Below are positions 1 to 38,159 of a stretch of 38,159 bases of DNA, one piece after another; positions within the stretch are counted from its first letter, which is position 1, and each line of letters begins with the position of its first letter. The DNA comes from a virus. The DNA lies in the IMG/VR virus record IMGVR_UViG_3300028392_000143, positions 1-38,159 of that record, one strand, 5' to 3'. The notes under the pieces are model-generated. The model searched no databases. It was not told the DNA's origin and was given only the letters and a program-made list of their open reading frames with translations. The position numbers and the translations under genes were made by a program.

Positions 1-597
1 TGCGGCCCAGACGATCAGCGCGTCTGTGATCATCGGCGCGCTGCTGGATGCCAGGTGGTAGTGACCCGGCCTTGACCCGCTCAACACCCGCTTGATGAGC
101 GTCCTGCCATCGGCAAGCTCGACCACACAAAGGCGGTTCAGCATCTCGGCTTCTGTGGTGGCTGGATCGGGCGCAAAGACCAGCTCCCATCCATTTTCTG
201 CGGTGGGATAAAGGCTATCGCTTTCAACTTTTAGAGCAAATGCGGTTGCATTCAAATCGTTGAAACGCACAGAGAGATTCATGGAAGCCCCATTATCGCT
301 TTGATAAAACAGAACTTCCGCTCCGTTACCTACGTATCCTATGATGGTTGCGTCTGAAAGTATATCCTTTTTGGCTCCTTTTCCATCCAATCCGGCGTCA
401 TTTTCATTCAAAAGCTGCTCGATCGTCACACCCGCCAGTTCCGCGAGCTTCAGCAGATGGCGATGCTCTGGGGCCGTGCCGTTCTCCCAACGCGACACCG
501 TGCTTTGCAACGTGTCGAACAACGCGGCGAAATCACCCTGCTTAAGGCCGAGTGAGAGGCGGGTCGCCTTGATCTTCTGGGAAAGGGACTGTTTCAT
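1..597 (-). CDS. XRE-family phage repressor with S24-like domain (C-terminus cut by left edge)
   Basis: Reading from the ATG at 597 to base 1 gives 199 codons with no stop, so the gene continues past the left edge. Residues 1-62 form an XRE helix-turn-helix (QGDFAALF, then STVSRWENG). From about residue 76 an S24/LexA-like fold follows: IIGYVGNGAEV at the usual cleavage-loop position (Asn-Gly where Ala-Gly is typical), VESDSLYP with the candidate serine, and LADGRTLIKRV with the candidate lysine. The visible end, ALIVWAA, is where such proteins normally have 10-15 residues left. It is divergent to the Cro-like gene, as expected of a CI-type lysogeny repressor that keeps early promoters off and is inactivated by RecA-stimulated self-cleavage. 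Self-cleavage ability here is inferred. Confidence 0.9.
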   Translation of the reverse strand, partial: MKQSLSQKIKATRLSLGLKQGDFAALFDTLQSTVSRWENGTAPEHRHLLKLAELAGVTIEQLLNENDAGLDGKGAKKDILSDATIIGYVGNGAEVLFYQSDNGASMNLSVRFNDLNATAFALKVESDSLYPTAENGWELVFAPDPATTEAEMLNRLCVVELADGRTLIKRVLSGSRPGHYHLASSSAPMITDALIVWAA

Positions 598-650
598 GCG
601 CTCTGCATAACCCTAAACTGGCCTCAACCATATAACCCATTATCCGTTGC

Positions 651-679
651 TTGACTAAATGCGAATGTGCATTTATCAT
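651..679 (+). promoter_or_regulatory. Rightward early promoter (PR-like)
   Basis: A sigma70-type promoter is readable: -35 TTGACT (651-656), a 17-base spacer, and -10 TATCAT (674-679). Transcription should start about seven bases after the -10, that is at or next to the ATG at 687, so the first gene would have a leaderless mRNA. No Shine-Dalgarno sequence precedes that ATG. The promoter lies between divergent repressor and Cro-like genes. Confidence 0.65.
657..674. promoter_or_regulatory. Palindromic operator inside the rightward promoter
   Basis: AAATGC-GAATGT-GCATTT is a perfect inverted repeat of 6-base arms around a 6-base centre. It fills the spacer between -35 and -10, so a bound dimer would block RNA polymerase. 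The repressor or the Cro-like protein is the likely ligand. The core half-site (TGC/GCA) resembles the two operators near the right edge, but the spacing differs by one base (TGC-N6-GCA here, TGC-N5-GCA there). Confidence 0.55.
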
Positions 680-686
680 CCGGTGC

Positions 687-878
687 ATGGACACGATACT
701 CAACATCCGTAAGGCTCTCGGCGTATCTCAATCCGAGATGGGCGAGATGCTCGGCATCCACCAGTCTACGTTGTCGCGCCTCGAAACCGGCCAGACACCC
801 ACCAACAAACGAACGCTGATGGCGGCGATGTCGCTGCTGGCTGCACGGGCAACGCCTGCGCGGGATGTAGCAGCATGA
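687..878 (+). CDS. Cro-like XRE helix-turn-helix protein
   Basis: A 63-aa protein that is essentially one helix-turn-helix domain (VSQSEMGEMLGIHQSTLSRLETG, about residues 12-34). First gene of the rightward operon, divergent from the repressor, so a Cro-type regulator of early transcription is the natural reading. An upstream in-frame ATG at 651 lies inside the promoter -35 and is unlikely; the ATG at 687 coincides with the predicted transcription start. Its stop overlaps the start of the next gene by four bases, which suggests translational coupling. Confidence 0.8.
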   Translation: MDTILNIRKALGVSQSEMGEMLGIHQSTLSRLETGQTPTNKRTLMAAMSLLAARATPARDVAA

Positions 879-1339
879 TTTACCTGATTGCCGCCCGCGA
901 AGCCGGGCTGTGCAAGATCGGCTATGCCGCAAACCCAACACGACGGGTTGCCATTATTGCCACGGCCTGCCCGTTTGATCTTGAACTGATTGCGACGCGT
1001 GAGGGCGACGTTCTTCTTGAGAAGGCGTTGCACCGCGCCGCGCACAAGTACCTTGTTCGCCGGGAGTGGTTTCGGTTTGAGCCTGAGTTGATTGCCATAT
1101 TTCATAGCGCAGTTTCTCCTCTGGCAAAAACCAAACACCCCCACAGCGCGTTGATAGACCAAGCCGGATCGGCAACGGTCTGCGCTTCGTTCGCCCTTAG
1201 CCCGCAGACGCTGCACATGTGGCGGGTGCGCGGCATCCCCCAAATCAAGCGCATCGCGTTTGCCAAGATGTGCGCTGAACGCGGCGTGCCTGTTCCGGCT
1301 GACTTCTTTGAAGCCTTTGAAAACCGGACAGCAGCATGA
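875..1339 (+). CDS. GIY-YIG/T5orf172-like domain fused to a helix-turn-helix
   Basis: A 154-aa protein. Residues 1-68 resemble the T5orf172/MUG113 branch of the GIY-YIG superfamily: YLI near the N-terminus, CKIGYAANPTRR at 13-24, and E49 with H53 in LLEKALH. Residues about 100-145 look like a Cro/YdaS-type DNA-binding helix-turn-helix (SFALSPQTLHMWRVRGIP, then FAKMCAERGVPVPADFF). The N-terminal domain could be a nuclease or only a nucleic-acid-binding remnant; the C-terminal one suggests a regulator. It sits directly behind the Cro-like gene with ATGA overlaps on both sides. The fusion is unusual. Family assignment is by motif only. Confidence 0.6.
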   Translation: MIYLIAAREAGLCKIGYAANPTRRVAIIATACPFDLELIATREGDVLLEKALHRAAHKYLVRREWFRFEPELIAIFHSAVSPLAKTKHPHSALIDQAGSATVCASFALSPQTLHMWRVRGIPQIKRIAFAKMCAERGVPVPADFFEAFENRTAA

Positions 1340-1425
1340 CCATCCTCGCGATCTGGTGCGCTGTGTCGATCACGACAGGGCTGCTGCTGGGCGTCTGGCG
1401 GGCAGCTTGCAGGGGGCGGATGTGA
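1336..1425 (+). CDS. 29-aa single-span membrane peptide
   Basis: The ATG at 1336 overlaps the stop of the gene before it (ATGA) and opens a 29-codon frame. Residues 2-21 are hydrophobic and could span the membrane, followed by a basic end (WRAACRGRM). No family is recognised. The coupled start supports it being translated, but at this length chance cannot be excluded. Confidence 0.4.
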   Translation: MTILAIWCAVSITTGLLLGVWRAACRGRM

Positions 1426-1485
1426 CCGCCTGCCTTGCCTCGCCTGCCGCTGATGATCGTTCCATCCATAATGGAGACATTAATC

Positions 1486-1824
1486 GTGACCGCACCAAAT
1501 GTCCTGTCACTTATCCCTCCGCCATCCCTAGCCGATTGTGAGAACGCCATCAGCCGCGCGCTGTTGCGCCTGCGGTCAAACGGCATCCACCGCGATGAGT
1601 TGGCGCGGAAGCTGAATTGCAGCGCCTCGACCATCGACAACGCTTCGAACTGCCGGACGCAACTGCACTTCGAAAGCCTCGCGCTGATGGCCTACCATTA
1701 CCCCGAAGTTTGGCCGCTGATTGAGGGCCTGTGGTCGCTGCGGCCTATCGCGGTGCCGACCATTGAGGACCGCATTGAGCGGATCGAGCGCGAACTGGAT
1801 GCGATCCGGGGGATGGCATCATGA
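1486..1824 (+). CDS. Small phage protein with HTH-like segment
   Basis: The GTG at 1486 gives 112 aa and is chosen because GGAG lies nine bases upstream; in-frame alternatives are ATG at 1471 or 1453 and TTG at 1435. The middle (HRDELARKLNCSASTIDNA) has helix-turn-helix character, and the C-terminus is an amphipathic charged helix (EDRIERIERELDAIRG) that could be a coiled coil. The position among early regulators suggests DNA binding or a role with the replication proteins. The four-base overlap with the next gene marks it as part of the operon. Function is unknown. Confidence 0.65.
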   Translation: MTAPNVLSLIPPPSLADCENAISRALLRLRSNGIHRDELARKLNCSASTIDNASNCRTQLHFESLALMAYHYPEVWPLIEGLWSLRPIAVPTIEDRIERIERELDAIRGMAS

Positions 1825-2039
1825 GCCGCTATTTCGACCGCAGCCCGACGCGGATCATCAAGCCGGTCGAGCCGTCCGATCCAATCGGGAACACATCCCA
1901 GCAGGAATACGAGGACGACATGCGTGATGGTTCGCGTCTGCTGATCTGGGGCATCATGGCCCTGCAAGCTGAACGCGAAGGCCCTGACGCAGTGCGGCGG
2001 TTTCACATCATGCAGGAGTTTGCACATGGCAACGTCTAA
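1821..2039 (+). CDS. Hypothetical early protein, 72 aa
   Basis: Starts at an ATG overlapping the preceding stop (ATGA) and ends inside the next gene. It has a basic, proline-containing N-terminus (RSPTRIIKPVEPSD) followed by a helical C-terminal half (GSRLLIWGIMALQAEREG). No recognisable domain. Placement in a tightly packed early operon supports it as a real gene. Confidence 0.55.
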   Translation: MSRYFDRSPTRIIKPVEPSDPIGNTSQQEYEDDMRDGSRLLIWGIMALQAEREGPDAVRRFHIMQEFAHGNV

Positions 2040-2202
2040 AACAAATATTGAGCGCGGAATCGAAACGCGCGCTCGCATCGCTGAACTGGTGAGTGAAGGC
2101 TGCACGGTCAACACCGCTGGCAAACTTCTAGGCATGTCATCGAACGGCGCATGGAAGGCATGGCAGAAGCTTTGCGCCGATCTCGGGCCGCAAGCACAAT
2201 GA
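2026..2202 (+). CDS. Small helix-turn-helix protein
   Basis: A 58-aa protein starting at ATG 2026 (MATSKTN); an in-frame ATG six bases earlier is possible. About residues 13-45 form a helix-turn-helix: ARIAELVSEGCTVNTAGKLLGMSSNGAWKAW, here read as two short segments flanking the turn at GMSS. It overlaps both neighbours. It is probably a DNA-binding accessory regulator, one of several in this stretch; its target is unknown. Confidence 0.55.
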   Translation: MATSKTNIERGIETRARIAELVSEGCTVNTAGKLLGMSSNGAWKAWQKLCADLGPQAQ

Positions 2203-2333
2203 CGCCGGATGAGCGCAAGGCCGTTAGCTGGGCCGTGAAATTGCTTGATGGCTTTTTTGGTCTGACAGGCATGGAGCCGAAGCCGGAAAGCCGTCCCTAT
2301 TTCGACACGCTGCGCAAGATGGTGAAGCCATGA
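2199..2333 (+). CDS. Hypothetical early protein, 44 aa
   Basis: Begins at MTPDERKAV, where ATGA overlaps the previous stop; a longer in-frame start at 2151 would lie deep inside the previous gene and is less likely. The protein is compact with an aromatic core (KLLDGFFGLTG) and no known domain. The overlaps at both ends (ATGA) support translation. Confidence 0.45.
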   Translation: MTPDERKAVSWAVKLLDGFFGLTGMEPKPESRPYFDTLRKMVKP

Positions 2334-2599
2334 CGCGCGGCGAGGAAATGACCGCACTGTGGAGGCAGAAAGTCCCGGTTGAACAGATCGCCCGCAAGTT
2401 TGGGGTGCTACGTCCTGCCGTTTATAAGGCGTTGCGTAGAACCGGCGTTCTTCCGCCATACGAGCCAACTGGAAACGTTCGCCAGATTGTGCGGGGTTTG
2501 CAGGTGTCCAATCCAATTATCATTCCTGATCGAACGCCTTGTTTCAAATGTGGCGTTCGTGCTGATCTTGGATGCAAGCATCAGGTCAAATACGCATGA
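2330..2599 (+). CDS. Helix-turn-helix protein with C-terminal zinc-binding motif
   Basis: An 89-aa protein. Residues about 5-36 form a helix-turn-helix (VEQIARKFGVLRPAVYKALRR). Residues 70-82 hold C-x2-C-x6-C-x-H (CFKCGVRADLGCKH), enough for one zinc ion. It is followed by a second small zinc-binding gene, and both begin MTRG. A sequence-specific DNA-binding protein is likely; whether it regulates early or late transcription cannot be read from the sequence. Confidence 0.55.
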   Translation: MTRGEEMTALWRQKVPVEQIARKFGVLRPAVYKALRRTGVLPPYEPTGNVRQIVRGLQVSNPIIIPDRTPCFKCGVRADLGCKHQVKYA

Positions 2600-2823
2600 C
2601 GCGCGGATGCACCGACTGCGGGAAAGCAATTCCCGATCGCAACAAAAGCGGGCGCTGCCACCCCTGCAACGGGCGTGCCGCCACGCATTACACTCGGGCG
2701 ACTGCGCTGATCCCCGATGAGTGGAAAGCCGATTACCATCGGTGGGTGCACGGCATGAAGATGCCCGCCTCTGAAGCTCGCCGGATCATCACCGAACACG
2801 TTGCGATCAGGGGGCGCGCATGA
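2596..2823 (+). CDS. Small zinc-ribbon protein
   Basis: The start is ATG 2596, overlapping the previous stop; an in-frame ATG at 2572 is less likely. The N-terminal part carries CTDCGKAI and CHPCNG, a C-x2-C...C-x2-C zinc ribbon. The rest is helical, ending in SEARRIITEHVAIRGRA. It lies directly before the RusA gene with a four-base overlap. Many phages have small zinc proteins of unknown role here (compare the nin region of lambda); this is analogy, not homology. Confidence 0.55.
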   Translation: MTRGCTDCGKAIPDRNKSGRCHPCNGRAATHYTRATALIPDEWKADYHRWVHGMKMPASEARRIITEHVAIRGRA

Positions 2824-3221
2824 GCGAGGTCACGTTTTTTGTTCCTGGCACCCCTCGCGGGAAAGGTCGGCCCCGGTTCAGCCGCAAGTCTGGCCGCGCC
2901 TACACGCCTGCTGAGACGGCAGCTTATGAAAGCACGGTCGCATATGCCGGTCACGTTGCGATGGGCGCGCAGGAGCTTCTTGAAGGCCCTGTAGGCGTCA
3001 AGATGACGGCGGTGTTTGGCATCCCACCAAGCTGGTCACCCAAGCGCAAACGCGAGGCCCTGCACCACACCAGCAAGCCTGACGCGGACAATATCGCCAA
3101 GTGCTGCGATGCGCTCAACGGGATCGTCTGGAAGGATGACGCGCAGGTGGCCCGCATATCAATCAGCAAGGTCTACGGTGATGTACCGGGCCTGCATGTG
3201 TTTGTGGAAGCATTGATATGA
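2820..3221 (+). CDS. rusA: RusA-family Holliday junction resolvase
   Basis: A 133-aa protein with the RusA signature: KPDADN (residues 86-91), CDALNGIVWKDD (96-107), and an early basic segment (GKGRPRF). Asp88, Asp90 and Asp97 or Asp106/107 fit the metal-binding acidic residues of the family. RusA dimers cut four-way DNA junctions symmetrically and would here resolve replication or recombination intermediates before packaging. The length is close to that of E. coli RusA (about 120 aa). It overlaps the replication initiator by four bases, so the two are probably co-translated. Confidence 0.9.
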   Translation: MSEVTFFVPGTPRGKGRPRFSRKSGRAYTPAETAAYESTVAYAGHVAMGAQELLEGPVGVKMTAVFGIPPSWSPKRKREALHHTSKPDADNIAKCCDALNGIVWKDDAQVARISISKVYGDVPGLHVFVEALI

Positions 3222-3964
3222 GCGGTTGGGTTCGCCTTTGGCACGATATGCCTACCGATCCAAAGTGGCGCACAATTGCCCGCAAGAGCGGTCAGCGCGT
3301 TGGTGACGTAATGGCTGTGTTCTCGTTCATGCTGGTGTCTGCCGGGGCTAATTCCGACGAACGCGGCACGCTCTGCGGTTTTGATGTCGAGGACGTAGCA
3401 ACCGCGCTTGATCTTGATGATAGCGCCGTGGTTGCGATCATGGACGCCATGCAAGGCAAGGTTCTGGACGGTGAAAAGCTGACAGGATGGGAAAAGCGTC
3501 AACCGAAACGTGAAGATGGAACGGCAGCGGAACGCAAGTCTGCTTGGAAAGAACGCCAGAAACAACAGGTTGCGGAAACGGAACGCAACGGAACGCAAGG
3601 GAACGCTGCTGGAACGCATGGTAACGCGCCAGAAGCAGATACAGAAACAGATACAGAAAGATTAGAGACTATCGTCTCTTGTGCATCTGGCGATGCACTC
3701 AAGCCCGAACACGTTGTCGAGATCTGGAACGAGGCAGCGCCCAAGCTGGGCAAGCCAGCGGTGCGAACACTCACGCCATCTCGCCGGGAACTGCTGAAAG
3801 CCCGCATAGGCCAGTACGAACTGGACGACTTCCAAGACGTATTTGGAAAGATTGAGAGGTCCGCGTTTCTGCGGGGCGACAGTGGCTGGCACGGCTGCAC
3901 CTTCGATTGGGTGTTCAAGCGCGCCAACTTTCAGAAAATCTTGGAGGGCAATTATGACCAGTAG
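3218..3964 (+). CDS. Phage replication initiator (lambda O-like role)
   Basis: A 248-aa protein. Residues 1-95 look like the winged-helix N-terminal domain of phage initiators (GWVRLWHDMPTDPKW at the start, then helices up to GWEKRQ). Residues 100-150 are a polar, low-complexity linker rich in Glu, Asn, Gly and Thr. Residues 165-248 are a conserved-type C-terminal helical domain (VEIWNEAAPKLGKP, GWHGCTFDWVFKRANF). The linker is encoded by short direct repeats, so the gene appears to carry its own origin, as lambda O does. It would bind the origin and recruit host helicase; no phage helicase or loader is visible downstream. Assignment is by architecture and position. Confidence 0.7.
   Translation: MSGWVRLWHDMPTDPKWRTIARKSGQRVGDVMAVFSFMLVSAGANSDERGTLCGFDVEDVATALDLDDSAVVAIMDAMQGKVLDGEKLTGWEKRQPKREDGTAAERKSAWKERQKQQVAETERNGTQGNAAGTHGNAPEADTETDTERLETIVSCASGDALKPEHVVEIWNEAAPKLGKPAVRTLTPSRRELLKARIGQYELDDFQDVFGKIERSAFLRGDSGWHGCTFDWVFKRANFQKILEGNYDQ
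3580..3679. other. Candidate replication origin: iterons plus AT-rich stretch
   Basis: GGAACGCAA occurs at 3580 and 3590, with variants GGAACGCTG at 3600, GGAACGCAT at 3611 and GTAACGCGC at 3621; another exact copy is at 3529. The copies are 10-11 bases apart, one per helical turn. They are followed by a repeated ACAGATACAGAA (from about 3633 to 3660, A-rich on the + strand) and by the inverted repeat AGAGAC-TATC-GTCTCT (3664-3679). Iterons followed by an easily melted stretch inside the initiator gene match the lambda origin plan. Confidence 0.55.
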
Positions 3965-4382
3965 TAACCCGCTACGCCGCGACGGCCCCGTCATGGTCAA
4001 CACTGGCCGTGGAGCCCGCCCTGGTGAGATCGTCACGATCCTCGTGAGGGACGAAAAGGGCCGCGAGATAGCCGAACCAATCGTGTTTACTCGGACTGAT
4101 CGTGAGTACGCCCACGACCTATGCGATGCCTACAACGCTCGCCGTCCAAGCGAACATGCGCCGTTTTGGTATGTGGACCATGCCGGGAACATCAAGCCTG
4201 GTGAGCCGCCTCGCGCCCGATCTGAGGAATGGAAGCCGCGGCCCGGTGAAATTGAGGCGACTAACGCCGTGGTAGCCCGTGCCATCAACGCTGGTTTGCC
4301 GATGGAAGAATGGGCTCGCTTGGTCCGCAATGGCTCAATTACCCGCGAGGTGCAGAAGGCCATGCGTGAGCTTACCGACTGA
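3954..4382 (+). CDS. Hypothetical early protein, 142 aa
   Basis: The ATG at 3954 follows a good ribosome-binding site (GGAGG) and overlaps the end of the replication gene by eleven bases; an upstream in-frame start at 3843 lies inside that gene and is rejected. The protein has a beta-rich N-terminal part (EIVTILVRDEKGREIAEP), an aromatic middle (APFWYVDHAGNI), and a helical end (VQKAMRELTD). No family is recognised. Co-expression with the initiator makes a replication accessory role possible. Confidence 0.6.
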   Translation: MTSSNPLRRDGPVMVNTGRGARPGEIVTILVRDEKGREIAEPIVFTRTDREYAHDLCDAYNARRPSEHAPFWYVDHAGNIKPGEPPRARSEEWKPRPGEIEATNAVVARAINAGLPMEEWARLVRNGSITREVQKAMRELTD

Positions 4383-4443
4383 ACCAATCCCCGCAGCAGG
4401 CTTCCGCCTCGTATCCGGCAAGCAAGGCCCAAAGGATAAAACC

Positions 4444-4575
4444 ATGAAATACACCGTGCAATTCAGAAACGGCTACGTGGACCGCGCCAACGCCTACACA
4501 GCAGGCCAGCTTGTATGGGCACACGACGGCGGGCCTTGGGATGTGGTCGCTGTTCGCCAGGAGCAAACCACATGA
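4444..4575 (+). CDS. Hypothetical protein, 43 aa
   Basis: Starts at ATG 4444 after AAAGGATAAAACC, a plausible ribosome-binding site. The short beta-type sequence (KYTVQFRNGYVDRANAY) has no known domain. The preceding 61 bases have no gene. Confidence 0.5.
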   Translation: MKYTVQFRNGYVDRANAYTAGQLVWAHDGGPWDVVAVRQEQTT

Positions 4576-4602
4576 CATGGAAACCGATCAGCAGCGTGAT
4601 CA

Positions 4603-4845
4603 CACAAGGGAGCAGCAAGCCATGAGGGTCGAAACAAAACAGCTTCTGTGCGGGTTTCGAGCATATTCCGCACTTGTTGTGCCGCATGATTGGAACCCCA
4701 AGCCGCTCAACCTTTGTGGAACATGTGGCGGGCCGGTTAATACATGGAATGTGGGGTTCGGTCATTGGTGCCCGACCTGCAAAGCTTCGGCATGTGACAA
4801 ATCTTGCACCAAAGTATTTTGGAACGGTCCACAAGGGAGCAGCAA
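4603..4845 (+). repeat. Pair of 16-base direct repeats carrying ribosome-binding sites
   Basis: CACAAGGGAGCAGCAA occurs exactly at 4603-4618 and 4830-4845. Each copy contains AGGGAG just upstream of a start codon (ATG 4622 and ATG 4848). The unit between them is 227 bases and contains almost exactly one small gene, as if a gene cassette had been duplicated or inserted; recombination between the copies would remove it cleanly. Confidence 0.6.
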
Positions 4846-4858
4846 CGATGGCAAATGA
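4622..4858 (+). CDS. Small zinc-finger protein
   Basis: A 78-aa protein starting at ATG 4622, eight bases after AGGGAG; a longer in-frame start at 4577 exists. It carries CGTCGGP and CPTCKASACDKSC, a C-x2-C...C-x2-C zinc-ribbon pattern with extra cysteines. The segment from its ribosome-binding site to that of the next gene is bounded by an exact 16-base direct repeat. Function unknown; nucleic-acid binding is the usual role of such ribbons. Confidence 0.5.
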   Translation: MRVETKQLLCGFRAYSALVVPHDWNPKPLNLCGTCGGPVNTWNVGFGHWCPTCKASACDKSCTKVFWNGPQGSSNDGK

Positions 4859-5012
4859 ACGCGGTAGGCCTGCCAAGCAGCGCCAGCGCATCCTACAGCG
4901 CGCTCAAGACATGCGGGCGACCGAAGGCAGGGTGAATAAGTCACGCATCGCTAGGGAGCTTCACATCCCGCTGCGGACTGTGTTCCGTGTGTTGCCGAGG
5001 CTGTCGATTTAA
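4848..5012 (+). CDS. Small helix-turn-helix protein, 54 aa
   Basis: The ATG at 4848 follows AGGGAG in the second copy of the 16-base repeat. The protein is basic (RGRPAKQRQRI) with a helix-turn-helix at its C-terminus (KSRIARELHIPLRTVFRVL). As the last gene before the packaging and virion operon it is positioned where lambdoid phages keep their late regulator, but the sequence does not show a Q-type antiterminator. It may be a late-gene activator; this is an inference from position. Confidence 0.55.
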   Translation: MANERGRPAKQRQRILQRAQDMRATEGRVNKSRIARELHIPLRTVFRVLPRLSI

Positions 5013-5073
5013 TTTCGTGGGCCTATTTATGTCATAGCGACCCAGCTAAAAAAGCCGTGTAGATGGTTCGCCC

Positions 5074-5379
5074 ATGACAGCGGGCGCTCCTGAAAAACTA
5101 ACGGCGAAAAACCGCAAGGTGGGAGATGGCACCCCCGGCCCTGGTCGCAAAAAGGGCGTGCCTAATAAGATCAACGCTGATCTTAAATCAATGATCCTTG
5201 GCGCGCTGGATAAGGCCGGCGGCGTGGATTACTTGACCGCGTGCGCCTTCTCCAGCCCTGCCGCGTTTCTGGCGCTGATCGGAAAGGTGCTGCCCACGAC
5301 ATTGCAAGGCACTGGTGCGGATGGCGAGATCGAAGTGCGGATGATTACGCGCCGGATCGTGGACGCCGCTCATGGCTGA
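5074..5379 (+). CDS. Putative terminase small subunit
   Basis: A 101-aa protein directly before the large terminase, overlapping it by eight bases. The N-terminal half is basic with PGPGRKKGVPNKIN, a motif common in phage proteins in this position; the C-terminal half is helical (SMILGALDKAGG, AFLALIGKVLP). Terminase small subunits recognise packaging-start DNA and regulate the large subunit. It is short for that family and a DNA-binding helix-turn-helix is not obvious, so the call rests mainly on position. Confidence 0.55.
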   Translation: MTAGAPEKLTAKNRKVGDGTPGPGRKKGVPNKINADLKSMILGALDKAGGVDYLTACAFSSPAAFLALIGKVLPTTLQGTGADGEIEVRMITRRIVDAAHG

Positions 5380-6598
5380 GTTAGTCATCGAAACCCCGCG
5401 ATGGCTTTTGCCGATGATGAAACCATCGCGCTACAAGGGCGTATATGGTGGCCGTGGTTCGGGTAAGTCGCACGCATTTGCTGAGATGCTTCTTGAAAAG
5501 TGCATTATGGAACGCACTCACGCGGTGTGTTTGCGTGAAATTCAAAAGTCATTGGCTCAATCGGTAAAGAAGCTTTTAGAGCTTAAGATTGAGGCGATGG
5601 GCATTGGGCAATTGTTTGAGGTCCAGCTTAATCAAATCAAGTGTCCGCATGGTGGTTTGATTATTTTTCAAGGCCTTCAGAACCACACAGCCGACAGCAT
5701 CAAGTCGCTTGAAGGTTATGACATTGCATGGGTCGAGGAAGCACAGTCGCTTTCACAGCGCTCGCTTGACCTGCTCCGTCCGACGATCCGCAAGCCCGGC
5801 AGCGAACTGTGGTTCACTTGGAACCCATCGCAGGCCACTGACCCGGTGGATTCGCTGCTACGCGGAGAAGAGCCGCCACCTGACGCAATCGTCGTGCAAG
5901 CCAACTATCGCGATAACCCGTGGCTTCCCGACGTGCTGCTTTCCGAACTGGAATATGATCGCAGCCGCGACCCGGACAAGTTCGCGCACATCTGGTTAGG
6001 TGAGTATCAGCGCAACAGCGAAGCCCGCGTGTTTCGCAACTGGCGCGTGGAGGACTTTGAAACGCCCGCGGGCGTCACGTTCCGCATGGGCGCGGACTTT
6101 GGGTTCAGCATCGACCCCAGCGTTCTGGTCCGTTGTTACATTGACGGCCATAATCTCTACATCGACCATGAAGCTTGGCAGGTCGGCACCGAGATCAACA
6201 ACCTGCCCGCGCTGTTCCTGTCTGTGCCTGAAAGCGAACGCTGGCCGCTGACCGCTGACAGCGCGCGGCCAGAGACGATCAGCTACCTGCGGAACCACGG
6301 CTTCCCGAAGATACTCTCGGCGGTCAAGGGCGCGCGTTCAGTCGAAGAAGGCGTCGAGTTCCTCAAGTCGTTTGACATCATCGTGCACCCGCGCTGCCAA
6401 CATGTGATCGACGAATTGACGCTCTACAGCTTTGAGGTTGATCCGCTGACGGAGCAAGTCCTGCCCAAGCTCGCGGACAAGAACAATCACTGCATCGACG
6501 CGCTGCGGTACGCCTGCGAGGGCGCGCGCCGTGCCATAGCCACCAAGGTCGTGCGCCGTGTGCGTCCTGCCATTGCGCCGAGGAGCTGGGCGGCATGA
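5372..6598 (+). CDS. terL: Terminase large subunit
   Basis: A 408-aa packaging motor. Walker A is GGRGSGKS (26-33) and Walker B is IAWVEEA (118-124) with the catalytic glutamate pair. The C-terminal RNase H-like nuclease domain has ADFGFS (Asp242), TADSARPE (Asp296) and NNHCIDALRY (Asp376), the expected three acids. The enzyme hydrolyses ATP to pump DNA into the procapsid at the portal and cuts the concatemer. Length and motifs fit the PBSX/Terminase_3 type. With a P22-like portal and coat, headful packaging and circularly permuted ends are expected. Confidence 0.95.
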   Translation: MAELVIETPRWLLPMMKPSRYKGVYGGRGSGKSHAFAEMLLEKCIMERTHAVCLREIQKSLAQSVKKLLELKIEAMGIGQLFEVQLNQIKCPHGGLIIFQGLQNHTADSIKSLEGYDIAWVEEAQSLSQRSLDLLRPTIRKPGSELWFTWNPSQATDPVDSLLRGEEPPPDAIVVQANYRDNPWLPDVLLSELEYDRSRDPDKFAHIWLGEYQRNSEARVFRNWRVEDFETPAGVTFRMGADFGFSIDPSVLVRCYIDGHNLYIDHEAWQVGTEINNLPALFLSVPESERWPLTADSARPETISYLRNHGFPKILSAVKGARSVEEGVEFLKSFDIIVHPRCQHVIDELTLYSFEVDPLTEQVLPKLADKNNHCIDALRYACEGARRAIATKVVRRVRPAIAPRSWAA

Positions 6599-6837
6599 GC
6601 AACCTTCGCCTCACCAAGACCGCGTTTGAGATCGGCACCATGCAAGGCGTGGCGCTTGAACTGTATGACGGCAGCGTGCGGATTGGCTCGGCTGAACTGA
6701 TGCTGCCCGCGTACGACGATGCGGTCCATGCGGCGATCGACAATCTGGCAAGTCAGGCATCGCGCTCCAACGTCCGCATCAACGGCGCGCGGCGGACAGC
6801 GCTGTTCCATGAGATTGAGATGGGAGCGGTGGTATGA
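6595..6837 (+). CDS. Hypothetical protein, 80 aa
   Basis: Lies between the large terminase and the GNAT gene with four-base overlaps at both ends. It has a beta-rich N-terminal half (FEIGTMQGVALELYDGSVRIGSAEL) broken here into TMQGVALELYDG and SVRIGSAEL, and a helical C-terminal half. No family recognised. Confidence 0.6.
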   Translation: MSNLRLTKTAFEIGTMQGVALELYDGSVRIGSAELMLPAYDDAVHAAIDNLASQASRSNVRINGARRTALFHEIEMGAVV

Positions 6838-7169
6838 CGCCAGGTATCCGCCACTACGGCCACGCAAGCCTCAAGGTGGGCGTTGCGAAGGCCTTGCCCG
6901 TAGCGATGCGCCGCCAAGTGCTTGAGGTGTCCAGTGTGCGCACGGAACCCGAATACAGAGGGCGCGGTGATGCTTCGGCGCTTGTGTTCGCAACCTGCAC
7001 GGATGCGGACTTGGCTGGCAAGTTCCTGCTGGTTCACGTCGAGCCTGATCCCGACAGCCCGCTGGACCAGCAGGCGTTGGCCGAATTTTACGCGCGGTAT
7101 GGGTTCACCCCGATCCAAGCTGACCCGCTCCTGATGGTGCGCCCGTGTATTGGGAAACCCTGCAAATGA
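6834..7169 (+). CDS. GNAT-family N-acetyltransferase-like protein
   Basis: A 111-aa protein with the core of the GNAT fold: VSSVRTEPEYRGRGDAS (about residues 31-47) is motif A, with the R-G-R-G-D acetyl-CoA pyrophosphate loop, and FYARYGFTPI (88-97) is the usual C-terminal motif. GNAT enzymes move an acetyl group from acetyl-CoA to an amine. Such a gene between terminase and portal appears in many phages, but its substrate is unknown; modification of a virion or host protein is possible. It is shorter than typical GNAT proteins (about 140-160 aa). Confidence 0.7.
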   Translation: MTPGIRHYGHASLKVGVAKALPVAMRRQVLEVSSVRTEPEYRGRGDASALVFATCTDADLAGKFLLVHVEPDPDSPLDQQALAEFYARYGFTPIQADPLLMVRPCIGKPCK

Positions 7170-9406
7170 CCGACGACGAATTGATCTTTGAATGCCGCGA
7201 GCGGCTTGAACTGTGCATCAACGCGAACGACGGTGATCGGGCAGACGCGCTTGAGGACTTGAAGTTCAAGAAGGGCGATCAATGGGATGAGCAGTCCGTG
7301 CGCCAGCGTGAGTTGGATGGCCGCCCCTGCCTGACCAACAACAACATCCCGGCGATCATTCATCAGGTGGTCAACGATGTGCGGCAGAATGAACAGTCGA
7401 TCCACGTCCACCCGGTGAGCGATGGCGCCGATGAGGAAGTGGCCGAGGTCATTGAGGGCCTGATCCGCCATATCGAATACGACAGCGGTGCGGATGCGGC
7501 ATATGACACGGCGCTAGATAGCGCGGCCAGCATTGGGTTTGGCTTCCTGCGGCTTGTGACCGAGTATTGCGACCCGACCAGCTTCAACCAGGACATGAAG
7601 ATCAAGCGGGTGCGCAACCCGTTCACGGTCTATCTCGATCCGTCATCCAGTGAACCCGATGGCAGCGATGCAGAGTTTGGCATTGTCACCAGCAAGGAGC
7701 CGAAGCGCGAGTTTGAGCGCATGTATCCGCGCAAGGATGCGACGATTGACTACATCGCCAAGGGCACGGGCGACGATCAGAATTGGCTGGGCGAGGATTT
7801 TGTCCGCATCGCGGAGTACTACAAGTTCGAATACGAAGCTGCCACGCTGGTTGAGTTCAGCGACGGCGTGGGGCGCGTCAAAGGCCAATTCATCGTGGCG
7901 GACATTCCCCCCGGCGTGGCACCGACCGGGCGCACACGGCCCACGAACCTGCGCAAGGTCATGTGGTACAAACTGACCGCGCGTGAGGTGCTGGAAAAGG
8001 CGGAAGTCCCGTTTGATTGGATACCGCTGTTCCCGGTTTACGGTGATGAGATCGACATTGACGGCAAGGTTTCGCGCTCGGGCATCATCCGCAACGCCAA
8101 AGACCCGGCCAAGATGTATAACTATTGGCTGACCGCTGCGACCGAGGAGATCGCCCTCCGCACCAAGGCCCCGTACATCGGCGCAATGGGCCAGTTCGAA
8201 GGCGTCGAGGACGATTGGCAGGCCGCTAACGTCAAGTCGTTCCCATACCTGGAGTATAACCCCGTCACCATCGACGGGACGCTTGCGCCGGCCCCGCAGC
8301 GCCAACAGCCCGCCGATGTGCCTTCGGGCTTTATTGCGATGGCAGGCCTTGCACGGGACAACGTGAAGGCGGTGACCGGCATTTATGACGCATCGCTTGG
8401 AAACCGCTCAAACGAAACCAGCGGCATTGCGATCCGTGCGCGCCAGCATCAAGGCGATGTGGGCAATTTCCACTACTCGGACAACCTCACCCGCACGATG
8501 CGCCACCTTGGCCGTGTAATGGTATCGGGCATCCCGCGCGTTTACGATTCCCAGCGGATTTTGCGCATTCTTGGCAAGGACGGGCAGGCCTCGCAGGTCG
8601 AGGTGAACAAGCCCGAAGAGAAGATGGACGATTACGGGCAGGCGGTACAGACCGTGCTGAACGACCTGACCGTTGGCAAGTATGACGTGATCGTCACGAC
8701 CGGCCCAGCCTACAACACGCTGCGGCAGGAAGCGGCGGAGAGCATGGTCCAGATGTCGCAGTCATGGCCCAAGCTCATGGAAGTGGCAGGCGACAAGATC
8801 GTTCGTGCGATGGATTGGCCGGGTGCGGATGACATTGCCGACCGTATCGCCAAGACGCTGCCACCGGGCCTCGCTGACAAGCCGCAGGACGAAAAAGACG
8901 CGCCGCCGATGGTGCAGACGCCAAACGGGCCGATCCCGCTGGACCAGGCTGGCCAGATGATCGGGCAGATGGACCATGCCTTGTCGCAGATGCAGCAGGA
9001 AATGGAACAACTGGAATCCGGCGTGACCAAGGCGCAGATCGACGCATCGGCACGGATCAAGGTTGCCGAGATCAATGCAGCGGCCAAGCACGATGATTCC
9101 GAACTGTCCGGCATGGTCAAGATTCTGATCGCCAAGATGGAACAGCAGCAGGCGGAACGGGACGCGATCAAGGCGGCAGCGGACGCAGGCGCGGCGATGG
9201 AAGCCAAGGCCCCTGCCAAGCCTACGGAAGATCCGAACGCGGCACTCAAGGAAATGCTCGCGGCGCTGACCAAGCCCAAGCGCAAAGTCATGCGGATCAT
9301 GGCCCCATCTGGCGCGGTCTATCACGGCGAGGTCGCGGACAGCGAAGGCCAGAACGATCAAGCCACAGAACCCGTTGAACCGCCGCAGGAAGGACTGCCC
9401 GCATGA
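7166..9406 (+). CDS. Portal protein, P22 type
   Basis: A 746-aa protein, close to P22 gp1 in length. The start MTDDEL at 7166 overlaps the previous stop; an earlier TTG at 7145 is less likely. Typical features are the early helix (ALEDLKFKKGDQW), NNIPAIIHQVVNDVRQN, and YDTALDSAASIGFGFLRLVTEY, followed by RNPFTVYLDPSS. The C-terminal 150 residues are Gln/Ala-rich and helical, like the P22 barrel region. Twelve copies form the DNA entry and exit ring at one capsid vertex and bind the terminase during packaging and the gp4-like adaptor afterwards. Confidence 0.9.
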   Translation: MTDDELIFECRERLELCINANDGDRADALEDLKFKKGDQWDEQSVRQRELDGRPCLTNNNIPAIIHQVVNDVRQNEQSIHVHPVSDGADEEVAEVIEGLIRHIEYDSGADAAYDTALDSAASIGFGFLRLVTEYCDPTSFNQDMKIKRVRNPFTVYLDPSSSEPDGSDAEFGIVTSKEPKREFERMYPRKDATIDYIAKGTGDDQNWLGEDFVRIAEYYKFEYEAATLVEFSDGVGRVKGQFIVADIPPGVAPTGRTRPTNLRKVMWYKLTAREVLEKAEVPFDWIPLFPVYGDEIDIDGKVSRSGIIRNAKDPAKMYNYWLTAATEEIALRTKAPYIGAMGQFEGVEDDWQAANVKSFPYLEYNPVTIDGTLAPAPQRQQPADVPSGFIAMAGLARDNVKAVTGIYDASLGNRSNETSGIAIRARQHQGDVGNFHYSDNLTRTMRHLGRVMVSGIPRVYDSQRILRILGKDGQASQVEVNKPEEKMDDYGQAVQTVLNDLTVGKYDVIVTTGPAYNTLRQEAAESMVQMSQSWPKLMEVAGDKIVRAMDWPGADDIADRIAKTLPPGLADKPQDEKDAPPMVQTPNGPIPLDQAGQMIGQMDHALSQMQQEMEQLESGVTKAQIDASARIKVAEINAAAKHDDSELSGMVKILIAKMEQQQAERDAIKAAADAGAAMEAKAPAKPTEDPNAALKEMLAALTKPKRKVMRIMAPSGAVYHGEVADSEGQNDQATEPVEPPQEGLPA

Positions 9407-9531
9407 ACCTTGAAGGCACACCCGGTGAGGTACGCATCACCCTAGAGATCAAGCGCGCGGCGACGGGCGAGACGGAAACTGTGGAGGTTGTCGGCACGCT
9501 GGCTGAACCTGAAAACAAGGAAGAAGAATAA
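9403..9531 (+). CDS. Hypothetical protein, 42 aa
   Basis: Opens with ATGA overlapping the portal stop and closes with TAATG overlapping the next start, so it is probably translated. The sequence is short and beta-like (EVRITLEIKRA, ETVEVVGTL) with a Glu-rich tail (ENKEEE). No family recognised. Confidence 0.55.
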   Translation: MNLEGTPGEVRITLEIKRAATGETETVEVVGTLAEPENKEEE

Positions 9532-9920
9532 TGGCGGTCACTCATACAACGGCGGCGCGTAATGCTGCCACGGACGCTGTAACGGCGCTGATCGGCGCAT
9601 CGGGCAAGCTCAAGTTCCGGCTGACGGGCACTGTGGGTTCGCCTGGTACTGCGGTGGCTACCTTGTCGCTATCCGCCACGGCGTTTGGTGCATCGTCCAC
9701 CGGCACGGCCACGGCCAACGCGATCACATCGGACACCAACGCCACGGGTAACGCTTCGCCGGTTGCTACGGCCACGTTGGAAACATCAGGCGGCACGGTG
9801 GTGGTTCACTGCGCGGTGGCTGCTTCGGCTTCGGACATCAACATGACCGGCGGCTTGACGATCAACGCGGGCGACACGGTTTCGTGTTCGTCGCTGACCT
9901 ATACGGCCTTGAGCGCGTAA
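9531..9920 (+). CDS. Low-complexity structural protein, 129 aa
   Basis: Rich in Ala, Thr, Ser and Gly with alternating small and beta-branched residues, as in beta-sandwich virion proteins; about half of the protein repeats TAT/SAT-type steps. An opening phrase AARNAATDAVTALIG is helical. The place between portal and scaffold is not occupied in P22, so it belongs to an inserted structural cassette. A capsid decoration or fibre-base role is possible. Confidence 0.6.
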   Translation: MAVTHTTAARNAATDAVTALIGASGKLKFRLTGTVGSPGTAVATLSLSATAFGASSTGTATANAITSDTNATGNASPVATATLETSGGTVVVHCAVAASASDINMTGGLTINAGDTVSCSSLTYTALSA

Positions 9921-9921
9921 C

Positions 9922-11613
9922 ATGGCTGACAACACAACCCTGAACACAGGCACTGGCGGCGATGTCATTCGTGACATTGACCGCGCGGGCATCAAAACCC
10001 AAGTCATGCAGATCGATGCAGGTGGTGCTGCGGGTGAATCGCTGGTGTCGAGTTCGAACCCGCTACCCACCAAGCCCGACAACGTGCTGGACAGCCTGAC
10101 CACCACGGCCAGCGCATCGTCGCAGACCACCCTCATGTCGTTGCCGAACGCTGGGTTCAACGGCGGCTCGATCCATGTAACGAATGCGGGTACAAGCAAC
10201 CAAATTACGCTCGAACATTCGGACGACAACGTCACATGGGCATCTCTGTGGTTATCGAATAACAACAGCGCGTATAGCGCGTTGACAACGATAATCACTT
10301 CCACAGGGCTGTACACCTATAACTCTACCGCTGCTTATGTCAGGGCTAAGGTCAGCAATTACACTTCTGGCACGGTCACTGTTTATTTGACCCAGAAGCG
10401 CAACGCCACATCTATCACGCCGATCAGCCTTTCCACCCCGCTTGCTGGCACCAACATCGGCACGGTCACCGTAACAGGCGGCGGCGTCGATCTGCCCACA
10501 GTCGTGTCAGAAGTGACCGCCAGTGGCACGATCACCGTCATCAACAGCGTCCCTGCTGGTGCGGCGACGGCAGGCTCTGCTGTGGCGATAGCAACCGCTG
10601 GGCGCACTGTAGTGGCGTTCCAAGTCACCGGCACGTATACCGGCGCGCTATCGGTGCAGGGTACGGTGGACGGCACCACATGGGTCACCTTCGGCGGCAC
10701 CTTGGTTTACAACGTCGGCGGTGGCTCATGGGGTGTAGCCCTTGCGTCTGCGCAGACCGGCATTTGGCAGGTTCAGTGCAGCGGGTTCCAGCAAATCCGC
10801 GTGACTGGCCTTGCCGCGATGACAGGCACCGCCACTGTCTCACTGCGCGCTTCGAATACGTGGGTCCCCGGTGGCGCACCCACCCCTGCTGGCTCCAGCG
10901 TCATCGGCACCGTCACCCTATCTTCTGCCAACATGACTTTGTCGGCTCCTGTAATTGCTGCAGATGTTGCCTCTGCCGCACTGACCACCACGACAAACGC
11001 TGGCCCATTCACGCCGGGTTCCGGTCTGTCTTACGAAATTAATATTCCTGTCACGGTGGTTTCAGGCACAACCCCAACACTGGATGTAGTCATCCAAGAG
11101 AGCGACGACTCAGGGGTGAACTGGTTCGATGTCTATCACTTTCCACGCATTACCGCGACGGGCATGTACCGCAGCCCCAAGCTGCCACAGGTCGGCAACC
11201 GTGTCCGCTATGTGCAGACGGTCGCAGGCACAACGCCCAGCTTCACGCGCGCTATTAACCGCATTCAGTCGTATGACCGTGCGATGCCATTTCGCAGGAT
11301 CATCGACCGCACATTGGCGTCTACACAGGCGCTGAACGCCACGACAGGGACGATGACTGTCCTAGCCGCTTCACCCAACTTGCAGCTTACCATTGCCACA
11401 ACCTTGGTGACAACCACGGCACCCGCGCTTCAGTTGCAGGGCAGTGAGGACGGCGGTGTGACTTGGTACAGCCTTGGCTCCCCGCTCACCGCAGTCACCG
11501 CATCCACGATTCAAGCCACTGTCAACAACGTCAACGCCGAACTTGTGCGCGCTATTGTCACCACGGCGGGCGTGTCCACAACCCTCAACTACGTGGCGAT
11601 AAAGGCATTTTAG
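9922..11613 (+). CDS. Large beta-rich virion protein
   Basis: A 563-aa protein dominated by Thr, Ser, Ala, Gly and Val. Repeating phrases such as EHSDDNVTWASL, VQGTVDGTTWVTFG, QESDDSGVNWFDV and QGSEDGGVTWYSLG occur about every 110-130 residues, so it seems built from four similar beta-sandwich domains. The opening GGDVIRDIDRAGIKTQV is non-repetitive. Such multi-domain proteins are usually on the capsid surface or in the tail. It is in the cassette between portal and scaffold. Confidence 0.65.
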   Translation: MADNTTLNTGTGGDVIRDIDRAGIKTQVMQIDAGGAAGESLVSSSNPLPTKPDNVLDSLTTTASASSQTTLMSLPNAGFNGGSIHVTNAGTSNQITLEHSDDNVTWASLWLSNNNSAYSALTTIITSTGLYTYNSTAAYVRAKVSNYTSGTVTVYLTQKRNATSITPISLSTPLAGTNIGTVTVTGGGVDLPTVVSEVTASGTITVINSVPAGAATAGSAVAIATAGRTVVAFQVTGTYTGALSVQGTVDGTTWVTFGGTLVYNVGGGSWGVALASAQTGIWQVQCSGFQQIRVTGLAAMTGTATVSLRASNTWVPGGAPTPAGSSVIGTVTLSSANMTLSAPVIAADVASAALTTTTNAGPFTPGSGLSYEINIPVTVVSGTTPTLDVVIQESDDSGVNWFDVYHFPRITATGMYRSPKLPQVGNRVRYVQTVAGTTPSFTRAINRIQSYDRAMPFRRIIDRTLASTQALNATTGTMTVLAASPNLQLTIATTLVTTTAPALQLQGSEDGGVTWYSLGSPLTAVTASTIQATVNNVNAELVRAIVTTAGVSTTLNYVAIKAF

Positions 11614-11615
11614 CC

Positions 11616-11783
11616 ATGATCGTGCTGTATAAACAAGTCCCTGGCGGATTTGAATGGGAGGCTGATTACGGCGATGATCTGGCTGCGGCCTACGCGGCTG
11701 CGGAGGCGTTTGCGGGATGGCAGATCGAGGATCACGGAGAGATTGGTGACCAGATTGTGGCGACGAAACTGGCCGTTCCGTGA
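11616..11783 (+). CDS. Hypothetical protein, 55 aa
   Basis: The ATG at 11616 follows the previous stop by two bases and the gene ends four bases into the next. The sequence is acidic with aromatic residues (VPGGFEWEADYGDDLAAA). The first residues MIVLYKQVPGGF are beta-like. No known domain. Confidence 0.5.
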   Translation: MIVLYKQVPGGFEWEADYGDDLAAAYAAAEAFAGWQIEDHGEIGDQIVATKLAVP

Positions 11784-12655
11784 GCCTGCTAACACTTCTT
11801 CAGCTTAATCTAAGCGGCACAGGCCCGGTAACGCATACCACGACCGGTGCGCTGACTGGTCCCGGTGCGGTTATTGCAGGCGTTGCGGTTCACCCGCACA
11901 CGACCAGCGGTGCGCTGACCGGGCAAGGCTCGACCATTGCGGGCGCAAGTGTCCGCTTCACCGGTTTCAACGCTGTAGGCGCGCTTGTAGGCCCCGGTTC
12001 AACCATCGCGGGGACAAGCGTCCGCTTCCGGGCTTTCAGCGCCACAGGGGCGCTCACAGGGCCAGGGGCGACGGTTGCGGGTGTTGCGACCCATATCACG
12101 GTTCACGCCTCCACGGGCGTCCTGACGGGCGCTGGGGCGGTCATTGCGGGCGTATCAGCAAGATCGGGCTTGGCGGTCACGCATGACACCAGCGGCGCGC
12201 TTGTAAGCCAAGGCGCTATCGTTTCGGGTGTGGCTGCAACGGCAAGCTCCACGCCCACCGTACTTGTCGCAGGGCCATTCTGGCACCCGTGGGGCAAGAA
12301 AACTCATCGTCGCGAGACAGAAGAGCCGGTTGTTGTTGTTCCGCCTGTGGTGGTCGAGGCCCGCAAGGAAATAGCAAAGACCAACGACGGCGTAGCGAAG
12401 TTGCTGGCGGACATTGCCAAGCGTGAGCGCGAATACGCCGACCAGATGGGCGCATCGGTTGCACGGGCGACAATAGCGCGCCGCGAAAAAGCGCAGGCAG
12501 TCCGCAAGGCCAAGCTCGCCAAGCTGGAAAGCAAAGTAGCAGATCTAAACGCCATGATTACCCGCACAATCGAGGCGGAAAACGAGCGCGTCAGATTGCG
12601 GGATATTGAAGAAGCCGACCTTGTTTACGTGATGCACATGCTGTTGGAGGCATAA
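11780..12655 (+). CDS. Repeat-containing protein with C-terminal coiled coil
   Basis: A 291-aa protein with a GTG start overlapping the previous stop. Residues 23-152 are six repeats of about 23 aa built on GALTGPGAxIAGVA. Residues 153-190 form a Pro/Val-rich linker, and residues 195-290 are a charged heptad-type helix (KEIAKTNDGVAKLLADIAKR). The shape, a glycine-rich beta repeat plus a coiled coil, suggests a trimeric fibre or decoration protein. It sits directly before the scaffold gene with no gap. No known function. Confidence 0.65.
   Translation: MSLLTLLQLNLSGTGPVTHTTTGALTGPGAVIAGVAVHPHTTSGALTGQGSTIAGASVRFTGFNAVGALVGPGSTIAGTSVRFRAFSATGALTGPGATVAGVATHITVHASTGVLTGAGAVIAGVSARSGLAVTHDTSGALVSQGAIVSGVAATASSTPTVLVAGPFWHPWGKKTHRRETEEPVVVVPPVVVEARKEIAKTNDGVAKLLADIAKREREYADQMGASVARATIARREKAQAVRKAKLAKLESKVADLNAMITRTIEAENERVRLRDIEEADLVYVMHMLLEA
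11846..12236 (+). repeat. Six tandem 63-78 base coding repeats
   Basis: The DNA encoding GALTGPGAxIAGVA-type units repeats six times; unit starts correspond to residues 23, 44, 67, 90, 113 and 139. Repeat lengths are 21, 23, 23, 23 and 26 codons, so copies have drifted and are not exact. Slippage or recombination could change copy number between related phages. Confidence 0.7.
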
Positions 12656-13456
12656 ATGACTGACGAAGTGGCAGAAGTTCCCGAGACTATCACCGAAGCC
12701 CCGCGCGACGAGCAGGGGCGCTTTACGGAAGCAACCCCCGAAACCGTAAATGCCGAGGCCGAGCCGGAAGTAGAGGCGGAAGAAGGCGAACAACCAGAGG
12801 ACTTGCACGAAGAAAAGCGACGTGGTAAGACGGCGCAGGATCGCATTAACGATCTTACTCGTGCGCGACGGGAAGCCGAACGCGAACGCGATTTTTACAA
12901 GGGCCTCGTCAGCCAACCGACGCCAGCTTCGCCCGTTGAAGGCGCTTCGAAGCCAACCCCCGACAGTTTTGAAACTTACGACGAGTATGTTGAAGCGCTG
13001 ACCGATTGGAAGGTCGAGCAGACAATCAACAAACAGTCTACCGTCAAAGCCCAGCAGACCGAAAGCATGGTCCGCGAGGCGAATTGGGCGGCGAAACTGG
13101 AGGAAGCCCGTCAAACGCTCCCCGATTACGCTGAAGTGGTCGGTTCGTCGGAAGTCAACATTGCACCGCATGTTGCCGACGCCTTGTTTGACAGCGAACT
13201 AGGGCCGCAGTTGGCTTACCACATGGCGCAGCATCCCGAGTACGCCGAACGGCTGAATAAACTCAGTCCTAACAAGGCAGCTTTGGAACTGGGGCGTCTT
13301 GAGGCAGCACTATCGACACCCGTTGCCAAGCCGACGACCAAGGCACCGGCCCCCGTTTCCCCGATCCGTTCGGCACCCGCCAGACAGGTCGATCCTGCGA
13401 AGCTCTCGACGGAAGAATACATCGAGTTCAGGCGCAAACAGGGAGCCAAGTTCTAA
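12656..13456 (+). CDS. Scaffolding protein
   Basis: A 266-aa acidic protein with ATG immediately after the previous stop. The first 60 residues are Glu-rich (VEAEEGEQPEDLHEEKRRG), then a long coiled-coil helix (RARREAERERDFYKGL), and a basic short C-terminus ending in EYIEFRRKQGAKF. This charge pattern, helical content and position directly before the coat gene fit the P22 gp8 role: guiding coat assembly into procapsids and leaving before DNA packaging. The basic C-terminal helix is the usual coat-binding part. Confidence 0.75.
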   Translation: MTDEVAEVPETITEAPRDEQGRFTEATPETVNAEAEPEVEAEEGEQPEDLHEEKRRGKTAQDRINDLTRARREAERERDFYKGLVSQPTPASPVEGASKPTPDSFETYDEYVEALTDWKVEQTINKQSTVKAQQTESMVREANWAAKLEEARQTLPDYAEVVGSSEVNIAPHVADALFDSELGPQLAYHMAQHPEYAERLNKLSPNKAALELGRLEAALSTPVAKPTTKAPAPVSPIRSAPARQVDPAKLSTEEYIEFRRKQGAKF

Positions 13457-13519
13457 GGTCAAAGTTTCAGTTTGCCCACGCTGTGAAGCGTCGGCTTTCC
13501 CATAGATGGACTTTTCCCT

Positions 13520-14734
13520 ATGTCTAATAGCCTCGTTACTTGCTCGATCATTGCGAAGGAAGCCCTCGCAATCCTTGAAAACCAGCTTGCATTCGCCAGC
13601 ACGGTCAATCGTGATTGGGATCAAGAGTTTACCGCCAATCAGTCGCGCGGTTATTCGCCTGGCGCTACCATCAACATCAAGAAGCCGCCCCGCTACAACT
13701 ACCGCGCAGGCCGCGTGGCTGTTCCGCAGGCAACCGTTGAGACGACTGTCCCGCTGACCCTGACGCAGGGCGGTACGGACCTCAACTTTACCGGCTTTGA
13801 GCGCACCCTGTCGATCCAGCAGATGAACCAGAAGCTTCAGGCTGCTATGGCGACCGTGGCGAACGAAATCGACCGCCAGGGCCTTGATACGGCCCGTCTT
13901 AACACGTTCAACACCATCGGCACCCCCGGCACGCTGCCGAACACGCAGGCCCTTGCCATCGCGGCAATGACCGGTGTGAACCAGCGTCTCGACGAAATGG
14001 GCGCCCCGGTGAAGGACGGCGGGCGTTCGCTCATCATGAACCCGGCGTTCAACGCTTCAATGGTTCAGGGCATGGCCGGTCTGTTCAACAGCGCTTCCAA
14101 GGTGGGCGAACAGTTCACTTCGGGCCGCTTGCAGAACAGCTTTGGCCTTGATGTGGGCATGGATCAGAACGTTGCGATCCACACCAACGGCACGGCAGTG
14201 GTTGCCACCAACACCGTGAACGGTGCTGGCCAGACCGGATCAACCATCACCGTCAACGCGCTGAACGGCACGATCACCAAGGGTTCCAAGATCACGTTCG
14301 CCAACGTGTTCGCGGTCAACCCCCAGTCGCGCCAGTCCACCGGTACGCTTGCGCAGTTCGTTGTGACTGCGGACGCGGCTTCGTCGGCCACCTCGATCAG
14401 CATCAGCCCCGCCATTGTGGCAAGCGGTGCCTTCCAGAACGTGACCGCCTCGCCTGCCAACTCGGCCACCATCACGATCTTCGGCACAGCGTCGGGTTCG
14501 TACAACACCAACGTCGGCTTCCACCGCGATGCGTTCACGCTGGCGATGGTCCCGATGTACGCCCCGCCTTCGGGTCGCGGCGTGATCGACGTGGCGCAGG
14601 AATCCTACAAGGGCATGAACCTGAAGGTTACCGAGTTCTACGACGGCGTGAACGATAACTACATCATGCGTCTGGACGTGCTGTTCGGGTGGGCAGCGAC
14701 CTATCCTGAACTGGCCTGCATTTACGCAACCTGA
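13520..14734 (+). CDS. Major coat protein, P22 gp5 type
   Basis: A 404-aa protein, close to the P22 coat (430 aa). It has the typical N-terminal helix (IIAKEALAILENQLAFASTVNRD), here quoted in part, then INIKKPPRYNYRAG and TGFERTLSIQQMN. Residues about 215-335 are a Thr/Ser/Val-rich inserted beta domain (TVNALNGTITKGSKITFANV), as in the P22 family's I-domain position. The C-terminal end (VTEFYDGVNDNYIMRLDVLFG) returns to the core fold. The gene is followed at once by an intrinsic terminator, which would boost coat transcripts over downstream genes. Confidence 0.9.
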   Translation: MSNSLVTCSIIAKEALAILENQLAFASTVNRDWDQEFTANQSRGYSPGATINIKKPPRYNYRAGRVAVPQATVETTVPLTLTQGGTDLNFTGFERTLSIQQMNQKLQAAMATVANEIDRQGLDTARLNTFNTIGTPGTLPNTQALAIAAMTGVNQRLDEMGAPVKDGGRSLIMNPAFNASMVQGMAGLFNSASKVGEQFTSGRLQNSFGLDVGMDQNVAIHTNGTAVVATNTVNGAGQTGSTITVNALNGTITKGSKITFANVFAVNPQSRQSTGTLAQFVVTADAASSATSISISPAIVASGAFQNVTASPANSATITIFGTASGSYNTNVGFHRDAFTLAMVPMYAPPSGRGVIDVAQESYKGMNLKVTEFYDGVNDNYIMRLDVLFGWAATYPELACIYAT

Positions 14735-14743
14735 TGCGGCGAC

Positions 14744-14773
14744 GGGCGGGCTTCGGTCCGCCCTCGCTTTTTG
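14744..14773 (+). terminator. Intrinsic terminator after coat gene
   Basis: GGGCGGGC-TTCG-GTCCGCCC folds into an 8-base stem (one G-T pair) closed by a C(TTCG)G tetraloop, the most stable of its kind, followed by TCGCTTTTTG. It lies ten bases after the coat stop. Partial read-through is needed because the next structural gene starts at 14795 with no clear promoter. Confidence 0.8.
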
Positions 14774-14794
14774 CTCTTTCAAGGATTTTTCAAA

Positions 14795-15505
14795 ATGGCT
14801 GTTTCTCTCATTCGTTCGTATCAAGGCTATGCCGCAGGCACGGTCCAGATTTTTGATAGCGTCACTGAAGCCGCGCTGATTGCGCAGGGCCTTGCCTCCG
14901 CTGCTACCGGCTATCCGGTTCAGTCGGGTGCACTCCTGCTTGACAGCCCGGTCCAGGCAATCACTCAGGGCGGCAACGTCTCGTTCCAGTATTCTGGCGC
15001 GGGTATTGCGGTTCCGACTGCGCCGCAGGGTCCGCGCATTCTGCCGAACACAAACATCCAGGCATTTGCTTCGGCAGGCACCAACACCACGATGGTTGCG
15101 GGCACGCTTTATCGTTCGGAAATTTTCGTTCCGTTCGTTGCGACTTGGACCGGCATCGGCATTCTGAACGGCACCACGGCGGGCACCGACAACGGGCTTG
15201 TCGCGCTGTATGATAGCAATGGCGTGCTGATCACCAACTCGGCTGTTGCCGGTGCGCTTTCGGCGGGTGCCAACGCATTCCAGAACCGCGCATTTCTGAA
15301 CACCGTGACACTGACGCCGGGGCGCTATTTCATCGCGTACCAGCAGAACGGCACGACCGCCACGATCCGCACCCATGCAGCGGCAAACGGCGGCAACCAG
15401 ATGACCGCAAGCTCGACCGGCACGTTCGGTACGCTTCCGGCCTCGTTCACCGCGCCGACCACGTTCACGGCTGACGTTGGCCCGATTGGCTGGCTGTACC
15501 AGTAA
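14795..15505 (+). CDS. Putative head or tail structural protein, 236 aa
   Basis: The start MAVSLIRS at 14795 follows AAGGA; an in-frame TTG at 14771 lies in the terminator. After a helical opening (SYQGYAAGTVQIFDSVTEAAL), here cited in part, the protein is a Gly/Thr/Ala-rich beta fold: TLYRSEIFVPFVATWTGIG, LVALYDSNGVLI and TLTPGRYFIAYQQNG. It looks like a jelly-roll domain of the kind found in capsid decoration or fibre proteins. A terminator precedes it and a hairpin follows, so its expression seems tuned separately. Confidence 0.65.
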   Translation: MAVSLIRSYQGYAAGTVQIFDSVTEAALIAQGLASAATGYPVQSGALLLDSPVQAITQGGNVSFQYSGAGIAVPTAPQGPRILPNTNIQAFASAGTNTTMVAGTLYRSEIFVPFVATWTGIGILNGTTAGTDNGLVALYDSNGVLITNSAVAGALSAGANAFQNRAFLNTVTLTPGRYFIAYQQNGTTATIRTHAAANGGNQMTASSTGTFGTLPASFTAPTTFTADVGPIGWLYQ

Positions 15506-15512
15506 GACGGCT

Positions 15513-15542
15513 TGGGGCGGCTTTAGGGTCGCCCCAGCTTTC
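15513..15542 (+). terminator. Terminator-like hairpin
   Basis: TGGGGCG (15513-15519) pairs with CGCCCCA (15530-15536) around a 10-base loop; only a short GCTTTC follows, so it is a weak terminator or attenuator. It separates the beta-rich structural gene from the tail-completion genes. Confidence 0.5.
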
Positions 15543-15562
15543 ACTCTCCGAAAAGGTCCATA

Positions 15563-16252
15563 ATGTCTGCCACCGTTCTCGGTATTGTCACCACGGCCAT
15601 GCGCAAGATCAATGCGCTGGCGGTAGGTGAAGCCCCGTCCGCTGCCGAGCTTCAGGACGGCATCCAAGCGCTTAACGATGTGCTTGAGACGTGGAATATC
15701 GAGAACCTGTCAGTCTATGGCTCGCTGCCGACCACGTATGCAACGGTCGCGGGCAAGAACACCTACACGATGGGACCGGGCGGCGATTGGGACGGCATCC
15801 GTCCTACCGCCATCCATGCGGCCTATTGCAGCGTGAACAGCGTGGATTTTCCCGTTGCAGAATGGACGCTGCAAGAGTGGATGAACCAGCCCATCAAGAC
15901 GATTCAGCAGCAGATCACCGAACGGTTTGTGTTCGTGAACGATGCCCCGCTGGCAAAGGTTATCCTCTGGCCGACCCCGCTGTATGCCACGACGTTCACG
16001 GCCAACTATAACCAGCAGCTTGCGGCGGTCACAAGCGGCACTGACGTGCTGACACTTGCGCCAGGATACACCCGCGCGCTCCAATACGCGGTCGCGGTAG
16101 AGCTTCAGGCGGAATACGGCGGGGCCGATGTGTCAGCCTATGCCAAGGCAACCAAAGCGGTCATAAAGCGCGCCAACCGTGAATTGCCGGTCATGGGGTA
16201 CGATAGCCTGCTTACAGGTGGGGGCCGGGTGGTTCCGGCTCGCGGGTACTGA
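15563..16252 (+). CDS. Head-tail adaptor, P22 gp4-like
   Basis: A 229-aa protein with the opening typical of this family: ATVLGIVTTAMRKINAL, then AELQDGIQALNDVLETWN, and FILWPTP-like phrase VILWPTPLYATTFTANY. P22 gp4 (about 166 aa) binds below the portal after packaging and is needed to hold DNA in; this one is longer at the C-terminus. It directly overlaps the gp10-like gene (one base), the same order as in P22. Confidence 0.8.
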   Translation: MSATVLGIVTTAMRKINALAVGEAPSAAELQDGIQALNDVLETWNIENLSVYGSLPTTYATVAGKNTYTMGPGGDWDGIRPTAIHAAYCSVNSVDFPVAEWTLQEWMNQPIKTIQQQITERFVFVNDAPLAKVILWPTPLYATTFTANYNQQLAAVTSGTDVLTLAPGYTRALQYAVAVELQAEYGGADVSAYAKATKAVIKRANRELPVMGYDSLLTGGGRVVPARGY

Positions 16253-17679
16253 TGAGCGGCTTCCCGTTCCTTGGCGGCTCGTTCAACGGGCGCTCGCCAT
16301 CGTTTGACGCCCAGCGGACAATGAACCTTTACCCCGAAATGGGCGAAAGCGGCTCCTCGCGTTCACCTGTTGCGCTGATCGGCACGCCGGGTCTTTCGCT
16401 CTGGACCACGCTGACCAATGGCGGCATTCGCGGCATGATCCGCTTCGACGCCAACACCTCTGTCATCGTGGCAGGCCAGCAAGTGTGGCGTGTCAATGCC
16501 GACAAGACCGCGCTGTTAATGGGCGTGGTGTCGAATACCACCGGCACGGTTTCGATGGCGTCCAACGGCCTGATCGTCATGCTCGTGATGGGCGATACCT
16601 TGGGGTATTTCATCGACCCGGTCGCGGGCACGGTAACGCAGATCACGGACGGCGACTTTCTCGGCGGTGTGCGCGTTGATTACATTGATGGCTATTTCAT
16701 TTGGAATGTGCCGGATTCGGGCAAGTTCCAGATCACCCAGCTATACGGCACCGGGATCGACGGGCTTGATTTTGCTTCGGCGGAAGGTTCGCCCGACAAT
16801 CTGGTTTCGGTACTGGTCAACCACCGCGAGATTTGGCTGTTTGGCGAAAGCTCTACCGAGATTTGGTATGATAGCGGCGGCGCGGACTTCCCGTTGCAGC
16901 GCATCCAAGGCGCGTTCATCGAAAACGGGTGCGCGGCGGCAAACAGTGTCGCCAAGATGGACAACACGGTTTTTTGGCTCTCGACCGATGATCGCGGGCA
17001 AGGGATTGTCCAGCGCGCGGCAGGCTACACGCCGCAACGTGTTTCAAACCATGCCCTGGAAGCCGCTGTGAACGCCTACAGCACGGTATCAGACGCAGTG
17101 GCCTACACCTACCAGCAGGAAGGCCATAGCTTCTACGTGCTGACGTTCCCGACCGCTGGGGCGACATGGTGTTATGACGCATCCAACGGGCTTTGGCACG
17201 AGCGCGGATACCGTAAGGCCGACGGGACAATGACCCGGCACCGGTCGAACTGCCAGATGAACTTCGCCAACGAGACTTTGGTGGGCGATTGGGAAACCGG
17301 TAACGTTTACGTGCTGGATCTCGACACGTTCACCGACAACGGGGATGCCATCGAACGGTTCCGCATTTGCCCGCATGTGACGAACAATGGCAATTATTCG
17401 TTCTATCAGGCGCTCGAACTGTTCATGCAGACCGGCACCGGCTTGCAGACCGGACAGGGCGTTGACCCGCAGGCGATGCTGCAATGGTCGGACGATGGCG
17501 GTTATACTTGGTCGAATGAGCAATGGGCGGACATTGGCGCGGCGGGTGAATACGAAACCCGTGTGCGGTGGCGCCGCCTAGGAAAATCACGCGACCGGCT
17601 GTTCAAAGTGGCGGTGAGCGACCCTATCCGCGTGGTCTTTACAGGTGCCGCGCTTGAAATGGCGGGGGGCAAGGCATGA
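16252..17679 (+). CDS. Packaged-DNA stabilisation protein, P22 gp10-like
   Basis: A 475-aa protein, almost exactly P22 gp10 length (472). It has the characteristic opening FLGGSFNGRSPSFDAQRTMN (LYPE follows) and a repeating beta-propeller pattern with VIVAGQQVWRVN, DGYFIWNVPDSGKF, REIWLFGESSTEIWY and HSFYVLTFPTAG. In P22 six copies bind gp4 and form the tail hub on which tailspikes sit. It is needed to prevent DNA loss after packaging. Confidence 0.85.
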   Translation: MSGFPFLGGSFNGRSPSFDAQRTMNLYPEMGESGSSRSPVALIGTPGLSLWTTLTNGGIRGMIRFDANTSVIVAGQQVWRVNADKTALLMGVVSNTTGTVSMASNGLIVMLVMGDTLGYFIDPVAGTVTQITDGDFLGGVRVDYIDGYFIWNVPDSGKFQITQLYGTGIDGLDFASAEGSPDNLVSVLVNHREIWLFGESSTEIWYDSGGADFPLQRIQGAFIENGCAAANSVAKMDNTVFWLSTDDRGQGIVQRAAGYTPQRVSNHALEAAVNAYSTVSDAVAYTYQQEGHSFYVLTFPTAGATWCYDASNGLWHERGYRKADGTMTRHRSNCQMNFANETLVGDWETGNVYVLDLDTFTDNGDAIERFRICPHVTNNGNYSFYQALELFMQTGTGLQTGQGVDPQAMLQWSDDGGYTWSNEQWADIGAAGEYETRVRWRRLGKSRDRLFKVAVSDPIRVVFTGAALEMAGGKA

Positions 17680-18044
17680 CCGCGCTTTACATCGGGCCAA
17701 ATGTCCCTGTGGTCGATCCGCAGACCGGACTTTGCGCGCCGATTTGGTATCGGCTGTTCACGGACCTATTCAAAAACATAAATACAGGCGGTGTTGACGA
17801 TGCGGAGGCGTTCCTCTTGTATCCGAACAGCGGAAGTGATAGTGTGTCCGCGCTGCTTAATCAGGGAGGGGGTGATCTTCTACCTGTGGCGGTGGTGGCA
17901 GCACCCGCCGACGATGACGTTTCGCCCGTGTCTTTCCAGACCGTGAGCGCCCCTGACGATCTAGCGCCTGTTCCTGATTACATCGGGATGATCGCTAATC
18001 TCCAAGCGCAAATCGACGATCTAAGGAAAGGCACGTTCTCGTGA
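17676..18044 (+). CDS. Hypothetical tail-region protein, 122 aa
   Basis: Starts with ATGA overlapping the previous stop. The opening (YIGPNVPVVDPQTGLCAPIWY) is shared in style with small proteins of podovirus tail operons, here cited in part; the middle is acidic, and the end (IGMIANLQAQIDDLRKG) is a short coiled coil. In P22 this position holds the tail needle and accessory genes, but the protein is too short for a needle like gp26 (233 aa). Confidence 0.55.
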   Translation: MTALYIGPNVPVVDPQTGLCAPIWYRLFTDLFKNINTGGVDDAEAFLLYPNSGSDSVSALLNQGGGDLLPVAVVAAPADDDVSPVSFQTVSAPDDLAPVPDYIGMIANLQAQIDDLRKGTFS

Positions 18045-18379
18045 CCGTTGTAGCCAAAGCACTGGTTGACCCCCTTCAGCTTACGACTTCGGACGTAACG
18101 CAGTACACGGCACCGACCAGCACCCGCGCCATTATTGACAAAATGACCGCCACGAACACCACGGGTACGGCGGCGACCCTGACTGTTAACTTGGTCAAGC
18201 TGGCCGGCGCAGCGGGTGTGACCAATACTGTTGTCAGCGCGCAGTCAATTGCGGCGGGCGCAACGTATGTCTGTCCCGAAGTGGTCGGGCATATCCTGAA
18301 CCCCGGCGACTTCATTTCGGCGAAAGCAGGCACGGCAACGGCCATTACGTTCCGCGTTTCCGGGCGTGAGGTTAGCTGA
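18041..18379 (+). CDS. Hypothetical virion protein, 112 aa
   Basis: GTG start, overlapping the previous stop. An all-beta, Thr/Ala-rich sequence with ITFRVSGREV at the end and TRAIIDKMTATNTTGTAATL in the middle. It resembles small single-domain beta-sandwich proteins that are common in podovirus tail operons. The specific role is unknown. Confidence 0.55.
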   Translation: MTVVAKALVDPLQLTTSDVTQYTAPTSTRAIIDKMTATNTTGTAATLTVNLVKLAGAAGVTNTVVSAQSIAAGATYVCPEVVGHILNPGDFISAKAGTATAITFRVSGREVS

Positions 18380-18798
18380 TGCTGCCTGATTTGGCCTCGC
18401 CTTCAGTTCCGGCGATTGACCGGGTGCGCGCGATGGAAGCGGCGCTAATGGCAATCCCTGAACAGCACATCGAGATTATCCCTGTGCATCGCTTTGCGCA
18501 CGGGCTTTACGTGCGTGAGGTATCTTTGCCTGCCGGGTGCATCGCGGTGGGCCATATGCACGCGCAAGAGCATGTGACGATCATTTCCAAGGGTCGGCTC
18601 AAGATCGTGACGGAGGACGGCGTTAGTGAGGTCACTGCCCCCGCAACGTTTGTTGTGCCTGCTGGCCGCAAAAACTGCGTGCATGTACTGGAGGACGCAG
18701 TGTGGACGACGATCCATGCCTGCGAGGCCAAGTCGGCTGAAGAAGCTGAAGCGCTGTTGATCCTGCCGGATGAAGGGGCTGTGAAATGGCTTTCGTAG
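18379..18798 (+). CDS. Cupin-fold protein
   Basis: A 139-aa protein with a single cupin barrel: GHMHAQEHVTIISKG (58-72) is motif 1 with His59, His61, Glu64 and His65 as candidate metal ligands; PAGRKNCVHVLED (94-106) and His113 fit motif 2. Cupins bind metals and act as enzymes or sugar- and ligand-binding proteins. Genes of this kind are unexpected in a tail operon; since its start and stop overlap neighbours it is part of the operon. It could be a virion component that binds a host sugar, or a small metabolic extra. Confidence 0.7.
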   Translation: MLPDLASPSVPAIDRVRAMEAALMAIPEQHIEIIPVHRFAHGLYVREVSLPAGCIAVGHMHAQEHVTIISKGRLKIVTEDGVSEVTAPATFVVPAGRKNCVHVLEDAVWTTIHACEAKSAEEAEALLILPDEGAVKWLS

Positions 18799-19553
18799 CA
18801 GTAGCGGCAGGGATTGGGGCGGCTGCAACCATTGGTAGCGGTTTACTGTCTGCTGGCGCGCAAAAGAATGCAGCGGCGCAACAGGCCGCTTTGGGCCAAG
18901 CGCAGATCGCAGAAAACGCGCGCCAGTACGATCAAAGCCGAACCGACCTCGCGCCGTATCGTGAGGCGGGGTATACGTCGCTCAAGGACTTGGTGGCAGG
19001 AACGCGACCGGGCGGGCAGTTCGACAAGACGTTCACCAACGCCGATTTTATCAAAGACCCCGGCTATCAGTTCCGCATGGACGAAGGCGCACGGGGCGTT
19101 GACGCTTCGGCTGCGGCGCGGGCAGGGGCATTGTCTGGCGGCGCCCTAAAGGCTCTCGCGCGGTACAACCAAGGCTATGCATCCAATGAGTTTGGCGCGG
19201 CGTATGACCGGTTCAACAACAACCTGACGGGCCGGTATAACCGCTTGGCCTCGCTGGCGGGTGTGGGCCAGACCGCGACGAATACGGGCATCGCGGCGGG
19301 GCAGGCAATGCAGACAGCCAACGCCAACGCGCGCGGCCAGATCGGGGACGCTATCGGATCGGCGGGCAATGCTACGTCGTCCATGTATGCGGGCATTGGT
19401 AACACTATCGGGCAGACGGCTAACAATCTGGGCAACTATTTTGCGAACAAGAGTCCGACTTACAACCCCGGTGCTTATGGTTCTCGCACTTCTGTAGCGG
19501 ACAGTTGGAGCATGAACCGCGTCCCGACTTACTCCGGCGTGATTGATCTTTAA
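18786..19553 (+). CDS. DNA ejection protein, P22 gp7-like
   Basis: A 255-aa protein overlapping the cupin gene by 13 bases. It opens with a hydrophobic Gly/Ala segment (VAVAAGIGAAATIGSGLL), followed by Ala/Gln-rich helix and DPGYQFRMDEGARGVD with SAAARAGALSGGALKALARY, phrases found in many podovirus DNA-transfer proteins. It is Gly/Ala/Asn-rich to the end. In P22, gp7, gp20 and gp16 leave the virion with the DNA and build a passage through the cell envelope; the present gene and the next two fill that position. Confidence 0.75.
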   Translation: MAFVAVAAGIGAAATIGSGLLSAGAQKNAAAQQAALGQAQIAENARQYDQSRTDLAPYREAGYTSLKDLVAGTRPGGQFDKTFTNADFIKDPGYQFRMDEGARGVDASAAARAGALSGGALKALARYNQGYASNEFGAAYDRFNNNLTGRYNRLASLAGVGQTATNTGIAAGQAMQTANANARGQIGDAIGSAGNATSSMYAGIGNTIGQTANNLGNYFANKSPTYNPGAYGSRTSVADSWSMNRVPTYSGVIDL

Positions 19554-21259
19554 TGGCCCAGCTCGACTCAAACATCGTCCTAAAGGCGTTCGCAACCCCG
19601 CAACTCGACATTGTGGGCACGATGCGCGATGCCGAGGATCGTCGTCGCCAGAACGCAGCTTATGCCCAGCAGCAGCAGGCGCAGCAGCAACAGGCGCAGG
19701 ACTTGGCCTCCCAGCGCAATGTTGTGCGCCAGTACGGCACAGACCCCGCCGGGGCGCGACAAGCGGCATTCCAGACGGGTAACCCGCAGCTTGTCCAACA
19801 GCTTGACAGCATGGATGACGCGGGCCGCAAGCGCACGATTGACGTGGCGCGCGGTACGGCTCCGCTTGTTCTGTCACTTGCAAAGGTTCCGGCTGAACAG
19901 ACTGCGCAGGCCATGCAGGCGCTTGCCCCCGAATTGCAGGCCCGAGGCTGGTCGCCGGAACACATTGCCCAAGTGGCGCAACAGCTTTCGGATCCGAACC
20001 AGCGCGAGGCGGCGTTTGCAAGCATCCAATCAAGTGCACAGACGATTGAGGAATACAGCAAGGCCCATGCAGCCTTTACGTTGAACGAAGGCGCACGCCG
20101 GTTCGACGGGAATGGGCAGATGATCGCAGAAGGGGGTTCAAAGCCCAACGTTGCTATCGTGGAAGGCCCCAACGGGTTCTATTCCGTGGACAAAAACACG
20201 GGCCGCGCGTCTCCAGTCACAATCGGCGGCGCACCTGCTTCTGGTGGCGCTCCTGCGGGTGGTGGATACATTCCCCCGCCTGCAAACCTGATCCAGACGG
20301 TAACAGGCGGCAAGGGCCAAGTCGGCAGCGGCTTTGGTCCGCGCACACCTCCCTCACCCGGCGCATCGGCTTTCCACAACGGCGTCGATGTGCCGCTTCC
20401 CGCTGGAACGCCTGTCAACGCTGCGGCGGATGGTACGGTGATCGCGGCTTGGAACGATACAGCACACGGCGGCGGGCAATCGGTGCGCATTCGCCATGCT
20501 GACGGCACGGTGACGGGCTATGCCGATCTCGGCGGGTACAACGTCAAGGTAGGCCAGCAAGTGCGCGCTGGGCAGCCTATCGGGACCGCTGGAAGCTCTG
20601 GTAGCACCAGCACGGGCAATCATGTGCATTTCAGTGTGCGTGGGCCGGGTGGTGATAACCCAGCAATGGGTGGGCAGGGCGAGCAGTTGCGCGGAAAGAC
20701 TAAGCCTGAAAAGGCCACGCCTCCCGGATCTCCACCACCCGCAGGAAAGCCTGTGCCGCCCGCTTATTCACAAAGCGCGATGGACGCTTTTGACCGGGCC
20801 ATCGGCAGCATTGACCAGCTTAAGAAGCATCCGGGTTTCTCCGCTATGGTCGGCAGTTCGTTTGATCCAGCGTCCTATTTCCAAGTTAACGGGTTCACAG
20901 GTAAGCCGTTCTCGGGGACGCGTGCGGCGGGCTTCAAGGCGCGGCTAGATACGCTCAAAGCGCAGGTCTTTCTGCCGATGGTGCAGAGCATGAAGGGTAT
21001 GGGCGCGCTATCGAACGCTGAAGGCGAAAAGCTGACCGCAGCTATTGGCGCGCTTGATACGGCCATGCCCGAAGATGAGTTTACCGCTTCGCTTGACCAA
21101 ATCAAACACGACCTCACGACATATAAGCAGCGTGCGCTTGGCGCGAATGCTCCTACGAACACCGGCCCAACCAAGATCAGCGGCGATGCGGACTATGCAA
21201 AACTGCCATCGGGTGCGCAGTTCATCGGCCCCGATGGTCATGTAAGGCGCAAGCCGTAA
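19553..21259 (+). CDS. Ejection protein with M23 peptidase domain
   Basis: A 568-aa protein. Residues 1-60 are Gln/Ala-rich helix, 60-225 helical, 226-250 a Gly/Pro linker, and 255-365 an M23 (LytM) domain: FHNGVDVPL gives His275 and Asp279, and GNHVHFSV gives His357 and His359. The usual catalytic His in the YxHL motif is replaced: YADL has Asp325. The C-terminal 150 residues are helical. M23 enzymes cut peptidoglycan cross-links; as a virion protein it would open the cell wall for DNA entry. Whether it is active with Asp at that site is open. Confidence 0.75.
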   Translation: MAQLDSNIVLKAFATPQLDIVGTMRDAEDRRRQNAAYAQQQQAQQQQAQDLASQRNVVRQYGTDPAGARQAAFQTGNPQLVQQLDSMDDAGRKRTIDVARGTAPLVLSLAKVPAEQTAQAMQALAPELQARGWSPEHIAQVAQQLSDPNQREAAFASIQSSAQTIEEYSKAHAAFTLNEGARRFDGNGQMIAEGGSKPNVAIVEGPNGFYSVDKNTGRASPVTIGGAPASGGAPAGGGYIPPPANLIQTVTGGKGQVGSGFGPRTPPSPGASAFHNGVDVPLPAGTPVNAAADGTVIAAWNDTAHGGGQSVRIRHADGTVTGYADLGGYNVKVGQQVRAGQPIGTAGSSGSTSTGNHVHFSVRGPGGDNPAMGGQGEQLRGKTKPEKATPPGSPPPAGKPVPPAYSQSAMDAFDRAIGSIDQLKKHPGFSAMVGSSFDPASYFQVNGFTGKPFSGTRAAGFKARLDTLKAQVFLPMVQSMKGMGALSNAEGEKLTAAIGALDTAMPEDEFTASLDQIKHDLTTYKQRALGANAPTNTGPTKISGDADYAKLPSGAQFIGPDGHVRRKP

Positions 21260-23079
21260 TGGGCTGGCAAGACGCCCCAATCGTTCAAAAGAGCAGTGCG
21301 CCAGCATGGCAAAGCGCACCTATTGTTGCGCCCGCAAAAGCCAAGCCTAAACCAGCGCCTAAGCCGCCGCAGACATTTGTAGGCCAACAGATTGATGCGG
21401 CTAAAAACACGGTTGCGGGGCTTGCACAAGGCGTTGTGTCATTGGCCGATATGGGCACAAACGCTCTAGGCGCTGCGGCAGGATACGGCGTGCAAGGCGC
21501 TGGGCATCTGGCAAGTATGGTAACTGGCAACCCGTCCTATGCCGCCACATCGGATCGGTACGCGCGAGGCTTGCAGCACCCTGCCACACTAGGCGGCGGG
21601 ATCGAAGCCGTCGCGCCTACACCGCAGGATGGGGCCGGGCGCACTGTCCGCGCTCTTTCTCAGTTCGCGGGAAGCATGGTGAGCCCCGCCAACAAGTTCC
21701 TTCCTGCGGCCAAAGCGGCACCGCCTTCATTTCCCAAGGCCCCGCCTGTTGCGCCGTCTAACGTTGTGGCCGAGGGCGCTAAACGCGGCGTTCGGGTTAT
21801 GACCAGCGATGTTATCCCGCCCAAGACGATTGTTGGCAAAACGCTGCGTGGACTTGGCGAGAAGATACCCCTCGCAGGCACAAGCGGGCCTCGTGCGGCA
21901 CAGGCTAGCGAGCGCGTGGCAGCGGTCAAAAACTTTGTTGATGAGTTCGGCGCGGGCAATCCTGGCGCTTTGGAAAAAGTGACCGACAACCTTATCGCAA
22001 CACGCGGCGGCAGCATCGCCAAGCTGACAGCGGCCAAGAACGGCATCATTGAACGCATCCCCGGCAATGTCCCGGTGGACCGCACTTTGACCAAGATCGA
22101 CGAACAGATCGCCACGCTCAAAGGCATCAACTCGGAAGCATACGCGCCGGTTGTCGCCAAGCTGGAATCGTTCAAAACTGAACTTGCCAAGGGCAAAACC
22201 CTTCAGCAGATCGAAGGCAACCGCAAATTGCTGGGCGACCTGTTCACCGATCCAAGCCTAGCCGCAATCAAAGGCGACGGGCAAAAGGCGCTCAATAAAA
22301 TCTATGCGCCGCTACGTGCGGAAATGGGCACTTACATCCGCAATATGGGTGGCCCGAAGGCTCTGGAAACGTGGCGCGGCGCTAACTCCAAACTGGCGGC
22401 AATGGCTGGTGAGCTTGATAACAGCACGTTGAAAAGCGTTCTCAAGACCGGCGAAGATACACCCGAGAACGTCGCCAAAATGCTTTTCAGCGCAAAGAAA
22501 AGCGATGTGGCGCGGCTTTATCAGAACCTTTCGCCTGTTGGCCGTTCGCGCGCGCAATCTGCCATCATCCACCGGGCTATGGAAAAGGCGCAATCAATCG
22601 GCCCTGACGGCAACGCGGTTATTAGCCCCGAACGGTTCGTCAACGAAGTTGGCAAGCTGGGTGAGGGCGTCGGCGTGTTCTTCAAGGGCAACGATGCGCA
22701 GGCGGTCCAAGGGCTGACCCGGCTTATCAATGCCACGCGGCAAGCAGGCGTTGCGAATGTCAACCCGACAACGGGTGCGCAGGCGGTGCCATATCTGATC
22801 GGCGGTGCATTCACCTCTGCGCTGGGGCCAAGTGGCGGTGCAATCGCTGCGGGCAGCACAGGATTGCTTGCCCGCGCTTATGAATCTGCTCCGGTGCGTG
22901 ACCTTCTGCTTAAGCTGGCCCGTACTCCGCAGGGCAGCAAACAAGAAGCGGCAATATTGGCTAAAATCGGCGTTGCTATTTCAGCAGTCGGTGAGCGCGT
23001 TAAGGTCGCAACGCCTTTGAACGATAACGTCGCTAGTGCCGCGGTGGCAAGCGACGGAAAAGAACAGCAGCAGCAATAA
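21259..23079 (+). CDS. Large internal/ejection protein
   Basis: A 606-aa protein starting at TAATG. Residues 15-37 are Ala/Pro/Lys-rich (APAKAKPKPAPKPP), then a Gly/Ala-rich amphipathic part (GVVSLADMGTNALGAAAGYG) suited to membrane insertion, and 250-480 a long helical region. Near the end is a second Gly/Ala stretch (GGAFTSALGPSGGAIAAG). The order after the gp7- and M23-type genes and before the tailspike matches P22 gp16. No enzymatic motif is seen. The final codons are Gln-rich. Confidence 0.6.
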   Translation: MGWQDAPIVQKSSAPAWQSAPIVAPAKAKPKPAPKPPQTFVGQQIDAAKNTVAGLAQGVVSLADMGTNALGAAAGYGVQGAGHLASMVTGNPSYAATSDRYARGLQHPATLGGGIEAVAPTPQDGAGRTVRALSQFAGSMVSPANKFLPAAKAAPPSFPKAPPVAPSNVVAEGAKRGVRVMTSDVIPPKTIVGKTLRGLGEKIPLAGTSGPRAAQASERVAAVKNFVDEFGAGNPGALEKVTDNLIATRGGSIAKLTAAKNGIIERIPGNVPVDRTLTKIDEQIATLKGINSEAYAPVVAKLESFKTELAKGKTLQQIEGNRKLLGDLFTDPSLAAIKGDGQKALNKIYAPLRAEMGTYIRNMGGPKALETWRGANSKLAAMAGELDNSTLKSVLKTGEDTPENVAKMLFSAKKSDVARLYQNLSPVGRSRAQSAIIHRAMEKAQSIGPDGNAVISPERFVNEVGKLGEGVGVFFKGNDAQAVQGLTRLINATRQAGVANVNPTTGAQAVPYLIGGAFTSALGPSGGAIAAGSTGLLARAYESAPVRDLLLKLARTPQGSKQEAAILAKIGVAISAVGERVKVATPLNDNVASAAVASDGKEQQQQ

Positions 23080-23194
23080 GAGTGAACGTTTAAGCCAAAC
23101 AGGTCTTTGCACGGCCATCAAGAGGTAACACAAAATCAGGACGTGCCAGACTTTCAACTGAAACCCCATCGTTGCGATAACGAAGGACCATACC

Positions 23195-26164
23195 ATGAGC
23201 TTGCCCCTTCTGCCAAATCCCCGCGCGCAATTCTTCGGAAGCGACGGCAAGCCCCTCGTCGGGGGTAAGGTCTACACGTATGCGGCAGGCACCAGCACGC
23301 CTCAAGCAACCTATACGGATACGGCTGGCACGGTTCCGAACACAAACCCGATCATCCTTGATGCGCGCGGTGAAGCGGTCATTTTCTGGAGTGGCTCATA
23401 TAAGGTCACGCTCAAGACCAGCGCAGATGTGACGATCTACACGCAAGACAACGTGACGGCGCAGAATCTGGACAATTACGTCACGCTGGCCAATCTCGCG
23501 GCAACTGGCGGTTCCGCCCTTGTCGGCACCCCCGAAACCACGCTCTACAAACTCCTATACGAACGCAGCGCCTTGTCCGTTGTGCGCGGCCCCAAGACCT
23601 TCGCCCGCACTTGGCAGGAATGCCTGGACCAATCTGCCGACATTTCGCAGATGCGCGGGTTTGCATTGCAGGCCAGCACCACGGGCGGCGCGGGCAAGAC
23701 CGTTTACAAGGTGTGGAATGATAGCGACGATGTGAACACCACGGGTTCGCTGCGGTGGGCGGTAGCACAGGCGAAGGCCAACGGTGGGGGGCGCATTATC
23801 GGTGTCCCGGTGGGCCAGCACACGGTGCAACTGCGCAGCCGCATCTATCTCGATTTTGACAACGTGACGCTTGATTTTCCGGGGCGCAACTGGCGGTTCG
23901 GCGCGCTGAACGATGTGGAAATGTTCCGTTTCGCGGGCAAAAACCAGATCATCCGCCGCGTCTCGACATTCCGCTACCCGCATTACACGGCGGTCGATAA
24001 CCAGTTCATCGAATACAGCGCGGCCAACACAAACATTACGGCGGGGCAATCAACCTTCGCCGTATCGTTCCCGTTCTTCGCGTCCAGTGACCTCCGTATT
24101 ACCAAGAACAAGTTCGTCTACCTTACGGAAGGCGTTGACTACAGCGTGACGGGTGGCGGCGGGCCTAATGGTTCGACCGGCAACATCATTCTGTCCGACG
24201 CCGTGTTCACCGCAAGCATGGCGGGCACAACCACGCTCACGGTTTCGGCAGTGGCATCCGGCACGCTGGCGGTTGGCCAGACGGTTTACGATTCCACAGG
24301 CGCGGTGATCGGCACGGTCGCGTCGCTGGGCACAGGTACGGGCGGAACCGGCACCTATATCCTATCGGCGTCGGCCACCAAGTCCTCGCAGGCCATGGCC
24401 TCCTCGGCGGGCGTTGCTTCGACCGATATCATCCGCGTTTACGGCAAGATTTATCAGCAGGACGGCTTCTCGGTTCGGCCTGAATTGTGCGATCAGGTGT
24501 GGATTGACCAGTGCACGTTCACTGACCACACAGACGGCGCGTGCGACATCACCAGCGCTCTGGTCAATGTGGGCGTTGCGGCAAATGCGCTTGTCCCCGG
24601 CGTTCGCTATGAAATTATTACGGCGGGCACTACCACATGGACCGCTGTAGGCGCGGCAAACAACACTGTCGGCACAACCTTTATCGCAACCGGCGTGGGT
24701 TCAGGCACGGGCGTTGCCAATACTGCCAAAAGCCGCATCACGGTTTCGCGCTGCATGTTCCGGCATCAGTTTGAATGCATGGCCATCGGCTCTAGCGCCA
24801 CCTCGGCACAGACCCCGGCTCCGTCATGGTCTGCCACGGCGCTTGACCAAAACATCATTGTGTCCGTGACTTTGGACCGCAACGTGTTCGACGGCGTTTC
24901 GCAGCGATCCCCGCGTGTCGGCGCGCTGGCCTACGTCCATTCGATCAATAACGTGCATGTCATGGCGGCCTATCGTCTGGACGATGGCACGGTGTCCCCG
25001 CTCTATGCGGCATGGGCCAACACGGGCGGCAAGCTTTATTCGCAGGCGGATTATCTGCGGCCAGTGGGCACCGATACGCCCACCAATGGCATGTACGCCA
25101 CCACGACCGCTTGGGACGCCGGTACGCGCATCGGGCCGGGTGCATTCAACTACAGCGGCACGGTAGCGGAGACGGGCGCAACGCTGGTCACGGCCAACAC
25201 CTCCTACGCGCCTGCACCGGGCTATTCGATTGCCGCCGACGCCGTGCCATCCACAAACCGGCTTGATTACGTGTTCAGCCGCATGGCCGACGCTGGGGCT
25301 GAAACCGCGCCGCTGTCGGAAATGACATACACCTATGTCACCAAGGCAACGGGCGACGGCATGTCGCTTTACCCTGATGGCATTTATGTGATCGCGGCTG
25401 AGAACGGATACCGCGTTCGCACTCTGCCTTCGATCCCGGCGACCGGAACAAACCCCATCACCTCGTTCACTGCGGGGTCGCTGGCATTCCCGCGCGGCGT
25501 GACGATCAGCATCGTGTCGGACGTTCTGACCTTGCGGGACGGTTCGGCCTACTATGCGATGGACACCGAAGGCGCGGCGGCAACGGACAACCTAGCCACG
25601 ATCAACGCGGCCACAGGTTCGACTTTGCCGGACGGGTATATCCTCGGCCTGCGGACTGCATCCAATTCGCGGGCCATCACGCTTATTTCGGGCGGCAACA
25701 TCCGCTTGCCCACCGGCCCTATCGTGCTGGACAGCATCGACAAGGAGGTATGGCTGCGGTGGGACACCACCAACAGCGGTTGGCGGATCATCTCGGCCAG
25801 CGGGCGTGCGGAAGGTGAATACACGCCGACACTGACCAACGTGGCTAACGCGGGTTCGCTGTCGGTCACACGCTGCTTCTGGGCGCGCGAGAATGGCAGC
25901 GCTTACGTGACGGTGTGGTTTAATATCGCTGTCACGCCTGCGCTTACTGCGACGCAGACCGACATCGGTATGACACTGCCCGTCGCCTCCAATATCGCAG
26001 TCCCAAATGATATAATCGGGTCGGGTTCAGGTGGCCAGAACGCAACGTTGAACGCGGCTATCGTGCTTGGTGACGTTACCAACGACCGCGCGACGATCCG
26101 CTACTTATCCAACGCCACCACGGCCAGCGCGGTTATCGGCTCGTTCCGATACAAGGTGCTGTGA
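23195..26164 (+). CDS. Tailspike with pectate-lyase-like beta-helix
   Basis: A 989-aa receptor-binding protein. Residues 1-95 are a head-binding domain (LPNPRAQFFGSDGKPLVGGK; PIILDARGEAVIFWSGSYKV). Residues 185-590 resemble family PL1 pectate lyase: SLRWAVAQAKANGGGRIIGV, DNVTLDFPGRN, WIDQCTFTDHTDGACDIT, SRCMFRHQFECMAIGSS and VTLDRNVFDGVSQRSPRVG. Asp residues of the DHTDGACD coil fit the calcium site; the first Arg of the RxPxxR motif is present and the last is Gly. Two Gly/Thr-rich modules interrupt the helix (about 337-403 and 462-510). Residues 880-989 are a C-terminal beta domain. It probably binds and cleaves an acidic capsule or exopolysaccharide. Confidence 0.85.
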   Translation: MSLPLLPNPRAQFFGSDGKPLVGGKVYTYAAGTSTPQATYTDTAGTVPNTNPIILDARGEAVIFWSGSYKVTLKTSADVTIYTQDNVTAQNLDNYVTLANLAATGGSALVGTPETTLYKLLYERSALSVVRGPKTFARTWQECLDQSADISQMRGFALQASTTGGAGKTVYKVWNDSDDVNTTGSLRWAVAQAKANGGGRIIGVPVGQHTVQLRSRIYLDFDNVTLDFPGRNWRFGALNDVEMFRFAGKNQIIRRVSTFRYPHYTAVDNQFIEYSAANTNITAGQSTFAVSFPFFASSDLRITKNKFVYLTEGVDYSVTGGGGPNGSTGNIILSDAVFTASMAGTTTLTVSAVASGTLAVGQTVYDSTGAVIGTVASLGTGTGGTGTYILSASATKSSQAMASSAGVASTDIIRVYGKIYQQDGFSVRPELCDQVWIDQCTFTDHTDGACDITSALVNVGVAANALVPGVRYEIITAGTTTWTAVGAANNTVGTTFIATGVGSGTGVANTAKSRITVSRCMFRHQFECMAIGSSATSAQTPAPSWSATALDQNIIVSVTLDRNVFDGVSQRSPRVGALAYVHSINNVHVMAAYRLDDGTVSPLYAAWANTGGKLYSQADYLRPVGTDTPTNGMYATTTAWDAGTRIGPGAFNYSGTVAETGATLVTANTSYAPAPGYSIAADAVPSTNRLDYVFSRMADAGAETAPLSEMTYTYVTKATGDGMSLYPDGIYVIAAENGYRVRTLPSIPATGTNPITSFTAGSLAFPRGVTISIVSDVLTLRDGSAYYAMDTEGAAATDNLATINAATGSTLPDGYILGLRTASNSRAITLISGGNIRLPTGPIVLDSIDKEVWLRWDTTNSGWRIISASGRAEGEYTPTLTNVANAGSLSVTRCFWARENGSAYVTVWFNIAVTPALTATQTDIGMTLPVASNIAVPNDIIGSGSGGQNATLNAAIVLGDVTNDRATIRYLSNATTASAVIGSFRYKVL

Positions 26165-26409
26165 TGAACGCACCTAATCACTCCGATCTCTACACCGGCC
26201 TTGGCGAACTGCGGGGGACCATGACTTCTATGGGCGAACGTCTGACCAAGATCGAGAAGGTGCTTGAACGGATCGACGACCGGCTGACGCAGATGGAGGC
26301 CAAAGAGAACCAGCGCAAAGGCGCCATCGCCATGCTGGTGGCGTTCGGCGGGATCATCGGCGGGCTGGTGGTGAAGTTTGGCGCGCTCATTTTCGGCGGG
26401 GGGCACTGA
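26164..26409 (+). CDS. Coiled-coil protein with one membrane segment
   Basis: An 81-aa protein; ATG 26164 overlaps the tailspike stop (a GTG at 26161 is also in frame). Residues 15-55 are a coiled coil (TKIEKVLERIDDRLTQMEAK) and 57-78 a hydrophobic span (MLVAFGGIIGGLVVKFGALIF). This layout is like XhlA-type proteins that work with holins. It directly precedes the endolysin with a one-base overlap, so a role in lysis timing is likely. Confidence 0.6.
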   Translation: MNAPNHSDLYTGLGELRGTMTSMGERLTKIEKVLERIDDRLTQMEAKENQRKGAIAMLVAFGGIIGGLVVKFGALIFGGGH

Positions 26410-26927
26410 TGGCCTTTTCAGATGCACTAGCAGTCATCCTCAAAGAGGAAGGCGGCTACGTCAACGACCCGCTTGATAGGGGTGGCGTAACCAATCTGGG
26501 CGTCACGGCTAAAACGTGGGCGGATTGGACCGGCAAGCCCGCATCCGAAGCGGTCATGCGCGGGCTTACACAGGTGGCCGTCGCGCCGCTGTATAAGTCT
26601 CGATACTGGGACAAGGTAGCGGGCGACGAGCTGGGCGATGCGCTCGGGCTGGCCGTGTTCGACTTTGCAGTGAATGCAGGACCCGGACGCGCTGCCAAAC
26701 TGCTTCAGGGCATTGTCGGCGTAGACAAGGACGGCCAGATCGGGCGCGCCACATTGCAGGCGGTGCAGGCCTACACCATGCGCAAGGGCATCGACACGAT
26801 CATTGAAGCCTACTGCGATGCGCGCCGGGAATACTACCGCGCGCTCCCGACGTTCTGGCATTTCGGCAAGGGCTGGAATGCGCGTGTGGGCCGGGTCGAG
26901 GACGCTTGCCTGAAGATGCTGCCATGA
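26409..26927 (+). CDS. Endolysin, glycoside hydrolase family 108
   Basis: A 172-aa muramidase. The N-terminal EEGGYVNDPLDRGGVTNLGV (residues 13-32) is the family's hallmark, with Glu14 as the expected catalytic acid. The C-terminal part (TIIEAYCDARREYYRALP, then FGKGWNARVGRV) fits the peptidoglycan-binding PG_3 domain. The enzyme cleaves the MurNAc-GlcNAc bond. It has no signal peptide, so it needs a holin to reach the wall. It is the core of the lysis module. Confidence 0.9.
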   Translation: MAFSDALAVILKEEGGYVNDPLDRGGVTNLGVTAKTWADWTGKPASEAVMRGLTQVAVAPLYKSRYWDKVAGDELGDALGLAVFDFAVNAGPGRAAKLLQGIVGVDKDGQIGRATLQAVQAYTMRKGIDTIIEAYCDARREYYRALPTFWHFGKGWNARVGRVEDACLKMLP

Positions 26928-27016
26928 CGCGCGCTCAGACCATCCGTGCCGCCAAGGAGTGTGCCTTATATTGTGCGCTAATTTTTGTCGCGATCCTCAT
27001 CATCATAGGAGTCTAA
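26924..27016 (+). CDS. 30-aa membrane peptide in lysis module
   Basis: ATGA overlaps the endolysin stop and opens 30 codons: a basic N-terminus (MTRAQTIRAAKE) and a hydrophobic helix (CALIFVAILIIIGV). It lies between endolysin and holin, followed by one base before the holin start. It could be a second holin or antiholin; no family is recognised. Confidence 0.5.
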   Translation: MTRAQTIRAAKECALYCALIFVAILIIIGV

Positions 27017-27017
27017 C

Positions 27018-27191
27018 ATGTCCAAGGAAGAACTCGCAGGCGTTGTCCGCACGTTCGCTGGTGCCGCGCTGGCATTCGCCACAGCGAAGGGCTGGCTCGC
27101 CGGTCTTGATCTCGCGACACAGGCCGCGCTCGCCACGGCCATCGCCACTGTCATCGCGGCGTGGTCGGTGAACGCAAAGCGCAGCGGATGA
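27018..27191 (+). CDS. Putative holin
   Basis: A 57-aa protein, too short for a 60-residue cut-off but well supported: start one base after the previous stop, GGAG nine bases before, and ATGA overlap with the next gene. It has two hydrophobic Ala-rich segments (FAGAALAFATAKGWLAGL and AALATAIATVIAAWSV) with a short loop and a basic tail (NAKRSG), the usual small holin layout. It would form the membrane lesion that releases the endolysin. Similar small holins are common in alphaproteobacterial phages. Confidence 0.7.
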   Translation: MSKEELAGVVRTFAGAALAFATAKGWLAGLDLATQAALATAIATVIAAWSVNAKRSG

Positions 27192-27685
27192 TCGGGCTGC
27201 TTCCCATCCTCGCACGTTGGCGGTTCGGCCTTGGCATTGCTGGCGCTCTGGCAGTGTTTGGCCTGATCGCTGCCAGTTGGCACTACCGCCACGCCTACCA
27301 TGCAGAGCAGGCGCTCAGAGCCGCTGATAAGGCCGCATACGTCAATGCGCAGGCACAGGCCCAAGCCAAGGCCCTTGCCGCGCTACAAGCCACAGAGGCC
27401 GCTTACAGGAGCAAAGCAGATGCATCCGAACAAACGTATCGATCTAAGCTGGCGGACGCTCGCGGCCTTGCTGACAGCTATATTGCTCTGCACCGGGTGC
27501 GCGTCGAAACCCCTTCGCGTGTTGCCAGCGGACCCGCTTCCAGCGCCCAAGGTGGCAGTGCCAGCGTTCCTGCTGACATGCCCGCCGATGCCGTCATGGT
27601 ATCCGCAGGCGATGTGCAAGCCTGCACCGCTGCCAGCACCTACGCGCTAGGCGCGCATGAATGGGCTTTGTCGCTCACGAAATAA
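27188..27685 (+). CDS. i-spanin (Rz-like)
   Basis: A 165-aa protein starting at ATG 27188 overlapping the holin stop. Residues 10-30 form an N-terminal membrane anchor (FGLGIAGALAVFGLIAASW), followed by an Ala/Gln-rich periplasmic coiled coil (ALRAADKAAYVNAQAQAQAK) and a flexible C-terminal part. This is the inner-membrane half of a spanin pair, which fuses the inner and outer membranes in the last step of lysis. The partner is encoded within this gene in another frame. Confidence 0.75.
   Translation: MIGLLPILARWRFGLGIAGALAVFGLIAASWHYRHAYHAEQALRAADKAAYVNAQAQAQAKALAALQATEAAYRSKADASEQTYRSKLADARGLADSYIALHRVRVETPSRVASGPASSAQGGSASVPADMPADAVMVSAGDVQACTAASTYALGAHEWALSLTK
27420..27650 (+). CDS. o-spanin (Rz1-like lipoprotein) nested in the i-spanin gene
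   Basis: A 76-aa frame lying entirely inside the i-spanin gene, shifted by one base. It has a basic start (MHPNKR), hydrophobic segment (LAALLTAILL) and lipobox-like CTGC with Cys27, followed by a Pro-rich mature part (PLRVLPADPLPAPKVAVP). This is the outer-membrane lipoprotein of an embedded Rz/Rz1 pair as in lambda. The -3 position of the lipobox is Cys, where Leu is usual. Nested overlap is the strongest evidence. Confidence 0.8.
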   Translation: MHPNKRIDLSWRTLAALLTAILLCTGCASKPLRVLPADPLPAPKVAVPAFLLTCPPMPSWYPQAMCKPAPLPAPTR

Positions 27686-27712
27686 CCGGATCAACGGCAA
27701 CGAGGTGAGAAT

Positions 27713-28882
27713 GTGCAATTCGACGCCAAGCTCCTTGACTACGCCACACCTCGCCAACGCGAGATCGTCACCATCCTCGCCCGCTATGATGTCATCCGAG
27801 ACGCAGAGCGCACTGAAGGTGTAGCGCACGATGCCTTCGGCAAGGCCATCCGCAGGCTGAAAGCATTCGCGGCACAGAAGGGTTACGCGCCGGGACATTT
27901 CGAAAGCGGCACGGCTCCGGGCTTCACCATTGGCAAGGTCACGATCCAGCGGTCCGCAGACGGCTCTGTAGAGCGCACATGGGAAAGGCAGTCACCAAGT
28001 ACCGAGAACGCGCTAGAGGCTCTCAGGGAGGCTGTGGCGGGCATTCTGGAGCCATCGTTCGCCTGCCTGCCTCCGGTCGCTGCACCAAGCGTATGTGATG
28101 CCGATCTCCTGACCGTCATTCCTGTCGGCGATCCGCATTTCGGCCTTCTCACATGGTCCGAAGAAGTAGGCGAGAACTTTGACCTGAAAATCGCGGAGCA
28201 ATTGACCTTTGATGCAGTCGATAGGCTGGCAACATGTGGGCCAAATTCCGAAACCGCATTGTTCCTGAATCTCGGCGACATGTTCCACGCGGATAACAAC
28301 ACAAACCGCACCCCGCGTTCTTCCGCGCCTCTGGACGTTGACGGGCGCTTTGAAAAGATTGCGCGCGTTGCGATCACGGCGATGGTGCGTTGCATTCGCC
28401 GCCTGCTCGAAAAGCATCAGCATGTGATCGTGCGGAACAATCGAGGCAATCACGATCCGCATCAAGCATCAATGCTGACACTGGCGTTGCAAGGCTGGTT
28501 CCACAACGAGCCGCGTGTGACTATCGAAGCAAGCCCGTCCAGTTTCTACTACCACCGCTTTGGCAGAACGCTGATAGGTTCCACGCATGGCGACGGAGCC
28601 AAGCTAAACGATCTTCCACTAATCATGGCAACAGACGTTCCAGAGGAATGGGCAGCGGCTAAATTCCGCGTCTGGCACTGCGGGCATTTCCACCATGACC
28701 AGCTAAAAGAGCATCCAGGCTGCACGGTCGAGACGCACCGGACACTGGCTGCGGGTGACGCATGGCACCGGCACAGTGGCTATCGAGCCGGGCGCGACAT
28801 GAAGGCGATTGTTTACAGCAGGAAACATGGCGAAGTGCTTCGCATCCGCTGCGGCATTACGCAGCTAGAAGAAGCGGCGTGA
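27713..28882 (+). CDS. HTH-linked calcineurin-like metallophosphatase
   Basis: A 389-aa protein; GTG start after AGGTGAG. Residues 10-65 look like a helix-turn-helix or winged helix (TPRQREIVTILARYDVIRD). Residues 130-389 are a metallophosphoesterase: VGDPHFG (Asp140, His142), NLGDMFHAD (Asp189), NRGNHD (245-248), STHGD (His292) and CGHFHHD (324-329), all five metal motifs intact. Such enzymes hydrolyse phosphodiesters or phosphomonoesters, often of nucleic acids. It lies just after the lysis genes. Nucleic-acid substrate is suggested by the N-terminal domain; the exact substrate is unknown. Confidence 0.8.
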   Translation: MQFDAKLLDYATPRQREIVTILARYDVIRDAERTEGVAHDAFGKAIRRLKAFAAQKGYAPGHFESGTAPGFTIGKVTIQRSADGSVERTWERQSPSTENALEALREAVAGILEPSFACLPPVAAPSVCDADLLTVIPVGDPHFGLLTWSEEVGENFDLKIAEQLTFDAVDRLATCGPNSETALFLNLGDMFHADNNTNRTPRSSAPLDVDGRFEKIARVAITAMVRCIRRLLEKHQHVIVRNNRGNHDPHQASMLTLALQGWFHNEPRVTIEASPSSFYYHRFGRTLIGSTHGDGAKLNDLPLIMATDVPEEWAAAKFRVWHCGHFHHDQLKEHPGCTVETHRTLAAGDAWHRHSGYRAGRDMKAIVYSRKHGEVLRIRCGITQLEEAA

Positions 28883-28917
28883 CCTTGCCTTTCGCCCTGA
28901 ACATGTGTAGAACAAGC

Positions 28918-28951
28918 GGGCCGGAAACGCTGCGTCAACAGCGCCCGGCCC
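28918..28951 (+). other. Strong two-part hairpin upstream of HNH gene
   Basis: GGGCCGG (28918-28924) pairs perfectly with CCGGCCC (28945-28951), and inside it CGCTG pairs with CAGCG around a six-base loop. No T-run follows, so it is not a standard terminator. It could be an RNA processing or attenuation structure, or a protein-binding site, in the 95-base gap before the HNH gene. Confidence 0.55.
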
Positions 28952-28977
28952 TGACCACACGAACAAGGAGCGTTCGA

Positions 28978-29604
28978 ATGGCTACTGAGCCGAATAAGCT
29001 GTGTGCAGCCTGCAAGCAAGCCCTGCCCATATCGCAATTCTTTCGAAACAGCCGCATGGCAGATGGTTATCGCAGTTCCTGTAAGCCTTGCGTTTCGGCG
29101 ATCAATCGCGCGTCGGTGCTGCGGCATCATGAAAAGCGGAAAGCCGAAAAGCGCGAAGTTTATCAGGCCAATAAGCACACGCCGGAATATCAAGCTTATG
29201 TGAAAGCTTATCAGGAGGCAACACGCGAGCAAAAGCGCGCCTATGATAGGGCGTATGCCAAGCTTAACACCGTGATGATTAATGAGCGGGCAAAGGCATG
29301 GACCAAGCGCAATCCAGAAAAGCGCCGAGCTATCAGCCATAATTATGCCCACAAACGCCGCAATTGGACCGTAGCGGGCATATCCAGCGCTGATCTTGCC
29401 GAATGGACCGCAGCGCAGAAAAAGGTCTGCTACTGGTGCGGCACCAAATGCGCTAAGTTATTCCACATTGACCACTACGTGCCGTTGTCAAAGGGCGGGG
29501 CGCATGAAGCGCATAACTTGGTCATCGCGTGCGCGCCTTGCAATCTCAAAAAGAACGCAAAAGACCCGTTCGACTTTGCACGGGAGAAAGGGCGGCTATT
29601 ATGA
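28978..29604 (+). CDS. HNH endonuclease with N-terminal zinc ribbon
   Basis: A 208-aa protein; ATG 28978 follows AAGGAG. Residues 9-40 carry CAACKQ...CKPC, a zinc ribbon with LPISQFFRNSRMADGYRSS between; residues 45-125 are a basic, Lys/Arg-rich helix. The HNH motif is CYWCGTKCAK, then HIDHYVPLSKGG, and HNLVIACAPCNLKK, with both zinc-binding CxxC pairs. Phage HNH proteins nick or cut DNA, some as packaging partners of terminase and some as free-standing homing nucleases. Its place after the lysis genes and far from terminase makes the second possible. Confidence 0.85.
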   Translation: MATEPNKLCAACKQALPISQFFRNSRMADGYRSSCKPCVSAINRASVLRHHEKRKAEKREVYQANKHTPEYQAYVKAYQEATREQKRAYDRAYAKLNTVMINERAKAWTKRNPEKRRAISHNYAHKRRNWTVAGISSADLAEWTAAQKKVCYWCGTKCAKLFHIDHYVPLSKGGAHEAHNLVIACAPCNLKKNAKDPFDFAREKGRLL

Positions 29605-29735
29605 ACACTCGGTCCCTGCTTTTCTGGCTCGGCTCGGACGCCAAGCACATAGCCGATGAATACGAAACCCAGCAGCAGTTAGCGCGCGAGGCGTACACGG
29701 TCGATCATCTAGACGCTCAGGCAGAGTATGAGTGA
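29601..29735 (+). CDS. Hypothetical protein, 44 aa
   Basis: ATGA overlaps the HNH stop. Short start with aromatic residues (SLLFWLGSDAKHIADEYE) and an acidic helical end (DHLDAQAEYE). No family recognised; the overlap at both ends supports it. Confidence 0.45.
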   Translation: MNTRSLLFWLGSDAKHIADEYETQQQLAREAYTVDHLDAQAEYE

Positions 29736-29964
29736 TAACCCGCAAGGTATAGAACACGGATATAGCCTACAGGGTATATCCCGCACGACCGGCATTGCCC
29801 TGCTAGAGCGTGCTGCCCACATCATGCGGGAACGCGCGCCGCTACCTGATGGCATTGACGCGTTGATAGGCTGGATGGGCTTGATCCTGATTGACGTTGC
29901 GACCAAGCCCAAATCCGATAGCGCGAACGCGGCAGATATGTGGGCTAAGTCGCTTCGAGAGTAG
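29728..29964 (+). CDS. Hypothetical protein, 78 aa; last rightward gene
   Basis: Overlaps the preceding gene by eight bases and runs convergently into the leftward gene ending at 29945. The middle is helical and hydrophobic (ALIGWMGLILIDVATKP). No known domain. It marks the end of the rightward transcription unit. Confidence 0.5.
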   Translation: MSDNPQGIEHGYSLQGISRTTGIALLERAAHIMRERAPLPDGIDALIGWMGLILIDVATKPKSDSANAADMWAKSLRE

Positions 29965-29967
29965 CCC
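29942..29967. other. Hairpin at convergent gene ends
   Basis: GGGCTA (29942-29947) pairs perfectly with TAGCCC (29962-29967), with a smaller TCG/CGA pairing inside. It lies where rightward and leftward genes meet and could weakly slow transcription both ways, but there is no T-run on either side. Confidence 0.3.
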
Positions 29968-30289
29968 GCGCTGCAATGATGGCGGCGGGGTCGAGGTTGC
30001 GGATGCCATCGCGGCACGTTGTGCAAGCCATGCGCTCCATGATCGACGATAGCGGCTGTCCGGTCGCATATTGCGGCGACAGGTAAGCATCCCGCTGCTC
30101 TTCGCAGGCTACCGCAGCCGCCTCAATCCCCAGCGCCACACCTTCGGCAAGACCGGCTGCGTGCGCTGCATCACGCTCGGCGCGGAGGTTGCGGATTTCG
30201 GCGGCGGCTTGGCGGAACAGGTCGCCATCGGATACGTTCAAGTTTGTCCTGCGCGCACGGGCCTCCAACCGCTCAATCAGATCATCCAT
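29945..30289 (-). CDS. Hypothetical helical protein, 114 aa
   Basis: Last gene of the attP-proximal leftward unit, overlapping the gene before it by eight bases. It begins with a charged helix (DDLIERLEARARRTN), has a coiled-coil stretch (AAAEIRNLRAERDAAH), then a part with CTTCRDG that might bind metal only weakly. Proteins of this style are common in phage accessory regions. Function unknown. Confidence 0.6.
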   Translation of the reverse strand: MDDLIERLEARARRTNLNVSDGDLFRQAAAEIRNLRAERDAAHAAGLAEGVALGIEAAAVACEEQRDAYLSPQYATGQPLSSIMERMACTTCRDGIRNLDPAAIIAARATLEAT

Positions 30290-30605
30290 TGTCTGGCTCC
30301 TCTAGTGCTGTGCGGTCTTCTTCAAGTTCAGTCCTGAACTTAATGTACCACTGCCCGAACACATCGAAATGGTTCAGCACAAAGGCCATGTTGTCGGCTT
30401 GACGGGTCAACGCCTCCCGCAACTGCGCGACCTGCGCCTGCAAGTCAAAAATGATTTGGTCACGCTGCGCTAGTTCGTTGAGGTTGCGGTCTATGACTTC
30501 TGCCATAAAGGCTTTATCCGCCTCTGCGGCCTCGGCTCGGGCTTCGTCTGCTGCTAGAGCCGCATCACTCAGCGCGGCGAGTTGTTCACTGTCCACGTTC
30601 ATCAT
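30282..30605 (-). CDS. Coiled-coil protein, 107 aa
   Basis: The ATG at 30605 overlaps the previous stop; a second ATG follows at 30602. The sequence is Ala/Glu-rich and helical (LAADEARAEAAEADKAFM) and continues as a coiled coil (IIFDLQAQVAQLREALTR). No known domain. Its partner may be another member of this leftward unit. Confidence 0.6.
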   Translation of the reverse strand: MMNVDSEQLAALSDAALAADEARAEAAEADKAFMAEVIDRNLNELAQRDQIIFDLQAQVAQLREALTRQADNMAFVLNHFDVFGQWYIKFRTELEEDRTALEEPDNG

Positions 30606-30754
30606 CCTTTCAAATGCACATGCGCCAGGGTGACGCGGCGGATGCGTTCGATCGCAGCGATCATGCTAGGCTTGTGACCCTGAGCGCATTGGGCAGTGCT
30701 CTTTGCCCATTTCTCAAGATCGGCGCGCGTCTCGAACTTCGGATCGTCACCCAT
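30602..30754 (-). CDS. Hypothetical protein, 50 aa
   Basis: A short gene that fits exactly between its neighbours: a strong ribosome-binding site (GGAGGTGA) precedes its ATG at 30754, its start overlaps the upstream stop (TGATG) and its stop overlaps the next start (ATGA). The protein is basic and helical (RADLEKWAKSTAQCAQGHKP, then AAIERIRRVTLAHVH). No family recognised. Confidence 0.6.
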   Translation of the reverse strand: MGDDPKFETRADLEKWAKSTAQCAQGHKPSMIAAIERIRRVTLAHVHLKG

Positions 30755-31101
30755 CACTCACCTCCATCGTTCGGGCTGGTGGGGTTCCGGTGGCTAAACC
30801 ACACGGTCTTGTCTGGCGCTTGTATGGTATAGCTGTCCTGCCCAAGGCTGCCGCACAGGCGCTTGCCTAATTCATCGGCGCGGTGCCAAATCGCTCGCGG
30901 TTCAGATGGAAAGCGCGGGTAATTAATCAAACCGACGATGACGCCCGATTCCTGCCCGCCAGTGTAGACATAGGCTGTCGGTGTGACGGTGACGCAAAAC
31001 CCGGTTTCGTCGCAATACGCGCGGCATAATTCCAGCGCCTTGGCATAATCTCCGGCAATGAAAATGGAGACGGAATAGGAAAGAGTTTCGGCGCGCGTCA
31101 T
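30754..31101 (-). CDS. Hypothetical protein, 115 aa
   Basis: Start MTRAETLSYSV at 31101 overlaps the stop of the PP-loop gene (ATGA); a longer in-frame start at 31131 lies inside that gene. The fold looks alpha/beta (SVSIFIAGDYAKALELCRAY, CVTVTPTAYVYTGGQE, VIVGLINYPRFPSEP). It is coupled in translation to the PP-loop protein, which suggests they act together. No known family. Confidence 0.65.
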   Translation of the reverse strand: MTRAETLSYSVSIFIAGDYAKALELCRAYCDETGFCVTVTPTAYVYTGGQESGVIVGLINYPRFPSEPRAIWHRADELGKRLCGSLGQDSYTIQAPDKTVWFSHRNPTSPNDGGE

Positions 31102-31970
31102 GCGGCTTCTCCTGCACACCAAGTCCCGCACTCGGCGTCCATGTCGGGATCGAAGTCGAACAATCCGCCGTTGAACAAATCAGGCTGGCGGCGCACATCG
31201 CGCATCAAGCTGGCATAGCTGTACTCGGTCACAAACTGGCCTTTGCCCGGCCCGGTTTCCATGTCTGACCACCATTGCAACGTCCCCGGCGCGGTGCGTT
31301 CGATTTCCCAAAGCTTCGGGCGAGCCTTGAGAAAGCAGGCATCGCAATTGCCTTCAAACGGCAGCAATTGCAGGTCAAAGGGCTGGGCATTCCAGAACGC
31401 GCGAACGTCGCGGTTGCTCACCTTGGCGTCGTCCAGCGGCAGCGCCGTAACCCAGCGATCTTTGTTCGGTGCGCGCGACTTGGCAACGCGGTGCTGTTCG
31501 TCGTGGCGCAAACCGACAACATTGGTCCAGTGTTCATAGCCTTGCGCCTGCATGAACCACTTCATCACGCGGACCTTAAGTTCCGAAGTGCAAAACCGGG
31601 TGACAGCGTTCGGGGTATAGCCCTTAACCGCGATCAGATCGGCAAAGGGCTTGCCATCCCGCGAGGCGCTGTTAAATCCAACTTCCTCATATCGAGCGTC
31701 AAACGGCACTACGTTGCCGTCATCGTCCTTCGTGCGCCGGGTGCGCCATTCCAGCCAGCGGACGCGGACATTCCAATGGGTGGCGCAATCATGCACAAAC
31801 CGCAGCGTCTCTTCGCGCTCCTTGCCAGTGTTGGCGAAGGTCACATGCACATCGTCGGGCAGCGTACCGCCATGCGCGTCGAGGATCATCTTGAGCATGT
31901 AGGCGCTGGTCCTGCCGCCGCTGAACGATATGAGCGCTGGGCCGGTGATGAGGTACGGGTTCTCGCTCAT
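31098..31970 (-). CDS. PP-loop ATPase of the PAPS-reductase family
   Basis: A 290-aa protein with GAGGAG before its ATG. The PP-loop is SGGRTS (17-22), followed by an ANTGKEREET loop, the family's second nucleotide-binding segment. Three Cys clusters follow: FCTSELK, GNCDACFLK, and CGTWC near the C-terminus. PP-loop enzymes adenylate substrates or reduce adenylyl sulfate; relatives with several cysteines (for example DndC) insert sulfur into DNA or tRNA. The function in phages is mostly unknown. It heads the five-gene leftward unit next to attP. Confidence 0.75.
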   Translation of the reverse strand: MSENPYLITGPALISFSGGRTSAYMLKMILDAHGGTLPDDVHVTFANTGKEREETLRFVHDCATHWNVRVRWLEWRTRRTKDDDGNVVPFDARYEEVGFNSASRDGKPFADLIAVKGYTPNAVTRFCTSELKVRVMKWFMQAQGYEHWTNVVGLRHDEQHRVAKSRAPNKDRWVTALPLDDAKVSNRDVRAFWNAQPFDLQLLPFEGNCDACFLKARPKLWEIERTAPGTLQWWSDMETGPGKGQFVTEYSYASLMRDVRRQPDLFNGGLFDFDPDMDAECGTWCAGEAA

Positions 31971-32001
31971 ACCGCGCTCCTCTGGTCGGGGTGGGCAGGC
32001 A

Positions 32002-32014
32002 GGTTATGGGATAA

Positions 32015-32017
<3 letters not shown>
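32002..32017. promoter_or_regulatory. Near-palindrome upstream of the PP-loop gene
   Basis: GGTTAT-GGG-ATAATCC is an almost perfect inverted repeat 32-47 bases before the ATG at 31970, where an operator or promoter for this unit would be. A related ATAACCCATTATCC lies in the repressor-Cro intergenic region (633-646). No clean -35/-10 pair is visible, so this is a weak candidate. Confidence 0.3.
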
Positions 32018-32244
<227 letters not shown>

Positions 32245-33109
32245 GCTGCAATCATGGCTTTACGGACATCCTCCTCGCGGGTGTGGAAGTACCGCTGGGT
32301 CGTCCGCATATCGGAGTGCCCAAGCAGCACGTTTGCCATCTCAACGCTGCCGGTGCGGGTTGCTGCCGTGTGCCGGTTATCATGGAACCGATAGCCTTCG
32401 ATCCCAGCAGCAGCCAACGCGCGCCGCCACTTGCGATCCCAGCCTTGCGCGCTGAACGGATACCGCTGGCCCTTGATCCGCTGCACCCGGTCAGCACGGC
32501 GCGGGCTTGATCGCTCGGCAACGTAGGTGAACACTTGCGCGCAGACCTTCGGCTGATTGGCGATCAGCGCCACCAGCGACGGCGTGAGCGGAAAGCTGTG
32601 CGGCTTCTGGCCCTTGGCCCATACGGTCGCGCGGGCCTGCCCAAGATCCACATCGGCCCAGCGCAGCGTCACGATCTCGGCTTTGCGTTGGCCTGACAGC
32701 AAAGCGAACTGGACGATAGGCTTGAGGCTATCAGGCAAAGCTGCAAACAGGCGCGTCTGTTCATCGTCGGCCAGCGTGCGGGTAACCGGCTTGGCCTCGC
32801 GCAACCGGACCTCTTTCCATGCGATCACCGGCATGTCATTCCCGCGCGCACCGTTCCATTCGATCACACGCCGCAGCAGGGCCGTCTCGCGGTTCACGCT
32901 GGCATTCTTCACCGTGGCACGGCGGCGTGCGATGTAGGCGTCCAGATCGGCCAAGGTAATGTCCTGCATCGGGCGGTTCTTGCCCAGCCCTTCAGCCAGA
33001 TTGGTAAGCTGGTAGATCACGGTTGCATGGCTCCGCAGATGCTGGCCTTTGGCTTCCCACCAGGCACCGCACGCATGGTCGATCGTGATGGTTGGCTTGA
33101 CGGTTTCAC

Positions 33110-33433
33110 CTAGAGCGACCTTCCGCCGCCGCTCGGCTTCAAACCGCTCCGCGTCCCGCTTTGATGTGCAGAGCGTACTGCCGTGATAGCGATGACCTTG
33201 GAACTGGAAGTCAAAGTGCCAGAAGCGGCTTTTCGCGGGTTTGTAGAGGGACATGGTGGGGCGTCCTGCTGGGTATGGCGGGCCAGATAATCAGCGCAAT
33301 CTTCGGCGGTGTAAAACACCTTGCGCGGGCTTGGCCGGATATAGCGGATCATCCCCGCCTTCCGCAGATTGCGCAAGGTCCGCTGCGACACCCTGAGCGC
33401 CTCCGCTGCCTCAGCTTCAGTTATGAGGGTCAT
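33110..33433 (-). CDS. Excisionase-like helix-turn-helix protein
   Basis: A 107-aa protein with an N-terminal MerR-type winged helix used by excisionases (LITEAEAAEALRVSQRTLRN; KVFYTAEDCADYLARHT). The C-terminal 45 residues overlap the integrase gene by 145 bases in a different frame, an unusually long overlap; the tail (SSSKVIAITAVRSAHQSG) is polar and may be non-essential. The protein would steer integrase toward excision and may regulate transcription. The ATG lies just after a terminator hairpin. Confidence 0.75.
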   Translation of the reverse strand: MTLITEAEAAEALRVSQRTLRNLRKAGMIRYIRPSPRKVFYTAEDCADYLARHTQQDAPPCPSTNPRKAASGTLTSSSKVIAITAVRSAHQSGTRSGLKPSGGGRSL

Positions 33434-33435
33434 TC

Positions 33436-33468
33436 GAAAAACACCGGGCGGATTATTAGCCCGCCCGG
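33436..33468 (-). terminator. Intrinsic terminator before the xis-int genes (leftward)
   Basis: CCGGGCGG (33444-33451) pairs perfectly with CCGCCCGG (33461-33468) around a nine-base loop. Read on the minus strand the stem is followed by TGTTTTTCG, the U-run of a factor-independent terminator. It lies between the leftward early operon and the xis start at 33433, so int/xis expression from the early promoter would need read-through or antitermination, or an own promoter. Confidence 0.8.
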
Positions 33469-33485
33469 TTCCCTGGAGAAACTGG

Positions 33486-33821
33486 TTAGCGCAAGTTCAT
33501 TTGTGCGCGTTTGGTGGCGTTGGCTGTGCGCCAGGCTTCGAATCGCATCCGCTTACCTTCGGCTCGGGCCTTCAAGGTTTCAGCCTCCATCGCAGCGGCA
33601 AACCAATCCTCTTTGGCCAGTTCGTAAACCGGGTCGCACTCCGCAAGTTCGGCAGCTTCGGCGGCGCTTTTGACGCTGGCCTTGTGCTTGATGAACATGG
33701 CGGCGCGAACCGACTTGCGGCGATAATCAAGCTGCTCGGCGCGGACTTTGGCCTGCCCCGCTTCGATGAACAGGCGCTCGGCGTCATCAATGGCGTGGTC
33801 TATGGTTGCGGGCGCGTTCAT
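33486..33821 (-). CDS. Hypothetical helical protein, 111 aa
   Basis: Last gene before the terminator, starting with ATGA overlap to the HNH gene. The sequence is Ala/Glu/Lys-rich (IDDAERLFIEAGQAKVRAEQ) and all-helical, ending in basic TANATKRAQMNLR. Small helical proteins like this are common near phage recombination genes; the function is unknown. Confidence 0.6.
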   Translation of the reverse strand: MNAPATIDHAIDDAERLFIEAGQAKVRAEQLDYRRKSVRAAMFIKHKASVKSAAEAAELAECDPVYELAKEDWFAAAMEAETLKARAEGKRMRFEAWRTANATKRAQMNLR

Positions 33822-34171
33822 GCTGCTTCCTGTCTGATGCGTTTGATCTCAGCGGCCTTGGGGCTAGCCTTGCAGAATGCGTCGATCAGTTCATCGACCG
33901 TCACCCCGCGCAAGCAGCGGAACAGCGACCAGAATGAATCCTCGCCAACGCTGTGCTGTTCAACATGGCAGTCGTGGCACAGGCTTACCGTGAGGTAATC
34001 CGAAGGTTTCTGACCCATGCCAGCGCCTGAACCATTGCGAACGTGTGCAACCTCAATTCCCGCCGTCGATCCGCAGACGCTGCAAGCATGACTGCGGACG
34101 AATGTGCAGTGTGCTTGCGAGCGCCAGCGGGTCGAACGCTTGGGGGCCTTTTTGATGCGGGCCGGGAGCAT
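33818..34171 (-). CDS. HNH-type zinc nuclease-like protein (DUF968-like)
   Basis: A 117-aa protein; the start is ATG 34171 overlapping the stop of the ParB-like gene (TGATG). It has CSVCGSTAGIEVAHVRNGSG (Cys30, Cys33, His43) and LCHDCHVEQHSVG (Cys65, Cys68, His69, His73), the CxxC...H...CxxC-H pattern of degenerate HNH proteins found near phage recombination genes (NinG, DUF968). It may process recombination intermediates. The basic start (ARIKKAPKRSTRWRSQ) suits DNA contact. Confidence 0.75.
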   Translation of the reverse strand: MLPARIKKAPKRSTRWRSQAHCTFVRSHACSVCGSTAGIEVAHVRNGSGAGMGQKPSDYLTVSLCHDCHVEQHSVGEDSFWSLFRCLRGVTVDELIDAFCKASPKAAEIKRIRQEAA

Positions 34172-35004
34172 CAAACAAGCTCTGGAATCTTGCCGAGAAC
34201 CTTAACGGATGTGCGCGATTGACCGCGACGGAATGCATTCCATCCGTGCAAAATAACTTCTGCCTTAATAGCGCGAGACGCCCGACCCAAGCTGATTAGA
34301 CGATTGCGGACAACCATTGCTGGGTCTGTTAGACCAAGCCCTTCCCCTGTGACGATTTGCGAAATATATTCGTCTGCGGCTTCAGCATTAATGCGCCGGG
34401 TTACATAATGGCAAAAGCCAACGATGGATGCAGGCGCGACATTCTTAAGGCGCGTGACCCGTGCATGAGCATATGAGGCGCTAAGTTCTAATGCTTCCCG
34501 GTTCTGATTAATGTATTGCAGAATTTGCGCAGGTGTCATGGCGCGCTTGCTAATTGAACCCGATTGGTCAAATGCCGCAGCCATGCCAGCGATTGCCGCA
34601 ATCCCTTGCGCGTTCGGAATACCGTCCATTCCAGCAAAATCGCCCGCGTGTTTGGGACGAAGCTGGTCGGTCGTCTTGCGAGTTTCAAAATCAACGCCAA
34701 ACGCTATGGCCGTCAAAATCGTCACGCCGGTCTTAACGACTGAGGCGCAACGATGCTGCCCGTTTGTAATGCGGCCATCGTTGGAAACGATAATAGGCTC
34801 ACCATTGAACGACCAGTTCCCCGCCAGCATATCGGCGCAATACAAATCAAGGCGCGCCTGATTAATTGAGCGATTGGCCGGATTACGCGCAAGCAAGTCT
34901 GCTGCAAGGTCCGGGGTTAGGTTCACGGCTGTGGAGAAAAACTCTTTGCTTCCGCGCTCTATGCATAGGTCAAGCCATGTTGGCTGCTTGAAAGCTGTCG
35001 CCAT
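34171..35004 (-). CDS. ParB/Srx-like DNA-binding or nuclease protein
   Basis: A 277-aa protein; the start MATAFKQPTW at 35004 is preceded by GGAG; an upstream in-frame start exists at 35124. Residues 20-100 resemble the N-terminal ParB/sulfiredoxin fold, with RNPANRSINQ, EPIIVSNDGRITNGQHRCAS (NGQHR at 81-85, the ParB-type box) and TAIAFGVDFE. The rest is helical (AQILQYINQNREALELSASY). Family members bind DNA or hydrolyse nucleotides. In phages such proteins are seen near recombination modules; the job is unknown. Confidence 0.65.
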   Translation of the reverse strand: MATAFKQPTWLDLCIERGSKEFFSTAVNLTPDLAADLLARNPANRSINQARLDLYCADMLAGNWSFNGEPIIVSNDGRITNGQHRCASVVKTGVTILTAIAFGVDFETRKTTDQLRPKHAGDFAGMDGIPNAQGIAAIAGMAAAFDQSGSISKRAMTPAQILQYINQNREALELSASYAHARVTRLKNVAPASIVGFCHYVTRRINAEAADEYISQIVTGEGLGLTDPAMVVRNRLISLGRASRAIKAEVILHGWNAFRRGQSRTSVKVLGKIPELV

Positions 35005-35005
35005 G

Positions 35006-35284
35006 TCACCAAACTCCGTTGGAGGAAATGAACGGGATATCATCGTCGAGATTATCAGACTGCGGCGGTGCGCCACGGCTTCCATCAGGAACGCGCTGCC
35101 CGCCATCGCGCGGCTTCGGCTCAAACAGGTTGATCACGCACCGGCCTTCGGTGTCGGGCATCGGCAGTGCATCAAGCACAATCTGCATTCCTTTATCGGA
35201 CTGCCAACCGCTGCCGATCTTAAGCCAAAACGTCTTGCCGTCCTTGGACTTGCGGGGGGTGCAAGCGTCATATCGTGTAGCCAT
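35006..35284 (-). CDS. Small protein with SSB-like acidic tail
   Basis: A 92-aa protein; ATG 35284 overlaps the stop of the Exo gene (TAATG). The first 60 residues are a beta-type core (TFWLKIGSGWQSDKGMQIVL; CVINLFEPKPRD). The C-terminus carries NLDDDIPF, nearly identical to the DDDIPF tip of bacterial SSB, followed by seven more residues. The SSB tip recruits recombination and repair enzymes; in this position, next to Exo and Erf genes, it could recruit those or host proteins. It is too short for a full OB fold with certainty. Confidence 0.6.
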   Translation of the reverse strand: MATRYDACTPRKSKDGKTFWLKIGSGWQSDKGMQIVLDALPMPDTEGRCVINLFEPKPRDGGQRVPDGSRGAPPQSDNLDDDIPFISSNGVW

Positions 35285-35913
35285 TATGCTGCTTCCTTCA
35301 TGTTGTAGCGGGCGCGAAGGTCGGCCACCGTGGCATCGACCTCGGCCAGAAAATCGCCGACTTCGGCTTCGATCTCGGCAATCAGCTTGTCGTCGCGCAT
35401 CACGCGCTGGCTGTGCAGTTGCAGTTCCAGCGGCATCCGTGGATCGAACGAAACAAAGTCGCACCAATCCCGGCCAGTGCAGGCCATCTGCACTTGCATC
35501 TGGAGCATGTACTTCTTGGCGATACTGCCGCCGCGCAACGTTTCGATGTGTGTGGCGCTGTTGGGGCACTTGATCTCCACCAGCCCAGCATCACCGCACA
35601 GGCCATCGGGAGACGCGCCGAACATCGCGATGAACGGGTGCGGGTGGAACCCAGTTTCCTCGACGCTGTAGCCAAGGTGGAACTGATAGGCGGCACGGGC
35701 TTGCGGCTCGGTGTCGATCCCGTGCTGCATCGCCGCGTTGCTAAAGCTGGAAACCGGCAGGCCGGTGAGGCGCTCGGTGACAAGCTCGGCAAGATAGTTT
35801 GCCCGATCGGCACCATACCCGGTCTTGGTTTTAGCCATCACCTTGTAAACGGCGCTAGCGGTGACTTTGCCGGTGCGCTCTGACAGCCAGCCTTCTGTGC
35901 GTTGATCAAACAC
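35284..35913 (-). CDS. YqaJ/lambda-Exo family exonuclease
   Basis: A 209-aa protein with GTG start. It has QRTEGWLSERTGKVTAS (5-21), YAELVTER-like AELVTERLTG, HGIDTEPQARAAYQ, GASPDGL, and LVEIKCPNS, the acidic and lysine residues of the active site (Glu, Asp, E-x-K). Such nucleases resect one strand 5' to 3' from double-strand ends, leaving 3' tails. It overlaps the Erf gene by eight bases, and the two form a complete two-component recombinase like lambda Exo-Beta. Confidence 0.9.
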   Translation of the reverse strand: MFDQRTEGWLSERTGKVTASAVYKVMAKTKTGYGADRANYLAELVTERLTGLPVSSFSNAAMQHGIDTEPQARAAYQFHLGYSVEETGFHPHPFIAMFGASPDGLCGDAGLVEIKCPNSATHIETLRGGSIAKKYMLQMQVQMACTGRDWCDFVSFDPRMPLELQLHSQRVMRDDKLIAEIEAEVGDFLAEVDATVADLRARYNMKEAA

Positions 35914-36502
35914 TAGCCTTCTCCTTCAGGCGCTTTTCCAGAATGGCTTTCGCCTGGTTGAATTGTTCGGGGGTGAAGTCCTTCAAGCTGCCTGCGCTGT
36001 AGGCCTGGCAGAGCTTCCCAGCGTCGGTGCCAGTGGTCTCGACAAGCTGGACCAGTGCGGCCCACTGCGCGTCACTGACCTTCTCAGGCGCGCTCTGGCG
36101 GCTCTGTGAGGCCTTTACAGCAGCATTGCCGTCGTCATCCTCAGTGGCCAGCCCGAAGGCCGTCTGAAGGCCGTAGCGGCGGCAGTAGGACAGTGCCGAT
36201 CCGAATCCCTGCGCGTCTTTTTTCGTGGCGGGCATGAACGTGGTTCCAGCGGAAAGCGTCTCGCCGTTGGTGTGGATGTAGATCGTCTCGATCTGCGCGC
36301 CGTTCTCGTTTTCGATGGCGCGCTGGAGATACCAGAGGCCGTGGTTGCGGATCGGTTCGAGCGCGTCGATCACAGCGGCCAGATCGGCATACTTTGATTT
36401 GAACGCGGGGTTAGCCTTGTTCTTCTTCGCGCTTTCCAGTTCCGGCAGCGCAGCAGCGAGCGCGGAAACGATGGACGGCTGGACGTTTGCGGGGGCGTTC
36501 AC
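35906..36502 (-). CDS. erf: Erf-family single-strand annealing protein
   Basis: A 198-aa protein; GTG start overlaps the previous stop. Residues 20-130 carry the Erf core: NKANPAFKSKYADLAAVIDAL, then GLWYLQRAIENENGAQIET, and FGSALSYCRRYGLQTAFGLA with TEDDDGN. The C-terminal part (PEKVSDAQWAALVQLVETTG) is a short helical tail. Erf of P22 is about 204 aa and anneals complementary strands. Together with the Exo gene downstream it would circularise or recombine the terminally redundant phage DNA after injection. Confidence 0.9.
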   Translation of the reverse strand: MNAPANVQPSIVSALAAALPELESAKKNKANPAFKSKYADLAAVIDALEPIRNHGLWYLQRAIENENGAQIETIYIHTNGETLSAGTTFMPATKKDAQGFGSALSYCRRYGLQTAFGLATEDDDGNAAVKASQSRQSAPEKVSDAQWAALVQLVETTGTDAGKLCQAYSAGSLKDFTPEQFNQAKAILEKRLKEKASV

Positions 36503-36636
36503 TTGCGGTTCTCCAACGGCAGCATCGGCTCGCGCACCACAGGCGGGCGGCGGTATCCGGTAAGGGGCGTGGTATATGCGCGGTGGCCCGGTTGGGGCTG
36601 TAGCGTGCGGGGTGGGCTCAGGTGGTGGATCAGCAT
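36499..36636 (-). CDS. Hypothetical proline-rich protein, 45 aa
   Basis: The frame begins at ATG 36636, overlapping the end of the membrane-peptide gene upstream, and its stop overlaps the Erf start (GTGA). It is Pro/Arg/His-rich (MLIHHLSPPRTLQPQPGH). No known family. The tight linkage supports translation, but a chance frame is possible. Confidence 0.4.
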   Translation of the reverse strand: MLIHHLSPPRTLQPQPGHRAYTTPLTGYRRPPVVREPMLPLENRK

Positions 36637-36746
36637 GGGGTCACAATCCAAACGAGGGTGAACATCGCGGCGAACATCGGCACGACCCAGAGGATCGGCC
36701 AGAACTCGCGCGGGTGGCTGCGGATCAGGTGGAGAGCGGCGCGCAC
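36630..36746 (-). CDS. 38-aa membrane peptide
   Basis: GTG start directly after the stop of the gene upstream. Residues 14-36 are hydrophobic (FWPILWVVPMFAAMFTLVWI), preceded by a basic start (RAALHLIRSHPRE), so it should span the inner membrane once. In lambdoid phages small membrane proteins encoded in this operon affect the host (for example superinfection or inhibition of proteases); no such role can be read here. Confidence 0.45.
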   Translation of the reverse strand: MRAALHLIRSHPREFWPILWVVPMFAAMFTLVWIVTPC

Positions 36747-36944
36747 TTAATGGGCTTCTTCTGAGTGCAGCCGCGCAAACGTCGGCAGCAGTTCAGGGGC
36801 CATTGCTGCGGTCAGCTTCTCCATCGCGCCGTGCAGCCGCCAGATCGCAAAGTCCTTGTCGCCTACCGCCAGCGCGTCGAGCGCATCACGGACACAGGCG
36901 TAGGAGTAGCCGACGGCTTGGGCGGAAGTGACCGGGGCGCTCAT
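36747..36944 (-). CDS. Hypothetical protein, 65 aa
   Basis: An all-helical protein (AVGYSYACVRDALDALAVGD and IWRLHGAMEKLTAAMAPEL), coupled by overlap to the upstream gene (ATGA). No known family. Confidence 0.55.
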   Translation of the reverse strand: MSAPVTSAQAVGYSYACVRDALDALAVGDKDFAIWRLHGAMEKLTAAMAPELLPTFARLHSEEAH

Positions 36945-37150
36945 GCTGCGACGCTCCGAAGAGCGGCGAGCGCGATCTGCACTTCGCGTTCGCGGTCAAA
37001 TGAACCATCCCGCAAATACCCAGAGTATTCTTCGATGTGCTTGGCCCACTGGGTCAAGGTAGCATCCGGGGTCGGGCGCTTGACCTGCTGGCGGATGTAT
37101 TGCTCCGCTGCAATATTGCGGGCGCGCTGGATGAGGGTTTGGTTGCTCAT
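36941..37150 (-). CDS. Hypothetical protein, 69 aa
   Basis: The ATG at 37150 overlaps the previous stop. The protein is helical with a basic first part (TLIQRARNIAAEQYIRQQVK), then LTQWAKHIEEYSGYL. No known family. Confidence 0.55.
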   Translation of the reverse strand: MSNQTLIQRARNIAAEQYIRQQVKRPTPDATLTQWAKHIEEYSGYLRDGSFDREREVQIALAALRSVAA

Positions 37151-37419
37151 GCCCAGCACTCCCCACGATACGTGTCATCGTTATCGTAATCGGCCTGCGT
37201 CCATTCCTGACCGCGTTCGACAGCGTCTTCCATCGCCATCATGTAAATGATCTCGTCGGTGTCATCGGTGTCGATCAGATACTGCGCCGCCTTGGTCCAA
37301 TCGGACGCGGTGTAATAGCCGGTGCCGTAGGGGCGCGTGAGGCCTGCGAGGATCGCGATTGCCAACTTGCGAGCATCGTGGCGCGCTCTGGCGGCGGGGG
37401 TGATGGTGATGGCGTTCAT
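37147..37419 (-). CDS. Hypothetical protein, 90 aa
   Basis: Start MNAITITP at 37419, with ATGA overlap; an upstream in-frame start at 37509 lies inside the neighbouring gene. It has a hydrophobic helix (ARKLAIAILAGLTRPYGTGY) and an acidic C-terminus (DAVERGQEWTQADYDNDDTY). Acidic tails like this occur in small phage proteins that mimic DNA, but the sequence alone does not show that. Confidence 0.55.
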   Translation of the reverse strand: MNAITITPAARARHDARKLAIAILAGLTRPYGTGYYTASDWTKAAQYLIDTDDTDEIIYMMAMEDAVERGQEWTQADYDNDDTYRGECWA

Positions 37420-37550
37420 GCTGCACCGCCGAGGCCAGCGGCGACTTCGCGCGCCATGCCAAGCGAGGGGCAGACGCGGACCAGCTTGCTGCCTGCGTAA
37501 ACGTACCAATCAGAGCCGTAGCTCTCGCGAACTTCGTGGATGGTGATCAT
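37416..37550 (-). CDS. Hypothetical protein, 44 aa
   Basis: The gene fits exactly between its neighbours with overlaps of four bases on each side. The sequence is mixed (HEVRESYGSDWYVYAGSKLV, then GMAREVAAGLGGAA) with no known domain. Confidence 0.5.
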   Translation of the reverse strand: MITIHEVRESYGSDWYVYAGSKLVRVCPSLGMAREVAAGLGGAA

Positions 37551-37723
37551 GCTGCCACCTGCGCGGCAAGCAATGCGTTGCGAACGTTGTTGATGCAGAT
37601 TTGTGCGTGGTGACCGTGGGTCGGGTTACCTTTGTTAGCGTGCGCTTCAATGCGAGCCAGTTCGCGAAGGTGCGGCAGAATATATTCCAGCGCGCCGATC
37701 AGATCTGATGTTGTCTGTGCCAT
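37547..37723 (-). CDS. First gene of the leftward early operon, 58 aa
   Basis: Start MAQTTSD at 37723 after AGGGATTACGACG; a longer in-frame start at 37780 would lie in the operator. The protein is helical (LIGALEYILPHLRELARIEA) with His residues (PTHGHHAQICINNV). As the first leftward gene it holds the position of lambda N or cIII, but it shows no RNA-binding Arg-rich motif. Function unknown. Confidence 0.55.
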   Translation of the reverse strand: MAQTTSDLIGALEYILPHLRELARIEAHANKGNPTHGHHAQICINNVRNALLAAQVAA

Positions 37724-37763
37724 CGTCGTAATCCCTGCGGCGGGGTGCCGCTGTGGGATCATT

Positions 37764-37804
37764 AGTGCACTATGCATCACATCATGGCAAGTGCAATCTG
37801 CATC
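37764..37804. promoter_or_regulatory. Two matching operators over the leftward promoter
   Basis: AGTGCA-CTA-TGCATC (37764-37778) and AGTGCA-ATC-TGCATC (37790-37804) share all twelve half-site bases and differ only in the three-base centre. Each is an imperfect inverted repeat (AGTGCA against GATGCA). They are 26 bases apart centre to centre, and cover the -10 and -35 respectively. Cooperative binding by repressor dimers on these sites would silence the leftward operon. Confidence 0.65.
37769..37796 (-). promoter_or_regulatory. Leftward early promoter (PL-like)
   Basis: On the minus strand -35 TTGCAC (37796-37791) and -10 CATAGT (37774-37769) are separated by 16 bases. Start would be near 37762, about 40 bases before the ATG at 37723. 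Each element is covered by one of two matching operators, so occupation by repressor blocks it. Confidence 0.5.
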
Positions 37805-37826
37805 ATGCGCGGATTATTTTTTGCCC

Positions 37827-38159
37827 TTAAGTCTCGTAGCGGATCGAGGCCACCACGATTGCGACAATTTCCGCCGCCGAAATGCCGGGTTCAACCTGCC
37901 CGAATCGGAATGCTTGAAACGATGGGTCGCTGGATCGCGGCACGAACCACACCACGCCGTCTGCGCCTTCGACGTATTCCTTCACCGTGGTTTCGTATTC
38001 GCCGTTATCGCGCAGGCGCTGCACGATCACTCGCCGCCCGCTAGCGATAGGCTCTCGGCCCCAGTACCTGACGCATTCCAGAATAGTGCCAGGCGGGTAC
38101 ACCAAGTCCATGCTTTGGCCTTCGACCCTGACGCCGTAGCGATCCCGCAAAGGTGCATC
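37827..38159 (-). CDS. S24/LexA-like repressor domain (N-terminus cut by right edge)
   Basis: The frame is open from base 38159 (first full codon GAT) to the stop at 37827: 111 codons. It is an S24 peptidase domain: YGVRVEGQSMDLVYPPG with the candidate nucleophile Ser in GQSM, GRRVIVQRL, and a candidate Lys in ETTVKEYV, ending VVASIRYET. The expected first half with the DNA-binding domain is outside the window. It lies directly upstream of the leftward promoter, as lambda cI lies between its two early promoters. A TTG at 38150 is in frame but is too near the domain to be a real start. Confidence 0.85.
   Translation of the reverse strand, partial: DAPLRDRYGVRVEGQSMDLVYPPGTILECVRYWGREPIASGRRVIVQRLRDNGEYETTVKEYVEGADGVVWFVPRSSDPSFQAFRFGQVEPGISAAEIVAIVVASIRYET

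Follow-up and report, generated by a model that had tools for sequence, protein, structure and literature searches.

Genes of the leftward unit

The DNA analysed here (the window, 38,159 nucleotides at its full length) is one circular temperate phage genome, in which a gene for a CI-type repressor (HTH_3 and Peptidase_S24) reads across the joined ends. Genes for RusA, a replication initiator, terminase, portal and endolysin are read rightward, and from 33 kb on an integrase, an excisionase-like gene, an Erf-like annealing protein, a RecE-like exonuclease and an HNH protein are read leftward. A preliminary description of the window had proposed a leftward unit of five tightly overlapping genes. 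Inspection of the ORFs and their junctions confirmed both points: five minus-strand ORFs lie at the positions it gave, and every junction overlaps by about 1-8 nt.

31098-31970, minus strand: g1, 290-aa PP-loop protein of the phrog_424 / lambda NinC family ('phosphoadenosine phosphosulfate reductase')
30754-31101, minus strand: g2, 115 aa from an ATG start, phrog_4848, predicted SAM-lyase (PII-like) fold
30602-30754, minus strand: g3, small ORF, 50 aa
30282-30605, minus strand: g4, 107 aa, probable coiled coil, weak matches only
29945-30289, minus strand: g5, 114-aa small phage protein

The g1 stop and the g2 start meet in GCATGAC, an ATGA overlap with the g2 ATG at 31101, and the length of 115 aa given earlier for g2 agrees with this start. 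At the other end of the unit, g5 and the last rightward ORF (29728-29964) converge, and their 3' ends overlap by 20 nt. Shine-Dalgarno-like stretches are found upstream of g1 (AGAGGAG), g3 (GGAGG) and g5 (GAGGAG), and together with position-specific G+C they are compatible with translation of the unit. Judged by homology to phrog_424 (E 6e-52) and phrog_4848 (E 5e-41), g1 and g2 are certain to be genes.

Attachment site and a probable cargo slot

The features between the unit and the leftward recombination genes are as follows.

31971-32120, no strand assigned: upstream region of the unit, with an arm-type repeat and a promoter-like element
32002-32025: first integrase arm-type repeat, in the upstream region of the unit
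From 32082, plus strand: promoter-like element TTGCCA-N17-TAGGGA, just before the tRNA sequence
32121-32164, plus strand: attP core, 44 nt, the exact 5' half of tRNA-Pro(TGG)
32175-33254, minus strand: tyrosine integrase (PF00589, E 3e-20)
32221-32243, plus strand: second integrase arm-type repeat, GGTTCGGGACTATTCCGGGACTC, on the integrase side of attP
33110-33433, minus strand: excisionase-like HTH protein (phrog_66, E 7e-9)

No sigma-70 consensus was found upstream of the unit, a result that is uninformative for alphaproteobacteria.

The position of the unit at the attachment-site end, as first described, is borne out by related phages. The same 44-nt core lies beside 73%-identical integrases in two other phage loci (L055 and L056), and a sphingomonad genome (G145) harbours a prophage of ~51 kb, its integrase 77% identical, that is inserted in this tRNA gene, with a tRNA-Pro 5' half at one end and a complete tRNA-Pro at the other. 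Since the window is circular and attP lies where it does, the unit would stand in the prophage at the end opposite the integrase, reading inward. The matching slot is occupied by an inward-reading C5-cytosine DNA methylase in the G145 lysogen and by a g1 homologue in a duplicate pair of loci (L004/L010) with a 46% identical integrase and a different tRNA, so we regard it as a cargo position, for which a cargo or anti-restriction role is plausible. Attachment-site-end position as a rule for g1 was rejected, because among 137 g1-bearing loci this integrase family occurs within 1 kb only in the window, in L004/L010 and in L190.

The preliminary description had also taken the place of the unit as typical of genes expressed by the lysogen. 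Some relatives of g1 belong to early replication operons, some occur in lytic phages, and others stand between the lysis and the packaging genes; in lambda, ninC is a delayed-early gene of PR and is non-essential (PMC10695390). We dropped lysogen expression of g1 on account of these lytic locations; the default expectation is that g1 would be expressed in the lytic programme and would not be lysogen-specific.

g1 is a PP-loop protein of the NinC family

According to profile searches, g1 matches phrog_424 over its full length (E 6e-52, residues 3-286) and Pfam PF01507 at 30.9 bits (cut-off 22.5), and a search with g1 at E 1e-5 finds some 400 phage records. Both phrog_424 and phrog_33262 recognise lambda NinC, which has the same length as g1, is 30% identical to it over 230 aa (E 6e-23), and carries the same SGGRTS PP-loop, FCT..LK and GNC..C motifs. 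The two differ in setting: ninC belongs to the delayed-early nin region of lambda and has no annotated phrog_4848 neighbour, whereas g1 stands at the attachment-site end and is coupled to g2. No tested function was found in the literature searched for any phrog_424 protein, NinC included.

The PP-loop of g1 is SGGRTS (residues 17-22). In an alignment of 22 relatives (A1), the SGG.TS loop, C127 (in RFCTSELK), C209 and C212 (in NCDACF) and C281 are invariant. C281 keeps an (E)CG context, ECG in g1 itself, within a C-terminal tail that is unordered in the model; some relatives end in ECG(LH). The AlphaFold2 model (a single-chain prediction, pLDDT 88.9) is best matched by the APS/PAPS reductases 2goy and 7rge (VIA Z 13.6, 3.5 A, 184 residues), then by the ATP sulfurylase small subunit and the [4Fe-4S] tRNA thiolase NcsA (6scy, Z 11.9); [4Fe-4S] LarE (8cnz) gives VIA Z 11.6. 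Thus the invariant residues and the predicted fold uphold the earlier description of g1 as a PP-loop protein with conserved cysteines and a sulfur-chemistry fold.

We compared the cysteines with those of a sphingomonad APS reductase. In a low-probability profile alignment, C127 of g1 is paired with the first Cys of CCAIRK, T128 with the second and K132 with the Lys, so that g1 has three of the four residues of the reductase site CC...CxxC (C127-T128...C209-C212). PP-loop thiolases such as TtuA, NcsA and LarE have a three-Cys site with a site-differentiated cluster, and the three cysteines of g1 probably form a site of this kind. CysH is the closest solved fold to the g1 model (the Z of 13.6 above), its CxxC is kept, and C281 may correspond to its C-terminal ECG cysteine; g1 differs from it by the invariant Thr in place of the second Cys of CC, by a score of 16.1 bits against PRK02090 (the NCBIfam reductase equivalog, cut-off 154), and by a context without sulfate-assimilation genes. 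Identity with true CysH was rejected on the equivalog score and the Cys set.

A defence role of the Dnd/Ssp type, which the sulfur-modification idea of the preliminary description called to mind, is not supported. DndC and SspD belong to the same PP-loop superfamily, and the SspD profile of PADLOC matches g1 weakly and over part of its length (E 1e-11), but PADLOC found no DndD, DndE, SspB or SspC among the five unit proteins and ten other non-structural or unassigned proteins of the window.

g2 has a predicted SAM-lyase-like fold

The predicted fold of g2, absent from the preliminary description, was the unexpected part of the analysis. g2 matches phrog_4848, a family of no known function that is present in many lytic phages (E 5e-41, residues 8-117). 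Its AF2 model (again a single-chain prediction, pLDDT 91.9) is closest to the phage SAM lyase Svi3-3 (6znb: VIA Z 13.4, 2.3 A, 106 residues; 6zm9: 13.1), followed by the SAM-AMP lyase 9gab/9gad (Z 10.6), with another SAM lyase at 10.4. Each of the top six VIA matches is a SAM lyase or a SAM-AMP lyase (Z 13.4-10.4), and the next, an unrelated fold, scores 8.7; Foldseek gives E 2.7e-5 and TM 0.73 against 6znb. By its model, g2 belongs to the SAM-lyase/PII-like fold, while no homology to T3 SAMase or the PDB lyases was detected at the sequence level. Members of the SAM lyase family are trimers that cleave SAM to MTA and homoserine lactone.

Among 70 non-redundant relatives, Q88 is conserved in 97%, Y46 in 96%, S90 in 94% and E51 in 90%, and two conserved motifs stand out, NYPRFPS at 60-66 (NYPRFP being the conserved part across relatives) and Q88-x-S90. 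In SAM lyase, Glu69, Gln104 and Gly56, which faces the ribose, are required and strictly conserved, and Tyr58 and Glu105-Ser106 lie close by (PMC7877911); the catalytic residues of SAM-AMP lyase are Glu71 and Gln108 (PMC12255297), and Glu and Gln are all that it has in common with SAM lyase (PMC12255297; PMC7877911). Q88 of g2 lies in the B-loop, and residue 97 of the model pairs with 117 of 9gab/9gad, consistent with Q108. Matched in this way, by secondary structure and the end offset of 97 to 117, E51 and Q88 would be the counterparts of the catalytic Glu and Gln that both lyases have. The likeness as placed by this matching comprises the B-loop Gln, the T-loop Glu and a Tyr before the Glu.

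There are also differences from both lyases. If Tyr46 corresponds to Tyr58, the equivalent of Gly56 is two residues before Tyr46 and is Tyr or Phe in 69 of the 70 relatives; the T-loop is about six residues shorter than that of SAM lyase. These two differences suggest that SAM itself may not be the ligand of g2. The NYPRFPS motif is unique to g2, which is also linked to PP-loop genes. A search for the g2 family in 396 host-order genomes returned no match past E 1e-10, and being run without a positive control it is uninformative.

g1-type and g2-type genes are linked

To assess the five genes as one system, we ran the co-occurrence search that the preliminary description had suggested (all fetched loci for g3-g5, and also IMG/VR and the phage collection for g4 and g5). 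Only g1 and g2 turned out to be linked in relatives. No relatives of g3 were found by profile searches or in any of the fetched loci. g4 and g5 have few, distant relatives: g4 weakly matches phrog_24256 (E 1.5e-4) and ORFs in L059 and L060, and g5 has relatives in L057, L058 and L004/L010. In the last pair the g5-like ORF lies about 3 kb from g1, and no other linkage of g3-g5 to g1-g2 was seen in these searches. The best explanation is that g3-g5 are small, weakly conserved passenger genes.

The linkage of g1 and g2 was measured in 70 non-redundant loci that had been fetched with g2 alone (<90% g2 identity). A match to the A1 HMM (the g1 profile) lies within 1.5 kb in 25 of them; by distance, there are 24 such matches in 131 near locus-kb as compared to one in 384 farther locus-kb (Fisher P 2e-14, the units being locus-kb, which are not fully independent). 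With further PP-loop seeds, a PP-loop gene is found within 1.5 kb in 43 of the 70 loci and none beyond 2 kb, a count that is partly circular, since these seeds were themselves found beside g2. All 43 neighbours share the strand of g2 and usually lie upstream of it; among the 37 upstream ones, 27 show an exact 4-nt ATGA-type overlap when the in-frame start closest to the stop is used. The partners span several PP-loop subfamilies (SGGRTS, FSCGAASA, SGGKDS and others), and all nine that were tested match phrog_424. One PP-loop protein preceding a g2-type gene (in L126) is a close homologue (E 1e-38) of PptA (PDB 21fy chain C), which matches the g1 profile weakly (E 0.01) and belongs to a different PP-loop subfamily than g1.

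Seen from the other side, just one of the 104 loci retrieved with g1 has g2, the closest g1 relatives (83%) come without it, and in cultured lytic phages, including PAK_P1, KpS8 and roseophages, g2 often has no nearby PP-loop gene. This linkage from the g2 side, together with the rarity from the g1 side, makes g2 a specific partner of PP-loop genes, though an optional one. g1 and g2 are members of a coupled pair that recurs in many unrelated phages and is apparently undescribed in the literature searched. The earlier idea that the unit holds something undescribed is supported by this pair, but the unit of five genes is not one system.

DNA methylases or NADAR genes neighbour the pair in some other loci. 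These cases are anecdotal, and they fit a DNA-modification or counter-defence setting; bulk destruction of SAM by g2 seems less likely where methylases are co-encoded, as a methylase beside a SAM destroyer would be odd.

Possible roles of the g1-g2 pair

Our preferred reading, which we judge evenly balanced between right and wrong, is that a temperate phage of Sphingomonadales-type bacteria carries cargo here, in a slot bounded by its late genes and attP, that the translationally coupled g1-g2 pair forms the functional core of the slot, working in one counter-defence or nucleic-acid/nucleotide-chemistry pathway, and g3-g5 are passengers. On this reading g1 would be an ATP pyrophosphatase of the PP-loop class with the APS/PAPS-reductase fold. 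It would bind ATP via SGGRTS and probably a [4Fe-4S] cluster via C127, C209 and C212, and C281 may be a mobile cysteine for redox or persulfide chemistry; going by its class, it would adenylate a substrate and/or transfer sulfur. g2 would be a small SAM-lyase-fold, PII-like protein, presumably a trimer (the model has one chain), with an inter-subunit pocket that would keep the Glu/Gln pair common to SAM lyase and SAM-AMP lyase; the ligand that it would bind, and probably also cleave, would be SAM-like or adenylated. Both proteins would act in one infection pathway, most likely counter-defence or modification of nucleic acids or nucleotides. Several observations count against this: g1 and g2 also occur apart; g1 has one Cys fewer than the four of APS reductase; g2 has Gly56 replaced, a shorter T-loop and no sequence-level homology to T3 SAMase or the PDB lyases; and the pair lies beside DNA methylases in some phages, which would be odd for a destroyer of bulk SAM.

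A bolder form of this reading, to which we give some credence while leaning against it, is that phrog_424, as a [4Fe-4S] PP-loop enzyme, and phrog_4848, as its partner with the SAM-lyase fold, make up a phage system of two components that is so far undescribed. Together they would catalyse a new reaction on phage nucleic acid or a host defence signal, one that links a SAM-type ligand with thiolation or adenylation. Proteins of phrog_424 are very common in phages and are usually annotated as auxiliary genes of sulfur metabolism, and the predicted SAM-lyase fold of phrog_4848, with its coupling to phrog_424-type genes, provides a strong functional link for both families. The long-standing question of whether phage 'PAPS reductases' are metabolic or serve counter-defence or modification is now open to direct biochemical tests.

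It is rather unlikely that g2 acts by itself as a SAM or SAM-AMP lyase in counter-defence, by depleting SAM against restriction and BREX or by destroying the messenger of type III CRISPR, while g1 is an independent early gene travelling along. The predicted fold and Glu/Gln pair of g2 and its occurrence alone in PAK_P1, KpS8 and roseophages fit such a role, which has precedents in T3 SAMase, which defeats type I restriction and BREX, and in a phage SAM-AMP lyase proposed as an anti-CRISPR (PMC7877911, PMC12255297). Hitch-hiking, however, poorly explains why several PP-loop subfamilies show the same ATGA overlap, and the Tyr/Phe at the Gly56 position and the methylase neighbours also speak against a lone lyase.

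Less probable still is a non-enzymatic g2 that would regulate the PP-loop enzyme as its PII-like subunit, with an adenylate or SAM as the signal it senses: the PII-like fold of the model, the coupling to PP-loop genes and the aromatic residue at the ribose position would suit it, but the putative lyase Glu/Gln pair is strongly conserved and g2 also occurs without a PP-loop gene.

We consider it quite improbable that g1 is an auxiliary metabolic gene whose product, a true APS/PAPS reductase, raises sulfate assimilation in the host. Its PF01507 score above cut-off, the annotation of its phage relatives, the APS/PAPS reductases as closest folds and the ECG(LH) C-terminus of some relatives point that way; against this stand the equivalog score of 16 bits (cut-off 154), the Thr in place of the second cluster Cys, the dispensability of lambda ninC, the complete CysH that sphingomonad genomes with g1 relatives already have of their own, and a window in which no other sulfate-assimilation gene was recognised.

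Finally, the five genes could be unrelated passengers and the g1-g2 adjacency a clade effect, as g3-g5 are unlinked to the pair (beyond the distant g5-like ORF in L004/L010) and near relatives of g1 have no g2, but this is scarcely credible given 70 loci at <90% g2 identity with diverse PP-loop partners, all of them within 2 kb of g2.

Circularity and attachment site

The record is a complete circle despite the absence of an end repeat, because a CI-type repressor gene split by its ends reads across the junction (window 38159/1), the frame being continuous once these are joined. attP contains a partial tRNA gene (its 5' half), and in the window a promoter-like element (TTGCCA-N17-TAGGGA) directly precedes this half on the phage side. 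Positions concerned, in the window and in other loci:

window 32071-32164; L056; L075:14981-15132; L073:3597-3737; L010: attP with tRNA-gene 5' half and promoter-like element

The counterpart element in L056 and in the sphingomonad lysogen G145 (locus L075) is TTGCGC/TTGCCC-N17-TAAGGG. Since the host tRNA-Pro of G145 originally lay downstream of another tRNA in an apparent operon, integration seems to replace its promoter, giving it the phage one in exchange. An open frame runs antisense through g1 (the PP-loop protein gene), attP and the integrase gene; its base composition looks non-coding, and high G+C probably explains the frame:

window 31275-32510 (+): open frame, 411 aa

Neighboring genes in relatives

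In the related prophage of G145, the slot adjoining the attachment site is filled by a methylase gene with the same inward orientation as the window's five-gene unit (g1-g5):

L075:13159-14928, inward: C5-cytosine DNA methylase, 589 aa

The PP-loop protein encoded at L126 is a close homologue of 'PptA' (PDB entry 21fy), for which a search of the available literature gave no publication:

L126:4234-4998: PP-loop protein gene, ATGA overlap with g2 gene (phrog_4848)

Genes of the g1/g2 type are also found beside methylase genes, in an uncultured phage and in the sphingomonad genome G234:

L104:3991-6594 (uncultured phage): NinC-like gene, g2, NADAR-domain gene and N6/N4 DNA methylase gene, consecutive
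L080:15828-18474 (G234): DUF4942-plus-methyltransferase gene, then g1 and g2
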